NCBI GenBank assembly: GCA_016218155.1
Contig: JACREQ010000002.1
Coordinates: forward strand, 1 to 64,000
Length of the DNA stretch: 64,000 bases
Direction: 5' to 3'
Source: Bacteroidia bacterium
GTDB taxonomy: Bacteria > Bacteroidota > Bacteroidia > Bacteroidales > GWA2-32-17
Shown here: one piece after another, positions 1-64,000 of the stretch
Numbering within the stretch: the first letter of the stretch is position 1
Layout: the number at the start of each line of letters is the position of its first letter
Position numbers and translations under genes: made by a program
The notes under the pieces: generated by a model
Seen by the model: only the letters and a program-made list of their open reading frames with translations
The model's database searches: none
What the model was told of the DNA's origin: nothing

Positions 1-1013
1 ATTCCGTTAGGTCCACCAGTAAGTGTTAAAGGTTTGCCAACGCAAACAGGACTATTACTAGTTGCAGTAGCTACTGGGTTTGCATTTATAGTTACATTTG
101 TAGTAGCAGTCGATGTACACCCATTAGCATTTGTTACCGTTATAGTATATATACCAGCCATTCCTGCTGTCGCTGAAGCGGAAACTGTAGGACTTTGCGT
201 ATTGTTAGAATAAGCTAATGGTCCGCTCCAGGAATAAGTAGTCATTCCATTGGGACCACCTGTTAATGTTAAAGGTTGACCGATACAAACAGGACTATTA
301 CTTGCTGCTGTGGCAACTGGATTTGCATTTACAACAACAGTTGTAGTTGCTGTTGATGTACATCCGCCGGCATTTGTTACTGTAATAGTATAAGTACCTG
401 CCATCCCAGCAGTAGCTGAAGCCGAAACCGTAGGACTTTGCGTGTTGTTAGAATATGCTAATGGACCGCTCCATGAATAAGAAGTCATTCCATTGGGACC
501 ACCTGTTAATGTTAAAGGTTGACCGATACAGACAGGACTATTGCTTGTTGCTGTAGCTAAAGGACCAGCATTTACGATTACATTAGTAGTTGCTGTTGAT
601 GTACATCCATTTACATTTGTTACAGTAATTGTATAAATGCCTGACATTCCAACTGTAGCAGAAGCTGAAACTGTGGGGCTTTGTGTATTACTAGAAAATC
701 CTAATGGTCCACTCCATGAGTAGGAAACCATACCATTAATTCCACCAGTTAATGTTAATAGTTTTCCTTCACAAACAGGTCCGTTATTAGTTGCAGTGGC
801 ATTTGGTAAAGCGTTTACTACTACTGTTGTGGTTGCAACTCCAGTACAACCAGTAGCATCAGTAACGGTTACAGAATACAATCCTCCCATCGCAAGAGTA
901 GCACCTGCTCTGGTAGGATTTTGTAAAATGCTGTTAAATCCTCCAGGTCCTGACCATACATAAGAAGAATAAGCATCAACATTTAATTGAATTAAATCTC
1001 CTACACAGTAAGG
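1..1013 (-). repeat. Tandem 243-bp coding repeats
   Basis: The same anchor (ACAGG followed by ACTATT or a variant) recurs at 51, 294, 537 and 780, exactly 243 bp apart, and again at 1014 after 234 bp. The units encode 81-residue (last one 78-residue) Ig-like domains. The three units nearest the left edge are almost identical at DNA level; divergence grows toward the N-terminal end of the protein, the usual pattern when recent expansion happens within the array. Confidence 0.9.
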
Positions 1014-1703
1014 ACCTGTATTAGATGCGACTGGAGCAAGTGGAGGTGGTGCAGTAATTGTAAATGTTGAGTCAATTGAACAACTGTTTGCATCTGTAAT
1101 TGTAACAATATATGTTCCTGCACATAAGTTGCCAATACTGTCAAGAATGGAAGTTGTAGACCATAAATAATCAACAGGAAATGCTGCATTAATTACAGAA
1201 TTAATTTTAACACTACCATCACATCTACCTGGACAGGTTTCATTTATTTGAGTAGAAAGGTCAATTGTTATAGGACCAGGAGCAACTACCCATACCTGAG
1301 GAGACCATTGTATTGCATTTGAAGCATCTCTTACCCTAACCTGATATGGTAAAACTGAACCACACAGATTAGTTATTGTGAATGGGAAATCTATTGCATT
1401 AAGATTATTGTAATTTTGTGTGCCGCCAATATCTGCAGGCAATGTCAATCTTAAATCAACAGGAAATGTAGGAGCGCCATTTAAAGTTACAGTAATTGTG
1501 CCATCACATAAACCATAACAAGTAACATTAGTTGATGTAACAGAAACTGTATAAATTCCTTTTGGATTTGTTTGAAAATCAATTGTTGTATCGGAATGTT
1601 CAATTGCATAATCTGTACTCTTTACTGTCTTTTGTGCCAAAAGTGAAAGATTTAAAAATAGCGCAAAAAACAGGAATATTATATGAATTAATCTAGGCTT
1701 CAT
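1..1703 (-). CDS. SprB-like repeat surface protein, C-terminus beyond window
   Basis: Open frame from ATG at 1703 running off the left edge, about 567 codons visible. The N-terminus is a signal peptide (hydrophobic stretch IIFLFFALFLNLSLLA, then QK), so the protein is exported. Residues of about 40-230 hold two SprB-like modules (TCYGLCDGTITVT and CPGRCDGSVKIN signatures). From about residue 230 on come tandem Ig-like/PKD-like domains of 78-81 residues, each with a CVG/CIG-QPLTLTGG strand, a YSWSGP core and a GIYTITVTN-G-CTSTATT end. Such proteins in Bacteroidetes are very large, cell-surface adhesins exported by type IX secretion; the C-terminal sorting domain would lie outside the window, so that route is inference. 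The repeats are nearly identical to each other, so copy number probably varies between strains. Start chosen because it gives the signal peptide. Confidence 0.8.
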   Translation of the reverse strand, partial: MKPRLIHIIFLFFALFLNLSLLAQKTVKSTDYAIEHSDTTIDFQTNPKGIYTVSVTSTNVTCYGLCDGTITVTLNGAPTFPVDLRLTLPADIGGTQNYNNLNAIDFPFTITNLCGSVLPYQVRVRDASNAIQWSPQVWVVAPGPITIDLSTQINETCPGRCDGSVKINSVINAAFPVDYLWSTTSILDSIGNLCAGTYIVTITDANSCSIDSTFTITAPPPLAPVASNTGPYCVGDLIQLNVDAYSSYVWSGPGGFNSILQNPTRAGATLAMGGLYSVTVTDATGCTGVATTTVVVNALPNATATNNGPVCEGKLLTLTGGINGMVSYSWSGPLGFSSNTQSPTVSASATVGMSGIYTITVTNVNGCTSTATTNVIVNAGPLATATSNSPVCIGQPLTLTGGPNGMTSYSWSGPLAYSNNTQSPTVSASATAGMAGTYTITVTNAGGCTSTATTTVVVNANPVATAASNSPVCIGQPLTLTGGPNGMTTYSWSGPLAYSNNTQSPTVSASATAGMAGIYTITVTNANGCTSTATTNVTINANPVATATSNSPVCVGKPLTLTGGPNG

Positions 1704-2054
1704 TATTATTTTTAATAAGATATTTGGTTTATACGTGATCTTATTGGCTTTGTTTCATTAATTGTTTAAAAGTAAATCTTTACTAAAACCTTATATTTTT
1801 AAGACATACAAACATCTAAAATGGTTGCCAAAAATAATTAAAATTTTTGTTTGACCAATAATTATTAAATTCAAATAAAGCTATAATTTTATTAAAGTTA
1901 GAAGATTAAGATTGAAAACATTATCTACTAGCTTTATAACAGTAATATAATCAGTTATATAACGTTTGAAGGAGTACTTGCAATTAAGTAAAAATAAGGA
2001 AAGTAATTCATTAATATTTTTAAGATTAACTTTGTTTTTTTTATTTTTAATGTG

Positions 2055-2183
2055 ATGAAAGTTATTTTTAAAATATTTATTTGGATTTTGATAATATTAT
2101 TTTTTCCTCTTTCATTAATTTTTGTAGCTTATTATAAACAACAGAAGGCTAAAAAAGCATATTATAGAACAAAGAAAACTTAG
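2055..2183 (+). CDS. Possible small single-pass membrane protein (42 aa)
   Basis: ATG-to-TAG frame of 42 codons in an otherwise empty stretch of about 530 bp between two genes. The protein starts MKVIF, has a hydrophobic segment of about 22 residues (WILIILFFPLSLIFVAYY) and then a strongly basic tail ending RTKKT. That is the layout of a small inner-membrane peptide with a positive-inside C-terminus. It ends 52 bp before the aminotransferase gene and points the same way. No family is recognised and there is no clear ribosome binding site, so it may be a chance frame in AT-rich DNA. Confidence 0.35.
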   Translation: MKVIFKIFIWILIILFFPLSLIFVAYYKQQKAKKAYYRTKKT

Positions 2184-2205
2184 CTGACTATTCTACAGAT
2201 ATTAT

Positions 2206-2213
2206 TATTTTTG
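2206..2213 (+). promoter_or_regulatory. Bacteroidetes-type -7 element for the aminotransferase
   Basis: TATTTTTG matches the TAnnTTTG consensus, 22 bp before the start codon at 2236. No good -33 TTG is seen at the usual distance. The rest of 1704-2235 shows only AT-rich sequence apart from the 42-codon frame. Confidence 0.3.
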
Positions 2214-2235
2214 ATGCTTAAAAAAAAGATTAGTT

Positions 2236-3393
2236 ATGATATTAAATAGACCAACAATAAAAACAAAACTACCTAAAGTAGGAACAACAATATTTACGGT
2301 AATGTCTTCATTGGCAACAGAATGCAATGCAATTAATTTATCACAGGGGTTTCCGAATTTTCCGGTTTCAGAAGAATTGATTTCACTTGTAAATAAATAT
2401 ATGAAACTTGGTTTTAATCAATATGCTCCTATGATGGGTGTAAAAGAGCTAAGAGAGGCAATTTCAGAAAAAACATTTAAGCTTTATAATGTAAATTACG
2501 ATCCAGATTCTGAGATAACTGTAACATCAGGTGGTACAGAAGCCCTTTTTTCAGCAATTTCAGCAGTAGTAAAAACCGGCGATGAAGTGATTGTTTTTGA
2601 ACCAGCATATGACAGTTATATTCCGGCAATTGAATTAAATGGTGGTATTCCGGTTTGTATTTCTTTAAAATATCCAGATTATAATATTGATTGGGCTGAA
2701 GTAAGGAATAAAATATCTTCAAAAACAAAGTTGATAATTATTAATACTCCTCATAATCCCACAGGAGCGGTATTATGTGAAACAGATTTAAATGAATTAT
2801 GTAACATTGTTCAGAATACAAATATCTTTTTAATTGGAGATGAGGTATACGAGCATATAATTTTTGATGGATTAAAACATAATTCATTAATGTCTCTACC
2901 TGAATTGCAACAACGTAGTTTTATTATAAGTTCTTTTGGTAAAACATTTCATGTTACAGGTTGGAAAACAGGATATTGTGTTGCACCTAAGGATTTAACA
3001 ACAGAATTCAGAAAAATTCATCAGTTTTTAACATTTAGCACATTTACACCTTTACAATATGCACTTGCCGAATTTTTAAAAAATCCGGGAAATTATAATG
3101 GAGTTCCATTATTTTATGAAAAAAAGAGAAATACTTTTCTTGAGGCGATAAAAGATTCAAGATTTACATTTATTCCATCTAAAGGATCATACTTTCAAAA
3201 TCTTTGTTATTCAGAAATAACTGATGAGCCGGATACAGAATTAGCTATAAGATTAACAAAAGAAATAGGCGTTGCATCAGTTCCTATTTCAGTTTTTTAT
3301 CAAAACTTAAAAGATGAAAAAATTCTTCGCTTTTGTTTTGCAAAAGACGATGAAACTTTATTTAGGGCAGGGGAAAAACTTTCTAAACTTTAA
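2236..3393 (+). CDS. PLP-dependent aminotransferase, methionine/kynurenine aminotransferase type
   Basis: 385 residues, normal length for class I/II fold-type I aminotransferases. It transfers the amino group of an amino acid to a 2-oxo acid in the cytoplasm. Visible marks are the N-terminal NLSQGFPNFPVSEELI, the cofactor-binding SGGTEALFSAI, NTPHNPTGAV, and the Schiff-base lysine K236 in SSFGKTFHVTGWKTGY. The NLSQGFP and GKTFHVTGWK signatures are those of the YbdL methionine aminotransferase/kynurenine aminotransferase group rather than aspartate aminotransferase. Its stop codon overlaps the stop of the convergent cysN by 4 bp. Substrate assignment (methionine, aromatic amino acids, kynurenine or glutamine) is inference from family. 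Confidence 0.85.
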   Translation: MILNRPTIKTKLPKVGTTIFTVMSSLATECNAINLSQGFPNFPVSEELISLVNKYMKLGFNQYAPMMGVKELREAISEKTFKLYNVNYDPDSEITVTSGGTEALFSAISAVVKTGDEVIVFEPAYDSYIPAIELNGGIPVCISLKYPDYNIDWAEVRNKISSKTKLIIINTPHNPTGAVLCETDLNELCNIVQNTNIFLIGDEVYEHIIFDGLKHNSLMSLPELQQRSFIISSFGKTFHVTGWKTGYCVAPKDLTTEFRKIHQFLTFSTFTPLQYALAEFLKNPGNYNGVPLFYEKKRNTFLEAIKDSRFTFIPSKGSYFQNLCYSEITDEPDTELAIRLTKEIGVASVPISVFYQNLKDEKILRFCFAKDDETLFRAGEKLSKL

Positions 3394-4664
3394 ACAATCA
3401 TACCTGCACAAACAGTTTCATTTGTTGCTTCATCAACAAGAATAACGCTACCTGTAATTCTGTTTTTACGGTAAGAATCGAAGAAAATTGGTTTTTGAGT
3501 ACGAATAGAAATGCGTCCGATTTCATTCATAGTAACTGTTTTATCTTCGGTATTTCTTTCCATTGTGTTAATGTCAACCTTATATTTAACTTCGTTGATA
3601 ACACATTTAACTTCGTTTGAGGTATGACGTAATACATAGCGACCTTTTAATTGTAATGGTTTTGGATTAAACCAGCAGAACATCATGTCCACATCCTGCG
3701 AAATTGTTGGCACGTTGTTTTCTTTAACTATCATATCGCCACGGCTAACATCAACGTCATCTTCAAGAGTAATTGTTACAGATTGTGACGAAGTAGCAAC
3801 TTCCAAAGATTTTTCAAATGTGTCGATAGATTTAATTGTTGAGACAAATCCACTTGGTAAAACTTTTACCTTATCGCCTTTTCTGAAAATGCCACCGGCA
3901 ATTCTTCCGGCATATCCACGATAATCGTGGAATTCATCATTTTGTGGTCTGATAATGTATTGTACTGGTAATCTTGAATCGATGTGATTCTGGTCGCTAC
4001 TTATATAAATAGTATCAAGTAACCATAGTAAAGTTGGACCATCATACCAATCCATTTTTGTACTACGTTTAACTACGTTATCACCATTTAATGCAGAAAT
4101 TGGAACAAAGCGAATATCTTTTATGTCAAATTTTGCAGCAAATTCTAAAAATTTACTTGTAATTTCAGCAAATCTCTCTTCACTGTAATCAACTAAATCC
4201 ATTTTGTTAATACAAATAATAACATGAGGAATTTGTAACAAACTTGCAAGAAAAGAATGTCTTATAGTTTGTTCCACAACACCATGACGGGCATCTACCA
4301 AAATAACTGCAAGATTAGCAGTAGAGGCACCTGTTACCATATTTCTGGTGTACTGAATATGACCGGGAGTATCGGCAATAATAAATTTTCTGCGAGGTGT
4401 TGCGAAATAACGATATGCAACGTCAATTGTAATTCCTTGTTCACGTTCAGCACGAAGTCCGTCTGTTAACAAAGCTAAGTTTACTCTTTCTTCACCTCTT
4501 CCAAGACTAGCTCTTTCGATAGCTTCCATCTGATCTTCGAAAATTGCTTTACTGTCATATAACAATCTTCCTATTAAAGTGCTTTTTCCATCGTCAACAC
4601 TTCCTGCAGTTGTGAAACGAAGAAGTTCCATGTTTAAATATGCGTCAAAATTGTTATCGTCCAT
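3390..4664 (-). CDS. cysN: Sulfate adenylyltransferase subunit 1 (GTPase)
   Basis: 424 residues. GTP-hydrolysing subunit of ATP sulfurylase; with CysD it makes adenosine 5'-phosphosulfate (APS) from ATP and sulfate. The GTPase motifs are in order: P-loop AGSVDDGKST (about residues 20-29), switch II DTPGH, and NKMD. The EF-Tu-like beta-barrel domains follow (residues of about 230 to the end). It is a stand-alone CysN, with no fused APS kinase, in line with the separate cysC upstream. In the operon it should follow cysD directly, but here it is separated by a four-helix-bundle gene of opposite origin and about 540 bp. Ends overlapping the convergent aminotransferase gene. Confidence 0.95.
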   Translation of the reverse strand: MDDNNFDAYLNMELLRFTTAGSVDDGKSTLIGRLLYDSKAIFEDQMEAIERASLGRGEERVNLALLTDGLRAEREQGITIDVAYRYFATPRRKFIIADTPGHIQYTRNMVTGASTANLAVILVDARHGVVEQTIRHSFLASLLQIPHVIICINKMDLVDYSEERFAEITSKFLEFAAKFDIKDIRFVPISALNGDNVVKRSTKMDWYDGPTLLWLLDTIYISSDQNHIDSRLPVQYIIRPQNDEFHDYRGYAGRIAGGIFRKGDKVKVLPSGFVSTIKSIDTFEKSLEVATSSQSVTITLEDDVDVSRGDMIVKENNVPTISQDVDMMFCWFNPKPLQLKGRYVLRHTSNEVKCVINEVKYKVDINTMERNTEDKTVTMNEIGRISIRTQKPIFFDSYRKNRITGSVILVDEATNETVCAGMIV

Positions 4665-4677
4665 ATATATTATTTAG

Positions 4678-5206
4678 AATTTAGGATTTACGAATAAGGA
4701 TTTATATTGAAATTAAGATTAAATATTTTTTGATTTAATTGTTTTAATTGAAGCTGAGAAAATTGAAACTAATTCATTTGCTTCTTTAATTAATTTAATT
4801 AGTTCTTCATTATCGCATTTTAATTTTAATTCATCAATTAATTCAAGCCAGAATAAGCTTTCGTCTGCTTCTTCATCTACAACTTTTAATTTATGTAAAA
4901 AATCTGCAGTAGATTTTCCTCTACATGTTGCACGATAATTTGCAGCGACAGAGGATGCTGATTTTAGTAGTTGATAAGAAATCACGTCAATTTCTTTACC
5001 TTTTTCTACAGTTAAAATAAATTTAAATACTCTAACAGCAAACTTTTTTGTTCTATTTTTTAACTCTTCTTTTTCCATTATTTTACTAAGGAGTTATGAT
5101 TAAGGAATTAGGATTTATTTGGTACTAGTTCTAAAATATTTCAAATTGTTAATAATGATAATTATTTTCAAATCCTAAATCGTAATTCCCAAATCCTAAA
5201 TTAGAA
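4678..5206. repeat. TTAGGATTT-type repeats flanking the four-helix-bundle gene
   Basis: The left flank 4678-4704 reads AATTTAGGATTTACG then AATAAGGATTTA. Inside the right flank, 5091-5117 has GAGTTATGATTAAGG then AATTAGGATTTA in the same direction. At 5170-5206 the motif appears inverted: AAATCCTAAATCGTAATTCC then CAAATCCTAAATTAGAA. Thus short TAGGATTT words bracket the four-helix-bundle gene as imperfect inverted repeats, and the right copy runs into the stop codon of cysD (5201-5203). No transposase is present. The arrangement suggests a small non-autonomous cassette, but its boundaries are not proven. Confidence 0.55.
4719..5078 (-). CDS. Four-helix-bundle protein (23S rRNA intervening-sequence/S23 family)
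   Basis: 119 residues, typical family length. The sequence is almost entirely helical with the family's marks: FAVRVFKFILTVEKGKE near the start, SYQLLKSASSVAANYRATCRGKS in the middle, and KLKVVDEEADESLFWLELI after it. Members of this family form pentamer-like bundles and are related to Avd, the accessory protein of diversity-generating retroelements; others are encoded in intervening sequences of 23S rRNA genes. The molecular role is unknown. It sits between cysD and cysN, which normally are adjacent, with AT-rich repeat-bearing flanks on both sides. This looks like insertion of a mobile cassette in the same transcriptional direction. No reverse transcriptase or variable repeat lies nearby. 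Confidence 0.85.
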   Translation of the reverse strand: MEKEELKNRTKKFAVRVFKFILTVEKGKEIDVISYQLLKSASSVAANYRATCRGKSTADFLHKLKVVDEEADESLFWLELIDELKLKCDNEELIKLIKEANELVSIFSASIKTIKSKNI

Positions 5207-6106
5207 ATAACCTTCTTTTTTGCGATCTTCCATTGCTGTTTCGCTACGTTTATCGTCATAACGACCACCTCTTTCAGTAACGCGTGTTGCAGCAATTTCG
5301 CGAATAATTTCTTCAAGAGTTGTTGCTTTTGATAAAGTTAATCCGGTACATGAAATATCACCAATTGTTCTGCAACGAACATCCATCATTTCTGGTTTCT
5401 CATCAGGTTTCAACTCCATGAAGGGTGCGGTTGCAAGTATCATCCCATCACGTTTAAATACTTCTCTTTTGTGATTAAAATACAAGCTGGGAATAGGAAT
5501 ATTTTCGAGTAAAATATATTGCCATACGTCCATTTCAGTCCAGTTACTAATTGGAAAAACTCTGAAATGTTCACCCATACGTTTTTTCCCATTAAATATA
5601 TTCCATAATTCAGGGCGTTGATTTTTTGGGTCCCATTGTCCAAATTCATCACGGTGTGAGAAAAAACGTTCTTTAGCACGGGCTTTTTCTTCATCGCGGC
5701 GACCACCTCCCATTGCACAATCAAATTTAAATTCTTCTATAGCATCAAGAAGTGTAACTGTTTGTAATTTGTTACGACTGGCGTTAATTCCTTTTTCTTC
5801 AACTACACGACCTTTATCAATTGAATCCTGAACCAAACGAGCTATGCATGTTGATCCGGTTTCTTTCATTAAATTATCACGGTAGTCGAGCGTTTCCTGA
5901 AAGTTATGACCTGTATCAACGTGTAACAATGGAAAAGGAACTTTTGCAGGCCAGAATGCTTTTCGTGCAAGGTAAAACATAACAATAGAATCTTTTCCGC
6001 CTGAAAAAAGCATGGTAGGTTTTTCAAATTGCGCAACAACTTCACGAATAACATAAATAGATTCGTTTTCGAGTTCGCGAAGATGAGTGATTTTATAATT
6101 TTTCAT
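5201..6106 (-). CDS. cysD: Sulfate adenylyltransferase subunit 2
   Basis: 301 residues, the usual length. Catalytic subunit of ATP sulfurylase; belongs to the PP-loop adenylyl transferase superfamily. The PP-loop SGGKDS is at about residues 35-40, followed by the family blocks HVDTGHNFQETLDYRD, MGGGRRDEEKARAKER and FPISNWTEMDVWQYI, and it ends with the RGGRYDDKRSETAMEDRKKEGYF-type tail of CysD. It starts 4 bp after cysC ends, so the two are co-transcribed. The stop codon lies inside a TAGGATTT-type repeat that flanks the following four-helix-bundle gene. Confidence 0.95.
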   Translation of the reverse strand: MKNYKITHLRELENESIYVIREVVAQFEKPTMLFSGGKDSIVMFYLARKAFWPAKVPFPLLHVDTGHNFQETLDYRDNLMKETGSTCIARLVQDSIDKGRVVEEKGINASRNKLQTVTLLDAIEEFKFDCAMGGGRRDEEKARAKERFFSHRDEFGQWDPKNQRPELWNIFNGKKRMGEHFRVFPISNWTEMDVWQYILLENIPIPSLYFNHKREVFKRDGMILATAPFMELKPDEKPEMMDVRCRTIGDISCTGLTLSKATTLEEIIREIAATRVTERGGRYDDKRSETAMEDRKKEGYF

Positions 6107-6110
6107 TTTT

Positions 6111-6719
6111 TTATTTGTATTCTATTATTGGTAAGAATTTGCTTAGTAGTTTATTCACGCATGTTTTTACGTCCGATTCTGATGTATTTATTTCAAGAAA
6201 TGCATTCATTGGTTCATCAAAAGGTGCACTTATTCCTGTGAAATCCGGAATTTCTCCTTTTCTTGCCTTTGCATAAAGACCTTTTACATCGCGTTTTTCG
6301 CAAACAGTTAATGAAGCATTTACATAAACTAAATAGTAATTTGAAGAACCTACAATTTCTTTAACTAAATCGCGTAAATTATTTGTAGGGCTAACAAATG
6401 AGTTAATTGTTATAATGCCATTTTCGATAAATAATTTATTTATTTCAGCAATTCGGCGAATATTTTCGTTACGATCTTCTTCTGAAAATCCCAAATTTTT
6501 ATTTATTCCGGTTCTAACATTGTCGCCATCAATAAGTTTAACGAGAAATCCTCTGTTGTGAAGTTCTTTTTCGAATTCAATAGCTAATGTACTTTTACCG
6601 CTTCCTGATAATCCTGTAAACCATATGCAGATGCTTTGCTGAGAAAGAAGTGCTTCTTTATCCTTGCGTGTCAGCATTTTATCGAAAACTGGAGTTATGT
6701 TTTTAGCTGTGTGCGTCAC
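6111..6719 (-). CDS. cysC: Adenylylsulfate (APS) kinase
   Basis: 202 residues. Phosphorylates APS to 3'-phosphoadenylyl sulfate (PAPS). The P-loop is GLSGSGKST at about residues 36-44, followed by the DGDNVRTGINKNLGFSEEDR block typical of APS kinases and a C-terminal YAKARKGEIPDFTGI segment. First gene of cysC-cysD-(four-helix bundle)-cysN. No PAPS reductase, sulfite reductase, cysQ or sulfate permease accompanies it in this window, so the operon product may be PAPS used for sulfation rather than cysteine synthesis; that is inference. A divergent promoter region of about 210 bp separates it from ruvX. Confidence 0.93.
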   Translation of the reverse strand: MTHTAKNITPVFDKMLTRKDKEALLSQQSICIWFTGLSGSGKSTLAIEFEKELHNRGFLVKLIDGDNVRTGINKNLGFSEEDRNENIRRIAEINKLFIENGIITINSFVSPTNNLRDLVKEIVGSSNYYLVYVNASLTVCEKRDVKGLYAKARKGEIPDFTGISAPFDEPMNAFLEINTSESDVKTCVNKLLSKFLPIIEYK

Positions 6720-6877
6720 TTAGTCTATAAAATTAATGGGGTAAAAATACTACTATAAAATGAATATGACAAATAATACATATGTAGTAAACATTTTTTA
6801 AGAAAAGGCGATGTAAAAAAAATCATATTAAAAGAGCACAATATCAGATAAGTAAACAATTTATTGAATTAATATTA

Positions 6878-6908
6878 TTGCCTTTTACACATTTTTAATG
6901 TAGGTTTG
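6878..6908 (+). promoter_or_regulatory. Bacteroidetes-type promoter for ruvX-def
   Basis: A -33 TTG (6878-6880), a 20-bp spacer and a -7 TAGGTTTG (6901-6908) match the TTG-N19/21-TAnnTTTG pattern. It lies 21 bp before the GTG start at 6930, giving a very short leader. Confidence 0.55.
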
Positions 6909-6929
6909 CACTACTAAATAATTTTTATT

Positions 6930-7355
6930 GTGGGTAGAATATTAGCAATTGATTATGGTCAGAAACGTGTTGGTCTTGCAGTAACAGACACTTTAAAAAT
7001 TATTGCAACTAATTTAACAACTGTTCACTCGAGTGAAATATTTGATTTTCTTAAAAATTATTTTCAGAAAGAGGAGGTAGAATTAATTGTTGTAGGTTTA
7101 GCTAAAAAGCTTGACAATACCGAATCTTCATCAATGCAATTTATTAAACCATTTGCAGAAAAACTTAAAACCACTTTTCCTCTTATTCCGGTTGATATGT
7201 ACGATGAGAGATTTACATCTAAAATGGCGTTTCAGGCTATGATTGATGGTGGGCTTGGAAAAAAAGACAGAAAAAACAAGGCATTAATTGATTCGGTTAG
7301 TGCGACAATCTTATTACAGAATTATTTAGAATATTTAAATTTTAAAAAGAGATGA
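6930..7355 (+). CDS. ruvX: RuvX/YqgF-family Holliday junction resolvase
   Basis: 141 residues, full length for the family. RNase H-fold nuclease implicated in pre-16S rRNA 5'-end processing and in Holliday junction resolution. Shows the N-terminal ILAIDYGQKRVGLAVTD with the catalytic Asp, the VVGLAKKLD strand, and the C-terminal YDERFTSKMA and KKDRKNKALIDSVSATILLQNYL blocks. The start is GTG; no ATG is available at the proper place, and the GTG gives the conserved MGRILAIDYG start. It overlaps def by 4 bp, so the two are translationally coupled. Confidence 0.9.
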   Translation: MGRILAIDYGQKRVGLAVTDTLKIIATNLTTVHSSEIFDFLKNYFQKEEVELIVVGLAKKLDNTESSSMQFIKPFAEKLKTTFPLIPVDMYDERFTSKMAFQAMIDGGLGKKDRKNKALIDSVSATILLQNYLEYLNFKKR

Positions 7356-7912
7356 TATTGCCTATCTATGGATATGGAAATGCAGTGCTTCGTGATGTAG
7401 CAAAAGATATTTCAAAGGATTATCCCGGCTTGAAAGAGTTTGTAGCAAATATGTTTGAAACGATGTATGAAGCTGAAGGAGTTGGCCTTGCGGCACCCCA
7501 GGTTGGAAAATCAATCAGGTTATTTGTGATTGATGCTGAGCCAATGGAAGAAGACCATAAAGAATTGGTTGGCTTCAAAAAAGTTTTTATTAATGCACAT
7601 ATAATAAATGAAGAAGGTGAATCATGGATATATAATGAAGGTTGTTTAAGTTTACCCGGAATCCGTGAAGATGTTCGTCGCAAGCCTGTAATTACTGTAA
7701 AATATTTGGATGAAAATTTTGAACAACATGAGGAAGTTTATGATGGTATTAAAGCGAGAATTTTTCAGCATGAATATGATCACCTTGATGGGATATTAAT
7801 TCCTGACAGAATTTCGCAAATCAGAAGAGCACTAATTAAGAAAAAGCTTAATAATATTATTACAGGAATAGTAAAAGTAAGTTATAAAATGAAATTTGCA
7901 ACTAAGAAATAA
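7352..7912 (+). CDS. def: Peptide deformylase
   Basis: 186 residues. Removes the formyl group from the N-terminal methionine of nascent proteins. All three metal-site motifs are present: GVGLAAPQVG, EGCLSLPG with the Cys ligand, and QHEYDHLDG with the two His ligands and catalytic Glu. Start codon overlaps the ruvX stop (ATGA), and a lipoprotein gene starts 3 bp after its end, making a tight ruvX-def-lipoprotein operon. Confidence 0.96.
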   Translation: MILPIYGYGNAVLRDVAKDISKDYPGLKEFVANMFETMYEAEGVGLAAPQVGKSIRLFVIDAEPMEEDHKELVGFKKVFINAHIINEEGESWIYNEGCLSLPGIREDVRRKPVITVKYLDENFEQHEEVYDGIKARIFQHEYDHLDGILIPDRISQIRRALIKKKLNNIITGIVKVSYKMKFATKK

Positions 7913-7914
7913 AA

Positions 7915-8466
7915 ATGAAAAACTACACGTTGTTATTGTTTATGTTATTGGGGTTGTTTTCATGCACTGAAACAACAAATAAAAATACTGATGAAAAAAA
8001 TAAATTGCTTTTAGAAATTCAGCAAACAGAAAAGCAATTGTATTCAGATACAGTTATGACTCTCGACGTTAGTGTTGCAAATAATGCTATAATTTTATAT
8101 TCAAAATATGCTACTCAAAATCCTGATGATACTGCAACAGCCGAATATCTACTAAGAGCAGCAGAAATTTGCAAAGCGTTAAATAAAGGAAAACTTGCAT
8201 TGTCATATTACGAGAGAATCGAGAATGATTATTCTTCATTTCCCAAAATGCCAATTTGCATTTTTATGCAAGGGTATATAAATGAAAATTTACTTTTAGA
8301 TTTGGACAAAGCAAAATATCATTATGAGAGGTTTATTGATAAATATCCAAACCATCCTTTGGCAAAAGACACAAAAGTAATAATACAAAATTTGGGTAAA
8401 AGCCCCGAAGAACTTATAAAATCATTTCAAGAAAAGGAAAAAAACAATATCTCACCTAACACCTGA
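7915..8466 (+). CDS. TPR-like lipoprotein
   Basis: 183 residues. A signal peptide ends in the lipobox LFSC (Cys18), so it is a lipoprotein. The mature part is helical with tetratricopeptide-like pairs: AEYLLRAAEICKALNKGKLA, LSYYERIENDYSSFP and AKYHYERFIDKYPNHPLA. These resemble the repeats of outer-membrane assembly factors such as BamD, but the protein is too short to be BamD. Tightly linked behind def (3 bp), followed 7 bp later by another small lipoprotein gene. Function unknown; probably a scaffold in the periplasm. Confidence 0.75.
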   Translation: MKNYTLLLFMLLGLFSCTETTNKNTDEKNKLLLEIQQTEKQLYSDTVMTLDVSVANNAIILYSKYATQNPDDTATAEYLLRAAEICKALNKGKLALSYYERIENDYSSFPKMPICIFMQGYINENLLLDLDKAKYHYERFIDKYPNHPLAKDTKVIIQNLGKSPEELIKSFQEKEKNNISPNT

Positions 8467-8472
8467 TAAAAA

Positions 8473-8721
8473 ATGAAAAACCTTATTTTAATTATTACAA
8501 TTATTAGTGCAGTTGTCTTTATGTCATGTGAGAAACTTGCAGAAGAAGAAACGCCAATATGTAAAGATTGTTATAAAATAAAGTATCGTAACTCTAACAA
8601 TTTACCAAAAGACACTTTAGATTTTAAGCGACTTTGTGGTGGAGATGTATTATTATGGGATAGTTTTGCAGATAGTATTGTTGCTGCAGATACTTCAACA
8701 ATTAAATATTTTTGTAAATAG
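8473..8721 (+). CDS. Small lipoprotein (82 aa)
   Basis: 82 residues with a signal peptide and lipobox VFMSC (Cys20). The mature part contains a CKDC pair, a LCGG motif and a final Cys (KYFCK), so four cysteines that could form two disulfides. No family recognised. Lies 7 bp after the TPR lipoprotein and 24 bp before comEC; probably one transcript. Confidence 0.65.
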   Translation: MKNLILIITIISAVVFMSCEKLAEEETPICKDCYKIKYRNSNNLPKDTLDFKRLCGGDVLLWDSFADSIVAADTSTIKYFCK

Positions 8722-8745
8722 CATTGTTAAATTATTATCTTACAA

Positions 8746-10881
8746 ATGCAGGCAAAAGTTTCGACTTTTTCTAACATCCCATTTGTAAGATTAGTTTTAC
8801 CATTTATCTTAGGCATTGTTTTTTGTCGGTATTTTCCTAATCTTCCTATATTTTGGATTATTTTAGGGGTTACTTTGTTGTTTTTATTGTTATTTGTTTT
8901 TCAAGTTATTCCTGCAATTAGAGCTAAATATTCAATTGCATCATTTTGGGGAATAACACTAAATGTTGCTTTATTTCTTTCTGCTTATACCTTAACTTCA
9001 CAACGTGCAGTAAAAAAAGATTTTTTTGTAGGACAGAAATCCGGATACCTTTTAGGTGAGATAATAGAGCAGCCTGCAGAGAAGGAAAAATCAATAAAAA
9101 CAGTTCTCGAAATTCAGGCAATTCGTTCAAATAATGAATGGTTAAGTACTGATGGAAAAGTAATATTATATTTTCAAAAAGACAAAAAATCGTCTGCCTT
9201 AAAAAATGGTGACAGAATAATATTTGAACCCTCTTTACAGGAAATAGAAAATGCGGGGAATCCTAAGGAGTTTGATTATAAACAATATCTGGCATTTCAT
9301 TTAATAACACATCAGGCATATTTGAAATCAGCAAGCTGGCATTTAATAAGCTCAAAGGCTGATGGTGGAATATTATTATTTGCAGATAACTTAAGAAATG
9401 AAATTCTTTCTGTATTGACAAAATATGGGTTCAAAGGTGATGCTTATAGTGTTACATCTGCAATAACTTTAGGCTATACAAATGATCTTGATGCTGAGGT
9501 AAAACAATCGTATATTTCTTCTGGAGCAATGCATGTGTTATCTGTTAGCGGATTGCATGTGGGAGTTGTTTTTATTGTGCTTGATTTTTTATTATTTTTT
9601 CTTTCAAAGAAGAAACGATTAAGAATTATAAAGGCTGTGTTAATTGTTCTTTTTCTATGGGGTTATGCTTTAATTACAGGATTATCACCTTCTGTTCTCA
9701 GAGCTGCAACAATGTTCAGCTTTGTTGTTATAGGTAGAGCTTTTGATAGGCAAACGAATATTTATAACTCGCTTTTTTCGTCTGCAATGCTTCTTTTAAT
9801 TATTAATCCTTTAATGTTATTTGATGTTGGCTTTCAACTAAGCTATCTTGCAGTTTTTGGAATCGTATACTATCAGCCAATGGTGTATAGAGTATTTTAC
9901 ATTCGATATAAAATAATAGATAAGTTGTGGGCATTAACTTCTGTTGGAATTGCAGCACAGTTGGTTACTTTTCCTTTAAGTTTATATTATTTTCATCAGT
10001 TTCCTAATTATTTTTTAATTACAGGGCTTATTGTTATACCATTATCCTCGTTAATAATATACCTGACGATGTTTTTATTTGCTATTTCTGCATGGGAATG
10101 GGGATCTGGATGGGTAGCAAAAGGACTTATAAAACTTGTCGATCTAATGAATTGGTCATGTCAGTATATTGAAAATTTGCCTGGTGCAGTTGCAAAGGAT
10201 ATTCCATTTAATATGCCATTGATGTTTTTGTTTTATTTAGCTTTAGTCTTCGTAACATTATTCATTGTTTATAAGCATATAAGTTATTTAAGATTTTTTC
10301 TGGTTTCAATAATCTTTATTATTTGTTTGAGTATTTACGAGAAAATTACTTCGCTTAATCAAAGAAAATTATATGTATATAATATAAAAGGGGTATCGTC
10401 TTTAAATTTTATTGATGGGTATAATAATGTATTATTTAGTGATATAATACCTGAAAAGACAAATATTTTAAATTCACTAAAAGGTAATTGGTTAACGCTG
10501 GGAGTTGGCGCAGAAAAAATAATCCCCTTTTCGAAATTAAATGATCAGTTTTTATTTACAAATATTTTAACAACAGATAATGAAAATTTATTTTTCAAAA
10601 AAAACTTTTTTGATTTTTATAATTGCAGAATATTTGTATTAAGAGAAAAATTTAAATTGCCACAACAAATTACAAAAAAAATTAATGTAAATTATATAAT
10701 ACTTTCAAATAACGTATATATGAGTATTTCTGATATATTACAAGTTATAAATCCTTGTCAGATAATTATTGATTCTTCTAATTCAAAATGGCGAATAAAT
10801 AAGTGGAAAGAAGAGGCTAAAATTCTAAATGTAAAATGCTTTGCCGTTACTGAAAGTGGAGCATTTATGGCAGATATTTAA
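8746..10881 (+). CDS. comEC: ComEC/Rec2-family DNA-uptake channel protein
   Basis: 711 residues. Inner-membrane protein forming the channel for single-stranded DNA in natural transformation. Order: three N-terminal membrane helices (residues of about 15-85), an OB-fold/DUF4131 region (about 95-200), then the Competence domain with the conserved GDAYSVTSAITLGYTNDL and SGAMHVLSVSGLHVGVVF motifs and many membrane helices to about residue 540. The C-terminal about 170 residues are soluble but lack the metal-binding HxHxDH motif of the metallo-beta-lactamase domain found in Bacillus ComEC. The short form is common in Bacteroidetes. No other competence gene is nearby, so activity in DNA uptake is inferred from family only. 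Confidence 0.88.
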   Translation: MQAKVSTFSNIPFVRLVLPFILGIVFCRYFPNLPIFWIILGVTLLFLLLFVFQVIPAIRAKYSIASFWGITLNVALFLSAYTLTSQRAVKKDFFVGQKSGYLLGEIIEQPAEKEKSIKTVLEIQAIRSNNEWLSTDGKVILYFQKDKKSSALKNGDRIIFEPSLQEIENAGNPKEFDYKQYLAFHLITHQAYLKSASWHLISSKADGGILLFADNLRNEILSVLTKYGFKGDAYSVTSAITLGYTNDLDAEVKQSYISSGAMHVLSVSGLHVGVVFIVLDFLLFFLSKKKRLRIIKAVLIVLFLWGYALITGLSPSVLRAATMFSFVVIGRAFDRQTNIYNSLFSSAMLLLIINPLMLFDVGFQLSYLAVFGIVYYQPMVYRVFYIRYKIIDKLWALTSVGIAAQLVTFPLSLYYFHQFPNYFLITGLIVIPLSSLIIYLTMFLFAISAWEWGSGWVAKGLIKLVDLMNWSCQYIENLPGAVAKDIPFNMPLMFLFYLALVFVTLFIVYKHISYLRFFLVSIIFIICLSIYEKITSLNQRKLYVYNIKGVSSLNFIDGYNNVLFSDIIPEKTNILNSLKGNWLTLGVGAEKIIPFSKLNDQFLFTNILTTDNENLFFKKNFFDFYNCRIFVLREKFKLPQQITKKINVNYIILSNNVYMSISDILQVINPCQIIIDSSNSKWRINKWKEEAKILNVKCFAVTESGAFMADI

Positions 10882-10884
10882 TTT

Positions 10885-11835
10885 TTAAAAATCTCTAATT
10901 GCACGAACATAAATGGGTGTGCAAAGCTTATCATTTCCAATAACTGCTCCTGTAACAAAGTCAAATGCCCAGGCACTTAAACTGCTGCATTCAGTTGAAG
11001 ACCAGTATGAGTGCTTAGATAATGGAATTGTAGCGGGATTACCATCAGTGTCAATAGCTTTATCAAGTTGGTATTTAGCATGAAAAATTAAACTTAATTG
11101 GTCTATTGCAGGCAAGTACCAATCTGAGTAAATGCCACTACCATAATTGGGATTAGTATAATTATCACAGGCATCAGCTGTACTTGCAGCTGAGCTTTGT
11201 AGTATAATAGCATTTGAATTTGCTTGGCCATTCCAGTCGCTTTGTGCTGTTGCTCCAATTAATGTTGTTGGAAAATCGCTCCAGGTCATAGCAGAGTTTA
11301 TATCGGTCAGACTGCATATTAAACCGTGATTTCCTGTGTAGTCAACATAAAAAATTATTCCTCCTTCAAAAAATTCTCCTACATAATGTTTTGGTGGGGT
11401 AGAGCCACTGTATTCGGCATAAAAAGCATAAGGGACACTTACTAACTGATTTGTACTTACAAGTGTGTAATTTGTAAAGCCGGTAGGGTCAGTTTCAATT
11501 TTTATAAAATATGGACCATTACCCCAGTTAATAGCGGCAAAGGTTCCAATCTGTGGAGTTCCGGCACCAATATTTATATTCACTACTCCATATGAATTTG
11601 ATAATGGATTTGGCGAATATGTTTCTCGGTAAATAATAATACCGGATGAAGAGCCTTGTAAAATGCTTACACGCATTCCTAAACTGGTATTTGGTAAAAC
11701 ATCACCAGTTACATTTCTAATAACTGCCTGATAATTGATTTTTTGTGGTGATTGAGAAAAGGCAGTAAAACCAATTGCTTGTAGCACTATGGTTGTTAAT
11801 AATAAAACCCAAAGTGTATATTTCTTTATTTCCAT
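10885..11835 (-). CDS. Exported DUF1566 (C-type-lectin-like fold) protein
   Basis: 316 residues with a signal peptide (VLLLTTIVLQAIGFTAFSQ). The N-terminal half starts SPQKINYQAVIRN, a module shared by many Bacteroidetes surface proteins, and runs to about residue 140. The C-terminal part has the DUF1566 marks: GGIIFYVDYTGNHGLI, SDWYLPAIDQL, SYWSSTE and a closing FDFVTG....VRAIRDF. Such domains have an FGE-sulfatase/C-type-lectin-like fold and are usually ligand-binding. No type IX secretion C-terminal domain is visible. Convergent with comEC, 3 bp apart. Function unknown. Confidence 0.7.
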   Translation of the reverse strand: MEIKKYTLWVLLLTTIVLQAIGFTAFSQSPQKINYQAVIRNVTGDVLPNTSLGMRVSILQGSSSGIIIYRETYSPNPLSNSYGVVNINIGAGTPQIGTFAAINWGNGPYFIKIETDPTGFTNYTLVSTNQLVSVPYAFYAEYSGSTPPKHYVGEFFEGGIIFYVDYTGNHGLICSLTDINSAMTWSDFPTTLIGATAQSDWNGQANSNAIILQSSAASTADACDNYTNPNYGSGIYSDWYLPAIDQLSLIFHAKYQLDKAIDTDGNPATIPLSKHSYWSSTECSSLSAWAFDFVTGAVIGNDKLCTPIYVRAIRDF

Positions 11836-11893
11836 ACAATATTATTTTCGTATGTAAATGTACGAAGTTTTCAAATGAAAACCTTTTTTAAAA

Positions 11894-12331
11894 TTAAAAA
11901 AGATCATCAAACCATTGCATTGACAAATGTTCTATTCCTGCCTCAAAAAAAGGCAGACCTACAGGACTAAAGCCATTTCTTAAATAAAAGTTTACTGCTG
12001 ATTTTTGTGCGTGTAAATAAATTGTTTTATTCAATGTTCTTGCATCAAATAATGCTGCATCTAATAGCGCTTGTCCAATTTTTTTATTTCTATATCCATG
12101 TAATACTGCAAATCTTTCGAATTTAATACCTTCTTCTGTAATTCTCCATCGAGCAGTTCCTACTGCTAAATCATGATAATATGCAAGATAATGCTGTGCT
12201 GTATCTTCCAGATTATCTTGTTCGAGTGCCTTATCAACACCTTGCTCTTTAACAAATACTTCTCTGCGAATTGTAAGTGCATAATGTAATTTCTCAGTGT
12301 CCTGTATGTCGAATTTTATTACTTTAATCAT
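11894..12331 (-). CDS. GNAT-family N-acetyltransferase
   Basis: 145 residues, the length of a single-domain GNAT enzyme. Transfers an acetyl group from acetyl-CoA to an amine. Shows the IRREVFVKEQGVD start of the YjcF/ElaA-like group, the acetyl-CoA-binding RFAVLHGYRNKKIGQALLDAA (motif A) and LHAQKSAVNFYLRNGF (motif B). Starts 9 bp after hemW ends, so co-transcribed. The substrate cannot be read from sequence. Confidence 0.88.
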   Translation of the reverse strand: MIKVIKFDIQDTEKLHYALTIRREVFVKEQGVDKALEQDNLEDTAQHYLAYYHDLAVGTARWRITEEGIKFERFAVLHGYRNKKIGQALLDAALFDARTLNKTIYLHAQKSAVNFYLRNGFSPVGLPFFEAGIEHLSMQWFDDLF

Positions 12332-12340
12332 AATACTAAT

Positions 12341-13471
12341 TTAAATTATACATAATTCTGAAATTATATTGTCAGAAACAAACCACTTTTCCTCAGAAAT
12401 ATTGTATATGTTGTTATTTGCTGATTTAACAATATTATTTTTTGTTAAAGATAATATAGATTTTTTAAAACTTTCGGCATAATTATTTCCAAATAATGCT
12501 GAAATATCTTCCAAGTTAATTCCCTTATTCGTTCTTAAACGAGTTAATAAAAACTCATTATATTTCTGATTTAAACTTAGGTTTTCTTTAGTGAAATATT
12601 TTTTCTCTGTTGTAATTCTGGTAATATATTTACCAATTTCCGATACATTCCATTGTCGTGAATCGCCATTAAATGAATGTGCTGACGGACCAATACCAAC
12701 ATATTTCTTCCCTTGCCAGTAGCTACTATTATGTTTTGAATTAAATTCAGGTAACGAAAAGTTCGAAATTTCATAGTGTTCGAAACATTTACTTCTTAAT
12801 TTTTCGCATAAAAGAGAATATTGATCAGCACTTTCTTCATCTTGAAGGGCAAATATTTTTTTAGTCTCTAGTTGTTTGTGAATTTTAGTTCCTCTTTCAA
12901 AACTCAGATGATATGCCGAAATATGTTGAATGTTTAAATCTAAGGCAATGTCAATTGTTTTTCCCCATTCTTCAATATTCAGATTAGGAATACCGTAAAT
13001 TAAATCGATACTAATATTGTTAAAACCGGTTTGTTTTAAAACGTCTATTGATTCTATTGCTTGTTCAGAATTATGTCTTCGATTCAAAAAGTTTAAGATA
13101 CTATCATTAAAAGATTGGGTTCCCATGCTAATTCTGTTGATACCAAAAGAAGCAAATGATTTTGCCTTTTCAGTTTTTATATCATCGGGATTAACTTCAA
13201 TTGTGATTTCAGGGGAATCACAAACCTTATAATTCTTGTAAACAGCATTTAATAATTGTTCAATATTTTTCTCTGCTATAAATGAAGGTGTTCCACCTCC
13301 AAAGTAAATGGTTTCTACAGTTTCGTCGCCGATATAATTTTTCTTAATATCTAGTTCTTTAATTTCTGCTGCAATAATTTTGGTAATATCTGCTTCAGAG
13401 ACAGAAGAAAAAAAATCACAATAGCTGCAACGGGTTTTACAAAACGGGATATGAAAATATATGCCTGCCAT
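12341..13471 (-). CDS. hemW: HemW-like radical SAM protein (heme chaperone / oxygen-independent coproporphyrinogen oxidase family)
   Basis: About 376 residues from the ATG at 13471; a TTG nine bases upstream is a less likely start because MAGIYFHIPFC is the standard HemW N-terminus. The radical SAM cluster motif is C11-x3-C15-x2-C18. Further HemW marks: YFGGGTPS, ITIEVNPDD, NRISMGTQSF, DLIYGIPN, and the KYVGIGPSAHSF and RQWN blocks. HemW proteins bind heme and hand it to acceptors; older annotations call them oxygen-independent coproporphyrinogen III oxidases. Divergent from the VanZ-like gene with only about 50 bp between starts. Confidence 0.88.
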   Translation of the reverse strand: MAGIYFHIPFCKTRCSYCDFFSSVSEADITKIIAAEIKELDIKKNYIGDETVETIYFGGGTPSFIAEKNIEQLLNAVYKNYKVCDSPEITIEVNPDDIKTEKAKSFASFGINRISMGTQSFNDSILNFLNRRHNSEQAIESIDVLKQTGFNNISIDLIYGIPNLNIEEWGKTIDIALDLNIQHISAYHLSFERGTKIHKQLETKKIFALQDEESADQYSLLCEKLRSKCFEHYEISNFSLPEFNSKHNSSYWQGKKYVGIGPSAHSFNGDSRQWNVSEIGKYITRITTEKKYFTKENLSLNQKYNEFLLTRLRTNKGINLEDISALFGNNYAESFKKSILSLTKNNIVKSANNNIYNISEEKWFVSDNIISELCII

Positions 13472-13523
13472 CGACAACAAACCTACGTTGAATTTTATAC
13501 TTTTACAAGTTGAAATTAATAAA

Positions 13524-13910
13524 ATGAATAGTTCATTTATAAAAGCAATAATATGGGCTGTGCTAATCTTTATTGGTAGTGCAATTTCAGGTGATAACTT
13601 AAATAGTGTTAACCTGATTGAGATTCCGGGGGCAGATAAATTAATTCATTTTATATGGTACTTTGTTTTATGCCTTTTTATTATGGCAGGTACTATTAAA
13701 CAAAGAAAAAAATTATCTGTTGAAAGTATTATTGTTATCTTGGTTTCTTGTTTTTTATACGGTGGATTGCTGGAAGTTTTACAAGGAACAGTATTTAATA
13801 AACGCTCACAGGATATTTTTGATTTTATAGCAAATTGTTCAGGTGCTTTAATTGCCTCAATTTCTTTTTTGTGGTTGTATAAAAGAAGATTTTGGAGAAA
13901 TGTGTTATAG
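13524..13910 (+). CDS. VanZ-like family membrane protein
   Basis: 129 residues from ATG at 13524. An upstream in-frame ATG at 13461 would add 21 non-conserved residues and overlap hemW, so 13524 is preferred; it puts the first membrane helix right after the start. Four hydrophobic segments are visible. VanZ-like marks: GADKLIHFIWYFVL after the first loop, YGGLLEVLQGTVFNKRSQDIFDFIAN and a terminal basic segment. Relatives include teicoplanin-resistance VanZ but most members have unknown roles in the envelope. Confidence 0.75.
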   Translation: MNSSFIKAIIWAVLIFIGSAISGDNLNSVNLIEIPGADKLIHFIWYFVLCLFIMAGTIKQRKKLSVESIIVILVSCFLYGGLLEVLQGTVFNKRSQDIFDFIANCSGALIASISFLWLYKRRFWRNVL

Positions 13911-13946
13911 TATTTAGTTGAAAATTAAATATAACTTCAATTTATA

Positions 13947-13954
13947 TATATTTG
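13947..13954 (+). promoter_or_regulatory. Bacteroidetes-type -7 element for the C1B peptidase
   Basis: TATATTTG fits TAnnTTTG, 15 bp before the start at 13970. A TTG lies at 13918-13920 but with a 26-bp spacer, longer than usual. Confidence 0.35.
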
Positions 13955-13969
13955 TAAAAATTATCTCTT

Positions 13970-15367
13970 ATGAAAAGAATTGTAGTTTTTATTTTTCTAA
14001 TAATTATGGCTAAAGCAGGATTTTCACAAAATAATTCTACTTCAATTTCAACTGAAGTATTACAACAAATTGAAAAATCTTTTGTTGCCTCACCAAATGA
14101 TAAAGCGATACAAAATGCGGTTTCTGCAAATGATGTAAAAAAGCTTACTGTAAATAGAGATAATTTCGGAAAAACAGATTTCTTTTTCAAATATAAAGTT
14201 GATGTTACCGGAATTACCGACCAAAAGAGTTCAGGTCGCTGCTGGATGTTTACAGGATTAAATATTTTAAGACCAAAAGTGATTAAACATTATAATTTAA
14301 GTTCATTTGAGTTTAGTACTAACTATTTATATTTTTATGATTTGCTCGAGAAAGCTAATCTGTTTTTAGAAGGAATTATTCTTTCATCCGACAAGCCAAT
14401 GGACGATAAAACTGTTGAGTGGTTTTTTAAAAATCCGATTGGTGATGGTGGTGTGTGGAATTCATTAACAAACTTAGTTGAAAAATATGGTTTAGTTCCA
14501 AAAGAAGTGATGCCCGAAACAAACTCGAGTGAAAATACTTCAGCACTTCAACGTGTTTTAACCACAAAATTAAGAGAATGTGGTCTGGAGATAAGAAAAA
14601 TGAAAGAAAACAAATCTACAGAGGATAAAATAAGAACTAGAAAAATAGAAATGTTAAGTGATGTTTATAGAATACTTATTATTAATTTAGGCAAACCACC
14701 AAAAGAATTTACATGGAGGTACCAGTCAAAAGATGCGACAATAAGTCCAATAAAAACTTATACTCCAAAATCTTTTTTTGCAGAATCTCTGCCTGATGTT
14801 AATTTTAACGATTATGTTCTTTTAATGAATGATCCATCACGACCATATTTTAAACTTTATGAAATTGAATATGACAGAAATGTTATAGAAGGTCGTAATT
14901 GGCTTTATATAAATTTGCCTGTTGATGAAATTAAGAAATTTGCAATTACATCTATAAAAAGTAACGAAGCAATGTACTTCTCGTGTGATGTAGGCAAACA
15001 ATTAAATACTGATGCTGGATTGCTTTCGCTTGATAATTATGATTATCAATCTCTGTATGGTGTTAAGTTTGGTATGGATAAAAAAGACAGAATAATAACA
15101 TTTGAAAGTGGTTCTTCGCATGGAATGGCACTTGTAGCTGCAGACGTTGATGCAAACGAAAAACCCACGAAATGGCTAGTCGAGAATAGTTGGGGCGCTT
15201 CATCTGGCCATAGCGGATACCTTGCAATAACAGATGGATGGTTTAACGAATATATGTTTAGAGTTGTAGTTTTAAAGAAATTTATTGATGAGAAAACATT
15301 GGAAATATTGAAACAGACTCCAACAAAATTACCACCTTGGGATCCAATGTTTCTTGGAGATAACTAG
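13970..15367 (+). CDS. Exported C1B cysteine peptidase (bleomycin hydrolase/PepC family)
   Basis: 465 residues with an N-terminal signal peptide (RIVVFIFLIIMAKAGFSQ), unlike the cytoplasmic PepC/bleomycin hydrolases. The papain-like catalytic set is complete: Gln85 and Cys91 in DQKSSGRCWMF, His384 in SGSSHGMALV, and Asn406 in VENSWG. Length fits the C1B family, whose members form hexamers and act as aminopeptidases. The signal suggests action in the periplasm or outside the cell, on imported or surface peptides. Stands alone, with its own -7 element upstream. Confidence 0.87.
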   Translation: MKRIVVFIFLIIMAKAGFSQNNSTSISTEVLQQIEKSFVASPNDKAIQNAVSANDVKKLTVNRDNFGKTDFFFKYKVDVTGITDQKSSGRCWMFTGLNILRPKVIKHYNLSSFEFSTNYLYFYDLLEKANLFLEGIILSSDKPMDDKTVEWFFKNPIGDGGVWNSLTNLVEKYGLVPKEVMPETNSSENTSALQRVLTTKLRECGLEIRKMKENKSTEDKIRTRKIEMLSDVYRILIINLGKPPKEFTWRYQSKDATISPIKTYTPKSFFAESLPDVNFNDYVLLMNDPSRPYFKLYEIEYDRNVIEGRNWLYINLPVDEIKKFAITSIKSNEAMYFSCDVGKQLNTDAGLLSLDNYDYQSLYGVKFGMDKKDRIITFESGSSHGMALVAADVDANEKPTKWLVENSWGASSGHSGYLAITDGWFNEYMFRVVVLKKFIDEKTLEILKQTPTKLPPWDPMFLGDN

Positions 15368-15414
15368 AAAATAACAAATGGTTTAAACAAAAGACATTTA
15401 ACGTAAATCAATTG

Positions 15415-15434
15415 ACATATAACAATAAATATGT
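15415..15434. repeat. Inverted repeat ACATAT-N8-ATATGT upstream of the polysaccharide locus
   Basis: A perfect 6-bp inverted repeat about 80 bp before the first gene of the exopolysaccharide locus (start 15513). It has the size of an operator for a dimeric regulator, but such repeats arise by chance in AT-rich DNA. Confidence 0.25.
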
Positions 15435-15512
15435 AACGATGATCATAGAACTTTTTTAACTATTTACTTAATAACTTTTAAAACCCCAAACAAATAACAA
15501 TAAACATTCTAC

Positions 15513-17375
15513 ATGTGCGGAATTTGCGGAATATTTGATTTTAACGAAAATGCTGAAAGGTGGACAGGTTCTTTAAGGCAGAGCATTTCTTTGCTTAAAA
15601 ACAGAGGTCCAAATAGCGATGGAATATTCTTTCACAAGAATGTAGGTTTAGGTCATACCCGACTTTCAGTTATTGATACTTCAGATGCTGCAAATCAGCC
15701 ATTAACTGATAGTACTGGAAGATATACAATCATTTTTAATGGCGAATTTTATAATTATCCCTATCATCGAAAAAGATTGTTAGAAAAAGGTTTTGTTTTT
15801 AAAACCCTCTCTGATACTGAAGTGTTATTAAATCTTTATATTGAGAAGGGCGAAAGTTTTTTAAATGAAATAAATGGGTGCTTTGCAATTGCAATTTATG
15901 ATAACAAAGAGCAAACTGTATTTATCGCTCGTGACAGATATGGTATTAAGCCATTAGTATTTTATAAAGATAATAAGAAAATCATTTTTGCTTCAGAAAT
16001 AAAAGCTTTATTGTGCTTTGATATAACAAAGACACTAAACAATGAGGCTATGGGATTATATTTTCAACTAAACTATATTCCTGCACCTTTAACAATATTT
16101 GAGAATGTTTACAAGCTTTTACCCGGACACTTTATTAAAATTAAAGAGAAAAATGTTGAGGTAAAACAGTATTATTCAATAAATCAATCTTTAAATTCGA
16201 AAATTTCATTTAATGAAGCAGTCGAAGAATTTAGGCAACTTCAGGAGGAATCTGTAAAAAGAAGATTAATGTCTGACGTTCCGCTTGGAACGTTTTTAAG
16301 TGGCGGTCTCGATTCAAGTATTGTAACAGCTATTGCTGCACAAAATGTTTCAAAATTAAATACGTTTTCAGTTGGTTTTAAAGAAGATGCATTTTATGAT
16401 GAAACTTCATCTGCACAAATAATTGCAAATAAATTTGATACAAATCATACTGTTTTTTCGTTATCAAGAAATGATCTTTTAGATGAAATCACTCATGTTT
16501 TAGATTATTTAGATGAACCCTTTGCAGATAGTTCTGCTATAGCAGTTTCAGCTTTAAGTAGGTTAACAAAGCAGAATGTTACAGTTGCGCTGTCTGGAGA
16601 TGGTGCTGATGAATTGCATGCAGGGTATAATAAACATTATGCACATTATAAGGCATTAAATGGAGGTCTGTTTAATGTTGCGGTAAAAATATCTTTACCA
16701 TTTGTTAAGATTTTGCCAAAATCGCGAAACTCCTCTTTCTCAAATAAAGTTAGGCAGGTGCAGCGATATGGAAAAGGATTAATTAAAAACGATAAGGATC
16801 GTTATTGGTATTGGAGCAGTTTTGCTGGAGAAAAATATATAGAAAAATTATTAGTAAATAATTTAAGTATAGCAAATCAACAAACAGTGATTCTTAAAAA
16901 CGTAAATTCAGATTTTAACTCATTGCTTTATACTGACATGAATCTGGTTTTGCCAAATGATATGCTTTTTAAAGTTGATATGATGTCTATGTCTCATGGC
17001 TTAGAAGTTCGTGTTCCTATGCTCGACCATACTATTGTTGATTTTATGTTTACACTTCCATCTGAATTTAAAATTGATAGTAATTCAAGAAAAAAACTTT
17101 TACGATCTGCATTTGCTGATATTTTGCCAACAGAAATTTTATCAAAACCTAAACATGGTTTCGAGGTTCCACTTTTACCTTGGTTGCAAAATGAATTAAA
17201 TCCAATGTTGAATGAATTACTAAGCGAATCAGCAATTAACAAACAAGGAATATTTAATTTCTCGAAAATTCAAAATCAAAAAAATAAATTACATTCTGTT
17301 AATCCTTCAGAAAGTCCAGTTCATCTATGGAGTCTTTTAGTTTTTCAGTATTGGTGGAACAAATTCTTTAATTAA
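15513..17375 (+). CDS. Asparagine synthetase-like amidotransferase (AsnB family)
   Basis: 620 residues. N-terminal Ntn glutamine amidotransferase domain with the catalytic Cys2 directly after Met (MCGICGIF), LKNRGPNSDG, GHTRLSVID and NGEFYNY. C-terminal PP-loop synthetase domain with SGGLDSS at about residue 263, LSGDGADEL and the EVRVPMLDH block. The chemistry is glutamine-dependent amidation of a carboxylate. Its place at the head of a capsule/exopolysaccharide gene set suggests it amidates a uronic acid or other sugar precursor rather than making free asparagine; that is inference. Followed after 87 bp by a glycosyltransferase. Confidence 0.88.
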   Translation: MCGICGIFDFNENAERWTGSLRQSISLLKNRGPNSDGIFFHKNVGLGHTRLSVIDTSDAANQPLTDSTGRYTIIFNGEFYNYPYHRKRLLEKGFVFKTLSDTEVLLNLYIEKGESFLNEINGCFAIAIYDNKEQTVFIARDRYGIKPLVFYKDNKKIIFASEIKALLCFDITKTLNNEAMGLYFQLNYIPAPLTIFENVYKLLPGHFIKIKEKNVEVKQYYSINQSLNSKISFNEAVEEFRQLQEESVKRRLMSDVPLGTFLSGGLDSSIVTAIAAQNVSKLNTFSVGFKEDAFYDETSSAQIIANKFDTNHTVFSLSRNDLLDEITHVLDYLDEPFADSSAIAVSALSRLTKQNVTVALSGDGADELHAGYNKHYAHYKALNGGLFNVAVKISLPFVKILPKSRNSSFSNKVRQVQRYGKGLIKNDKDRYWYWSSFAGEKYIEKLLVNNLSIANQQTVILKNVNSDFNSLLYTDMNLVLPNDMLFKVDMMSMSHGLEVRVPMLDHTIVDFMFTLPSEFKIDSNSRKKLLRSAFADILPTEILSKPKHGFEVPLLPWLQNELNPMLNELLSESAINKQGIFNFSKIQNQKNKLHSVNPSESPVHLWSLLVFQYWWNKFFN

Positions 17376-17409
17376 TCCTTTATTTTTTATAACCTATAAT
17401 AATTAATCA

Positions 17410-17432
17410 ACGTAAAAACACCTGTTTTACGT
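17410..17432. repeat. Perfect hairpin ACGTAAAA-N7-TTTTACGT
   Basis: An 8-bp perfect inverted repeat in the 87-bp gap between the asparagine synthetase-like gene and the glycosyltransferase gene, ending 30 bp before the latter's start. No T-run follows, so it is not a classic terminator; it could be an operator or an RNA hairpin adjusting expression inside the operon. Confidence 0.35.
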
Positions 17433-17462
17433 ATTAAGTACATATCATACTGAACCATTAAA

Positions 17463-18662
17463 ATGAAAAGAATTTTACGTATTGTAAATAGATTTAATTT
17501 AGGAGGACCAACATACAACGCAGCTTACTTAACAAAATATTTAAGTCCTGAATATGAAACAATGTTAATTGGAGGGATTAAGAATGATGATGAGGATAGT
17601 TCAGAGTATATTCTTGATCAGTTAGGCATTAACTCAGTTATAATTCCCGAGATGCGTAGATCAATTAACGCATTTCAGGATGTAGCTGCTTACAATAAAA
17701 TTAAGAAAATAATTAAAGAATTTAAACCAGATATTGTTCATACACATGCTTCAAAATCAGGAATGTTAGGCAGAAGAGCAGCATTTAGTATGAAAGTTCC
17801 TGTTGTAGTTCATACATTTCATGGACATGTCTTTCATTCATATTTCAACTTGCTGAAAACTAAAACTTTTATAACTATTGAGAGAAGGTTGGCTAAAAAA
17901 TCTTCTGGAATTATCGCGATTAGCGATATTCAAAAAGAAGAGCTTTCAAAAATTTATAATATAGCCGAACAATCAAAAATTACAGTTATACCTTTAGGAT
18001 TCGATCTATTAAGGTTTCATGAGAACCAAGAAGAAAAACGAAAAATATTCAGAGCTGAAAATCATTTAGATAATGATGAAATTGCAGTAGGAATTGTAGG
18101 CAGACTTGTTCCAATAAAGAATCATTCCCTTTTTGTCGAAGCTATTGCAAATGTAAAAAAGAGTACAGGGAAAAAAATACGAGGTTTTATTATTGGTGAT
18201 GGCGAATGTCGTACCGAAATTGAAGATTTAGCACATAATTTAAATTTGGTTATAAGTCCAAATGGAACAACTACTTTAAAACCTGATATTCGTTTCTCAA
18301 GTTGGATGCGAAAAGTTGATTATGCATATGCAGGACTTGATATTGTCGCACTTACGTCTAATAATGAGGGAACTCCTGTTAGTTTAATTGAAGCTCAGGC
18401 ATCAGGACGACCAATTGTATCAACTAATGTGGGTGGAATTTCAAATATTGTAATTCCTGGAAAAACCGCATTGTTATCTGAAACAGGTGATAATCAAACA
18501 TTTTATAAAAATTTAGAGACTTTGATTCAAAATCCGGAACTAAGAAATTCTATGTCTGAAAAAGGATGGGATTTTGTTAAAAGTAAGTTTCATTATTCAA
18601 GATTAGTTGAAGATACTGCCAAATACTATGAAAAACTTTTATTCGAAAAATCAAGATATTAG
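17463..18662 (+). CDS. GT4-family glycosyltransferase
   Basis: 399 residues, GT-B fold. Transfers a sugar from a nucleotide-sugar donor during polysaccharide assembly on the cytoplasmic face. Marks: glycine-rich N-terminal RIVNRFNLGGPTYNAA, DIVHTHASKSGMLGRRAA, GIVGRLVPIKNHSLF at the start of the donor domain, and the C-terminal NNEGTPVSLIEAQASGRPIVS motif with the E-x7-E pair typical of retaining GT4 enzymes. Lies in the polysaccharide locus. Sugar specificity cannot be told. Confidence 0.88.
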   Translation: MKRILRIVNRFNLGGPTYNAAYLTKYLSPEYETMLIGGIKNDDEDSSEYILDQLGINSVIIPEMRRSINAFQDVAAYNKIKKIIKEFKPDIVHTHASKSGMLGRRAAFSMKVPVVVHTFHGHVFHSYFNLLKTKTFITIERRLAKKSSGIIAISDIQKEELSKIYNIAEQSKITVIPLGFDLLRFHENQEEKRKIFRAENHLDNDEIAVGIVGRLVPIKNHSLFVEAIANVKKSTGKKIRGFIIGDGECRTEIEDLAHNLNLVISPNGTTTLKPDIRFSSWMRKVDYAYAGLDIVALTSNNEGTPVSLIEAQASGRPIVSTNVGGISNIVIPGKTALLSETGDNQTFYKNLETLIQNPELRNSMSEKGWDFVKSKFHYSRLVEDTAKYYEKLLFEKSRY

Positions 18663-18694
18663 CATTCTTAAATCGTTAATATTTTTAAAATTTG

Positions 18695-18702
18695 TATTTT
18701 TG
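18695..18702 (+). promoter_or_regulatory. Possible -7 element before the export gene
   Basis: TATTTTTG fits TAnnTTTG, 37 bp before the start at 18740. The 77-bp gap before this gene leaves room for a second promoter within the locus. Confidence 0.3.
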
Positions 18703-18739
18703 GCAGCAAATAAGCGAAAGAATTAATTAAAACTACCTT

Positions 18740-19498
18740 GTGAAAATACTGCAAAGAAATAAAATATTACAAATTATTGTTCTGTTTGTTGTTTGTATTT
18801 CAGCATTTTCGTGTCGTACTATTAACTCAAACGAAATGTTTAAAACAGATCCTGAATTTAAATATTCAGAATTTAAACCTTCAGAAAAAGAATACAAAAT
18901 TCAGCCTTTTGATAAATTAGATGTTAAAGTTTTTGCAAATGATGGCTTTAAACTGGTTGATGTTTCGCAAACAACAGCTCAATTACAAACCAGTATGTCG
19001 TATTCGGTTGAATACGATGGGCTTGTAAAATTGCCAACTATTGGAAGAGTTCAGATTGCCGGACAAACTATTCGCGAGGCTGAAAAATTGTTGGAAAACA
19101 AGTATAAAGAATTTTTTGTTGACCCATTTATTTTAATTTCAGTTACAAATAAAAGAATCATAGTTTTTTCAGGAGGTTCGGCAGCAGGAAAAGTATTACC
19201 TTTAAATAACGAGAATTATACTCTTATTGAAGCTATTGCAGAGTCAGGTGGTATTACAGATTTTTCAAAATCACATAAAATTAAATTATTACGAGGCGAT
19301 TTAAATAATCCTGAAGTATTTCTATTTAGTGTCAGAGATTTAAAAGATATGAAAAGTGCAAATTTTCTTCTTCAGGCAAACGATATAATTTATGTTGAAT
19401 CGAGACCAAAATATGCATCAAGAGTTATTTCAGAAATTTCTCCATATATTGGCTTGTTAACAAGTGCTTTATTTATTTACGGATTATTCTTAAAATAG
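18740..19498 (+). CDS. Wza-like polysaccharide export lipoprotein
   Basis: 252 residues, start GTG. Signal peptide with lipobox-like AFSC (Cys about 25). Outer-membrane translocon component for capsule or exopolysaccharide: Poly_export domain at about residues 55-140 (YKIQPFDKLDVKVFANDG, GLVKLPTIGRVQIAGQT) followed by a SLBB domain (VFSGGSAAGKVLPL, LIEAIAESGGITDFSKSHKIKLLRGD). The C-terminus is a hydrophobic segment (ISPYIGLLTSALFIYGLFL), matching the single alpha-helix that spans the outer membrane in Wza. It lies 4 bp before the kinase gene, its usual partner. Confidence 0.9.
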   Translation: MKILQRNKILQIIVLFVVCISAFSCRTINSNEMFKTDPEFKYSEFKPSEKEYKIQPFDKLDVKVFANDGFKLVDVSQTTAQLQTSMSYSVEYDGLVKLPTIGRVQIAGQTIREAEKLLENKYKEFFVDPFILISVTNKRIIVFSGGSAAGKVLPLNNENYTLIEAIAESGGITDFSKSHKIKLLRGDLNNPEVFLFSVRDLKDMKSANFLLQANDIIYVESRPKYASRVISEISPYIGLLTSALFIYGLFLK

Positions 19499-19502
19499 AA
19501 AA

Positions 19503-21929
19503 ATGGAGCACAAAAACATACCGATACTTAACGAGAAGTTCGACTTTAATATTTTTGTACAGGTTTTTAAAAGAAGTATTTTACTTTCTATTTTAGTTTT
19601 TATTGCTGCGGGTTTTGGAGCATTTGCTTATCTAAGGTACACTCAACCAATCTATAAATCTTCTTCTATTATTCAGTTGAAAAATGAGAATACAACTGCA
19701 AATAAAGTTTTAAACCTTACAAGTGCTGTTGAAGAAATTAACAGTATGCAAACTATTGAACTTGTAAGGTCGAAAGAATTTTTAAAAAGAACATTTAACA
19801 AGCTACCTTTAGGTATTAGTTATTATTCTCAGGGTACATTTTTAGAAAACGAGCTTTATAGGGCAACCCCATTTACCGTTGATTTTCGTGTTGCTAAAGG
19901 TAATTTATATAATGTGCCGATTTATATCTCTTTTAACTCAAAAGGGATTGCTTTGCTAAAATACACAATTAATGATAAATCAGTAGAAAAAGAGGTTAAT
20001 CCTAATACATGGAGCGATATTGGAGGCTTTGAAATAAACCTGCATATAAGTGACTTAGCTGCAATTAATGCTCAAACTGAAAAAGTAAAATCCGAATCAT
20101 TTTATTTTACAATAAATGATACGGAATCAGTATTTAAAAAATATAGCAGTCAGCTTGAAGTTACTTTACTTAATGCAGAAGCAAATACTATTCAGATTTC
20201 TTTTACTGATAACAATGCTCAAAAAACAAGTGAGATGGTTAATACCATTGCCGAGGAATTTATTAAATACGATGTAGAGAAAAAGAAAGAAAGTTCACAG
20301 AAAATATTAGATTTTATTGAAGTTCAGAATGATATTATTTATCACCAACTTGATAGTATTGAAGGATTATTAATGCAATTTGGTGTTAAGAATCAAGTAA
20401 GAAGTGATAAAGATGGTGCTGTGTCGGGTGTTGATAGGTATGCAACACTTTTGTCAAGAATTGAGGAAGAAATTGATAATGTAGAGGTAGAAATATCTTC
20501 ATTAAAACAAGTTTTAGATGAAATTGCAAAAGCTCCAAATATTAAAGTTTATGATTTAATTTCATTATTACCTTCAAACAGCGATGGTATATTAATTAGT
20601 TTATTAAATCAGATGCAAACTCTTATTTCGCAAAGAGATATTTATTTAAACAATCAGACTCAAAATAGTTTTCAAATTAAAGTAATTGAGAAGCAGATTG
20701 AAACCCAAAAACAAACTTTAATTGATCTAATAAAATCAAACTATAACAGAGCAATCGACAAAAGATTAACACTTACAAAAAAGCTTACAGAGTATGAAAT
20801 AAAAGTATATGGAAATACTTCTGCAATGGATCTTGATTTTTTAAAAATAAAAAGACTTTACACCATAAATGAAGAATTTTATAATAAGCTTTTAGAAAAA
20901 AAGGCTGAATATTTAATATCTCAGGCCGGTTCAATAAGTCAGAATACTATTTTAGAAAATTCTGTTGTTCCTTCAACACCAATTGCACCGTTAAGAAACT
21001 CAATAATTATTCTTTTTATGGTAGTTGCATTGGTTTTAAATGCAAGTATTATTATTTTAAGATATTTACTTTATAACGAGATAACATCACCTGAAGATAT
21101 TAGATCTTACTCTGAAGTACCTGTTGTTGGCGTTGTGCCGTTATATAAAACTAAACTCCCTGTTTCACAGCTTCTGGTTGACGTTAAGCCAAATTCAGTT
21201 TTTTCAGAATCATTCAGGTCAATTCGATCAAGCCTGGATTTTCTAAAAAACATTGAAGGATCTAAAACAATTGCAGTTTCGTCAACAATTAGTGGCGAAG
21301 GAAAAACATTTATAGCACTAAATCTTGCAGGAATTTTTGCAATTCAGGGCAAAAAAGTAATATTACTAGACTTAGACTTAAGAAAGCCTCGTTTTCATTT
21401 ATGCTTTAATACTGATAATAGTAAAGGATTAAGCACAATTCTTATTAAGAAAAATACAATTGAAGATTGTGTAAAAAGATCTAAAATAGCTAATCTGGAT
21501 TATATAACTGCAGGACCAATACCTCCAAACCCTTCCGAGTTAACAGCAAGTAACGATATTGCTGTTCTGATAGAGACATTAAAGCAAAAATATGATGTGA
21601 TTATAATAGATACTCCACCTCTTGGACTTGTTACCGATGCTCTTGATATTTTTAAAACATGTGATTTCCCGATATATGTTATTAAAGCAAATTATTCTAA
21701 GCGGGCATTCTTATATAATCTAAACCATCTTTTAGAAGAAAAACATATTTTAAATCTCTCTGTTGTAGTAAATGGTATTGATTTGGAAAAATCAAGATAC
21801 GGAGGATATAACTATGGTTATGGATATGGTTACGGTTATGGCAACACAGATTACCATACAGATTATTATGACGATTCTGAAAAGAAAAAGAAAAAGGGAT
21901 TTGTTGCTAAAATTATTTCCAAGTTATAA
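19503..21929 (+). CDS. Wzc-like polysaccharide co-polymerase/bacterial tyrosine kinase
   Basis: 808 residues. Inner-membrane protein that controls chain length and export. N-terminal membrane helix (about residues 25-50) and Wzz domain, a long coiled-coil periplasmic part, a second membrane helix near 500, then the cytoplasmic BY-kinase: Walker A SGEGKT at about 597-602, Walker A' VILLDLDLRKP, Walker B VIIIDTPP near 700. The C-terminal tail after about residue 764 carries 10 tyrosines in 26 residues, alternating with glycine, the cluster that is autophosphorylated in this family, followed by a lysine stretch. No cognate low-molecular-weight phosphatase gene is present in the locus. Confidence 0.92.
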   Translation: MEHKNIPILNEKFDFNIFVQVFKRSILLSILVFIAAGFGAFAYLRYTQPIYKSSSIIQLKNENTTANKVLNLTSAVEEINSMQTIELVRSKEFLKRTFNKLPLGISYYSQGTFLENELYRATPFTVDFRVAKGNLYNVPIYISFNSKGIALLKYTINDKSVEKEVNPNTWSDIGGFEINLHISDLAAINAQTEKVKSESFYFTINDTESVFKKYSSQLEVTLLNAEANTIQISFTDNNAQKTSEMVNTIAEEFIKYDVEKKKESSQKILDFIEVQNDIIYHQLDSIEGLLMQFGVKNQVRSDKDGAVSGVDRYATLLSRIEEEIDNVEVEISSLKQVLDEIAKAPNIKVYDLISLLPSNSDGILISLLNQMQTLISQRDIYLNNQTQNSFQIKVIEKQIETQKQTLIDLIKSNYNRAIDKRLTLTKKLTEYEIKVYGNTSAMDLDFLKIKRLYTINEEFYNKLLEKKAEYLISQAGSISQNTILENSVVPSTPIAPLRNSIIILFMVVALVLNASIIILRYLLYNEITSPEDIRSYSEVPVVGVVPLYKTKLPVSQLLVDVKPNSVFSESFRSIRSSLDFLKNIEGSKTIAVSSTISGEGKTFIALNLAGIFAIQGKKVILLDLDLRKPRFHLCFNTDNSKGLSTILIKKNTIEDCVKRSKIANLDYITAGPIPPNPSELTASNDIAVLIETLKQKYDVIIIDTPPLGLVTDALDIFKTCDFPIYVIKANYSKRAFLYNLNHLLEEKHILNLSVVVNGIDLEKSRYGGYNYGYGYGYGYGNTDYHTDYYDDSEKKKKKGFVAKIISKL

Positions 21930-21931
21930 TC

Positions 21932-23011
21932 ATGATTTTACAATTTAATCACATATTGCTTGCTATTTATTTTTTTGTATTACTTGTTGTTACATTTTTG
22001 ATACATCAGTTTTTATTTAAAAAATCAACAAAGTACAATATAAGAAAAGCAAACCTTAATGGTATTAGATGGAGTAGCCAAACAAAACCAGTCTCTGGAG
22101 GAATTACATTTTTTGTCTCCCTTTTAATTTCTGCAATAGCTTATTTGCTTTATCAGGATAATATTTTATCTATCGAACCCAAATATATTTATATTGGAAT
22201 TGTACTAGCTATTTCATTTTTAATGGGACTGGCTGATGATATGATTAGTACTTCACCCTTACTAAAACTTGCTATTCAGGTTGCATGTGCTGTAATACTA
22301 ATAAGAGGTGGAGTATTTATAGAAATATCTTCCAATTTTTATTTTAATATATTTTTTACAATTTTTTGGATTACAAGCATTATGAATTCAATAAATATGC
22401 TTGATAATATGGATGCAATAACTTCTACAATTTCTATTACTGTAATAATTGGTCTTATTTGTCAGAATATTTTGATTGGAGGAAGAGAACTTGACCTGAT
22501 AATTTTCTTAGCATTATTCGCTTCATTATTAACATTTATGAAATTTAACTGGCACCCTGCAAAGATGTATATGGGAGATAGTGGCAGTCAAATGCTCGGG
22601 GCTTTTTTAGGAACTTTTAGTATAATTTATTTTTGGAATAGTCCTGTTAATATTAATATTCATCCTTCTGTTTTTCATGTATTTGTTATTTTTCTGATTT
22701 TCTTAATTCCTATTATTGATACATCTACTGTAACTATAAATAGACTTTTAAAAAAGAAATCTCCATTTGTTGGAGGCAGAGATCATACTACGCATTTTCT
22801 AAGTTATAGAGGAATTTCGGAACCAAAGATTGCAAGGTTGTATTTTTTAATAAATATTATTTCTGTTGGCTTATCAATACTTATATTAAATACAAACGAA
22901 CAAATTTCATTTTGGTTATGTGTATTTTCGTTAATCTATGGTATCTTTGCGCTCTTTATTTTATATGTAAATACTCGTATCACAAAACCTGTTGAAATTG
23001 AAAAAGATTGA
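21932..23011 (+). CDS. WecA/TagO-like undecaprenyl-phosphate glycosyl-1-phosphate transferase
   Basis: 359 residues with about ten membrane helices. Starts polysaccharide synthesis by moving a sugar-1-phosphate from a UDP-sugar to undecaprenyl phosphate. Catalytic motifs of the MraY/WecA family are all present: GLADDM, NMLDNMDAI, the KMYMGDSGSQMLG metal-binding loop and the GGRDHTTHFLSYRG loop. Starts 2 bp after the kinase stop. The next gene begins inside its 3' end. Confidence 0.9.
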   Translation: MILQFNHILLAIYFFVLLVVTFLIHQFLFKKSTKYNIRKANLNGIRWSSQTKPVSGGITFFVSLLISAIAYLLYQDNILSIEPKYIYIGIVLAISFLMGLADDMISTSPLLKLAIQVACAVILIRGGVFIEISSNFYFNIFFTIFWITSIMNSINMLDNMDAITSTISITVIIGLICQNILIGGRELDLIIFLALFASLLTFMKFNWHPAKMYMGDSGSQMLGAFLGTFSIIYFWNSPVNINIHPSVFHVFVIFLIFLIPIIDTSTVTINRLLKKKSPFVGGRDHTTHFLSYRGISEPKIARLYFLINIISVGLSILILNTNEQISFWLCVFSLIYGIFALFILYVNTRITKPVEIEKD

Positions 23012-24038
23012 TAATAATCGCTTAAAGCAATTCTGGATTAAATTAGCCTCAACATTTACTGCACTTTGTTTATTATGGTTAATGATAAGTCTGTTTAGTT
23101 TTTCTGGACAAAAAACTGAATCTCCTGAAGACAAAAAATATGTGGAGGAATTTAATAGTAAGTATGCTGTTTTTGCTATAGAATTTCCTGATAATTTAAC
23201 ATTTGCTGGCGAGAAGGTACCTCTAGAATATTTTGATGTTTATGAAAATCTAGATCGTGAGTTTTTAATTAATACATATTGGCATTCTCAAGCATTTCTT
23301 TTTATTAAACGTGCATATAGATATTTTCCTATTATAGAACCTATTCTTAAAAAGAATGGAGTACCTGACGATTTTAAGTATTTGTGTGTTGCAGAAAGTG
23401 GATTGTCTAATGTTGTAAGTCCTGCCGGAGCAACCGGATTTTGGCAATTTATAAAATCAACCGGACAAAAATATGGGCTAGAAATTACAGATGAAATTGA
23501 TGAGCGCTATAATTTAGAAAAATCTACTCAGGCTGCATGTAAATATCTTAATGATTGTTATGTCTATTATAAAGATTGGGCATTGGTTGCAGCCTCTTAT
23601 AATGCCGGAATGGGAGGGGTAGATAACCAAATAAAAAAACAAAAAGTTACTTCATATTATGATTTAATGCTTAATGAAGAAACGTCGCGTTATGTTTTTC
23701 GAATTATTGCAATTAAAACAATAATGGCAAATCCTAAAAATTATGGATTCCATTATAGAAAAAAAGATCTTTATCCTCCCATACCTACTGATAAATTAAT
23801 AATTGATACTTCTATTACCGATTTAGCAAATTTTGCATTGCTAAAAGAAGTTAATTATAAAATGTTGAAATATTTTAACCCTTGGCTACGTCAAAATACA
23901 CTAACTGTAACACAAGGCAAAAAGTATATTCTACAGTTACCAAAATCTGGCTATCGCGATTTAAATAAAATTTGGGAAGACTCCGGATTGCTTAACGAAG
24001 AAGTTGTCGATACTTCAACAATTAAAAAACCTGAATAA
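22992..24038 (+). CDS. Membrane-anchored lytic transglycosylase (SLT domain)
   Basis: About 348 residues. Cleaves peptidoglycan glycan strands. After an N-terminal membrane anchor (TFTALCLLWLMISLF) comes the lysozyme-like domain: catalytic Glu135 in CVAESGLSNV, SPAGATGFWQFIKSTG, and ASYNAGMGGVDNQI. MltD-like but without LysM repeats; the last part (about 260-348) is unassigned. No ATG exists before the anchor, so a TTG start at 22992 or 22998 is used, overlapping the upstream gene by 14-20 bp. Its coupling to the polysaccharide locus suggests it opens the cell wall for the export complex; inference. Confidence 0.85.
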   Translation: MKLKKIDNNRLKQFWIKLASTFTALCLLWLMISLFSFSGQKTESPEDKKYVEEFNSKYAVFAIEFPDNLTFAGEKVPLEYFDVYENLDREFLINTYWHSQAFLFIKRAYRYFPIIEPILKKNGVPDDFKYLCVAESGLSNVVSPAGATGFWQFIKSTGQKYGLEITDEIDERYNLEKSTQAACKYLNDCYVYYKDWALVAASYNAGMGGVDNQIKKQKVTSYYDLMLNEETSRYVFRIIAIKTIMANPKNYGFHYRKKDLYPPIPTDKLIIDTSITDLANFALLKEVNYKMLKYFNPWLRQNTLTVTQGKKYILQLPKSGYRDLNKIWEDSGLLNEEVVDTSTIKKPE

Positions 24039-24052
24039 ATTCTGATAAAGTG

Positions 24053-26938
24053 ATGATTGATAAGCTTGCTGTTAGAAGGCAGGAAAATATTGAAGTTTCA
24101 GGAGCAAGAGTTCATAATCTGAAAAATATAAGCCTTGTAATTCCTCGTAACAAATTAACTGTTATTACAGGTTTAAGTGGAAGTGGAAAATCTTCTTTGG
24201 CTTTTGATACAATATATGCCGAAGGTCAGAGAAGGTATATTGAAACATTTTCTGCCTATGCAAGAAATTTTCTAGGAAACCTTGAACGACCTGATGTTGA
24301 TAAAATATCAGGACTTAGTCCGGTTATAGCAATTGAACAAAAAACAATAAGCAAAAATCCAAGATCAACGGTTGGTACTACAACAGAAATTTATGATTTT
24401 CTTAGATTACTATATGCTCGTGCATCTGAAGCATATTCATATGTAACCGAAGAAAAAATGGTAAAATATTCCGAAGTTCAGATTAATGCTCTAATTAACG
24501 AACAATTTACAGGAGAAAATATTACTATTTTAGCCCCGTTGGTAAAAGGGCGTAAAGGTCATTATCAGGAGTTGTTTGATCGTTTAAGACGTAAAGGTTT
24601 TTTGTATGCAAGAATTGATGATGAAATAAAAGAACTTAAGTTTGGTTTAAAAGTAGATCGCTATAAAGTTCATAACATTGAACTTGTAATTGATAGAATT
24701 AAAGTTTCCGAAGAATCAGAAAAACGTTTACGCGAGTCGGTGCAAATGGCAATGAAGCAGGGTAATGGCGTATGTATGATTCTAACAAAGGAAACTGAAA
24801 AAGTCAGATATTTTAGTCGCTCATTTATGTGTCCAACTAGTGGAATTTCATATAATGAACCTGCACCTCACACTTTCTCATTTAACTCACCTCAAGGTGC
24901 TTGCCCTCATTGTGGTGGATTGGGTCGTTTTTCAAGAGTTGATTTAAATAAGATAATTCCTGATAAAACTCTTTCTATTGCCAGAGGTGCTTTTGCTCCT
25001 TTGGGTAAATACAGAAGTTCGTTAATTTTCTGGCAACTTGAAGCTATTGCTGCAAAATATGATTTTTCTTTAAAAACTCCAATTAGTGATATTCCCGAAA
25101 ATGCTTTAAATGTTGTATTGTATGGTTCAGGTGAGACTTTCAGGTTGCAAGGTAATTATCCGGGAATATCTTCAAATTATATTATAAATTGGGAAGGTCT
25201 GGTAAATTATATATTGAATCAGCATCATGAATCTACTTCGCAAAAAGCAAAACAATGGTCAGATGATTTTGTAGTAAATGAAGTTTGTCCCGATTGCAAT
25301 GGCGCTAGGCTAAAAAAAGAATCTCTTTATTTCAGAATTGATGGGAAAAATATTTCTGAATTATCCCAGATGAATTTATCCGATTTATATGAATGGCTTA
25401 ACAATATAGAAGATAGAATTTCTCAGAAACAGTCAATAATTGCCCGCGATATTTTAAAAGAAATTCGCAACAGATTAAAATTTATTCTTGATGTTGGGAT
25501 TGATTATTTAAACCTTAACCGCCCTGCTGCTTCCTTGTCTGGTGGCGAAAGTCAGAGAATCAGACTTGCAACACAAATTGGTAGCAGGCTTGTAAATGTA
25601 CTGTACATTCTGGACGAACCAAGTATTGGTTTGCATCAAAGAGATAATGAAAGATTGATAGAGTCTTTAAAACAATTAAGGGATGCCGGTAATACCATTA
25701 TAGTTGTTGAGCACGACAAGCAAATGATAATGTCTGCTGATCATGTTATTGATATGGGACCTAACGCAGGAATAAATGGTGGAGAGATTGTTGCTGAAGG
25801 AACGCCTGAAGAAATATTAACTCAGGGTGGTTTGACTGCTGACTATTTAAGTATGAGAAAATTTATTTGCGTTCCAAATCCAAGACGCAAAGGAAATGGA
25901 CATTCAATTATTTTATCTGGTGCAACAGGTAACAATTTAAAAAATGTTGAAATTAAAATTCCTTTAGGAAAATTAATTTGTGTGACAGGGGTTTCTGGTA
26001 GCGGAAAATCAAGTTTGATAAAAGAAACTTTACAACCTATATTATCCAAACATTTTTTCAGAGCTTTAAAGAACCCATTACCATATAACAATATAAAAGG
26101 ATTAGAAAATATTGATAAGGTAATTGAAGTAGATCAGTCACCAATAGGAAGAACTCCACGTTCTAACCCGGTAACATACACTCAGATTTTTTCTGATATA
26201 AGAAAGTTGTTTGAACAGATGCCTGCCTCAAAAATTCGTGGATATAATGCCGGAAGATTCTCATTTAATGTTAAAGGAGGTCGTTGTGAAGGTTGTGGAG
26301 GTGCCGGTGTTAAAACAATAGAAATGAATTTTTTGCCTGATGTGTATGTTTTATGTACTGATTGTAATGGAAAAAGATATAATCGTGAAACATTAGAAGT
26401 TAGATACAGAGGTAAATCAATTAGTGATATACTTGAGCTTAGTGTTAAACAAGCAGTTGAATTTTTTGAAAATATTCCTGCAATTCATAATAAATTAAAA
26501 GCACTTAATGATGTAGGCTTAGGTTATATAACATTAGGACAACCATCCACAACACTTAGTGGGGGTGAGGCTCAAAGAATTAAACTTGCTTCAGAATTTA
26601 CAAAAAAGGATACTGGTAAAACTTTATATATTCTTGATGAACCAACAACAGGACTTCATTTTGAAGATGTAAGAATATTAATGAATGTATTAAATAAACT
26701 AGCAGATAAAGGAAATACAGTAATTGTAATAGAACATAATTTAGATGTAATAAAACAGGCAGATTATATAATAGACATGGGACCGGAAGGTGGAACAAGG
26801 GGAGGACAAATTGTTGCAGTAGGAACACCTGAGGAGATTGCAAAAAATGAAATTGGATTTACTGCACGATTTATAAAAGAAGAACTTAACCTTCATAAAA
26901 AATTAACGTATCAAAAAAATAAATGTTTTGAACTATGA
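24053..26938 (+). CDS. uvrA: Excinuclease ABC subunit A
   Basis: About 961 residues from ATG 24053 (a GTG one codon upstream is possible). DNA damage recognition ATPase of nucleotide excision repair. Two ABC ATPase modules: GLSGSGKSSLAFDT and GVSGSGKSSLIKET Walker A, signature LSGGESQRIRLA and LSGGEAQRIKLA, Walker B YILDEPSIGLH and YILDEPTTGLH. Zinc modules CPDCNGARL and CEGCGGAGV...CTDCNGKRY are intact. The first module reads C260-P-T-S263 ... CPHCGG, so one of its four cysteines is Ser, which may weaken zinc binding there. Overlaps the next gene by 4 bp. Confidence 0.95.
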   Translation: MIDKLAVRRQENIEVSGARVHNLKNISLVIPRNKLTVITGLSGSGKSSLAFDTIYAEGQRRYIETFSAYARNFLGNLERPDVDKISGLSPVIAIEQKTISKNPRSTVGTTTEIYDFLRLLYARASEAYSYVTEEKMVKYSEVQINALINEQFTGENITILAPLVKGRKGHYQELFDRLRRKGFLYARIDDEIKELKFGLKVDRYKVHNIELVIDRIKVSEESEKRLRESVQMAMKQGNGVCMILTKETEKVRYFSRSFMCPTSGISYNEPAPHTFSFNSPQGACPHCGGLGRFSRVDLNKIIPDKTLSIARGAFAPLGKYRSSLIFWQLEAIAAKYDFSLKTPISDIPENALNVVLYGSGETFRLQGNYPGISSNYIINWEGLVNYILNQHHESTSQKAKQWSDDFVVNEVCPDCNGARLKKESLYFRIDGKNISELSQMNLSDLYEWLNNIEDRISQKQSIIARDILKEIRNRLKFILDVGIDYLNLNRPAASLSGGESQRIRLATQIGSRLVNVLYILDEPSIGLHQRDNERLIESLKQLRDAGNTIIVVEHDKQMIMSADHVIDMGPNAGINGGEIVAEGTPEEILTQGGLTADYLSMRKFICVPNPRRKGNGHSIILSGATGNNLKNVEIKIPLGKLICVTGVSGSGKSSLIKETLQPILSKHFFRALKNPLPYNNIKGLENIDKVIEVDQSPIGRTPRSNPVTYTQIFSDIRKLFEQMPASKIRGYNAGRFSFNVKGGRCEGCGGAGVKTIEMNFLPDVYVLCTDCNGKRYNRETLEVRYRGKSISDILELSVKQAVEFFENIPAIHNKLKALNDVGLGYITLGQPSTTLSGGEAQRIKLASEFTKKDTGKTLYILDEPTTGLHFEDVRILMNVLNKLADKGNTVIVIEHNLDVIKQADYIIDMGPEGGTRGGQIVAVGTPEEIAKNEIGFTARFIKEELNLHKKLTYQKNKCFEL

Positions 26939-27645
26939 GTACAAGTGAAGAAAAAATTATCAGAGCTTTTGAAAATAAAGACTGGAACGAAATTAAAACA
27001 CATGATTCCTGGCAAATATTTAAAATATTGTCGGAATTTGTACAGGGATTTGAAAAGCTTTCTAAAATTGGACCCTGTGTTTCAATTTTTGGATCTGCAC
27101 GAACAAAACCTGATAATAAATATTACAAATTAGCTGAAGAAATAGCATACAAATTAACCCAAATGGGTTATGGTGTTATAACTGGTGGCGGACCTGGTAT
27201 TATGGAAGCCGGAAATAAAGGTGCAAAATTAGGAGGAGGCAATTCTGTTGGTGTTAATATTGTATTAGAATTCGAACAACATCCAAATCCTTACATTGAC
27301 TTAGATAAATTAATTCACTTTGATTATTTCTTTGTCAGAAAAGTAATGTTTATGAAATATGCTCAGGGGTTTGTTGCGCTACCAGGTGGTTTTGGTACTT
27401 TTGACGAGCTTTTTGAAGCTATTACTCTTATTCAGACAGATAAAATAGCCCGTTTCCCAATTGTTCTTGTTGGAAAAGATTATTGGCAAGGCTTAATAGA
27501 TTGGGTTAAAAAATCTGTTTTAAACGAAGAACATAATATTGGGATTGCCGATTTAGATTTATTTCATCTGGTAGATACTGCTGATGAGGCAGTTGAGCAT
27601 ATTCATAATTTTTACAAGAAATACGTACATAAGCCCAATTTTTAA
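26935..27645 (+). CDS. LOG-family (TIGR00730) Rossmann-fold protein
   Basis: 236 residues. The family hydrolyses nucleoside 5'-monophosphates, in plants cytokinin ribotides, releasing the base and ribose phosphate. The signature PGGFGTFDELFEAITLIQT and the nucleotide-binding VITGGGPGIMEAGNKGA are both visible. The first 50 residues are a helical extension. Starts in the stop codon of uvrA (ATGA), so they are co-translated. Substrate in bacteria uncertain. Confidence 0.85.
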   Translation: MSTSEEKIIRAFENKDWNEIKTHDSWQIFKILSEFVQGFEKLSKIGPCVSIFGSARTKPDNKYYKLAEEIAYKLTQMGYGVITGGGPGIMEAGNKGAKLGGGNSVGVNIVLEFEQHPNPYIDLDKLIHFDYFFVRKVMFMKYAQGFVALPGGFGTFDELFEAITLIQTDKIARFPIVLVGKDYWQGLIDWVKKSVLNEEHNIGIADLDLFHLVDTADEAVEHIHNFYKKYVHKPNF

Positions 27646-27746
27646 ATTATTAACATCTGTTGATAACATTTTAGCTTTTGCTGCGTAAAAAATTCAGAAG
27701 TTTTGAACAAATTTTATTAACAATTGTTGATAATTATTTACAAATC

Positions 27747-27778
27747 TTGTAAAATTTCAACTTTAATGCTTACATTTG
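27747..27778 (+). promoter_or_regulatory. Bacteroidetes-type promoter
   Basis: TTG (27747-27749), 21-bp spacer and TACATTTG (27771-27778), ending 29 bp before the start at 27808. The upstream spacer also carries two TGTTGATAA words (27658-27666 and 27725-27733), one mismatch from a DnaA box. Confidence 0.5.
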
Positions 27779-27807
27779 AGCAGTTTAGTTGAACAAAGAA
27801 CTAATTT

Positions 27808-29181
27808 ATGATTAAGTATCTTATTCTGCTTCTGAATTTTATTGGTTTTCTGCTCGTTAATTTATTTTTAGGTGACGTAGTAGTTTCAGTAAATGCGCCT
27901 AATGAAGTGTCTCCCGGAGATAGTTTTACAGTTGAATTAACGATTACCAAAACTGATTTGGCAAGTTTTGCAAGATATCAGCAAGATCTTCCAATTGGAT
28001 ATACAGCAACGGCATTAAATTCATTTAATGGCGATTTTACTTTTAAGGATCAGAAAGTAAAGATTATATGGCTAAAACTTCCAACAGATAGCGTTTTTAC
28101 ATTAACATATAAAATTAAAGTTGATTCAACTGCTGAAGGTCCTTTAGTATTAGGCGGTGATTTTAGCTATATATATGATAATGAGCGCAAAACAATGGCG
28201 ATTTCTTCAAAAACAATAATAGTTAAATCACAGGGTGCTCTTGCAAATAATAACCAAAATAATAACACGAATAATTCTAATCAGGTTCTTAATAACACTC
28301 TAACACAGAATTTTCCAGCGAATGAAATATATTGTTACCGTCAGATTGTAAGAGATATTGATGGAATAACAGTTAATTTACTAATAAACACAGCCAATCT
28401 CTCGAAAGATAAATTTGCAAAAATTCAGGAAAAAATTCCAACTGGGTTTTCTGCTACGAACATTGAAAGTAAAGATGGTATTTTTTCTTTTAAGGATAAT
28501 ACTGTGAAATTTTTGTGGATGTCTCTTCCTGCCGATAATCAGTTTCAGGTAAGTTATAGACTTATTTCAGGAACGCCTACTTCTGACATGCCAGACATTA
28601 CAGGTACTCTTTCATATATAGAAAATGAGGGTACAAAAATTAAATCGATAGAGAATAAAGAATTTCTTGGTACTGGTTTGATGGCAAATAATACCAATCA
28701 ACAGAATAATCAAAATAACCAAACTAATAATCAGACTAACGTAAATAACGTCGATACAAATAATCAAAACCAGAATAATTTAACAAATAACCAAACTAAT
28801 AATAATTTAAATAATCAGACAAAGAATAACAACCAAAATCAAAACAACCTGAATAATAATCAGATTGTAAATAATCAAACGGTTGTTAGTCCCGAGAATG
28901 GTGTTAATTATAAAGTACAGATTGGTGCATATCGAAAAAATTTAAATGTATCATACTTTAAGAGAATGCAGGTAAACGAACAGGTGTCAATTGAGATTAA
29001 TAATGGTCTGAATAAATATATTATTGGTTCGCATTCAGAATATAAAGAAGCTCGTGATCACAGAGTAAAGATTTGGGAAACCACCCCAATACGCGATGCT
29101 TTTGTTTCTGCATATAATAATGGTAGCAGAATTACAGTTCAGGAAGCAATTATGATTGCTAATCAGAAATGGTATCAATAA
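27808..29181 (+). CDS. Envelope protein: two homologous modules, Asn/Gln-rich linker, SPOR-like C-terminus
   Basis: 457 residues with an N-terminal signal or membrane anchor. Two related modules follow, at about 25-140 and 165-285; compare TATALNSFNGDFTFKDQKVKIIWLKLP with the second copy SATNIESKDGIFSFKDNTVKFLWMSLP (first 20 residues of each align). Both read like DUF11/bacterial Ig-type beta domains. A linker at 293-358 consists almost only of Asn, Gln and Thr. The last about 85 residues (YKVQIGAYRKNLNVSYFKR...ARDHRVKIW) fit a SPOR domain, which binds denuded peptidoglycan. This suggests an envelope protein tethered to septal or remodelled cell wall. No specific name recognised. Own promoter; followed by an outer-membrane protein 47 bp later. 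Confidence 0.6.
   Translation: MIKYLILLLNFIGFLLVNLFLGDVVVSVNAPNEVSPGDSFTVELTITKTDLASFARYQQDLPIGYTATALNSFNGDFTFKDQKVKIIWLKLPTDSVFTLTYKIKVDSTAEGPLVLGGDFSYIYDNERKTMAISSKTIIVKSQGALANNNQNNNTNNSNQVLNNTLTQNFPANEIYCYRQIVRDIDGITVNLLINTANLSKDKFAKIQEKIPTGFSATNIESKDGIFSFKDNTVKFLWMSLPADNQFQVSYRLISGTPTSDMPDITGTLSYIENEGTKIKSIENKEFLGTGLMANNTNQQNNQNNQTNNQTNVNNVDTNNQNQNNLTNNQTNNNLNNQTKNNNQNQNNLNNNQIVNNQTVVSPENGVNYKVQIGAYRKNLNVSYFKRMQVNEQVSIEINNGLNKYIIGSHSEYKEARDHRVKIWETTPIRDAFVSAYNNGSRITVQEAIMIANQKWYQ
28684..28880 (+). repeat. Low-complexity AAT/CAA-rich coding tract
   Basis: About 195 bp of AAT, AAC, CAA and ACT codons encoding the Asn/Gln/Thr-rich linker. Imperfect rather than exact microsatellite, yet prone to length change by slippage in whole codons. 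Confidence 0.7.
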
Positions 29182-29228
29182 CAAACATTTTTTTATTATT
29201 TTCGTAAAAAAAGCACAAAGTTTACCGA

Positions 29229-30626
29229 ATGTCGGCAAAGTGTCTATTAATCTGCGTTATAATTTTTTTACCCCGATTCGTTTTGAGTCAGGTTCAGCTT
29301 GTTGATACAACAAAAAGTACAACCCCTGCTGAACATGGACCATATGAATATTTATTATTAGATACAACTTTAAAGGCAGAAAACCCCGTTTATAAACCTG
29401 TAGTTGGATTTGGCCGAGGAGTTTTTACTTTCTTTGGAGATGTTAGAGATAATTATAGTTCAAATCCTTTGGTTGGAAGACATGCATGGATTGGGACAGT
29501 ATCCAGAAACTTAAATTCGTTTTTAAAATTAAATTTTCAGGTTACATTTGGCAAACTTACTGGAAATGCTCATCTTCCTTCTAAAAATATAAACTTTCAA
29601 TCAGAAGTTCTTGCTGGTGGTATTAATTTGAGCTATAACTTTAAACATTTGATTAAAAAGCCAAGTGTTGTTATGCCTTTCTTGTCCCTAGGAATAGAAT
29701 CTTTTGAGTTTAATTCAAAGGCTGATATGTACGATGCCAATGGAGTTCTTTATAATTACTGGTCAGATGGAACAATAAGAAATATTCCGGAATCTCAGGG
29801 AACCGAATTAAATAGTGTGGTATTGCAGCGTGATTATAAATATGAAACAGATCTCCGTGAACTTAATCTTGATGGTTTAGGAAAATATCCACAGGTAGCT
29901 TTTGCTGTTCCAATTGACTTCGGTTTTGAATATACTTATTCAAATAGATTGTCGGTAAGATTAGGTGCAACCTATCATTTTAATTTTAATAATAATGTAG
30001 ATAATGTTAGCGATGCAGGAACAGGAAGCAGGCAAGGAAAAAAACATGGAGATAAATTTATTGTAACTTATGTTACTTTACATTATGATTTATTTTCACC
30101 ACCAAAACTTACTGCACTTGAAGCACATTATGGTGATGTGTTATTTTCTTCATTAGATGCAGAGGATGAAGATGGTGATGGTGTTGTTGACTTGTGGGAC
30201 GAATGCCTCGAAACTCCGGCCGGAATAGAGGTTACCGCAAAAGGCTGTCCTATTGATAAAGATAATGATGGTTTTGCTAATTACTTGGATAAAGAATTAG
30301 AATCTGCAAAAAATGCAAATGTGAATTTATCTGGTGTTACTTTTACAGAAGATGAAATTCTTGCCGAATCAACTCCACCGAATGCTGTTTTATCAAATAA
30401 ATTATGTGATTACTATCCTAGTTTATGCAGACAATCTGGTGGAATAAAGAAATTTAAAACAATGTATTTAGATATTCCCGAAAAATTTAAACCTGTAGAT
30501 GTTAATAATGACGCTTATATTTCTGTTGAAGAGTTGAATATTGCTATCGATAAATTTTTCGACTTCGGAACAAATTTCACCATCGAAGATATATATGAAT
30601 TAAATGATTTCTTCTTTGATCAGTAA
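29229..30626 (+). CDS. Outer-membrane beta-barrel protein with thrombospondin type 3 and EF-hand-like calcium sites
   Basis: 465 residues with a signal peptide (LLICVIIFLPRFVLSQ). Residues of about 50-300 alternate as amphipathic beta strands (FGRGVFTFFGDVRDNY, VPIDFGFEYTYSNRLSVRLGATYHF), as in a small barrel. Then come thrombospondin type 3-like Asp-rich repeats at about 311-345 (DEDGDGVVDLWDEC and DKDNDGFANYLD), and near residue 422 an EF-hand-like loop DVNNDAYISVEEL. OmpA-family proteins share this barrel plus TSP3 layout, but no C-terminal OmpA peptidoglycan-binding domain is seen. Probably a calcium-binding surface protein; may work with the SPOR-like protein upstream. Confidence 0.65.
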   Translation: MSAKCLLICVIIFLPRFVLSQVQLVDTTKSTTPAEHGPYEYLLLDTTLKAENPVYKPVVGFGRGVFTFFGDVRDNYSSNPLVGRHAWIGTVSRNLNSFLKLNFQVTFGKLTGNAHLPSKNINFQSEVLAGGINLSYNFKHLIKKPSVVMPFLSLGIESFEFNSKADMYDANGVLYNYWSDGTIRNIPESQGTELNSVVLQRDYKYETDLRELNLDGLGKYPQVAFAVPIDFGFEYTYSNRLSVRLGATYHFNFNNNVDNVSDAGTGSRQGKKHGDKFIVTYVTLHYDLFSPPKLTALEAHYGDVLFSSLDAEDEDGDGVVDLWDECLETPAGIEVTAKGCPIDKDNDGFANYLDKELESAKNANVNLSGVTFTEDEILAESTPPNAVLSNKLCDYYPSLCRQSGGIKKFKTMYLDIPEKFKPVDVNNDAYISVEELNIAIDKFFDFGTNFTIEDIYELNDFFFDQ

Positions 30627-30632
30627 GATATT

Positions 30633-31082
30633 TTAATCTTTATCAGCTCTGTCTGTTTCTCTTTTACTGTCTTTCTTCTTAAGTGATTCTCTTTTATCGT
30701 AAAGCTTTTTACCTCGTGATATTGCAATTTCAAATTTTGCTTTTCCTTTTTCTGTAAGAAAACAAGAAGTTGGTATAATAGTAAAGCCCTTTTCTTTAAC
30801 TTTTTTAAGTATTCTGTTTAGTTCAGTTCGGTTTAATAACAATTTGCGATCATGAACCGGAACATGGTTAGCATAACCTCCATGTGTATACTCAGCAATG
30901 TGCAAACCACGAATATATAGCTCGTTGTTAATGAAAATACAATAGGAGTCAACAAAGTTGATTTTTCCTTGCCTGATAGATTTTATCTCGCTTCCAGTTA
31001 ATACAATTCCGGCAACGAACTTTTCAAAAATTTCGAATTGAAATCCTGCCTTTTTGTTTTTGCTTATTATTTTATCGCCCAT
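30633..31082 (-). CDS. smpB: SsrA-binding protein
   Basis: 149 residues, full length. Binds tmRNA and brings it to stalled ribosomes for trans-translation. Family blocks: ISKNKKAGFQFEIFEKFVAG, IVLTGSEIKSIRQGK, DSYCIFINNELYIRGLHI, RKLLLNRTEL, and the basic GRGKKLYDKRE-type tail (here SRGKKLYDKRESLKKKDSKRE). The tmRNA gene itself is not in this window. Starts 5 bp after the Yip1 gene, in the same operon. Confidence 0.96.
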   Translation of the reverse strand: MGDKIISKNKKAGFQFEIFEKFVAGIVLTGSEIKSIRQGKINFVDSYCIFINNELYIRGLHIAEYTHGGYANHVPVHDRKLLLNRTELNRILKKVKEKGFTIIPTSCFLTEKGKAKFEIAISRGKKLYDKRESLKKKDSKRETDRADKD

Positions 31083-31087
31083 TAATA

Positions 31088-31687
31088 TTAAAATCTAAAT
31101 GTTGCATTAGTTAATGTAAATGCAACTGAAATTAAATTTAAAGTTAAGAATGTTATTCCATAGGTTCCCATAATAATTACAAAACTAACAATAGTAAAAC
31201 TGATTTTTTTATGATCAGGTGTTTTCATCATTGGACATATACCTGTCCATAATGTATAACAGGAATATATCCCAGCAATTCCAATTAAACTTGAGAATAA
31301 TGCAATTGGAATTAATCCGGCAGCAATACTTGTTAAGAAGGCTGCAGTATATGAATATATTACAAGCTTAAATGCATTGTTGATGTTTTTTACAGATTCA
31401 AATTTTGTTGAAATTGCATTAATTATTATTGATGAAAAAATTATTACTGAGAATGGTGTTATAATATTACTTATAGTATTAATTATAACAAAACTTAAAG
31501 AATACCATCTTATTCCAGTAAATAATAAAATAGTTAATGAAGAAATTGATATTGCTAATATGTAAGGTAAGGCATAACCAAAAATTGCATTAGTTGTACC
31601 AGATTTTTCCTGATCAATTTTAATCCATTCTTCAACCGGATTAAAAAGTATATTTTTAGATCTTATAAAAATTGCTTTGAAGTTCAT
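31088..31687 (-). CDS. Yip1-domain membrane protein
   Basis: 199 residues with five or six membrane helices. The N-terminus ARSKNILFNPVEEW-like (here IRSKNILFNPVEEWIKI) and the pattern of helices with an inner polar loop match the Yip1 domain family of bacterial membrane proteins. In eukaryotes Yip1 acts in vesicle traffic; the bacterial role is unknown. Followed closely by smpB. Confidence 0.75.
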   Translation of the reverse strand: MNFKAIFIRSKNILFNPVEEWIKIDQEKSGTTNAIFGYALPYILAISISSLTILLFTGIRWYSLSFVIINTISNIITPFSVIIFSSIIINAISTKFESVKNINNAFKLVIYSYTAAFLTSIAAGLIPIALFSSLIGIAGIYSCYTLWTGICPMMKTPDHKKISFTIVSFVIIMGTYGITFLTLNLISVAFTLTNATFRF

Positions 31688-31784
31688 TTATATTTGAGTC
31701 TAATTTAAATTTTTGATTAAATTGATTAAATAAGTTAGTTATAAGATAAATTTAGATGCAAATTTATAATATTTTTACAGCTTA

Positions 31785-32714
31785 ATGACTTCATTATATA
31801 ATATAGTAACAATACTTGGACCTACAGCTTCAGGCAAGACCCGCTTTGCTGCCGAATTATGTTGTAAAATTAATGGTGAAATAATAAGTGCTGATTCAAG
31901 ACAGGTATATAAGGGAATGGATATTGGAACAGGCAAAGATATTAAGGATTATGAAGTTGCAAGTATTAAAGTCCCTTATCATATTATTGATATTGTAGAA
32001 ACTGGTTATCAGTACAATGTTTTTGAGTTTCAGCGAGACTTTTTAAAAGCATTTAATAAAATAAAATTAAATTCTAATTTTCCTGTGTTATGTGGAGGAA
32101 CAGGTTTATATATTGATGCAGCTTTAAAAGGGTATAAGTTAATAGATGTTCCAATAAATACTGCTTTAAGGGAAAAATTAGAAAATAAAACTTTGGATGA
32201 ACTTAACCAAATCCTCAAAAAATATAAAAAACTTCATAATGTAAGCGATTCGGATACTGTAAAACGTGCAGTAAGAGCAATTGAAATTGAAGAATATTAT
32301 TTGAGTAATACAAATATAAATAAAGAGTATCCAGAATTAAAAAGTTTGGTTATTGGAATTGACTGTGAAAGAGAGTTGAGAAGAACAAGAATAACCGAAC
32401 GCCTTAACAAAAGGCTAAATGATGGATTAATTGAGGAAGTACAACAATTATTAAATAGAGGAATAACTGCAGATCAGCTTATTTATTATGGTTTGGAGTA
32501 TAAATATATTACCGAATATTTAACCGGAAAATACAATTTTAAAGAATTCTTCTCAAAATTAGAGATTGCAATTCACCAGTTTGCTAAAAGACAAATGACC
32601 TACTTCAGAAGCATGGAAAAAAAGGGGACTAAAATAAACTGGATAAATTGTGAAATACCAAATGAAGAAAAAATTGAAATGGTATTGAATAAACTTAAAA
32701 TTACTAATCAGTAA
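31785..32714 (+). CDS. miaA: tRNA dimethylallyltransferase
   Basis: 309 residues. Adds a dimethylallyl group to A37 of tRNAs reading UNN codons. P-loop GPTASGKTRFA near the start, SADSRQVYKGMDIGTGK, PYHIIDIV, GGTGLYIDA, and the C-terminal YGLEYKYITEYL and FAKRQMTYFR blocks. The last 11 bp overlap the 3' end of the convergent cyclase gene. 97 bp of AT-rich divergent promoter region separates it from the Yip1 gene. Confidence 0.95.
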   Translation: MTSLYNIVTILGPTASGKTRFAAELCCKINGEIISADSRQVYKGMDIGTGKDIKDYEVASIKVPYHIIDIVETGYQYNVFEFQRDFLKAFNKIKLNSNFPVLCGGTGLYIDAALKGYKLIDVPINTALREKLENKTLDELNQILKKYKKLHNVSDSDTVKRAVRAIEIEEYYLSNTNINKEYPELKSLVIGIDCERELRRTRITERLNKRLNDGLIEEVQQLLNRGITADQLIYYGLEYKYITEYLTGKYNFKEFFSKLEIAIHQFAKRQMTYFRSMEKKGTKINWINCEIPNEEKIEMVLNKLKITNQ

Positions 32715-34089
32715 TCTCTTTTTTAAGTCTCTCAATCTGAGTTTGTTTATTTACTTCGCGCAATTTGTTAGCAGTTTCTGTAAAATATTGATGTGGAGTC
32801 AGAAATTTAATTTGTAATTTATTCCAATCGTTAATTGAGCCTATTAAATTTTGTTCGTGAAGTTCTTTATATAGAGTGTTAGAAACAGGAATAAAGTCAC
32901 TTCTACCAAGATAATCAAGATCGGCATCACAAATAATTTTTTGCAATAATGTTTTAGGCTGTGGTGGGAGCTTTGTTGCCATTATTATTTGCTGAATTTC
33001 TACAATTTGTTCGTTCGTATAACCAAATTTTGGAAGTATAGATGCTGCGATTCTGGTTCCTATAAGTTCGTGATCGCGGGTTTGAATAGTTTGTCCGGAG
33101 TCGTGAAATAATGCAGCAGTTTTTAATAACAACATTTCTTCATCCGAAATGCCTTCGCCCTGACCAAGTATTTCGGCTTGAATTCCTACGTCAATAGTGT
33201 GTTTTAAATTATGGTAATGCAAATATTTTGGTAATTCGCGTTCGAGCTTATCTAACATGAATTCTTCCAGATCATCATATTTAATAAGCTGAAATTTAAC
33301 CTGGAATTTTTTATTTGGAACCAAACCTTTCTTGTCAACAGAATATTTGGGTGTAAATCCTTTAACCTGATAAAGGTTAATGTCGCCAACATATTTAACA
33401 GGAATTTTACCAATGTAGCTGCAACGAAAATATTCTGAAATTAATTCACGAGTCATTTCAGAAATAATTATTTTTCCAGGCTCACTAGCAGATTCAATTC
33501 TACTAGCAATATTTACAGTTTCACCTTTTAATTCATATGTTATTTTCTTTTTTCCCTGTTCCGCAGCAATAACCGGTCCTGTATGAATTCCCATAGAAAT
33601 TTCCCAGATTATTTGATTCTCACCAAAAAGCTCTTTTTGAAATTCTTTAAGTTTATCGTTAATTTTAATTGCTGCAAGAACCATTTCTATTGGATTTGTC
33701 CTGTTCTTTTTTGGTATGCCGCCTGCGCACATTAAAGTATCGCCAATAGAGCTTATTTTTTCAATGTTATGGGATGCAATAATTTCATCAAGCATTAAAT
33801 AAAAACTATCCAGTTCATCAATTAGTAGTTCTGCATTTTGTTTTTCGGCTAATTTTGAAAATCCTTTTATATCAGCAAAAAATACAGTTACCATTTTATA
33901 ACGGATACTTTTTTTATCGGCTGATTCAAGGTTAATTTTTGAATTAATTTTTTCTAAACCTTCTCCTAAATTACGATTTTGCTCAATCAGTTCAAGATTA
34001 CGTTTTAATAATTCCCGATTTTCTTTGTTTAAATCAGAAATTATTTTTTCAAGCTCTTGTATTTTAATTGAGTAATCAGATTCCTGCAT
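32704..34089 (-). CDS. Class III nucleotide cyclase fused to an HD-domain phosphohydrolase
   Basis: 461 residues, no signal peptide or membrane segment. Residues 1-60 are coiled coil (ELEKIISDLNKENRELLKRNLELIEQ, split by heptads). A class III adenylate/guanylate cyclase domain follows at about 65-250: metal Asp in VFFADIKGFSKLAEKQ, second Asp in SSIGDTLMCAGG, and LKGETVNIASRIES. From about 285 to 440 lies an HD domain: YHNLKHTIDV, TAALFHDSG and DHELIGTRIAA. A cyclase and a hydrolase in one soluble chain suggest that synthesis and a second phosphohydrolase activity are coupled; whether the HD part cleaves the cyclic nucleotide is unknown. Confidence 0.85.
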   Translation of the reverse strand: MQESDYSIKIQELEKIISDLNKENRELLKRNLELIEQNRNLGEGLEKINSKINLESADKKSIRYKMVTVFFADIKGFSKLAEKQNAELLIDELDSFYLMLDEIIASHNIEKISSIGDTLMCAGGIPKKNRTNPIEMVLAAIKINDKLKEFQKELFGENQIIWEISMGIHTGPVIAAEQGKKKITYELKGETVNIASRIESASEPGKIIISEMTRELISEYFRCSYIGKIPVKYVGDINLYQVKGFTPKYSVDKKGLVPNKKFQVKFQLIKYDDLEEFMLDKLERELPKYLHYHNLKHTIDVGIQAEILGQGEGISDEEMLLLKTAALFHDSGQTIQTRDHELIGTRIAASILPKFGYTNEQIVEIQQIIMATKLPPQPKTLLQKIICDADLDYLGRSDFIPVSNTLYKELHEQNLIGSINDWNKLQIKFLTPHQYFTETANKLREVNKQTQIERLKKEITD

Positions 34090-34186
34090 TATAAAATCAT
34101 TAGAATTTTAATAAACTAAATTACACCTTTTTGATCTAATGAACAATCAGAATAATTAAAAAATAGTTAAATAATATTAACGCTAT

Positions 34187-34217
34187 TTGTAATTAGTCTA
34201 AATAAGCATTATCTTTG
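34187..34217 (+). promoter_or_regulatory. Bacteroidetes-type promoter for the lipoprotein-SOD group
   Basis: TTG (34187-34189), 20-bp spacer, TATCTTTG (34210-34217), ending 23 bp before the start at 34241. One of the best matches to the consensus in the window. Confidence 0.55.
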
Positions 34218-34240
34218 TTCAAGATTAAAAATTAAAAACA

Positions 34241-34516
34241 ATGAAAAATATAAATATACTATTTACCATTGCTATAGTAGCAGTGTTATTATCATTGAAT
34301 TCTTGTAAGGAAAAGGTCTACTCAGAAAATTCCGGATTATTAATTTCTTCTGCTGGAAACTCTCAAAAAGGCATTAACTCGTTTGCAAATGTTAATGAAT
34401 ATAGTATGATGAAATTAGTTTTAAATTATGGAACGGTTACACCATATAAAAAAATACTAAGCAATTGGTATGTTACAGAATCCAATAATAGTATTCTAAA
34501 TAATGAAGGTTGTTAA
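34241..34516 (+). CDS. Decayed copy of the following lipoprotein (91 aa)
   Basis: 91 residues. The signal peptide FTIAIVAVLLSLNSC is nearly identical to that of the next gene ([15 protein letters not shown]), with lipobox LNSC. The C-terminal part MKLVLNYGTVTPYKKILSNW aligns with [20 protein letters not shown] of the neighbour, but the central domain of about 60 residues is missing and the end is replaced by NNEGC. It is best read as a tandem duplicate that has suffered an internal deletion and 3' loss. It may still yield a small lipoprotein. Confidence 0.55.
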   Translation: MKNINILFTIAIVAVLLSLNSCKEKVYSENSGLLISSAGNSQKGINSFANVNEYSMMKLVLNYGTVTPYKKILSNWYVTESNNSILNNEGC

Positions 34517-34543
34517 GTCATAAAATCTGCAAAAACAAAAAGA

Positions 34544-34984
34544 ATGAAAAATAAAAAAATAATTTTTACCCTTGCAATAGTAGCAGTGTTATTAGTATTA
34601 AATTCCTGTAAGAAAGAAGATAATTCTGCTAATACTTCTAATTCCAATAATATTAGCAATATTATTCAGCAGGGCAACTGGAAAGTAACATTATATCATG
34701 ATAGTGGAACTGATGAAACTTATTATTTTAACGGTTACCAATTTGTATTTAATTCTTCCGGAATCATTATAGCTTCGGTTAATAGTAATAATACAAATGG
34801 CTCCTGGTCATCTGGAAACGATGATAGTACTCCAAAATTGATTTTAAATTTTGGAGTCAGTTCACCATTAGATAAGCTCAATGATGATTGGCATATTATT
34901 GAACAAACCTCAGTTACCATAAGGCTTCAGGATGTAAGTGGTGGTAATGGAACTACAGATTATCTTACTTTCGAGAAAATATGA
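34544..34984 (+). CDS. Lipocalin-like lipoprotein (146 aa)
   Basis: 146 residues with a signal peptide and lipobox LNSC. After a Ser/Asn-rich linker the mature part has the beta-rich pattern [63 protein letters not shown], typical of lipocalin-like proteins of Bacteroidetes. Function unknown. Its stop overlaps the start of the superoxide dismutase gene by 4 bp, so they are co-translated. A partial paralogue lies directly upstream. Confidence 0.65.
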
Positions 34985-35706
34985 AAACAATAATAATTTC
35001 AATATATGGAATAATAATTCTTTCGTCATTTCAATTTTACAATTTAAAATCAATAAATAAAATGGAAACAGTAGTAACAAATGAAACAAAATTAGTTTAC
35101 CCGTATTCTTTGTCCGAATTAGGTTATAGTTATGATGCACTTGAGCCTTATATTGATAAAGCTACAATGGAAATTCATTATTCCAAACATCATGCAGCAT
35201 ATATTGCAAATTTAAATAATGCAATAAAAGGAACTGATGCTGAGAAGCTGCCATTATCAGAAATTATTTCAAACATTAGTAAATATCCTGTTGCAGTAAG
35301 AAATAATGGTGGCGGGCATTATAATCATTCACTCTTTTGGAAAATGTTAAGTCCAAAAAGCAGTGGAGCTCCGAAAGGTAAATTAGCCGATGCTTTAAAC
35401 AGTACCTTTGGCTCTATAGAAAAGTTTAAAGAAGAATTTGAATCAGCTGCAAAAACCAGATTTGGTAGTGGTTGGGCATGGCTTTCGGTTGACAGTAATG
35501 GAAAATTATTTGTTTCATCAACACCTAATCAGGATAATCCATTAATGGATGTTGTTGATAAAAAAGGAACTCCTGTACTTTGTTTGGATGTGTGGGAGCA
35601 TGCTTATTATTTAAAATATCAAAATCGCAGACCCGATTATGTTTCTGCTTTTTGGTCGGTTGTAAACTGGGCTGAAGTTGAAAGAAGATACGAAGATTTG
35701 TTATAG
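34981..35706 (+). CDS. sod: Fe/Mn superoxide dismutase with N-terminal signal-like segment
   Basis: 241 residues, about 35 more than cytoplasmic enzymes at the N-terminus. Dismutates superoxide. Metal ligands are His66 (MEIHYSKHH), His116 ([11 protein letters not shown]), Asp203 and His207 ([10 protein letters not shown]). The GGG before HYNH and Gln184 in NQDNPL are the pattern of manganese or cambialistic enzymes rather than strict Fe enzymes. The extra N-terminus begins [17 protein letters not shown], hydrophobic and basic-started, which suggests export. An internal Met28 could alternatively start a cytoplasmic form. Overlaps the lipoprotein gene by 4 bp. Confidence 0.92.
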
Positions 35707-35738
35707 TTTGATTCTTTTTTTAATTAGTGTTTATTCTA

Positions 35739-35773
35739 ACACCTGTCGTGAAAACGGCAGGTGTTTTTTTTTA
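35739..35773 (+). terminator. Rho-independent terminator after sod
   Basis: Stem ACACCTG(T)CG / CG(G)CAGGTGT around a TGAAAA loop, followed by nine T. Located 33 bp after the sod stop codon. Confidence 0.85.
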
Positions 35774-35918
35774 TAGTGTAATATTAAACTTCTAATTTCA
35801 TAAAATATTTTTCATAGATTATTTTTAAAATAATAACTAAAATATAGTTATTCATTTTGATTTCTCTCACTTATATTTATTCGTTTTTTTATAAATGTTT
35901 ATCCGCGTTAATCAGCGT

Positions 35919-36842
35919 CTACTTTTTATTCTTAACAAAGTCTATATTCCTTTTTAGCCTTTTGAAACCTATATTGTTTATTGAAGTATTTTTAAATTTA
36001 ATTTCGAATTTTTCTTCAGTTAAATTTTCCCAGTCAGTGTTACTCCAATTTATATATTCATTAGGTTTAAAGAATTTGTTATTAGCTTTGTCAACTCCTT
36101 TATTATATGGACATACAGTTTGACAAATTTCGCATCCATAAATTTCGTTTTTTATTTTTTCTATAAAAAAATCAGGAATATTTTCGCTTTTACTGCTATT
36201 TGTTGCATATGATATACACTTTGTTGCATTTAAAGAATATGGAGTTAGCGCATTAGTGGGACATGCATTTATACATAATGTACAAGTTCCGCATTGTTCT
36301 TCAATAGGCAAATCGTATTCGAGTTCCTTGTCAATAATTATTTCACCAATTATAACAAATGACCCAATGGTTGGATTTATTAATAAATTATTTTTTCCAA
36401 TCCATCCTAGTCCTGATCGTTCTGCCCATGCGCGCTCGAACACTGGGCCCGAATCGCAGAAAGCTCTTCCATTTACCTGAGGAATTTCTTCTTTTATTTT
36501 TTCAAAAAGTTTTGTTAAAAGATTATGCATAATTTCGTGGTAGTCGTTTCCATATGCATATTTAGAAATTTTATAATCAGAATTATTTTCAATTTGTTGC
36601 GGAAAATAACTTAATAAAACAGAAATAATTGTTTTAGCATTTTCTATTAGTAATTCAGGGTTTGCTCTTTTGTCTAAATTGTTTTGCAAATAAGCCATTT
36701 CTGCAGTATAACCACTATTAATTGAATTAATTAAACTTTCTTTATTCTTTGTTAATTCAACAGATTTTGAGAATCCACAATCGGTAAAACCTAATTTTAA
36801 AGCAAAATCTCTGATATTTTCTGTTATTTCTTTTTTTGTCAT
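35919..36842 (-). CDS. queG: Epoxyqueuosine reductase
   Basis: 307 residues. Last step of queuosine synthesis in tRNA, reducing epoxyqueuosine; cobalamin and two [4Fe-4S] clusters are used. Marks: LGFTDCGFSK near the start, the RAWAERSGLGWIGKNNLLI block, and the ferredoxin motifs CGTCTLCINACPTNAL and YGCEICQTVCPYNKG. Slightly shorter than E. coli QueG because the C-terminal HEAT-like repeat is missing, which is common in Bacteroidetes. The 3' flank (35774-35918) shows nothing more than AT-rich sequence. Confidence 0.93.
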   Translation of the reverse strand: MTKKEITENIRDFALKLGFTDCGFSKSVELTKNKESLINSINSGYTAEMAYLQNNLDKRANPELLIENAKTIISVLLSYFPQQIENNSDYKISKYAYGNDYHEIMHNLLTKLFEKIKEEIPQVNGRAFCDSGPVFERAWAERSGLGWIGKNNLLINPTIGSFVIIGEIIIDKELEYDLPIEEQCGTCTLCINACPTNALTPYSLNATKCISYATNSSKSENIPDFFIEKIKNEIYGCEICQTVCPYNKGVDKANNKFFKPNEYINWSNTDWENLTEEKFEIKFKNTSINNIGFKRLKRNIDFVKNKK

Positions 36843-36956
36843 TTTACCGTGCTTTAAAAAAGATAAAATAAAGCGATATGAATTTTCGGAGAGAGATTTT
36901 ACTCAGGAACAGAGATATGTTTTTAAGCATTTTGCTTAACCTTCTTTTCGTTTATC

Positions 36957-37064
36957 AAAAAAAGAAGGGTAAGCTACTTATATCGCACCGCTACAACCTT
37001 CTACCCTTGCTTCCTTCCGGACCTGGGGGGGTTAAAAGGGAGCTGGTCGTATAAGACTTACCCC
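36957..37064 (-). ncRNA. ffs: Signal recognition particle RNA, small bacterial type
   Basis: On the minus strand the invariant apical motif CAGGTCCGGAAGGAAGCA is present (plus strand about 37008-37025) with the GGAA tetraloop flanked by the Ffh-binding internal loops. The ends pair: GGGGTAAG at 37057-37064 with CTTACCC at 36967-36973. Length is about 100 nt, the small domain-IV type without Alu domain. The closing helix is followed by TTCTTTTTTT, so it can serve as its own terminator. It lies between queG and the DUF4199 gene. The 36843-36956 part contains a TTAAGC/GCTTAA hairpin at about 36922-36938 of unknown use. Confidence 0.92.
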
Positions 37065-37067
37065 GCG

Positions 37068-37075
37068 CAAAATTA
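37068..37075 (-). promoter_or_regulatory. -7 element for the SRP RNA
   Basis: CAAAATTA on the plus strand reads TAATTTTG on the minus strand, matching TAnnTTTG, and ends 4 nt before the 5' end of the SRP RNA helix, the expected distance to the transcription start. Confidence 0.55.
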
Positions 37076-37117
37076 TATATAATTAACGGATATAAAAAAA
37101 TTTTGAAAAAAAACTAA

Positions 37118-37125
37118 TATCTTTG
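37118..37125 (+). promoter_or_regulatory. -7 element for the DUF4199-GT2 operon
   Basis: TATCTTTG, 32 bp before the start at 37158. The nearest TTG upstream is only 12 bp away, so the -33 part is poor. Confidence 0.35.
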
Positions 37126-37157
37126 TAGTAGTTAAATCATTATAATTATCTGAAAAC

Positions 37158-37721
37158 ATGAACAATCGAAGAGGTTTATTCTGGAAAAATAATATGAATT
37201 TCGGTGCAATAGGAGGGTTTGCACTTATAGTTATTTCAATAATTCTTTATTTTTTTAATGTTCAAGAGAGCTCATTATCCTCGTTATTATATTATGCTGT
37301 AATTATTTCTACAATTATAATTGGAACAAAATATCTGAAAAAGATTGAGAATGGTCGAATTTCATATGCTAGAGCACTTGGCTCAGGAACACTTATTAGT
37401 CTTTTTGCATCTATAATTATTGCAGTATATATGTTTGTTTTTCTAAAATTTATAGATACTGGTGCAATGGAGAAGATGTATGATTTAATGGAAATGAAAA
37501 TGGCCGAACAGGGTTTGCCGGAAGAGCAGTTAGAAATGTCTCTTGAAATGGCTAAAAAATTTACGACTCCTCTTTCAATTGCAATAATGACAATATTTTC
37601 TTATACGCTATGGGGTTTCATTTTTTCGCTAATAACATCTGCATTTATTAAGAAAAAAACAAATGGTTACGATGCTGCTATGGCTGAGATAGAAAAAGAA
37701 ATAAACGAAGAAAATAAATAG
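37158..37721 (+). CDS. DUF4199 membrane protein
   Basis: 187 residues with four membrane helices: two near the start, one before a polar helix rich in Met and Glu (MEKMYDLMEMKMAEQGLPEEQLEMSLEMAKKF), and one at the end, followed by a charged tail. This is the layout of DUF4199, a Bacteroidetes family often found next to a GT2 glycosyltransferase, as here (1 bp gap). Function unknown. Confidence 0.8.
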   Translation: MNNRRGLFWKNNMNFGAIGGFALIVISIILYFFNVQESSLSSLLYYAVIISTIIIGTKYLKKIENGRISYARALGSGTLISLFASIIIAVYMFVFLKFIDTGAMEKMYDLMEMKMAEQGLPEEQLEMSLEMAKKFTTPLSIAIMTIFSYTLWGFIFSLITSAFIKKKTNGYDAAMAEIEKEINEENK

Positions 37722-37722
37722 T

Positions 37723-38673
37723 ATGGACATTTCTATAGTTGTTCCATTATTTAATGAAGCTGAATCTTTACCTGAATTATTTGATTGGATAAAGAAGGTA
37801 ATGCTAGAAAATAAATATTCCTATGAAGTAATAATGGTTGATGATGGCAGTAATGATAATTCATGGGAGGTAATAGAAAATCTTTCTTCTAAAAATCCGG
37901 AAGTAAAAGGGATTAAATTCAGAAGGAATTATGGTAAATCTGCAGGGTTATATTGTGGATTTGAAGCTGCTAAAGGAAATGTTGTTATTACAATGGATGC
38001 CGATTTGCAGGATAGTCCTGATGAAATTCCAGGGTTATATAAAATGATTACCGAAGAAAATTACGATTTGGTTTCGGGTTGGAAGAAAAATAGACACGAT
38101 CCTGTATTGACAAAGAATTTACCAAGTAAATTATATAACTGGACTGTTCGAAGAATTAGCGGAATTAAGCTTCACGATATGAATTGCGGACTTAAGGCTT
38201 ACAAAAGTCGGGTAATTAAAAGCGTTGAGGTTTATGGTGAAATGCATCGTTATATTCCGGTTTTGGCAAAATGGGCAGGTTACAAAAAAATTGGAGAAAA
38301 GGTAGTTCAGCATCAGGAAAGAAAATATGGAACTACAAAATTTGGCCTGGAAAGATTTATTAGAGGACCATTAGATTTGCTTTCTGTTACATTTATTACC
38401 CGTTTTGGAAAACGCCCGATGCACTTTTTTGGAATATGGGGAATGATAATGTTTATTTTAGGCGGTGGAGTTTCTGTGTATTTACTGGTCGAAAAAGTTT
38501 ATCGTGCAATAAATAATTTGTCATATAGAAACGTTACCGACCAACCATTATTTTATCTTTCTCTGGTAGCGGTAATTCTTGGTGTTCAGCTTTTCCTTTC
38601 TGGTTTTCTTGCTGAATTAGTAAGCAGAAACTCAGCAGACAGGAATCATTATCTAATAGAAAAAACTATATAA
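37723..38673 (+). CDS. GT2 glycosyltransferase, DPM1/GtrB-like
   Basis: 316 residues. GT-A domain of about 230 residues with SIVVPLFNEAESLPEL, VDDGSNDNSW, and the metal-binding MDADLQDSPDEI; then two C-terminal membrane helices (about 240-265 and 280-305). Enzymes of this type make dolichyl- or undecaprenyl-phosphate-linked hexose, used to decorate surface glycans. Starts 1 bp after the DUF4199 gene; the pairing suggests a membrane partner. Sugar donor unknown. Confidence 0.88.
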   Translation: MDISIVVPLFNEAESLPELFDWIKKVMLENKYSYEVIMVDDGSNDNSWEVIENLSSKNPEVKGIKFRRNYGKSAGLYCGFEAAKGNVVITMDADLQDSPDEIPGLYKMITEENYDLVSGWKKNRHDPVLTKNLPSKLYNWTVRRISGIKLHDMNCGLKAYKSRVIKSVEVYGEMHRYIPVLAKWAGYKKIGEKVVQHQERKYGTTKFGLERFIRGPLDLLSVTFITRFGKRPMHFFGIWGMIMFILGGGVSVYLLVEKVYRAINNLSYRNVTDQPLFYLSLVAVILGVQLFLSGFLAELVSRNSADRNHYLIEKTI

Positions 38674-38783
38674 TATTTTTAGTAATTCATAAAAATCATT
38701 CTTTTTACCAAAAATATTTTGCAGGTTTGTAACTTATCGTAATGTAAAATCGTCACAGCAATTCAATATAAATTTCAAACGAC

Positions 38784-41600
38784 ATGAGAACAACAAAAAA
38801 GTTATTTTTATCTTTATTTATCGGAATTATTTCGTTGGCAGCATGGGCTCAACCGAATACCGATTTAGGTAAGCCAATGCCAGTTGATCCAAATGTAAAA
38901 ATTGGAAAACTAGACAACGGACTTGTATATTATATCCGTAAAAATGCAAAACCCGAAAAACGTGTTGAACTTCGTTTAGCCGTTAATGCTGGTTCTATTT
39001 TAGAAACAGATGACCAACAAGGTCTAGCTCATTTTTGCGAGCATATGTGTTTTAACGGAACAAAGAATTTTCCAAAAGATGAATTGGTAAATACTATCGA
39101 AAAGATGGGTATTCGTTTTGGTGCTGACTTAAATGCTTATACAAGTTTCGACGAAACTGTATATATGTTAAAAGTACCAACAGATCAGCCTGAGTTAGTT
39201 GATAAAGGGTTTCAGATTATTGAAGATTGGGCACATAATGTTTCACTTGATGACGTAGAAATTGACAAAGAAAGAGGAGTAATTTTAGAAGAACGTCGCC
39301 TTGGATTAGGTGCTGATGACAGAATGAGAAAAAAATCTTTTCCTGTAATCTTTAAAGGATCACAATATGCAAACAGAATCCCGATAGGAACAAAAGAAGT
39401 TTTGGAAGGATTCAAATATGAGACATTGAAGAGTTTTTATAAAACATGGTATCGTCCAAATATTATGGCTGTTGTTGTTGTTGGAGATATTGACGTAGCT
39501 CAGATGGAACAAAAAATTAAAGATCACTTTGGTAAAATTCAGAATCCTGCAAATCCTGTAAAACGTGAAAATTTTGATCTTCCAGATAATACTGAGCCTT
39601 TAATTAGTATTGAAACAGATGTTGAAGCTACATCAAGTTCATTAATGTTTTTCTATAAACACCCAAGACAATTAACTAAAACCGTTGGTGATTATAAAAA
39701 TTATTTGATGACTGAGATTTTTACAGGAATGCTAAATGATCGTCTTGACGAAATAGTTCAGAAACCTGATGCTCCATTTATTTATGCCGGTACCGGTTAT
39801 GGTGAATTTTTAGCTCGTTCAAAAGATGCATATCAGGTATATGCTCAGATGAAAGAAAATATGATTGACAAAGGTTTTGAAATTTTGCTTTCAGAAAATG
39901 AAAGAGTAAAACGTTTTGGATTTACAACTGCAGAGTTTGAACGCCAGAAAGCCAAAATTTTAACCGAATATGATAAACAGGCTAAAGAATTTGATAAAAT
40001 TGAGTCAGGCAATTTAGCAATGGACTATGTATATAATTTTCTTGCAGAAAACCCAATGCCGGGTGCACAAAAAGATTTTGAATTAGCAAAACAGTTTTTA
40101 CCAGAAATTAAAATCGAAGACATTAACAATTTAGCAAAAACATGGATTTCTGACAAGAACCTTGTTATGATGGTTACTGCACCTAAAAAAGATAATATTA
40201 AAGTTCCTACTGCTGAAAATCTTTTACAAATTATTAAAGATGTTAAGGCAAAAGAACTTAAACCTTATGTTGAAACACTATCTGCTGATCCTTTGTTAGC
40301 AAATATACCAGCTGGTTCAGAAATTAAATCCACAGTTAAAAATGAAGAACTTGGTTATACCGAAGTAACTTTTGCTAATGGTGTTCAGGCAATTTTAAAA
40401 ACAACTGATTTTAAAAACAACGAAATAAAAATTTCTGCTTATGGTTTAGGTGGAACATCACTTGCAAATACTGAAGACTATTTATCTGCAATGTTTGCTT
40501 CAAATATTGTTGACGAAGGTGGAATTGCAAAATTTAATAAAACCGATTTGGAAAAGAAACTTGCAGGTAAGGATTTAGAAATTAGTCCTGTTATTTCTGA
40601 TGTTCAACAAGGATTTAGTGGTAAATGTGCTCCAGCTGACTTAGAAACAACATTACAATTAATTTACTTGTATTTTACCGAACCTCGAAAAGACAAAGAA
40701 TCGTATGATGCATTTATTTCAAAAATGAAGAGTCAGTTAATGTTTCTTGCTAACAACCCACAATATGCATTTTACAGAAAGCTTATTGAAGTTGTTACAT
40801 CAAACGATCCACGTTCTATTGTTATACCTACAGTAGAGCAGTTAGAGAAAGTAAACCTTGATAAATCTTTTGAGTTTTTCCGTAGTAGATTTTCTGATGC
40901 TTCCGGATTTAAATTTTTCTTTGTAGGAAATTTTGATAACGCTACAATTATTCCTTTGTTACAGAAATACCTTGGAGGATTACCAGCTAAGGGACAACAA
41001 GAGATGTGGAAAGATGTAAGTCCTAAATTTCCAGAGGGAATTAAAGAGGATGTTGTTAACAAAGGTTTAGAAGAAAAAGGATTTGTTGGATTAGTATGGA
41101 ATAGTAGCTTTGACTGGTCATCAGAAAATATTTTAAGAGAAAAAATATTAACCCGTATTCTTGACATTAAATTACGTGAAACAGTTCGTGAAGACGAAGG
41201 CGGAACATACGGTTTACAAGTACGTGATCAGGTTGAAAAATATCCAAGATCTGAATATAGTTTGAATATTATTTTTGGTTGTGATCCTAAAAAACAAGAT
41301 AAACTTGTTGATGTGATTTTTAAAGAAATGGATAGAATTGTTAAGAATGGTCCAACTGATGAAGATATGGCAAAAATTAAAGAAACTCTTATCCGCGAAC
41401 GTGAAACAGATATTAAGAAAAACGATTGGTGGATTAGAAAATTAGAAAACCTTTATTATTTTGATGATCCTAAAAAATCTTTTGCTGATTTTAACGATAA
41501 AGTTAAAGCTGTAACAAATGACGAAATTAAAGCTGCAGCAGCAAAATATTTTAATATGAAAAATTATGTTAAGGTTTATTTGAAACCAGAAAAGAAATAA
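38784..41600 (+). CDS. M16-family zinc metallopeptidase, two-domain, exported
   Basis: 938 residues with a signal peptide (LFLSLFIGIISLAAWAQ). Pitrilysin-type peptidase with two M16 halves. The zinc motif HFCEH lies near residue 82 in GLAHFCEHMCFNGT, with the third ligand Glu in the ERGVILEERR helix about 75 residues on. The C-terminal half (about 510-938) lacks HxxEH, as usual for the inactive half, and has the ETVREDEGGTYGLQVR loop with the substrate-binding Arg/Tyr. It acts in the periplasm on peptides. A strong terminator follows. Confidence 0.92.
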   Translation: MRTTKKLFLSLFIGIISLAAWAQPNTDLGKPMPVDPNVKIGKLDNGLVYYIRKNAKPEKRVELRLAVNAGSILETDDQQGLAHFCEHMCFNGTKNFPKDELVNTIEKMGIRFGADLNAYTSFDETVYMLKVPTDQPELVDKGFQIIEDWAHNVSLDDVEIDKERGVILEERRLGLGADDRMRKKSFPVIFKGSQYANRIPIGTKEVLEGFKYETLKSFYKTWYRPNIMAVVVVGDIDVAQMEQKIKDHFGKIQNPANPVKRENFDLPDNTEPLISIETDVEATSSSLMFFYKHPRQLTKTVGDYKNYLMTEIFTGMLNDRLDEIVQKPDAPFIYAGTGYGEFLARSKDAYQVYAQMKENMIDKGFEILLSENERVKRFGFTTAEFERQKAKILTEYDKQAKEFDKIESGNLAMDYVYNFLAENPMPGAQKDFELAKQFLPEIKIEDINNLAKTWISDKNLVMMVTAPKKDNIKVPTAENLLQIIKDVKAKELKPYVETLSADPLLANIPAGSEIKSTVKNEELGYTEVTFANGVQAILKTTDFKNNEIKISAYGLGGTSLANTEDYLSAMFASNIVDEGGIAKFNKTDLEKKLAGKDLEISPVISDVQQGFSGKCAPADLETTLQLIYLYFTEPRKDKESYDAFISKMKSQLMFLANNPQYAFYRKLIEVVTSNDPRSIVIPTVEQLEKVNLDKSFEFFRSRFSDASGFKFFFVGNFDNATIIPLLQKYLGGLPAKGQQEMWKDVSPKFPEGIKEDVVNKGLEEKGFVGLVWNSSFDWSSENILREKILTRILDIKLRETVREDEGGTYGLQVRDQVEKYPRSEYSLNIIFGCDPKKQDKLVDVIFKEMDRIVKNGPTDEDMAKIKETLIRERETDIKKNDWWIRKLENLYYFDDPKKSFADFNDKVKAVTNDEIKAAAAKYFNMKNYVKVYLKPEKK

Positions 41601-41620
41601 CAATTTGTAATAAAAATTTG

Positions 41621-41648
41621 AAGGGAGCCGAAAGGCTCCCTTTTTTTA
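41621..41648 (+). terminator. Rho-independent terminator after the M16 gene
   Basis: GGGAGCC-GAAA-GGCTCCC followed by seven T: a 7-bp GC-rich stem with GNRA loop. 20 bp after the stop codon. Confidence 0.92.
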
Positions 41649-41650
41649 TA

Positions 41651-41680
41651 GATCTAACAGGTTTTTAAACATGTTAGGTC
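41651..41680. repeat. Inverted repeat of the CTAACAGG type
   Basis: GATCTAACA ... TGTTAGGTC forms a 9-bp stem (one G-U in RNA) between the terminator and the 3' end of nadE. There is no T-run on either side, so it is weak as a terminator. The sequence resembles the perfect CCTAACAG/CTGTTAGG hairpin at 52734-52768. Confidence 0.5.
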
Positions 41681-41685
41681 TTATG

Positions 41686-43332
41686 TTAATACTTCGCTAC
41701 CAATGGCATTCTTCTACCAAAACCAAATGCTTTGGAAGAAATTCTTAAAACAGGAGGGGTCTGAAAACGCTTATATTCATTAGTGTTTACTAATCTAATT
41801 ACTTTCTCTACAATTTGTTTTTCAAAGCCCTGTTCAACAATTTCTTCGAGGGGTGTTTTTTGTTCAATGTATGCAAACAAGATTTTATCTAAGATATCAT
41901 ATTCGGGTAATGAATCTGAGTCTTTCTGATCGGGGCGTAATTCTGCAGAAGGGGGTTTTATAATTGTATTTCGTGGAATTATTTCACCATGGCAGTTTAT
42001 GTAATTAGCCAATTGGTAAACCTGAGTTTTATATAAGTCGCCAATAACAGAAAGTCCACCTGCCATATCGCCATAAAGTGTTCCATAACCAACAGCTGCT
42101 TCACTTTTATTTGAAGTGTTTAGTAATATGTTACCAAATTTATTGGAGTAGGCCATAAGCAAAGTTCCTCTTACCCGAGCCTGAATATTTTCTTCGGTTA
42201 TATCCGGCTTTTTTCCTGCAAATACTGGTAATAGTGAATTTTCAAAACTTGAAAAAGCTGATTCTATAGATACCAGGTCGTAAGTTATTCCAAGGTTTGA
42301 TGCCAGCATCAATGCATCACTTACAGAATGTTGCGACGAATATCTTGATGGCATTAAGAGAGCATGTACATTTTCTTTGCCGAGTGCCTGTTCTGCTAAA
42401 ACCAGTACTAAGGCTGAGTCGATCCCTCCTGACAATCCTAATACAGCTTTTTTAAATCCGGTTTTGTTAAAATAATCGCGAATACCAAGAATTAATGCTT
42501 TGTAGATTTTATCAATTGAAGAATTGTTTTGTATGTTGTTTGCTTTGGATTCTTTTGAATCTGTTTCAATTATTGTTATCGATTCTTCGAAATAAGGAAG
42601 TTCACAAATAACCTTTCCCGAATTATCTATTGCCATTGAGCCACCGTCAAAAATAAGTTCGGTATTAGCGCCAATCTGATTAATATAAATTAATGGAAGG
42701 TTATACTTCTTTGCATTTTCACTTAAAACAATTTTACGTGTTCCTTCGTGATTAGATGAAAAAGGAGAGGAAGCAATATTAATCATTAAGGTAGGTTCAA
42801 ACTTCATAAGTTCATCCATAGGCGAACAGGTATAAAGCTTTTGTCGTGTGTACGAATTTTCAATAGGTTGATTTACCCATAAATCTTCGCATATTGTTAT
42901 GGCAATGTTTTCGTTCTTAAAATTTACTGTATGCCATTCTTTGTTTGGTTCAAAATATCTGTATTCATCAAATACATCGTATGATGGCAATAAACTTTTT
43001 TTGTGTATGCTTTTAATTTTTCCTTCTTCAATAAATATTGCAGAATTATATAGTTTTTTTCCAAATTCATCAGTATTAATCACAGGCGTTCCAACTATTA
43101 CTGCAATTCCGTAACAGTGTTCACAAATTTGTTGAATTGCTTTTTCGCATTTGTCAATAAAATCTTTATTCTCGAGCATATCTAAAGGAGGGTATCCACA
43201 AACTGCCAGCTCAGAAAAAACAGCAATTTCAGCACCTTTTAGTTTTGCTTCGTTTATTGAAGAAATAATTTTTTTTGTATTGCCATCAAAATCGGCAATT
43301 TTAAAATTAAGTTGACTAAGTGCAATCTTCAT
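41686..43332 (-). CDS. nadE: Glutamine-hydrolysing NAD+ synthase
   Basis: 548 residues. Last step of NAD synthesis, amidating nicotinic acid adenine dinucleotide. The N-terminal nitrilase-type glutaminase (about 1-250) shows the Glu in FSELAVCGYPPLD, the Lys in HKKSLLPSYDVFDE and the Cys in ITICEDLWV. The C-terminal synthetase (from about 270) has the PP-loop LGLSGGIDSALVLVLAE and the TSNKSEAAVGYGTLYGDMAGG loop. Full-length two-domain enzyme. Confidence 0.95.
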   Translation of the reverse strand: MKIALSQLNFKIADFDGNTKKIISSINEAKLKGAEIAVFSELAVCGYPPLDMLENKDFIDKCEKAIQQICEHCYGIAVIVGTPVINTDEFGKKLYNSAIFIEEGKIKSIHKKSLLPSYDVFDEYRYFEPNKEWHTVNFKNENIAITICEDLWVNQPIENSYTRQKLYTCSPMDELMKFEPTLMINIASSPFSSNHEGTRKIVLSENAKKYNLPLIYINQIGANTELIFDGGSMAIDNSGKVICELPYFEESITIIETDSKESKANNIQNNSSIDKIYKALILGIRDYFNKTGFKKAVLGLSGGIDSALVLVLAEQALGKENVHALLMPSRYSSQHSVSDALMLASNLGITYDLVSIESAFSSFENSLLPVFAGKKPDITEENIQARVRGTLLMAYSNKFGNILLNTSNKSEAAVGYGTLYGDMAGGLSVIGDLYKTQVYQLANYINCHGEIIPRNTIIKPPSAELRPDQKDSDSLPEYDILDKILFAYIEQKTPLEEIVEQGFEKQIVEKVIRLVNTNEYKRFQTPPVLRISSKAFGFGRRMPLVAKY

Positions 43333-43340
43333 ATAATTTA

Positions 43341-43371
43341 AAAAAAATCCCGACCTGTTAAGTCGGGATTA
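43341..43371 (-). terminator. Terminator between the beta-barrel gene and nadE
   Basis: Read on the minus strand: AATCCCGAC, loop TTAACAG, GTCGGGATT, then a T-run of seven or more. It follows the stop of the barrel protein gene (43390) and precedes the nadE start (43332), so nadE must have its own promoter or depend on read-through. Confidence 0.8.
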
Positions 43372-43389
43372 AATTATTTTAATATTTGT

Positions 43390-44073
43390 TTAAAATAGAA
43401 TTCCAACTTTTAAAGCAATGCTATTCATAATAGTTTTTTCGTTTTTTAAAGTTCCTTTATTTAAAGTTTCAACTTTAGAAAAGTTGGTTAATCCATTTGT
43501 AAATACAGCTTCAACAAGTAATTTTGTACTGCCTCCTAATGAATATTCAATTCCACCACCAATATGATAACCCATATTAAATGCGCGAACTTCATCTTTA
43601 ATATCTACATTATCGCCTTCATTTACAGTAATATCACCTTTTGCTTTAAACCTGAATTGTGGGCTGATTCCTACTTTTAAAAAATATGTGATATAACCAA
43701 TCTCATTTGTTTTACCTTTAAAAGAAAGAGGAATTTCAATAAAAGAAGTTTTATATTTTACAACTGTATTAGGATTTAAGCGAGTAAAAGTTGTATCAAC
43801 AGTTTTAAAATTAGAGATAGAATCAGCATATTTTAGACTTCCACCTAAATTTGTATAAGAAATACCAGTAGAAAATGCAAAATTCTTAGAAAAATTGAAA
43901 TCAACTGGTACACCAAAGCCAAAACCAAAACGAGAACTTGATTTTGTGATATTTTTTGAATCTGGTTTTAACCAGCTAACAACTGGACTAAAAAACAATC
44001 CTCCCGTAACTCCCTGAGCCATAACTCCAAAAGAAAACATAACGAGGATAATACCTATTGCATATTTTTTCAT
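43390..44073 (-). CDS. Outer-membrane beta-barrel protein (PorT-like porin family)
   Basis: 227 residues with a signal peptide (GIILVMFSFGVMAQ). The whole mature chain alternates in short beta strands with aromatic ends: FGFGFGVPVDFNFSKNFAFS, YKTSFIEIPLSFKG, ITYFLKVGISPQFRFK and MGYHIGGGIEYSLG, ending in a hydrophobic-aromatic strand (MNSIALKVGILF). The FIEIPLSFKG motif is typical of the outer-membrane beta-barrel domain family that includes PorT. Specific role unknown. Confidence 0.75.
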   Translation of the reverse strand: MKKYAIGIILVMFSFGVMAQGVTGGLFFSPVVSWLKPDSKNITKSSSRFGFGFGVPVDFNFSKNFAFSTGISYTNLGGSLKYADSISNFKTVDTTFTRLNPNTVVKYKTSFIEIPLSFKGKTNEIGYITYFLKVGISPQFRFKAKGDITVNEGDNVDIKDEVRAFNMGYHIGGGIEYSLGGSTKLLVEAVFTNGLTNFSKVETLNKGTLKNEKTIMNSIALKVGILF

Positions 44074-44104
44074 AATTTTAAATTTTTGGTTTTATAGAAG
44101 AATA

Positions 44105-44112
44105 CAAATATA
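44105..44112 (-). promoter_or_regulatory. -7 element for the beta-barrel gene
   Basis: CAAATATA on the plus strand equals TATATTTG on the minus strand (TAnnTTTG), 32 bp before the start at 44073. A CAA (minus TTG) lies 16 bp further, shorter than ideal. Confidence 0.35.
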
Positions 44113-44130
44113 AAAAATATTTTAATTCCA

Positions 44131-45156
44131 ATGAAAAGTAAATCAATAGTCAGAATATTAATTATTGTATTTATCACTACTGCAATGTTGTATAGCTGTG
44201 GTCAGGATGATACAAGATTAAAGGCAGATGTGTCAGGGATTAACATTAAACTAAAAGTTAATCGATTTGATAAAGCTCTTTTTGCGATATTACCAGATAG
44301 TATACCCTCATCTATTCCAAAGTTAGAAAATAATTTTGGAGAATTTTTCAATTTGTTTTGTTCAAGAATAATAAACATTGGAACTCGCAATAGCCGAGAT
44401 TTTGAGGTTTTGCTTCAAAAATATGTGTCGGATTACAACATGATAACTGTTTATAATGATTGTATCAAAAATTTCGATAATGAATCAGAAATTACAAACG
44501 GATTAACAAATGGTTTTAAATACTATAAAAATTATTTTCCTGATAAAAATATTCCAGAAATATATTTTTTTATGGGAGGATTTAATCAGTCAATAGTAAC
44601 TAGTGATAGTATTTTAGGAATTGGTCTTGACCGATATCTTGGAAAAAATTATTTATATTATTCACGATTAGGGTTAGCTGCTTATCAAACATATAAAATG
44701 CAAAAAGAGTTTATAGTAACTGATTGTTTCAGAGCAATTGCATGGTCGGAATATCCGTATAATGATTCGATAGATGATCTGATTCATAAAATGATTTATC
44801 AGGGAAAAACGCAGTATTTTATAGATGCAATGCTTCCTGATGTTTCTGATACAATTAAGTTTGCTTATACAAAAAGTCAATGGGACTGGTGTGTTGCAAA
44901 TGAAAAAACAATGTGGTCATATTTAATTGACAATAAACAATTTTTTATTACAGGTGAAATGGATATTAAAAGATACATTGATGATGCTCCTTTTACTACT
45001 ATGTTTCCTCGCGAATCACCAGGTAGAACAGGTGTTTGGATAGGATGGAGAATCGTTTCAAATTATATGAAAAACCACCCTGAAATTACACTTAAGCAAT
45101 TAATGTCTGAAACTAATTATGAGGTTATACTTGATGGCTCAAAATATAATCCTTAA
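44131..45156 (+). CDS. gldB: Gliding motility lipoprotein GldB
   Basis: 341 residues. Signal peptide with lipobox MLYSC (Cys23). GldB family marks: VNRFDKALFAI near the start of the mature part, PEIYFFMGGFNQSIVTSD, GIGLDRYLGKNYLYYSRLGLAAYQ, and the C-terminal RESPGRTGVWIGWRIVSNYMKNHPE. GldB is one of the lipoproteins needed for gliding in Flavobacterium and is linked to the type IX secretion machinery; homologues occur in non-gliding Bacteroidetes as well. No other gld or por gene lies in the window, but the SprB-like protein at the left edge would be a matching substrate. Confidence 0.82.
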   Translation: MKSKSIVRILIIVFITTAMLYSCGQDDTRLKADVSGINIKLKVNRFDKALFAILPDSIPSSIPKLENNFGEFFNLFCSRIINIGTRNSRDFEVLLQKYVSDYNMITVYNDCIKNFDNESEITNGLTNGFKYYKNYFPDKNIPEIYFFMGGFNQSIVTSDSILGIGLDRYLGKNYLYYSRLGLAAYQTYKMQKEFIVTDCFRAIAWSEYPYNDSIDDLIHKMIYQGKTQYFIDAMLPDVSDTIKFAYTKSQWDWCVANEKTMWSYLIDNKQFFITGEMDIKRYIDDAPFTTMFPRESPGRTGVWIGWRIVSNYMKNHPEITLKQLMSETNYEVILDGSKYNP

Positions 45157-45315
45157 TCTAATTTTAGTGTTTTACGTTAGTTTTTTTATTGACAATTATC
45201 ATGTAAATAAACCTAATTAATCGTTTCTTTTGTTTTCTACAGAAATTAGGTCTGTATAAAACATATTTAATAACAATTGGCATAATATAAAATAAAACTT
45301 AAAAACAAATAACAC

Positions 45316-46296
45316 ATGTCTGATTATGTGAAAGAATCCATTGAGAAATATGGGTTAAGCCAAAATGATCGTCCAAAAAATATTTTTTCAAAAATTGGAA
45401 TTGTTGGATGCGGAATGGTTGGAAGAGCTGTTTCTCTTATTGTAAGCCAAAGCGGTATGGATGTAGTCTTCATCGAACTCAATGAAGAAAGGATTAAACA
45501 TTCATTTACTCAGTTGGAAGAATTACTGGATAACCAGATAAATCATTGGGGTATGACCACAGGTGAGAAGAAAGTAATACTTTCAAGGATAAAGGGTACC
45601 TCAAAATATGAAGATTTAGAAGGATGTGATCTCGTACTAGAATGCCTCAAGTCAAAATCTGTTGTGCAATTATATGAACTGCGCAGACAGGTTTTTAAGA
45701 GCATAGAAGCTGTTGTTAATGAGCGTTGTATTATTGCTACAAATTCAACTGCAGCAGTTATTACAGAATTATCGAGTACATTAAAAATAAAGAATCGTTG
45801 TTTAGGTCTGCATTTTCTAACAACAAACCCTAATGCACGTGTTGTAGAAATTGTACGTGGTTTGCATACGGCTCAGGATGTTTACGATGATGCTTTTAAG
45901 TTTATTAAAATGATTGGTAAAACACCGATTCACGTTGAAGAATCTCCTGGTCTAATCAGTATAAGAATTCTCGCTTCTTTTATTAACGAAGCTTGTGAAG
46001 TGTTAATGGAAGGAGTTAGCTCAAAGGAGAATATTGATCTTACAATGAAGAATTATTTTGGTCTTATTTCAGGTCCGTTTGAATTAGCCGATAAAGTAGG
46101 ATTAGACAAGCTTACAACATGGATGGAAATATTGTATGCTGAATTTGGTGAAATGAAATACAAGGCAAATCCAATACTAAAAAAACTGGTACGTGCTAAT
46201 CATCTTGGTAAGAAAACCGGACAAGGATTTTATCAGTATGATGAGAATGGGAACAGATCCAGCAAAAAAGCTCAACTTCACATTATAGATTTGTAA
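45316..46296 (+). CDS. 3-hydroxyacyl-CoA dehydrogenase (3-hydroxybutyryl-CoA type)
   Basis: 326 residues. NAD-dependent oxidation of 3-hydroxyacyl-CoA, or the reverse in butyrate formation. Rossmann motif GIVGCGMVGRAVSLIV, then Glu after the second strand (FIELNEE), NSTAAVITELSS, catalytic His in GLHFLTTNP, and the C-terminal dimerisation domain with FGLISGPFELADKVGLD and GKKTGQGFYQY. The N-terminus is about 25 residues longer than in Clostridium Hbd. 35 bp before ackA in the same direction; the pair could link acyl-CoA metabolism to ATP formation. Confidence 0.88.
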   Translation: MSDYVKESIEKYGLSQNDRPKNIFSKIGIVGCGMVGRAVSLIVSQSGMDVVFIELNEERIKHSFTQLEELLDNQINHWGMTTGEKKVILSRIKGTSKYEDLEGCDLVLECLKSKSVVQLYELRRQVFKSIEAVVNERCIIATNSTAAVITELSSTLKIKNRCLGLHFLTTNPNARVVEIVRGLHTAQDVYDDAFKFIKMIGKTPIHVEESPGLISIRILASFINEACEVLMEGVSSKENIDLTMKNYFGLISGPFELADKVGLDKLTTWMEILYAEFGEMKYKANPILKKLVRANHLGKKTGQGFYQYDENGNRSSKKAQLHIIDL

Positions 46297-46331
46297 CATT
46301 TGTTAGTGATTAATTAAAAATTAAAGAAATC

Positions 46332-47528
46332 ATGAAAGTATTGGTTTTAAATTGTGGAAGTTCATCAATAAAATATCAGCTCTTTGATTTGCCAAATGAA
46401 GAGCCCCAGGTAAAAGGTGTTGTTGAGAAAATAGGACTTAAAGGTTCGTTTCTTAAACAAGACAGAAATGATGGAGATAAAGTTATACTAGAAGGAGAAA
46501 TTCTTGATCATAAACAAGGAATTGAATATGTATTGGGAACAATTACAAGTAAAGAACATGGCTGCATTTCGAGCTTAAATGAAATAAAAGCTGTTGGACA
46601 CCGTGTGGTTCATGGTGGCGAAAAATTTAATTCAAGTGTTTTTATTACCGATGAGGTAATTGCTAAAATGGAAGAGTGTTCTAATCTTGCTCCATTGCAT
46701 AACCCACCAAACCTCAAGGGTATTTATGCTATTAATCAATTGTTGCCTGGTATTCCTCAGTGTGGTGTTTTTGATACTGCATTTCATCAGACTATGCCCG
46801 ATTTTGCATACATGTATGCAATACCATATTCGTTGTATAAAAAATATAGTATTCGTCGCTACGGTTTTCATGGAACCAGTCACAGATTTGTGTCTAAGAA
46901 AGCTTGCGAAATTTTAAAGCTTGACTATAACAATTTGCGCATAATAACTTGCCATTTAGGAAACGGTGCTTCTATTGCAGCTATTCAAAATGGTATTTCG
47001 GTAGATACAAGTATGGGATTTACTCCTGTTGAAGGATTAATTATGGGTACACGTTGTGGCGACATGGATCTTGGTATTCTTACTTATATTATGCAAGTTG
47101 AAGAAATAGGTATTTCGGCAGCGAATACATTGATAAATAAACATAGTGGAATGTTAGGTGTATCTGGTGTTTCTTCAGATATGCGCGAAATAACTGTTGC
47201 CATGGATAGCGGTAACGAACGTGCAAAAACAGCTATGCAAATGTATGCTTATCGTGTAAAAAAATATATTGGCAGTTATGCTGCAGCAATGGGTGGAGTA
47301 GATTTAATTGTATTTACTGGTGGTATAGGCGAGAACGATGCATATACCCGCCAGGAAACCTGTACCGGATTAGAATTTTTAGGAGTTGATTTCGATTTCG
47401 AAAAGAATAAAAAATGGCGTGGCACAGGAGTTCTTACTAAACCTAATTCAAAGGTAACTACTATGGTTGTTGAAACTAATGAGGAATTGGTAATTGCGCT
47501 TGATACTTATGAGATAATAAACAAATAG
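46332..47528 (+). CDS. ackA: Acetate kinase
   Basis: 398 residues, standard length. Interconverts acetyl phosphate plus ADP and acetate plus ATP. Marks: VLVLNCGSSSIKYQLFD at the N-terminus, GHRVVHGGEKF, FDTAFHQTMP, RYGFHGTSHRFV, CHLGNGASIAAI, and VFTGGIGENDAYTR. No phosphate acetyltransferase gene is adjacent, so its partner lies elsewhere. Ends at a bidirectional terminator shared with mdh. Confidence 0.96.
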   Translation: MKVLVLNCGSSSIKYQLFDLPNEEPQVKGVVEKIGLKGSFLKQDRNDGDKVILEGEILDHKQGIEYVLGTITSKEHGCISSLNEIKAVGHRVVHGGEKFNSSVFITDEVIAKMEECSNLAPLHNPPNLKGIYAINQLLPGIPQCGVFDTAFHQTMPDFAYMYAIPYSLYKKYSIRRYGFHGTSHRFVSKKACEILKLDYNNLRIITCHLGNGASIAAIQNGISVDTSMGFTPVEGLIMGTRCGDMDLGILTYIMQVEEIGISAANTLINKHSGMLGVSGVSSDMREITVAMDSGNERAKTAMQMYAYRVKKYIGSYAAAMGGVDLIVFTGGIGENDAYTRQETCTGLEFLGVDFDFEKNKKWRGTGVLTKPNSKVTTMVVETNEELVIALDTYEIINK

Positions 47529-47565
47529 CAAGTAAAATTGTTTATTGTTTTTAGTGGTGTTTAAT

Positions 47566-47602
47566 AAAAAAAGGGGAGCAAATTAATTTGCTCCCCTTTT
47601 TA
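47566..47602. terminator. Bidirectional terminator between ackA and mdh
   Basis: AAAAAAGGGGAGCAAATTAATTTGCTCCCCTTTTT (first 20 bases: A-run, GGGGAGCAAATTAA): a 13-bp or longer perfect stem with an A-run before and a T-run after, so it works in both directions for the convergent genes. Confidence 0.92.
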
Positions 47603-47622
47603 ATTTTTGTAATGTTATAAAA

Positions 47623-48561
47623 CTATGCTTCCAGTTTCATTCCATCATAAACATCCATTACTTCTTTTACTGCTTTGGCAGAACTCATAAGTGAAGCTTT
47701 CTCTTCTTCATTTAATTGTAATTCGATAATTCTTTCGATACCGTTTTTACCAAGAACAACAGGTACTCCTAAATAAATGTCTTTTAAACCGTATTGTCCG
47801 GTTAACCAAGCACAAACCGGGAATACTCTTTTTTGATCTTTAATAATTGCTTCAGCCATCTGAGCAGCAGCAGCAGCAGGTGCATACCATGCTGATGTGC
47901 CTAAAAGATTAACAATTTCGCCACCACCTTTTTTAGTTCTTTCGATAATTGCATCTAATTTGTCTTTTTCGATAAGCTCAGTAACTGGAATACCGGCAAC
48001 TGTTGTATAACGTGGAAGTGGTACCATTGTATCACCATGTCCACCCATTAAAATAGCCTGAATTTCTTTATGTGAAATTCCAAGAGCTTCTGTTAAAAAC
48101 ATTCTGTAACGAGCAGTATCAAGAATACCTGCCATACCAAATACTTTTGAAGAATCTTTCTTTGCAGTTAAATATGCGCAATATGTCATTACATCTAATG
48201 GGTTAGACACAACAATAATAATTGCATTTGGAGAATGTTTAACTACATTGTCTGTAACAGATTTTACGATTGATGCATTTGTAGCTATCAAATCATCGCG
48301 ACTCATACCAGGTTTACGTGGTAAACCTGAAGTAATAATAACGATTTCTGAGTTAGCTGTTTTTGTATAGTCATTTGTTACACCGATAACTTTTGAGTCA
48401 AAACCATCAACTGGTGCGGTCTGCCACATGTCAAGTGCTTTACCGTTTGCATAGTTTTCTTTAATGTCGAGAAGAATTACTTCTGTAGCAATTTCTCTTT
48501 GAGCAATTTCCAGAGCACAACTTGCTCCAACGTTTCCTGCTCCTATAACTGATATTTTCAT
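47623..48561 (-). CDS. mdh: Malate dehydrogenase
   Basis: 312 residues of the LDH-like bacterial type. Oxidises malate to oxaloacetate with NAD+. Marks: VIGAGNVGASCALEIA, Asp acceptor in VILLDIKEN, TSGLPRKPGMSRDDL with the substrate arginines, VVSNPLDVMTY, GILDTARYR, and catalytic His in LMGGHGDTMVPL. Follows the citrate synthase gene by 32 bp, so the two TCA steps are co-transcribed. Confidence 0.96.
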   Translation of the reverse strand: MKISVIGAGNVGASCALEIAQREIATEVILLDIKENYANGKALDMWQTAPVDGFDSKVIGVTNDYTKTANSEIVIITSGLPRKPGMSRDDLIATNASIVKSVTDNVVKHSPNAIIIVVSNPLDVMTYCAYLTAKKDSSKVFGMAGILDTARYRMFLTEALGISHKEIQAILMGGHGDTMVPLPRYTTVAGIPVTELIEKDKLDAIIERTKKGGGEIVNLLGTSAWYAPAAAAAQMAEAIIKDQKRVFPVCAWLTGQYGLKDIYLGVPVVLGKNGIERIIELQLNEEEKASLMSSAKAVKEVMDVYDGMKLEA

Positions 48562-48593
48562 ATTGTATTTATTGTTATTATTTAATTAATTTA

Positions 48594-49883
48594 TTATGCA
48601 TTTACTGTTGCTGAAACTATTTTTTTGTATCCAGCTGTTGGCAATGATTTAGGACGTGTAATAGGATAACCCATAGCTCTTGACACGATTGCCTGAGCAC
48701 AAATACCTAATGCTCTTGAAACGCTGAATAATACAGTATAATAACTGAATTCTTTCAATCCAAAGTGATATAACAAAGCACCTGAACCTGCATCAACATT
48801 TGGCCAAGGATCTTTAATTTTCTGTACTTGTGATAATACTTTAGGCACAGTGTTAAACACTCTTTCTACTGTCTGGAAAACAGGATCATTAGCCATATGA
48901 GCTTTTCCAAAAGCTAAGAAAGCATCAAAACGTGGGTCGGTAATTCTTAATACAGCATGACCGTATCCTGGAACAACTTTACCTGATTCTAATGTGTCCT
49001 GAGCAAATTTGTACAATTGTTCTTCAGTTGGAGCACCGTTAAATTTCTCCATAGTTTCAAGTATCCAACCTAAACATTCTTGATTTGCTAAACCATGTAA
49101 TGGACCAGCTAATCCGTTTAATCCGCCGGATAATGAATAATATAAATCTGATAATGCAGAGCTGATTGTTGCAGATGAATAGGCACTTACGTTTCCACCT
49201 TCATGGTCGCTATGTAAATTCAAATACAATCTCATTAATTTTGCAAATTCATCATTTTCGTTTGGTAAACCAAGCATGTGAACATAATTACCCGACCAGT
49301 CAGCATTTTTATCTTGTTCAATTCTTGGTCCTTTGTTAAATCTTTTTCTGTATACATAAGCTGCAATAGCAGGAAGTTTAGCAATAATATTCATTGCATC
49401 TTCGTATGTTGCATCCCAGTATTCATCTTTTTTCATTCCTTCGTCATATCTTTTTGCAAAAACAGATTCTTTTTGCATAATAAGAACTGCAGTGTTAAAC
49501 ATAACCATAGGATGTGAATCTGCAGGCATGGCATCGATAACACTCCACACGTATGCAGGAACTTCTGATTTTGCTTTTAATTCATTTTGCAAATCTTTTA
49601 ATTCTTCTGCATTTGGTATTTGTCCTGTAAGTAATAAGAATAAAATTTCTTCAGGTAATTTATCTGTAATAGTTTTTAATTCATATCCTCTGATGATTAA
49701 TCCTTTGTCTGGTGGAACTTCTGAAGTGTCACAAACCAATCCTTTTACTCCGCGTAAGCCACCGTATGCCTGAGCAAGAGTTACTTTGTCAACTATTTTA
49801 TCGCCGTTTTCTTTAAGCATCTGGGCGATTTCTGCTTTCTGTTGAGGAAAAATCGTACGTAGTTTTTCTTTTAAAAGTGACAT
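48594..49883 (-). CDS. gltA: Citrate synthase, mitochondrial-like type
   Basis: 429 residues. Condenses oxaloacetate and acetyl-CoA. Catalytic parts: His in PLHGLANQE, His in GYGHAVLRITDPRF, and Asp in NVDAGSGALLYHFGL. The N-terminal GLRGVKGLVCDTSEVPPDKG and IIRGYEL block and the DAGSGALLYHFG block resemble eukaryotic mitochondrial citrate synthase more than the E. coli hexameric enzyme or the Bacillus type. Upstream lies a 404-bp gap with a good promoter and two TTGATCAA palindromes. First gene of gltA-mdh. Confidence 0.93.
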   Translation of the reverse strand: MSLLKEKLRTIFPQQKAEIAQMLKENGDKIVDKVTLAQAYGGLRGVKGLVCDTSEVPPDKGLIIRGYELKTITDKLPEEILFLLLTGQIPNAEELKDLQNELKAKSEVPAYVWSVIDAMPADSHPMVMFNTAVLIMQKESVFAKRYDEGMKKDEYWDATYEDAMNIIAKLPAIAAYVYRKRFNKGPRIEQDKNADWSGNYVHMLGLPNENDEFAKLMRLYLNLHSDHEGGNVSAYSSATISSALSDLYYSLSGGLNGLAGPLHGLANQECLGWILETMEKFNGAPTEEQLYKFAQDTLESGKVVPGYGHAVLRITDPRFDAFLAFGKAHMANDPVFQTVERVFNTVPKVLSQVQKIKDPWPNVDAGSGALLYHFGLKEFSYYTVLFSVSRALGICAQAIVSRAMGYPITRPKSLPTAGYKKIVSATVNA

Positions 49884-49950
49884 AAATTTAATTTTAAAAT
49901 GTTATAGAAAAGTGATTATTATAAAAGATTTTTATTGTCATTTGTCAAAT

Positions 49951-50016
49951 TTGATCAAATATGTTATAAAACCGACTTTGATCAATCAAATTTATAATCA
50001 TTTTATTCCAAACGCA
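49951..50016 (-). promoter_or_regulatory. gltA: gltA promoter with two TTGATCAA palindromes
   Basis: Minus-strand promoter: TTG (50014-50016), 19-bp spacer, TAAATTTG (49987-49994). Two perfect 8-bp palindromes TTGATCAA lie at 49951-49958 and 49978-49985, 27 bp apart, just downstream of the -7 element, where a bound regulator would block transcription. The leader to the start codon at 49883 is about 100 nt. The second palindrome is extended to TTGAT-CA-ATCAA, reminiscent of Crp/Fnr half-sites but with a shorter spacer. Confidence 0.5.
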
Positions 50017-50128
50017 AATATTTTAACGATTATTTTGAATATCTAAAATTCGTAATATGTGATAAAAAATACAATTAATAGTCAAGTATTTAATAAAAAC
50101 ACCATTGATGCATATTGTGTATGTGTAA

Positions 50129-50173
50129 TAAAAAGAGCGTGTTGCGAAAAGATGAGTTAAGTCACTCTTTTTA
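50129..50173 (-). terminator. Possible terminator hairpin in the gltA upstream gap
   Basis: TAAAAAGAG(C)GTG pairs with CACTCTTTTTA across a loop of about 22 nt with one bulged base. On the minus strand the 3' arm is T-rich (CTCTTTTTA), so it could end the transcript coming from 50288. The remaining part of 49884-50287 shows no gene. Confidence 0.4.
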
Positions 50174-50287
50174 TGTGCAATGATAAATGCTTTAATAAAA
50201 TATGTTTAATAACATGTGTGCAAAATTGACAATTGTATATTTTTTCAACGCTAAAATAATTGTAAAAGAGATGTTGTAAAATATTAT

Positions 50288-50755
50288 TTATATAAATTTT
50301 GATAACTCAATAACATTGTCAGAGATTCGTTTTGGAAATGCTTTTTTTTGCTCAAACAGTTTTATTAAAATAAGGTATGCTTTGTTAACATCTTCAAAAA
50401 AGATTACTGGGTTAAAAATAATACTAGTACCTTCATTTATTAAATGCTCTTTTTCTGTTGAAAGAATAATTTTATTGCTAATTGTTAATGAATGTATTAA
50501 TTGATTACGGAGCATTTCATAAAATGAATCATCTCTGTTTATTGCAGCATACTTCCCTCCGAAAAGTTTTTCTATAGCAATTTTAAATCTAGCTTTTGAT
50601 TGCTTGGGCGATTTTAAAGGTTTTTTATCAAAGAAGCCTCCCATTATTTCAATACCAATAGTTAGAATAATAATTGAAGCTATATAAGATTTTTCATCTA
50701 ATAATTTTTTAGATTGCTTAATTATAAAGACGTTTATAAATTCCTGTGGTTCCAT
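50288..50755 (-). CDS. Hypothetical protein (155 aa)
   Basis: 155 residues, no signal peptide. Predicted mostly helical, with a hydrophobic helix at about 25-40 (YIASIIILTIGIEIMGGFF), a basic middle (KKPLKSPKQSKARFKIAIEKLFGGKY) and a segment YEMLRNQLIHSLTISNKIIL; the RNxxxH pattern resembles that of small helical HEPN-like proteins, but the match is too weak for a call. Lies 10 bp after the O-methyltransferase gene, at the end of the M16-methyltransferase transcript. Confidence 0.6.
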   Translation of the reverse strand: MEPQEFINVFIIKQSKKLLDEKSYIASIIILTIGIEIMGGFFDKKPLKSPKQSKARFKIAIEKLFGGKYAAINRDDSFYEMLRNQLIHSLTISNKIILSTEKEHLINEGTSIIFNPVIFFEDVNKAYLILIKLFEQKKAFPKRISDNVIELSKFI

Positions 50756-50765
50756 AACAAATAAA

Positions 50766-51404
50766 CTAAAGTTTTTGCATTACCATCATGCCATCACGAA
50801 TAGGGAAAATAACATTCGAAACTCTTTTATCATTATGAACCATTTTATTAAAATGCACAATTCCTAATGTGTATTCATCCATGTTTTTAATGTCTTCGAT
50901 TACTTTGTCATTCCATAAAACATTGTCGGCAATAATGTAACCTCCTTTTGTAACTTTATCAAAAACTGCATTGTAATATTCAGTGTATTGACGTTTGTCT
51001 CCGTCTATAAAAACTAAATCAAATGTTTCATTAAGGGTTGGAATAATTTCCAAAGCATTTCCAAAATGTAAAATAATTTGTTTATTAAACCCTGCTTTAT
51101 GAATGTATGATTTTATGAAATCTTCTAATTCGTCATTAATTTCAATAGTATGAATTTTTCCTTCAGGAGATAATCCTTCAGCAAAACAAATTGCAGAATA
51201 ACCTGTGTAAGTTCCGATTTCAAGAATCAATTTAGGTTTAATCATACTACAAAGCATTTTTAAAACCCTGCCCTGTAAATGCCCTGATAACATTCGAGGA
51301 TGATAAATCTGAATATTTGTTTCTCGGTTTAATTCATAAAGTGCCTCTGTTTCATTTTCTGTGTGTTCCAGAATATATTTTTCAATATCTTGATTCAGGT
51401 TCAT
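50766..51404 (-). CDS. Class I SAM-dependent O-methyltransferase
   Basis: 212 residues, family of catechol/caffeoyl-CoA-like O-methyltransferases. Marks: the SAM-binding ILEIGTYTGYSAICFAEGL, acidic IHTIEINDELEDF, FDLVFIDGDKRQYTEYYNAV with the metal-binding Asp residues, and IIADNVLWNDKV. Most bacterial members have unknown substrates. Start overlaps the stop of the M16 gene by 4 bp. Confidence 0.88.
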   Translation of the reverse strand: MNLNQDIEKYILEHTENETEALYELNRETNIQIYHPRMLSGHLQGRVLKMLCSMIKPKLILEIGTYTGYSAICFAEGLSPEGKIHTIEINDELEDFIKSYIHKAGFNKQIILHFGNALEIIPTLNETFDLVFIDGDKRQYTEYYNAVFDKVTKGGYIIADNVLWNDKVIEDIKNMDEYTLGIVHFNKMVHNDKRVSNVIFPIRDGMMVMQKL

Positions 51405-52621
51405 TTGTAAATAAGTGTTGAAAAGTTATCATCTACAAAAACTTCATTAGCAACTTCAATAATATCTTTTGAAGTAATTTGCTCTATTCTTTCGGTTACA
51501 ACTTCAAGGCTGTCTACTTTATTATATAACAAATAACTTTTGCCAAGGCTTAATAATAAATTTTCAGAATTTTCCAGTGAAATTGCCAATTGACCTGTCA
51601 TTTGTTGTTTTGCCCTTTGAAGTTGGTTAATTCCCAGTAAATCATTTTTAATTTTTGAGATTTCTTTGTGTATTAAATTCTGTGCTTTGTTAAGTTTATC
51701 TTTGTCGCAACCAAAGTATATATTAAATATACCTGTATCATAATACGGTGTATATGATGATTCAACATAATAAACTAAACCGTTTTTTTCACGAAGGGAT
51801 AGATTCAATCTGCTGTTAAGTCCTGTTCCTCCTAATAAATTAGTTAACAAAAGAAATGGAACTCTCTTTTTATCTCTAAAATTAAATGCGGTTGTTCCAA
51901 TTATGCAATGTGCCTGATGAGTTTTCTTTTTAATAATCTTTTCAACGGGAATTATGTTCTTAAATGGTTTTCTTTTCCAGTTTCTATAATTAGCAGGAAT
52001 TTCACCAAAATATTTTTCGAAATACTTAACTATTTTCTCAAATGTTATATTACCTACCGAGCAAAAAACCATTTGATCAGTATTGTATGTCCTGTTTGCA
52101 AAATCTTTAAGATTTAAACCCTTAAATTTTTTTAAAGATTTTTTTGTTCCCAGAATATTTCTTCCAAGAGAATGCCCATTAAAAACAAGTTCTTCAAAAT
52201 CGTCGAAAATTAGTTCAGCCGGACTGTCATTATACGAATTAATTTCATCCAAAATAACTTCTCTTTCACGAATAATTTCTTTCTCGGGAAATGAAGAATT
52301 AAAAACCATGTCGCTCATTAACTCCATTGTGCGATCATAATACTTACTTAAGAACGAAGCATAAATGCAGGTTTCTTCTTTAGTTGTATAAGCATCAATA
52401 TCGCCCCCAACATCTTCCATTCTGCTAATAATATGATATGCTTTACGCTTACCTGTTCCTTTAAAAACAATATGCTCAAGAAAATGTGCAATGCCGTGTT
52501 CGCTTTCGAGTTCGTCTCTTGTGCCTGTATTAATAATAATTGCACAATGTGCAACCTGTCTTTCAGTTTGCTGGTGAATTAAACGAAGTCCGTTTTTTAA
52601 AGTGTGAGTCTGGTAATTCAT
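51401..52621 (-). CDS. M16-family zinc peptidase, single domain (MPP-like)
   Basis: 406 residues, no signal peptide. Zinc motif HFLEH in GIAHFLEHIVFKGT with the distal Glu in EREVILDEINSYNDSP. Length and the MNYQTHTLKNGLRLIHQ start fit the mitochondrial-processing-peptidase-like YmxG group, which acts in the cytoplasm. The substrate is unknown. Unrelated to the large exported M16 at 38.8 kb except by family. Confidence 0.9.
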   Translation of the reverse strand: MNYQTHTLKNGLRLIHQQTERQVAHCAIIINTGTRDELESEHGIAHFLEHIVFKGTGKRKAYHIISRMEDVGGDIDAYTTKEETCIYASFLSKYYDRTMELMSDMVFNSSFPEKEIIREREVILDEINSYNDSPAELIFDDFEELVFNGHSLGRNILGTKKSLKKFKGLNLKDFANRTYNTDQMVFCSVGNITFEKIVKYFEKYFGEIPANYRNWKRKPFKNIIPVEKIIKKKTHQAHCIIGTTAFNFRDKKRVPFLLLTNLLGGTGLNSRLNLSLREKNGLVYYVESSYTPYYDTGIFNIYFGCDKDKLNKAQNLIHKEISKIKNDLLGINQLQRAKQQMTGQLAISLENSENLLLSLGKSYLLYNKVDSLEVVTERIEQITSKDIIEVANEVFVDDNFSTLIYK

Positions 52622-52733
52622 TATTTACTTTAAGAACACAAAAGTATAAATATCAAATTACAAATATCAACCTTAGCTATGGAAATTGCAATTTATTTGA
52701 TGAAGGGTTAAATTTTAAAACCGAATTAGTTAT

Positions 52734-52768
52734 AAAACCTAACAGGTTATAAAGATCTGTTAGGTTTT
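52734..52768 (-). terminator. Terminator of the rhodanese operon
   Basis: Perfect 12-bp stem AAAACCTAACAG / CTGTTAGGTTTT around an 11-nt loop, 7 bp after the last stop codon of the minus-strand operon. The 3' arm ends in TTTT then ATAA. Confidence 0.75.
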
Positions 52769-52774
52769 AATTGA

Positions 52775-53491
52775 TTATTTTAGTTGTTTTACAACGTCTT
52801 CCTTACTTATATATCCTTTATTAGTCCAGATAAGATTTTTATTTTTATAAAGGTATAATACAGGAAGTGCATCAATTTTAAGTTCTTTTGTAAGAGATTG
52901 GTTATCGTCAGCATTTATTCTGATTACAACAACTTTATCTTTCATTTCTTTTGATATTTCATCTAAATAGGGTTTCATTTTTTTACATGGTGCACACCAA
53001 TCTGCATAAAAATCAATTAGTACAAGCTTTTCTGATTTTAAAAGATCATCATATTGTTTTTTTGTCATTCCTGATGAATTAGCGACAGTATTTTCAGTGG
53101 TTTCAGGCAGATTTGCTGCCCTCCATGTCATTATACCACCCGAAAGATCATAAACTTCTTTGAATCCGGAGTTTCTCATATTATTTGCAGCAAATGAACT
53201 TCTTGATCCACTTAAACAGTAAACAAAAACAGGTTTTGATTTATCAAGTTTTGCAATTTGTTGTTGAAAGTCATTTCCATACATATTAATATTTACCGAG
53301 TTTTTTAAGTGTCCTTTTACAAACTCTTCAGGTGTTCTTACATCAATTATTGGTGCTTTAGGTAATTGCTTTATTTTATTTGAAAACTCGATTGCCGAAA
53401 GAGCTGGTTTCATTGGCTGTGTCTGACCATTAGAACAACCAAGAAATATTAATGCAATTAAAATATAGCTAAAAATATAAAAACGTTTCAT
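52775..53491 (-). CDS. Lipoprotein with rhodanese and thioredoxin domains
   Basis: 238 residues. Signal peptide with lipobox IFLGC (Cys19). Rhodanese domain at about 35-125 with DVRTPEEFVKGHL and active loop CLSGSRS; thioredoxin domain at about 140-238 with WCAPC and the cis-proline in DALPVLYLY. Rhodaneses carry sulfur as a cysteine persulfide; thioredoxin can reduce it or release sulfide. Fusion in one lipoprotein places both steps on the periplasmic side of the membrane. Last gene of the operon; the thioredoxin gene is 6 bp upstream. Confidence 0.9.
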   Translation of the reverse strand: MKRFYIFSYILIALIFLGCSNGQTQPMKPALSAIEFSNKIKQLPKAPIIDVRTPEEFVKGHLKNSVNINMYGNDFQQQIAKLDKSKPVFVYCLSGSRSSFAANNMRNSGFKEVYDLSGGIMTWRAANLPETTENTVANSSGMTKKQYDDLLKSEKLVLIDFYADWCAPCKKMKPYLDEISKEMKDKVVVIRINADDNQSLTKELKIDALPVLYLYKNKNLIWTNKGYISKEDVVKQLK

Positions 53492-53497
53492 GTTAAA

Positions 53498-53791
53498 TTA
53501 GTATTTATTAATTATTTCTTCCAGTTTATTCGCAGTAACTACTCCTGCTTGCCGCCATTTTATTTCTCCGTTTTTAAAAAGTATTAAAGTAGGAACTCCT
53601 TTTATACTGTATTCGTTTGCTGCTTTCGGACTTTTATCAACATCTACTTTAATTATAGTTGCATTTTGACCAATCTTAGTTTTTAATTCTTCTAAAATTG
53701 GTTTCATCATTTTACATGGGCCACACCATTCTGCCGAAAAATCAACCAAAGTTGGCTTGTCTTGATTTATTATTTCTGAAAATGAACTCAT
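53498..53791 (-). CDS. Thioredoxin
   Basis: 97 residues, cytoplasmic (no signal). Active site WCGPC in [16 protein letters not shown], cis-proline in [12 protein letters not shown]. Slightly shorter than E. coli TrxA (108), lacking part of the N-terminus. Lies inside the rhodanese operon, so it probably reduces persulfide or disulfide forms of its neighbours rather than serving as the general thioredoxin; inference. 5 bp after the preceding membrane-protein gene. Confidence 0.93.
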
Positions 53792-53796
53792 ATTCT

Positions 53797-54042
53797 TTAT
53801 TTTATTTCTTCGTATTCTATTTCTTTTGAATTATCTGTATCCTTTTTAGCATTTGGTATAGTAGAGCATCCATTAACTCCGCAACATCCTGTGTTGGTTA
53901 AGGCTTGAAATAAAAGAAAAACTGATATTATTCCCGAAATTGAGTCGTGAGTTTTTATTGCATTAATAGCAAAAAAAATACCTGTACCCAACCTGAGTAT
54001 TCGCATAAAATGCCAATTGCTTAAAAGAAGTTTTTTAATCAT
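53797..54042 (-). CDS. Small membrane protein with CC-x4-C motif
   Basis: 81 residues. Basic N-terminus ([21 protein letters not shown]) and two membrane segments, the second ending in [14 protein letters not shown], then a polar acidic tail. Cys at GCC and GC could bind metal or carry sulfur. Similar small proteins with a GCCG...GC end occur with rhodaneses in Bacteroidetes, related in layout to DUF2892/YgaP-type membrane anchors. Start overlaps the stop of the preceding rhodanese gene by 4 bp. Function unknown, probably membrane partner of the sulfur carriers. Confidence 0.7.
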
Positions 54043-54356
54043 TTGATTTTATTTTGAAGGCTATACCAGCTGCCGCCATTGTGAACCTGAGAGAATCCAT
54101 TTGATTTTAATACACTTTTAGCCATTGCGCTTCTTGACCCACTTGCACAACATGTTATAATTGCCTTGTTTTTATCTTTTAACTTTTTAATGTTATTACT
54201 TAAAGTATTAACGGGAATATTAACTGATCCTCTTATGTGTCCGCTTTCAAATTCACCTTTTGTTCTGACATCTAAAATTATTGCACCCTGTTTTACTAAT
54301 TCAGCATAGTCAACTTTTGGACCAATACCTAATAAATTTTTAATTGCTTGTATCAT
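54039..54356 (-). CDS. Single-domain rhodanese
   Basis: 105 residues. DVRTKGEFESGHIRGSVNIP and the active-site loop CASGSRS in ITCCASGSRSAMA; the catalytic Cys is the second of a CC pair. Closely similar to the following rhodanese of this operon (CCASGARS), so probably a duplicate that diverged. The 20-residue N-terminal extension (IQAIKNLLGIGPKVDYAEL) may target or dock it. Cytoplasmic. Confidence 0.93.
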   Translation of the reverse strand: MIQAIKNLLGIGPKVDYAELVKQGAIILDVRTKGEFESGHIRGSVNIPVNTLSNNIKKLKDKNKAIITCCASGSRSAMAKSVLKSNGFSQVHNGGSWYSLQNKIK

Positions 54357-54359
54357 TTG

Positions 54360-54644
54360 TTATACTGCTAAAGATTGATAATAATTTACGTTTAACCATG
54401 TTCCGGCATTGCAACAGTCTATTCCTTGCTGTGCAAGAAAATTATAAGCCGCATTACTTCTTGCTCCTGAAGCACAACAAAGTACTAAGGGAGTTTTTAG
54501 GCTTTTAATTTCATTTAATCTCATTTCAATATCCTGTAAAGGTATATTAATTGAACCAGTAACATTTCCTCCAAAGAATTCTTGTGGAGTTCGCACATCT
54601 ACGATTGTGCCTTGATTTTCTTTAATAATTTTCTCGATATTCAT
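54360..54644 (-). CDS. Single-domain rhodanese
   Basis: 94 residues, minimal rhodanese (PspE/GlpE-like size). DVRTPQEFFGGNVTGSINIP and active loop LCCASGARSNAA. A further Cys pair near the C-terminus (GIDCCNAGTW) is unusual for the family and could accept sulfur. Start overlaps the DUF6132 gene by 4 bp. Confidence 0.93.
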   Translation of the reverse strand: MNIEKIIKENQGTIVDVRTPQEFFGGNVTGSINIPLQDIEMRLNEIKSLKTPLVLCCASGARSNAAYNFLAQQGIDCCNAGTWLNVNYYQSLAV

Positions 54645-54856
54645 TTTATTTCATTTTTTGATTTTTCTTTCTCATTTTTAAAAGTGCTGAATAATAATCC
54701 TCCAAATATTGCTCCGTATAATGTGCTGTTAAGAGGTCTTGATGTTATTGCACATGTTCCGTTAGAACATCCTACAAAATAATAGTAGAGGTAGCCTCCT
54801 ATTGCTCCTGCAATTATTCCGATAATTGCTAACTTGTATTTTTTAATGAAGTTCAT
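54641..54856 (-). CDS. DUF6132-family small membrane protein
   Basis: 71 residues, two membrane helices: IIGIIAGAIGGYLYYYFVG and STLYGAIFGGLLF. Between them the conserved loop GCSNGTCAITSRPL with two cysteines. This fits DUF6132, repeatedly found beside rhodaneses. The two Cys face one side of the membrane and might pass sulfur. Start lies 14 bp inside the end of the reductase gene. Confidence 0.8.
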   Translation of the reverse strand: MNFIKKYKLAIIGIIAGAIGGYLYYYFVGCSNGTCAITSRPLNSTLYGAIFGGLLFSTFKNEKEKSKNEIK

Positions 54857-56546
54857 TGACCAATTCTTTTTCTTTAACTTTGTTAATTGTTAAATTTTGT
54901 TCGCGGGTACATGTGTCCCATATTTGATAGCCACCTGAAAGATTAAGTGTGTCTGTGAATCCATTCTGAATTAATATTCTTTGAGCAATATATCCTCTTA
55001 ATCCCCCCAGACAATAAATATATACCTTTTTATTTTTTGGAATTTCTGATATCCTGTTTCTCAGTTCGTCAACAGGGATATTTATTGCATTTAATATTTT
55101 ACCTGCACTGTATTCATTCTTTGTTCTAACATCTAGCAGAATATCATTATCGGTAATTTTATCAAACTCATTCCAATAAAAAACAATAGATTTATTTTGT
55201 AAAATATTTTCAGCGGTAAAGCCTGCCATGTTAACAGGATCTTTAGCCGATGAGAATGGTGGTGCGTATGAATGTTCAAACTCAGTTAACTCATAAATCG
55301 AACTGTTTCTTTTTATTGCAGAGGCAATAATATCCAAACGTTTATCAACGCCATCAAATCCGATAATTTGTGCACTAAATAATTTGCCTTCAATTGGGTC
55401 AAAAGCAATCTGAATTGTCATTTGTTTTGCTCCGGGGTAATATCCGGCATGTGATCCACTGTTAATTGTTGAAACAAAATGTGGAATATTTGCAACAGTT
55501 AAATGTTTTGAAGCTGTTCCTGCTGTTGCAACTGTCATGTCGAAAACTTTTACAATAGAAGTATTTATAGATCCATAGTATTTTTGATTGTTACCAAATG
55601 CAAGATTGTTTGCACAAATACGACCTTGCTTATTTGCTGGTCCGGCAAGATAAGTAATCATCGACTTATTTGTTATAGGATTATTAAATTCAATGGCATC
55701 TCCTACAGCATAGATATCAGGATTAGATGTTTGCATAAATTCATTAACCCAGATTCCCTTTGCATCACCTATTTTTAATCCGGCTGACAGGGCAAGTTTT
55801 GTATCTGGTTTTACACCAATTGAAAGTATAACAACGTCTGCATTTAAAATATCTCCATCTTTTAATATTACTTTTAATTGATTTTCTTCTTTCTCAAACC
55901 CACTTACTGCTGAATTTAATCTAAGTTTAACTCCTTTTGATCGTATATGTTGTTGCAAAATTGCTGCAATAGGGAAATCTACAGGAGCTAATACCTGATT
56001 ACTCATTTCAACTATAGTAACATCAAGGCCAAGTTCGTGAAGGTTTTCAGCCATTTCCAATCCAATAAATCCTGCACCAATTACTACTGCTTTTTTAACT
56101 TCTTTTTGCTGAACAAAACTTTTTATGTAATCAGTATCTGCAACATTTCTTAATGTGAAAATTCCTTCATGTGAAATTCCAGGAAGTGGAGGGCGAATAG
56201 GTTCTGCACCCGGAGATAAAACTAATTTATCATAGCTTTCTTCATAAATCTCACCTGTAGTCTGGTTTTTTGCAGTTATGTTTTTTGTAGTAGTATTAAT
56301 TGCAACAACTTCAGTTAAAGTTCTTACATCAATATTAAATCGTTTATTAAATGAAGCAGCAGTCTGAACAAACAATGCATTTCTGTTCTTTATTACATTC
56401 CCAATGTAATATGGTAAACCACAATTTGCATATGAAATATATTCTCCCTTTTCAAAGATAATAATTTCTGCATGTTCATCATTTCTTCTTAATCTGGCTG
56501 CTGTGCTTGCTCCACCGGCAACTGCACCTACTATAATATATTTCAT
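54843..56546 (-). CDS. CoA-disulfide/persulfide reductase fused to rhodanese
   Basis: 567 residues. Flavoprotein of the pyridine nucleotide-disulfide oxidoreductase family: FAD motif VGAVAGGASTAARLRR (N-terminus), single redox Cys42 in YANCGLPYYIGN, NAD(P)H motif VVIGAGFIGLEMAENL, and the YAVGDAIEF FAD-binding end. The C-terminal rhodanese (about 465-550) has DVRTKNEYSAGKI and active Cys512 in YCLGGLRG. This architecture is that of the CoA-disulfide reductase-rhodanese/NADH-dependent persulfide reductase group, which reduces CoA persulfides and polysulfides. Central enzyme of the operon; start overlaps the upstream gene by 4 bp. Confidence 0.93.
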   Translation of the reverse strand: MKYIIVGAVAGGASTAARLRRNDEHAEIIIFEKGEYISYANCGLPYYIGNVIKNRNALFVQTAASFNKRFNIDVRTLTEVVAINTTTKNITAKNQTTGEIYEESYDKLVLSPGAEPIRPPLPGISHEGIFTLRNVADTDYIKSFVQQKEVKKAVVIGAGFIGLEMAENLHELGLDVTIVEMSNQVLAPVDFPIAAILQQHIRSKGVKLRLNSAVSGFEKEENQLKVILKDGDILNADVVILSIGVKPDTKLALSAGLKIGDAKGIWVNEFMQTSNPDIYAVGDAIEFNNPITNKSMITYLAGPANKQGRICANNLAFGNNQKYYGSINTSIVKVFDMTVATAGTASKHLTVANIPHFVSTINSGSHAGYYPGAKQMTIQIAFDPIEGKLFSAQIIGFDGVDKRLDIIASAIKRNSSIYELTEFEHSYAPPFSSAKDPVNMAGFTAENILQNKSIVFYWNEFDKITDNDILLDVRTKNEYSAGKILNAINIPVDELRNRISEIPKNKKVYIYCLGGLRGYIAQRILIQNGFTDTLNLSGGYQIWDTCTREQNLTINKVKEKELVNELH

Positions 56547-56767
56547 ATTAAATCATTTGTTTTTGTTTCTTTTTTTCTGGTTGATATACCTAAAGGTAGA
56601 TACAAGGGGCAAAAGCTGATTAAACTTGTAATAATAAAAATAGATGCAAAAACTAAAAGTACAATTGCTGTAGCTCCTGAAATTATATTAGAAAAATAGG
56701 CAATTCCGATTGCGACAGCAACAAGTATTCTTGCAACTCTGTCTATAGTACCCATGTTTATTTTCAT
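56543..56767 (-). CDS. DUF2892 (YgaP-like) membrane protein
   Basis: 74 residues. NMGTIDRVARILVAVAIGIAY at the N-terminus and a second helix ending in SFCPLYLPLGIST are the DUF2892 signatures, equal to the membrane part of E. coli YgaP, in which it is fused to rhodanese. Here it is separate but directly precedes the reductase-rhodanese fusion, overlapping it by 4 bp. First gene of the operon. Confidence 0.88.
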   Translation of the reverse strand: MKINMGTIDRVARILVAVAIGIAYFSNIISGATAIVLLVFASIFIITSLISFCPLYLPLGISTRKKETKTNDLI

Positions 56768-56783
56768 ATGTTTGAATTTTTAA

Positions 56784-56801
56784 GTGTATAATTATTTACA
56801 C
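56784..56801 (-). promoter_or_regulatory. Candidate Crp/Fnr operator GTGTA-N8-TACAC before the rhodanese operon
   Basis: An inverted repeat with 5-bp arms lies 17 bp upstream of the first gene of the operon, between it and the Crp/Fnr regulator gene. On the minus strand a near-consensus -7 element (GACCTTTG) precedes it, so the repeat would overlap the transcription start. Confidence 0.4.
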
Positions 56802-56843
56802 TGCAAAGGTCAAACAATTAAAAGTTGAGTACAGCTACTTTTG

Positions 56844-57455
56844 TTACATAAGAGTAATTTTATTTCTGCCTAATTGTACAAGATTTTCATTTTCCATTTG
56901 CTTAAGTAGTCTGGAAACAACAACTCTGGCAGTACCCAGCTCATTTGAAAGCTGATCGTGAGTTACAGAAATTGTTTTACTTTTAGCAAGTTCACATTTT
57001 TTCTGAAGCAAGTTAAATAATCTTTCATCCATTTTTTTAAAAGCGACTGCATTTACTACTTCTAAAAGTTCCTCGAAACGTTTATGGTAAAGACGGAAAA
57101 TATAATCAACCCATTCTGGATATTCTTTTATAAGCAAACTAACTTTATCAATAGGAATAAATAAAATTTCTGTTTCTTCCTCTGCAACCACTTTTACTTT
57201 GCTGGTATCATTATGAATTCCTCCAAATATAGACATTATACAGCTTTCGCCGGATTTTATATAGTAAAGTAAAATCTCACGTCCGTCTTCATCAGTTCGC
57301 AAAACCTTAATACTTCCTTTGATAACAATAGGAATAACATTAATATAAGCATTTTCATTTAATATAATATCAGCTTCATGAAAAACCTTAACTGTACCAT
57401 ATGCAGAAAGTTTATCCTGAATTTCAGGTGACGATTTAAATCCCATATTTTCCAT
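56844..57455 (-). CDS. Crp/Fnr-family transcriptional regulator
   Basis: 203 residues. cNMP-binding-like beta-roll (about 20-125; LLYYIKSGESCIMSIFGGI instead of the strict GELG cAMP site) followed by the dimer helix and the winged helix HTH_Crp (ISVTHDQLSNELGTARVVVSRLLKQME). Only two cysteines are seen (SCIMS and KKCELA), so no Fnr-type iron-sulfur cluster; the signal could be a persulfide or a bound small molecule. It is encoded directly upstream of, and in the same direction as, the sulfur operon, with 76 bp between, and is the likely regulator. Confidence 0.9.
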   Translation of the reverse strand: MENMGFKSSPEIQDKLSAYGTVKVFHEADIILNENAYINVIPIVIKGSIKVLRTDEDGREILLYYIKSGESCIMSIFGGIHNDTSKVKVVAEEETEILFIPIDKVSLLIKEYPEWVDYIFRLYHKRFEELLEVVNAVAFKKMDERLFNLLQKKCELAKSKTISVTHDQLSNELGTARVVVSRLLKQMENENLVQLGRNKITLM

Positions 57456-57490
57456 AATGTAAATATAAGAATGAAAATTAAATCCTAAGG

Positions 57491-58387
57491 CTATTTTCTT
57501 TTAACTCCAATAATATTAGGTAATTCCCATTGATAATTATTATCATCGTTTGCGTAACCTGGTGAAACCCAACTGCCAACTTTTTCAATTAGAGTATCGC
57601 CGGCTTTTACATAAATACATGCCTCGGGACCGCCATCAAGGTACATTGCACTGTATATTTTTAAAGGAAGAGATAATAGCATGCTACTCATTTGATTAGC
57701 AGTATAAGGTGATCGCGAAAAAATAAAAAGAATATTTCCCTGCTTATCTGTTGCCAGAACTGCCATACTACTGGAAATTGGTCTACGAGGCTTCCATAAG
57801 ACATGTTCCTGATTACAATCGATCATTCGGATACATTGAAACATAGAATTGTAGTTTTCCATATAAAACGACCAGTTTTCTTTTTCCATATCAACAATTG
57901 TCATTGCCGGAAAATTTGAAGATTTGGGATTAAACATAGCCATTGCACGGAAGTTCTCACGCAATTTCCCACTATTTATATGGTCGTAATTTTTTAAATA
58001 TCCCGAACAGGTAATATGATCTGATAAATTAAACATTCCAGCATTAACAACAGCCACAAGATTAAAATCTAAACTCCATTGTTCGGGTGTTCTTCTTAAA
58101 CTATCATGCTCTGTTGCTGTAAGCAGTTCCAGTGAGAAATAATTAGGATTTATTTTTAATACACTAAGTTTAGAATCATTTATTTTTGATTTTAGAGGTG
58201 CATTAAATTCAGAAATATAAAGCCCTTGTTCAATCTCAGTCCAGATAATTTTTTTGTGAGTAATATTGGAATTGCTATTAGATGTTTTTACATGATCTCC
58301 GCAGTAAGCAAAAATTGCTAAACAAAAGCCTGCTATAATTTTATATAGTATTCCGCTGCTCATTATGATATTTTCTCCAAAATTCAA
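57491..58387 (-). CDS. Phosphodiester glycosidase-family lipoprotein (NAGPA-like)
   Basis: 298 residues from 58387; an internal Met at 58363 gives a better signal peptide (SSGILYKIIAGFCLAIFAYC with lipobox FAYC). NAGPA domain: ISEFNAPLKS start, VAVVNAGMFN with the catalytic-site Asn, SSSMAVLATDKQGNILFIFS, and the LDGGPEACIYV motif near the end. The human homologue removes GlcNAc from phosphodiesters; bacterial members are thought to cleave sugar-phosphodiester bonds in wall or capsule polymers. 35 bp upstream of the crp gene, same strand. Confidence 0.82.
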   Translation of the reverse strand: MNFGENIIMSSGILYKIIAGFCLAIFAYCGDHVKTSNSNSNITHKKIIWTEIEQGLYISEFNAPLKSKINDSKLSVLKINPNYFSLELLTATEHDSLRRTPEQWSLDFNLVAVVNAGMFNLSDHITCSGYLKNYDHINSGKLRENFRAMAMFNPKSSNFPAMTIVDMEKENWSFYMENYNSMFQCIRMIDCNQEHVLWKPRRPISSSMAVLATDKQGNILFIFSRSPYTANQMSSMLLSLPLKIYSAMYLDGGPEACIYVKAGDTLIEKVGSWVSPGYANDDNNYQWELPNIIGVKRK

Positions 58388-58455
58388 AGATAAAATAAAG
58401 AGAACAATGTTTTACATCGTTTAAATATTTTTAAAATGGTCTTAATAACTTTCTT

Positions 58456-58463
58456 TATTTTTG
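58456..58463 (+). promoter_or_regulatory. -7 element before the 58499 gene
   Basis: TATTTTTG (TAnnTTTG), 35 bp before the start codon; no clear -33 TTG. Confidence 0.3.
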
Positions 58464-58498
58464 CTAACAGAGTATTAAGAATGAAGTCATAATTTTAT

Positions 58499-59194
58499 AT
58501 GAATTATAAAATCAGAATATTTATATTTTTTATTATAACTAGTACTTCTGTTTTTAGTCAAACAAAATGGTCATTTGAATTTTGTGGCGGAATACCATAT
58601 AACTTACCGTCAAATATAAAAATTCATCAATCTGGATTTGACGACATTAAAATTTCAAATGCAAAGTTTTATTCCGAACCATTTGCACTCCCACCATATT
58701 GGGATTGGCGTTTTTGTTATGTTAAAAAAAACAGAGTGATAGAGCTTGAAGCAATTCATCATAAATTGTATTTGGACAATATGCCTGATGAAATAAAAAG
58801 GTTTAGTATATCACATGGTTTTAATATGTTTTTTATAAATTATTGTAAAGTTTCTAAATGCAGTCTACTTATAAATGATAAAGTTTTAACTGGAGATGTT
58901 TTTTTTAGAGTTGGGTTGGGAGCTGTTTTTGCGCATCCGGAGACCGAGATAAGGGGGTATATTTTCGAAGATAAGGGGGAGTTCTTAAATACAAATTATT
59001 ATTTAAGTGGTCCGGCAATTAATCTTGGTATAGGCAAAAGATGGTATTTATTAAAAAGGCTTTATTTTAATACTGAGATTAAATCAACAGTTGCTTATGC
59101 AAAAATTCCTGTAGCGTTAGGTTATGCAAAAGTGTTTACTTCATCAGTTCAGTTTATAGGAGGATTAGGTTTTGATTTTGTGTCTAAGGAATAA
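58499..59194 (+). CDS. Exported outer-membrane barrel-like protein (231 aa)
   Basis: 231 residues with a signal peptide (RIFIFFIITSTSVFSQ). Mature part consists of alternating aromatic strands (WSFEFCGGIPYNLPSN, GDVFFRVGLGAVFAHPE, LGIGKRWYLLKRLYFNTEIKST), ending VQFIGGLGFDFVSKE. This is the look of a small outer-membrane barrel, though the last residue is not aromatic. No family recognised. 41 bp before the aminopeptidase gene. Confidence 0.6.
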   Translation: MNYKIRIFIFFIITSTSVFSQTKWSFEFCGGIPYNLPSNIKIHQSGFDDIKISNAKFYSEPFALPPYWDWRFCYVKKNRVIELEAIHHKLYLDNMPDEIKRFSISHGFNMFFINYCKVSKCSLLINDKVLTGDVFFRVGLGAVFAHPETEIRGYIFEDKGEFLNTNYYLSGPAINLGIGKRWYLLKRLYFNTEIKSTVAYAKIPVALGYAKVFTSSVQFIGGLGFDFVSKE

Positions 59195-59235
59195 ATACAT
59201 TTTTTTTCATTATTTTTATCCCAAAACTATTTTAT

Positions 59236-60672
59236 ATGATACCAGAAATTTCTTTTGCATCTGAAATTGCGAACCAAAAAAGTGTTGTGTACTTAATTAA
59301 AAAAGACACTAATATTTCACAGTTAAATCTTTTAAAAACGGAATTAAAATTTTTAAAAGATGAAATAAAAAATGACAAAAAAAATATTGATATAAATTCA
59401 TATTCTAATTTGAATTGTTTCAGGGTAGTTGATACAAAAAAAACAGATTGGTTGATTAAAGAAGATTTAAGAAAATCAGGCAATAAATTGCAAAATTATT
59501 TAAAAGAGAATGATCAGAAAGAGGTTCAGATAGTCGATTTATTAGATAATGAAGATTTTCAGCTTGCTTTTGCAGAAGGAATTTTACTTAGCAGTTATAA
59601 GTTTGATAAATATTTAACTGAAAAGAAAGATGATACACTTAAAAAAATTATTATAGTTACTTCAAAACCCAATAAAAAGAAATGGGAACAGTTGAAACAT
59701 GTTTTGCAAGCTGTTAATATTTCGCGTGATTTAGTAAATGAACCTGTTAATTTTTTAAACGCACAGCAATTATCTGTTGAGATTGAGAAGATGGGAAAGG
59801 ATGCTGGATTTTCTGTTAAAGTTTTTGACAAGAAAAAAATTACCGAATTAAAAATGGGTGGTTTGTTAGCAGTTAACATGGGTAGTGTTGATCCACCCAC
59901 ATTTACTGTTATGGAATGGAAGCCTAAGCGTTTTATAAATGACAGTCCTATTGTTTTGGTTGGCAAAGGTGTAGTTTATGATTCAGGTGGTTTAAGTCTA
60001 AAACCTACAGGTGACAGTATGGATTATATGAAGTGCGATATGAGTGGTGCGGCTTCTGTTTCCGGTGCAATTTATGCCGCAGCAAAATCTAAGTTACCTA
60101 TACATATTGTTGGACTCGTTCCTGCAACTGATAATCGTCCGTCAGGTAACGCTTATGCACCTGGTGATATCATAACAATGATGAATAAAACTACAGTAGA
60201 AATGCTTAATGCTGATGCTGAAGGTAGGATGATACTTGCCGATGCATTATGTTATGCAAAAAAATATAATCCAATGCTGGTTATTGATATTGCAACTTTA
60301 ACCGGCTCAGCAATTGCTGCCGTTGGAAAAGTTGCTTCTGTTGCTTTTTCAAAGGATGCAGATGAGTTATATTCTAAATTAGATGAGTCGGGTAATGAAA
60401 CATATGAAAGATTGATAAGATTTCCATTATGGGATGATTATTCTGAAATGATTGAATCAAAAATAGCCGATTTAAAAAATGTAGGTGGAAAATATGCCGG
60501 AGCAATTACAGCAGCTAAATTTTTAGAGAAATTTACAGATTATCCATGGATACATCTGGATATTGCCGGTACTGCATTTGCGATTACTAAAGAGTCGTAT
60601 CGTGGATTAGGTGGAACTGCTGTTGGCGTTAGGTTATTTTTTGATTTTTTTAATAGAATTATACAAAAATAA
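59236..60672 (+). CDS. pepA: Leucyl aminopeptidase (M17)
   Basis: 478 residues, typical length. Cytoplasmic hexameric aminopeptidase with two metals. Catalytic motifs: GKGVVYDSGGLSLKPTGDSMDYMKCDMSGAA with Lys and Asp ligands (read as GKGVVYDSGGLSLKP and MDYMKCDMSGAA), and NADAEGRMILADALCYA with Asp and Glu ligands and the catalytic Arg. The N-terminal domain (about 1-165) is poorly conserved as usual. Followed 11 bp later by a small zinc-ribbon gene. Confidence 0.95.
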   Translation: MIPEISFASEIANQKSVVYLIKKDTNISQLNLLKTELKFLKDEIKNDKKNIDINSYSNLNCFRVVDTKKTDWLIKEDLRKSGNKLQNYLKENDQKEVQIVDLLDNEDFQLAFAEGILLSSYKFDKYLTEKKDDTLKKIIIVTSKPNKKKWEQLKHVLQAVNISRDLVNEPVNFLNAQQLSVEIEKMGKDAGFSVKVFDKKKITELKMGGLLAVNMGSVDPPTFTVMEWKPKRFINDSPIVLVGKGVVYDSGGLSLKPTGDSMDYMKCDMSGAASVSGAIYAAAKSKLPIHIVGLVPATDNRPSGNAYAPGDIITMMNKTTVEMLNADAEGRMILADALCYAKKYNPMLVIDIATLTGSAIAAVGKVASVAFSKDADELYSKLDESGNETYERLIRFPLWDDYSEMIESKIADLKNVGGKYAGAITAAKFLEKFTDYPWIHLDIAGTAFAITKESYRGLGGTAVGVRLFFDFFNRIIQK

Positions 60673-60683
60673 ATTTCTTTTGT

Positions 60684-61049
60684 ATGGAGAATGCACAACG
60701 AAATTGTCTTGAATGCAGCGAAGCATTGCATGGTCGTGCCGATCAAAAATTTTGTTCTGATGCTTGTCGTAATTCTTATAACAATAGAACACATAGCAAC
60801 GTTACCTCTCTTATGAGAAACGTTAATAATATTTTAAGAAAAAACAGAAAAATACTTTTGACTTTTACAGAAAATAAAAAAACAAAAGTTTCGCGAGAAA
60901 CTTTAATTCAAAAAGGATTTAATTTCACATATTTTACTCATATATATACAACCAAAAAAGGAAGCTCATATTATTTTTGCTATGATTATGGCTATTTAAT
61001 TCTTGAAGGAGGATATTGCTTTATTGTTAAGGATTTAAATGAAAATTAA
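60684..61049 (+). CDS. Zinc-ribbon protein (DUF2116-like)
   Basis: 121 residues. N-terminal C-x2-C ... C-x3-C zinc ribbon (NCLECSEALHGRADQKFCSDAC) followed by RNSYNNR and a long basic helix (SLMRNVNNILRKNRKILLTF). The C-terminal part is a small beta region (YTTKKGSSYYFCYDYGYLIL). Similar proteins are widespread in Bacteroidetes without known function; the basic, zinc-binding layout suggests nucleic-acid binding. Co-directional with pepA. Confidence 0.7.
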   Translation: MENAQRNCLECSEALHGRADQKFCSDACRNSYNNRTHSNVTSLMRNVNNILRKNRKILLTFTENKKTKVSRETLIQKGFNFTYFTHIYTTKKGSSYYFCYDYGYLILEGGYCFIVKDLNEN

Positions 61050-61104
61050 GTTCTTTTTTGGTCACATATTCTATAGCCTAGGTGGACTATTAAAATATTT
61101 ATAG

Positions 61105-61112
61105 TATCTTTG
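61105..61112 (+). promoter_or_regulatory. -7 element before the DUF2061 gene
   Basis: TATCTTTG (TAnnTTTG), 20 bp before the start at 61133. No TTG at the -33 position. Confidence 0.4.
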
Positions 61113-61132
61113 CTACATATTTACATTTTTAA

Positions 61133-61597
61133 ATGAAAGATACTAACCTTAGAAGCATTGTAAAGGGAGTGAGTTGGCGAGTTTTTGGCTCAATAGATAC
61201 ATTTTTACTTTCATGGTTAATTTTTGATAATGCAAAACATGCAGGATCTATTGCTGTGTTAGAATTAATGACGAAGATATTACTGTATTTCTTACATGAA
61301 AGATTATGGAATATTATAAAATTGGGAAGGTTTAATGATGGAAGAGTAGCACACTGGCGCAGCTTTGTAAAAGGGATCTCATGGAGATTAGTAGGATCAA
61401 TTGATTCAACTGTTTTATCCTGGTTTGTAACGGGAAAATGGGTAGGCGCTTTTAAATTAGGTTTATCAGAAATAATTACAAAAATTATTCTTTTCTATTT
61501 TCACGAAAGGATTTGGGTATTAATTAAGTGGGGAAGGGTATTTGAAAATGAAAAAAAAGAGAAAGAAAATTTTGTTGTATCAACAAAAGCATCTTAA
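61133..61597 (+). CDS. Tandem DUF2061 membrane protein
   Basis: 154 residues made of two DUF2061 units of about 65 residues: RSIVKGVSWRVFGSIDTFLL...LHERLWNIIKLGR and RSFVKGISWRLVGSIDSTVL...FHERIWVLIKWGR. Each unit has two hydrophobic helices. Function unknown. From memory, DUF2061 genes in this phylum often neighbour sulfate-assimilation genes (cysC, cysD, cysN); here it is about 55 kb away from those and instead precedes the carbonic-anhydrase-like gene. Confidence 0.85.
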   Translation: MKDTNLRSIVKGVSWRVFGSIDTFLLSWLIFDNAKHAGSIAVLELMTKILLYFLHERLWNIIKLGRFNDGRVAHWRSFVKGISWRLVGSIDSTVLSWFVTGKWVGAFKLGLSEIITKIILFYFHERIWVLIKWGRVFENEKKEKENFVVSTKAS

Positions 61598-61615
61598 TAT
61601 TAATAACACAAAAAA

Positions 61616-62158
61616 TTGAAAAATCTTATTTCAATAAATTCATACGAAGATATTCTTCCTGAGTATAGAAATACGCCAATTGGTCTTCTTTTTGAATATC
61701 ATAATCTCAATAGGCCATATATTCTTTATGAAAAAGCTCAGCTTTTAGTAGGAATGTGTATGGATAATCGAAAACATTTACATATGCCCGATAATTTTGC
61801 TTTTATTATTCGTTCAGGTGGTGCAAATTTAAGGTATAGCGAATTTAAAGTTTCATATGCAATTGCTGTAGGTGAGGTAGCACATATTGTACTTATAGCT
61901 CATAATCATTGCGGAATGGTAAATTTAGTGTCCCGAAAAAATGAATTTATAAATGGTTTGGTTGACACTGCCGGCTGGGAAAGAGAAAAGGCTGAAGAAC
62001 ATTTTATGCATTATGCGCCAATGTTTGAAATAGGGAGTGAAATAGATTTTATTTTAAGCGAAACTGTACGTTTAAGAAACAGATATCCAAAAGTTATAAT
62101 TGTACCTTTATATTATAAGGTAGAAGACAATAAACTATACATAATAGAAGAGAGTTAA
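61616..62158 (+). CDS. Beta-carbonic-anhydrase-like protein
   Basis: 180 residues. Zinc-binding pattern of beta carbonic anhydrases: Cys48-x-Asp50-x-Arg52 (VGMCMDNRKHL), then IRSGGANLR, and His96-x2-Cys99 (AHNHCGMVNL). All metal ligands and the Asp/Arg dyad are present, but the spacing from Cys48 to His96 is shorter than in the E. coli enzyme and overall similarity looks low. It may hydrate CO2 or have another zinc-dependent role. The start is TTG (no ATG before residue 47). 18 bp after the DUF2061 gene. Confidence 0.72.
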   Translation: MKNLISINSYEDILPEYRNTPIGLLFEYHNLNRPYILYEKAQLLVGMCMDNRKHLHMPDNFAFIIRSGGANLRYSEFKVSYAIAVGEVAHIVLIAHNHCGMVNLVSRKNEFINGLVDTAGWEREKAEEHFMHYAPMFEIGSEIDFILSETVRLRNRYPKVIIVPLYYKVEDNKLYIIEES

Positions 62159-62268
62159 TCTTCTTGCCTCTTCTTTCCTGTGTTTACTAATTTAATGTTC
62201 TGCATAAAGGTTTCTTTGTGCAACCAAATGCTTTTACAAATGGTCTGACTTTTAATTAAAATTTTAAA

Positions 62269-62276
62269 TACCTTTG
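62269..62276 (+). promoter_or_regulatory. -7 element before the C10 peptidase gene
   Basis: TACCTTTG (TAnnTTTG), 27 bp before the start at 62304. Confidence 0.45.
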
Positions 62277-62303
62277 ATTAACTGTAACAATAAATCAAAT
62301 TTT

Positions 62304-64000
62304 ATGAAAAAGCTTTACATTGTTTTTTTATTGCTGGTAATTAGTATTGGACTTTTTGCAGCTCCTGTTTCATTTCAGTCTGCACAAACTGTTGCTGTAA
62401 ATGTTTACAAACATTATGCAGAAAAGACAACTGATTTTACTGTAAGTGATGTGGTTGTCTATAAGTCGGAACAGATTACAACTTTTTATGTGTTTGTTTT
62501 TAATGCCGGTGGCTTTGTGATAGTAGCAGCAGATGATGCTGTATTACCAATTTTAGGTTATTCTACATTAGAAACATTTGATAAAAATAATATTCCTCTA
62601 AATGCTGCAGGTTGGCTAGAGAATTATAATAATCATATTAGGCACATTGTTAATAATAATTTAAGCAATAAGGAAACCGTTAAGGAATGGAATAAAATAT
62701 TAAATAACCAATTTAATAAGTCAACACAGGCTGTTAATCCATTATGTGCAACAACTTGGGATCAGTCATCACCTTATAATAATCTATGTCCTTCAGGTTC
62801 TGTTACCGGGTGTGTTGCAACTGCAATGGCTCAGATAATGAAATATTGGAATTATCCAACTACCGGAGTTGGAACACATACTTATACACATGCTACCTAT
62901 GGTGCTTTAACTGCTAACTTTGGAGCAACAACATATCAATGGGCAAATATGCTAAACAGTTATTCTGGCGGTTCAACAGCAACCCAAAAAACAGCGGTAG
63001 CAACTCTTATGTATCATGCAGGAGTTTCTGTTGATATGGATTATAGCCCAAGTGCATCCGGAGCATATTCTTTTGATGTGCCTAATGCATTAATAAGTTA
63101 TTTTAATTATTCACCTAGTGCAGAGATAAAATTTCTTGCAAATTTTACTTCAGCAAATTGGATTAATATGCTCAAAGGCGAATTAGATGCTTCTCATCCT
63201 ATCTACTACTCTGGCACTGGACCTCAAGGAGGACACGCTTTTGTTTGTGATGGTTATAATACCTCAAACCAGTTTCATTTTAATTGGGGATGGGGAGGTA
63301 TGGCAAATGGTTACTTTGCAATAGGAAGTTTAAATCCGATTGGTGATACTTTTAATGAAGACAATTCTGCGGTAATTAGAATAAAACCTCCATCAAGTGC
63401 ACCATTAGCAGATTTTGTAGCTGATAATGTAACACCACCGGTTGCGGGGATTGTAAACTTTACTGATAATTCTACAAATAACCCAACTTCATGGAACTGG
63501 ACTTTTGATGGTGGCACTCCATCAACATCAAATGTGCAATTTCCAACAATTACATATAATACACCCGGAATTTATCAGGTGTCATTGACTGTAACAAATG
63601 GCACTGGTTCTGATACAAAAATAAGAAGTTCTTATATTAATGTTGGAGGTACGCCTTCAGCATGGATTAAACAAAATACGGGTTTTGCAACTGCTTCACG
63701 TGGAATTGATCAGGTGTTTATTGTAAATCCTTATACTGTTTGGGCAAAAGCATTTGACGGATCGGGTGGAACAACTACTGTAAGAGAATTTACACGTACT
63801 GTAAATGGAGGAATTACATGGACTCCCGGAGTGATAAATTTTACAAATGCAACAAACTATGGTGTTGCAAATATTTTTGCTTTTGATGATAGTATCTGCT
63901 ATGCTGCAATGTTTCCAACAGGGTCAACAGGTGGTGTTATCGTAAAAACTGTTGATGCAGGAAATACATGGTCGACTGCAAACTCACCAGGTTTTTCAAC
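62304..64000 (+). CDS. C10 (streptopain/SpeB-like) cysteine peptidase with PKD domain, C-terminus beyond window
   Basis: About 565 codons visible, open at the right edge. Signal peptide (LYIVFLLLVISIGLFAA), an inhibitory propeptide (about 20-140, with GGFVIVAADDAVLPILGYS), then the C10 peptidase domain: catalytic Cys170 in GSVTGCVATAMAQIMKYW and His311 in GGHAFVCDGY, followed by FHFNWGWGGMANGYF. A PKD domain follows (about 370-450; VNFTDNSTNNPTSWNWTFDGG...YQVSLTVTN). The rest (TVNGGITWTPG, KTVDAGNTWS) looks like BNR/YCF48-type beta-propeller repeats. Such proteins are secreted by type IX secretion in Bacteroidetes; the sorting domain would lie outside the window. Confidence 0.88.
   Translation, partial: MKKLYIVFLLLVISIGLFAAPVSFQSAQTVAVNVYKHYAEKTTDFTVSDVVVYKSEQITTFYVFVFNAGGFVIVAADDAVLPILGYSTLETFDKNNIPLNAAGWLENYNNHIRHIVNNNLSNKETVKEWNKILNNQFNKSTQAVNPLCATTWDQSSPYNNLCPSGSVTGCVATAMAQIMKYWNYPTTGVGTHTYTHATYGALTANFGATTYQWANMLNSYSGGSTATQKTAVATLMYHAGVSVDMDYSPSASGAYSFDVPNALISYFNYSPSAEIKFLANFTSANWINMLKGELDASHPIYYSGTGPQGGHAFVCDGYNTSNQFHFNWGWGGMANGYFAIGSLNPIGDTFNEDNSAVIRIKPPSSAPLADFVADNVTPPVAGIVNFTDNSTNNPTSWNWTFDGGTPSTSNVQFPTITYNTPGIYQVSLTVTNGTGSDTKIRSSYINVGGTPSAWIKQNTGFATASRGIDQVFIVNPYTVWAKAFDGSGGTTTVREFTRTVNGGITWTPGVINFTNATNYGVANIFAFDDSICYAAMFPTGSTGGVIVKTVDAGNTWSTANSPGFS

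Follow-up and report, generated by a model that had tools for sequence, protein, structure and literature searches.

The presence of a nucleotide cyclase and a phosphodiesterase in one chain is already known in plants, where the combined adenylyl cyclase with phosphodiesterase (CAPE) is described from Marchantia and other streptophytes (PMC5159850, PMC8115329). CAPE starts with the phosphodiesterase, continues with membrane segments and ends with the cyclase, in a chain of >1200 amino acids (aa) (PMC8115329). Class I phosphodiesterases carry the motif HX3HX25-35D/E (PMC4222275), and their recognition of purines is ascribed to a conserved Gln, instead of which CAPE has Asn or Thr (PMC8115329). 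Class I enzymes are placed in eukaryotes and class III enzymes (metallophosphoesterases) in bacteria (PMC8115329, PMC4222275). Within the titles and abstract beginnings of the open literature, we found described no bacterial cyclase-HD fusion, no bacterial class I-like HD phosphodiesterase in or beside class III cyclases and no split at the residue numbered 426 below.

The window, a stretch of 64,000 nucleotides from a Bacteroidia bacterium, encodes what may be such a combination. Like CAPE, the protein joins a class III cyclase to what is probably an HD-type class I phosphodiesterase, but the cyclase comes first and the HD domain last, no membrane segment is apparent, the chain has 461 aa and is bacterial, and it stays below the cut-off of the eukaryotic phosphodiesterase model PF00233. 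In our reading, it is a cyclic-nucleotide phosphodiesterase whose partner, a cyclase-type domain, is regulatory or weakly active. With moderate confidence, our best explanation is a soluble cyclic-nucleotide turnover enzyme in which the HD domain would hydrolyze and the cyclase domain would be weak or regulatory.

Gene, neighbors and cyclase domain

The open frame is real. It is read from the minus strand, a point left unspecified in the original prediction, and the plus strand across the same interval has many stops (Table 1). The gene has its own gap upstream and is without a nearby codirectional neighbor, and the convergent miaA-like gene (named by eye from its sequence) is outside the cyclase-HD system. 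A scan of the locus for promoters and terminators gave counts equal to those in shuffled sequence. At 34241-34516 and 34544-34984 there is a tandem pair of small genes, both lipoprotein-like and alike at their starts, the second without a Pfam family.

Table 1. Positions in the window of the fusion gene, its domains and key residues, and the convergent gene
Feature	Coordinates	Strand	Basis or remark
Cyclase-HD fusion gene	32704..34089	minus	461 aa; ATG at 34089, stop 32704-32706
Long N-terminal helix, residues 3-52	33934..34083	minus	AlphaFold model
Class III nucleotide cyclase domain, residues 63-243	33361..33903	minus	PF00211 2.3e-37; VIA Z 23.2 to 3r5g
D73, first metal aspartate (D1)	33871..33873	minus	Lost in 35/109 readable short relatives
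D117, second metal aspartate (D2)	33739..33741	minus	110/110 short forms
HD domain and C-terminal helices, residues 271-461	32707..33279	minus	Class I phosphodiesterase-like predicted fold
H293-H297 (YHNLKHT), first half of class I motif HX3HX25-35D/E	33199..33213	minus	Sequence
H329-D330, HD pair	33100..33105	minus	Sequence
D388-D390 (DAD), metal aspartate of HD site	32920..32928	minus	Sequence
Q426-F429 (QxxF), candidate counterpart of invariant purine-binding Gln and Phe	32803..32814	minus	hhalign, low probability
miaA-like gene	31785..32714	plus	Convergent; 3' ends overlap 11 nt

The class III cyclase and HD domain expected in one chain were borne out by Pfam: Guanylate_cyc (PF00211) matches residues 63 to 243 with 128.8 bits (cut-off, 21.9; E, 2.3e-37) and HD (PF01966) matches residues 295 to 390 with 32.6 bits (cut-off, 22; E, 1e-7), including the H..HD..D pattern. 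The cyclase domain model aligned over 189 residues with CyaB of P. aeruginosa (3r5g; VIA Z, 23.2). Both metal aspartates (D73 and D117) and the HD pair (H329/D330) are where they had been predicted, and the transition-state residues N193 and R197 are present. A coiled coil had also been proposed; the full-length AlphaFold model (pLDDT, 87.5) has one predicted helix (residues 3 to 52), placed ahead of the cyclase domain and not between that domain and the all-helical C-terminal HD domain. It is likely a dimerizing signaling helix.

Substrate pairs of class III cyclases are Lys/Asp for the ATP type and Glu/Cys for the GTP type. The window protein has S113, E186 and K188 where adenylate cyclases have Lys/Asp and W188, and S113/E186, which fits neither pair, points to no particular substrate for its cyclase, although D73, D117, N193 and R197 are present. 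Among 110 short chains of the family, eight have this S/E pair with D1 intact.

The Crp/Fnr regulator of the window (56844-57455), once suggested as a responder to the nucleotide, was rejected in this role: it lies >22 kb away, adjoins an oxidoreductase-rhodanese gene and is the weakest of seven cNMP_binding matches in the genome (4.3e-11). Inspection of the Crp/Fnr protein by eye found no phosphate-binding cassette of the FGEL..R[ST]A kind. Elsewhere in the genome (L192, contig C23), a 620-aa frame has a cNMP_binding domain (2e-17) with a plausible R-containing cassette and, after it, aspartase-like sequence (by eye); from its sequence it appears to be the better candidate responder.

The HD domain and its structural relatives

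A fold search with the full-length model returned cyclases only, and since this one domain fills the list, the HD domain was modeled separately. The resulting model (pLDDT, 94.6) aligned with PDE10A over 185 of 191 residues (VIA Z, 16.9; rmsd, 2.7; identity, 18%) and also matched PDE7A (Z, 16.4) and RhoPDE (Z, 15.9). H293, H297 and D330, the last two with 32 residues between them, conform to the class I motif. The HD half resembles eukaryotic class I phosphodiesterases (PDE10A, PDE7A, PDE9A and RhoPDE) in predicted fold, in HX3H...HD and perhaps in a candidate Q..F pair; it differs in length (~190 versus roughly 300 residues), in the low identity of the structural alignments (17 to 19%) and in lacking a significant family-model match. 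We regard it, as firmly as the overall explanation and no more so, as probably a compact bacterial relative (~190 residues) of those enzymes. This half is better supported than the original prediction had guessed.

Small HD hydrolases match the model comparably well. The uncharacterized 2pq7 ties with PDE10A in VIA (Z, 16.7, over 160 residues) and, with YpgQ bound to ADP, leads by Foldseek E value (1.1e-4 and 2.2e-4, respectively); at the top of the Foldseek ranking stand small HD hydrolases whose function is different or unknown, and PDE5A is fifth (2.7e-3). A sequence profile built from the HD domain (A2) likewise has 2pq7 as its best match in the PDB (3.4e-9). These matches would suit a YpgQ/2pq7-like nucleotide pyrophosphohydrolase (a dNTPase or similar), with the cyclase domain sensing a nucleotide. 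We consider such an enzyme unlikely, as the VIA alignment covers 160 residues for 2pq7 versus 185 for PDE10A and the recurrent pairing with cyclases and Pycsar effectors described below is unexpected for a housekeeping enzyme. Far less probable still is a cyclic-dinucleotide hydrolase of the HD-GYP kind: it would belong to the same HD superfamily, and there is a weak PDB profile match (0.016) to 4mcw, which we take to be an HD-GYP protein, but residues 271 to 461 contain no GYP motif and the linked genes encode mononucleotide cyclases.

Sequence profiles touched PDE9A and PDEB1 weakly (E, 0.01 to 0.02), and a sequence search of the PDB with the C-terminal half alone returned no phosphodiesterase. 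PF00233 gave no row for the window protein at E values up to 1 and passed its threshold in none of 99 genomes. All 75 rows from these genomes were subthreshold; 43 fell on the window HD family, which supplied the top row in 37 of the 60 genomes having any.

A candidate base-binding site emerged from comparison with one approximate PDE4D sequence: local hhalign gave a probability of 27% (E, 6.6e-4) and, at a loose setting, a collinear series of motifs (YHNxxH, HD, ATxMS/ATKLP, CADL/DADL and SQVGF/LQIKF); global hhalign aligned four columns only. Q426 and F429 may thus form the base-binding pair, which we treat as a lead and not as proof. Gln occupies position 426 in all 110 short forms, in 141 of 151 HD domains fused to a cyclase and in 27 of 35 that stand alone.

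Conservation of the two halves

Orthologues with 93% and 84% identity within the genus and ~50 to 70% across the order place the fusion far beyond chance, and it is a member of a widespread Bacteroidota family. When 99 relatives (92 genera) were searched with the window protein, 69 genomes had a match at E ≤ 0.001, a count that includes cyclase-only and HD-only proteins. With the A2 profile (24 sequences), 66 genomes yielded 97 matches better than 1e-18, separated by a score gap from unrelated HD proteins; 67 of these matches lie within open frames of at least 453 residues, and every one read has a cyclase domain. The fusions are of three types: short (~465 aa, including the window protein), long (~1220 to 1285 aa) and a second type of ~500 to 700 aa. 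A long paralogue with Reg_prop and Y_Y_Y parts and a complete cyclase is encoded in the same genome (L040, contig C102). At 27 loci (e.g., L100, L110 and L124) the second type lies ~3 kb from a short fusion, with PorZ-like and RdgB-like genes between them and an aminotransferase-like gene after the second fusion (all three named by eye).

The collection of loci is biased, as the genome scan used the pattern D[AS]DLDY[LM]GR; both D388 and D390 fall within it and are conserved by construction in the scanned loci, and the other HD residues lie outside it. HD match strength and chain length were the criteria that split 137 nonlong fusions into 110 short and 27 second-type chains, so that a dead HD site in the second type is partly a matter of definition. 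In a tree built without the metal-site columns, a branch with support 65 nevertheless had all 27 to one side, and the loci of these chains have a common gene order. Exact repeats account for 8 of the 110 short rows. Clustering at 97% identity left 101 rows; D1 is missing from 32 of the 100 in which it is readable, and the HD site is intact in 101 of 101.

In the short forms it is the HD site that is kept. H293, H297, H329, D330, H340, E341, D388 and D390 are intact in 110 of 110, as are D2 and R197, and N193 is present in 105. Of the 109 chains with a readable D1 (one was unreadable), 35 have lost it, to N in 12, E in 10, Y in 8, S in 3, H in 1 and G in 1; K stands in place of W188 in 106 of 110. 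Conversely, all 27 chains of the second type have the cyclase residues D D K D W N R, and their HD site retains H329 in 1, D330 in 2 and D390 in 0 of 27. Long forms have D1, D2, N and R in 20 of 20, a canonical cyclase in 20 of 20 (one with W188 replaced by Y) and all HD residues in 16 of 20. Among seven further fusions, two have lost D1 and kept the HD metal residues, and four have a damaged HD site and kept D1. No chain among 165 (including one with an unreadable D1) has lost both D1 and the HD site. A quick tree of 158 rows, from which D1, residue 188 and eight HD columns had been left out, requires at least 17 changes in the state of D1 and 2 for HD breakage. RelA/SpoT enzymes, among whose paralogues one half or the other (synthetase or HD hydrolase) is dead, are an analogy only, since their synthetase domain is unrelated and their messenger is different.

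These patterns bear on the proposal that the chain both makes and removes a nucleotide. Removal is supported by fold, motif and genomic association; synthesis by the window chain is uncertain, given S113/E186 and the repeated loss of D1, while the retention of D1 in 74 of 109 short forms means that cyclase activity may well be common among them. A bifunctional chain on the reported pattern of plant CAPE, making and removing one cyclic nucleotide with a switch between these activities, is possible but rather doubtful. D73, D117, N193 and R197 are all present in the window protein and its genus, the long paralogues with canonical cyclases (20 of 20) and mostly intact HD sites (16 of 20) make truly bifunctional chains plausible in the family, and MpCAPE is described as having both activities (PMC8115329), but S113/E186/K188 replace K/D/W here and D1 is missing from 35 of 109 readable short relatives.

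Both catalytic domains are under purifying selection, with dN/dS ratios of ~0.01 to 0.05 in comparisons with unsaturated synonymous sites. In the sole measurable D1-less pair (L009/L011, with Glu at D1), the ratio of 0.024 in the cyclase domain indicates that this domain is used and is not decaying. It could serve a heterodimer in which the short chain brings the phosphodiesterase and, by analogy with mammalian C2, lends N, R and the residues for base binding to a second chain with a complete cyclase; in the window genome, the partner would be the long paralogue on contig C102. The constancy of R197 (110/110) and N193 (105/110) while D1 varies, the selection on the D1-less pair and the complete paralogue at L040 are consistent with this arrangement. 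It is nonetheless improbable: D2, which a C2-like chain would not need, is kept in 110 of 110, and D1 is present in 26 of 26 readable short chains beside a second fusion, the opposite of the simplest forecast. The idea of strict complementarity at one locus, with D1 lost where a second fusion is nearby, was rejected on the same count, as the losses (35 of 83) are all elsewhere.

In the favored explanation, a phosphodiesterase with a weak or regulatory cyclase domain, helix 3-52 would dimerize the protein, and the cyclase domain would bind nucleotide at the dimer interface. There it might cyclize weakly or slowly (in the window genus), regulate the eraser or partner a second, complete cyclase. 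The HD domain would hydrolyze a 3',5'-cyclic nucleotide, probably a purine one, to the 5'-nucleotide, with Q426 and F429 gripping the base.

Association with cyclases and Pycsar effectors

Linkage to cyclases recurs outside the fusions. In 24 genomes picked for holding nonfused HD members, 15 of 35 HD-family genes have a PF00211 domain ≤600 bases upstream on the same strand, against 0.008 expected for all 35 under uniform placement. These 15 comprise 5 fused and 10 separate cases, so that 10 of 30 nonfused HD genes follow a cyclase and the other 20 have none within 600 bases upstream. The partner cyclases bear Reg_prop/Y_Y_Y, TPR, HAMP, receiver or kinase-AAA-GAF parts, and two Reg_prop/Y_Y_Y-cyclase genes run 4 bases into the HD gene.

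Several further contexts were observed. One chain of 1864 aa (L271) consists of protein kinase, AAA, GAF, class III cyclase and HD parts. At four loci (L245, L248, L269 and L270), an HD domain with Gln426 ends a TPR chain of 860 to 880 aa that has a TIR-like start and a TolB-like part (by eye). Universal stress protein (Usp)-like genes, recognized by an N-terminal motif, adjoin or lie near the standalone HD gene at 9 of 17 loci (L036, L041 to L045 and L047 to L049), and Pfam Usp was confirmed in all three tested. Some Usp proteins bind cAMP.

The HD family is also joined to PycTM, a Pycsar effector. Seven of nine PycTM matches in the 99 genomes are fused to it. Such fusions are chains of ~390 to 470 aa and include L183 to L186, L188 and L189, with further loci, L210 to L232, from the phylum. 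The HD-PycTM gene at L188 starts two bases past a PycC-like cyclase gene, and at L184 such a gene is followed by DUF2652, predicted to be a cyclase family (PMC4886424). The window genome itself has no match to PycTM, the sole Pycsar effector sought, and the window protein matches the PycC profile at 2.1e-16 versus 2.3e-37 for PF00211.

Residue 426 separates the two settings. Gln, present in the window protein, occurs in 0 of 34 HD-PycTM chains, which have N (23), T (5), S (4), W (1) or I (1), i.e., N, T or S in 32 of 34; the 30 with intact metal residues have N (23), T (4) or S (3). Asn or Thr at this position is by itself no proof of a pyrimidine choice, since CAPE also has Asn or Thr (PMC8115329). 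Among the second-type fusions, whose HD metal site is broken, 17 of 27 retain Q426, so that product binding could persist in some of these dead erasers.

A broader reading, which is plausible but which we advance tentatively, is that Bacteroidota have their own, bacterial branch of the class I phosphodiesterase fold, serving as a dedicated off-switch of class III cyclase signaling. A purine form with Gln426 would be fused to or lie beside cyclases, and a second form with Asn, Thr or Ser426, fused to Pycsar effectors, would clear cCMP or cUMP. Labor would be split among the fused chains, which would combine a dying cyclase with a live eraser or a live cyclase with a dead eraser, perhaps a product sensor.

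If true, the link between a class I-like enzyme of bacteria and class III cyclases would shift the boundary that assigns class I to eukaryotes and offer a route to the missing off-step of cyclic-nucleotide signaling in Bacteroidota. Such an enzyme would also be a candidate for clearing Pycsar signals, with residue 426 bearing on the choice of base. The retention of the eraser half in the short relatives points to an unrecognized means of switching off a signal in these bacteria.
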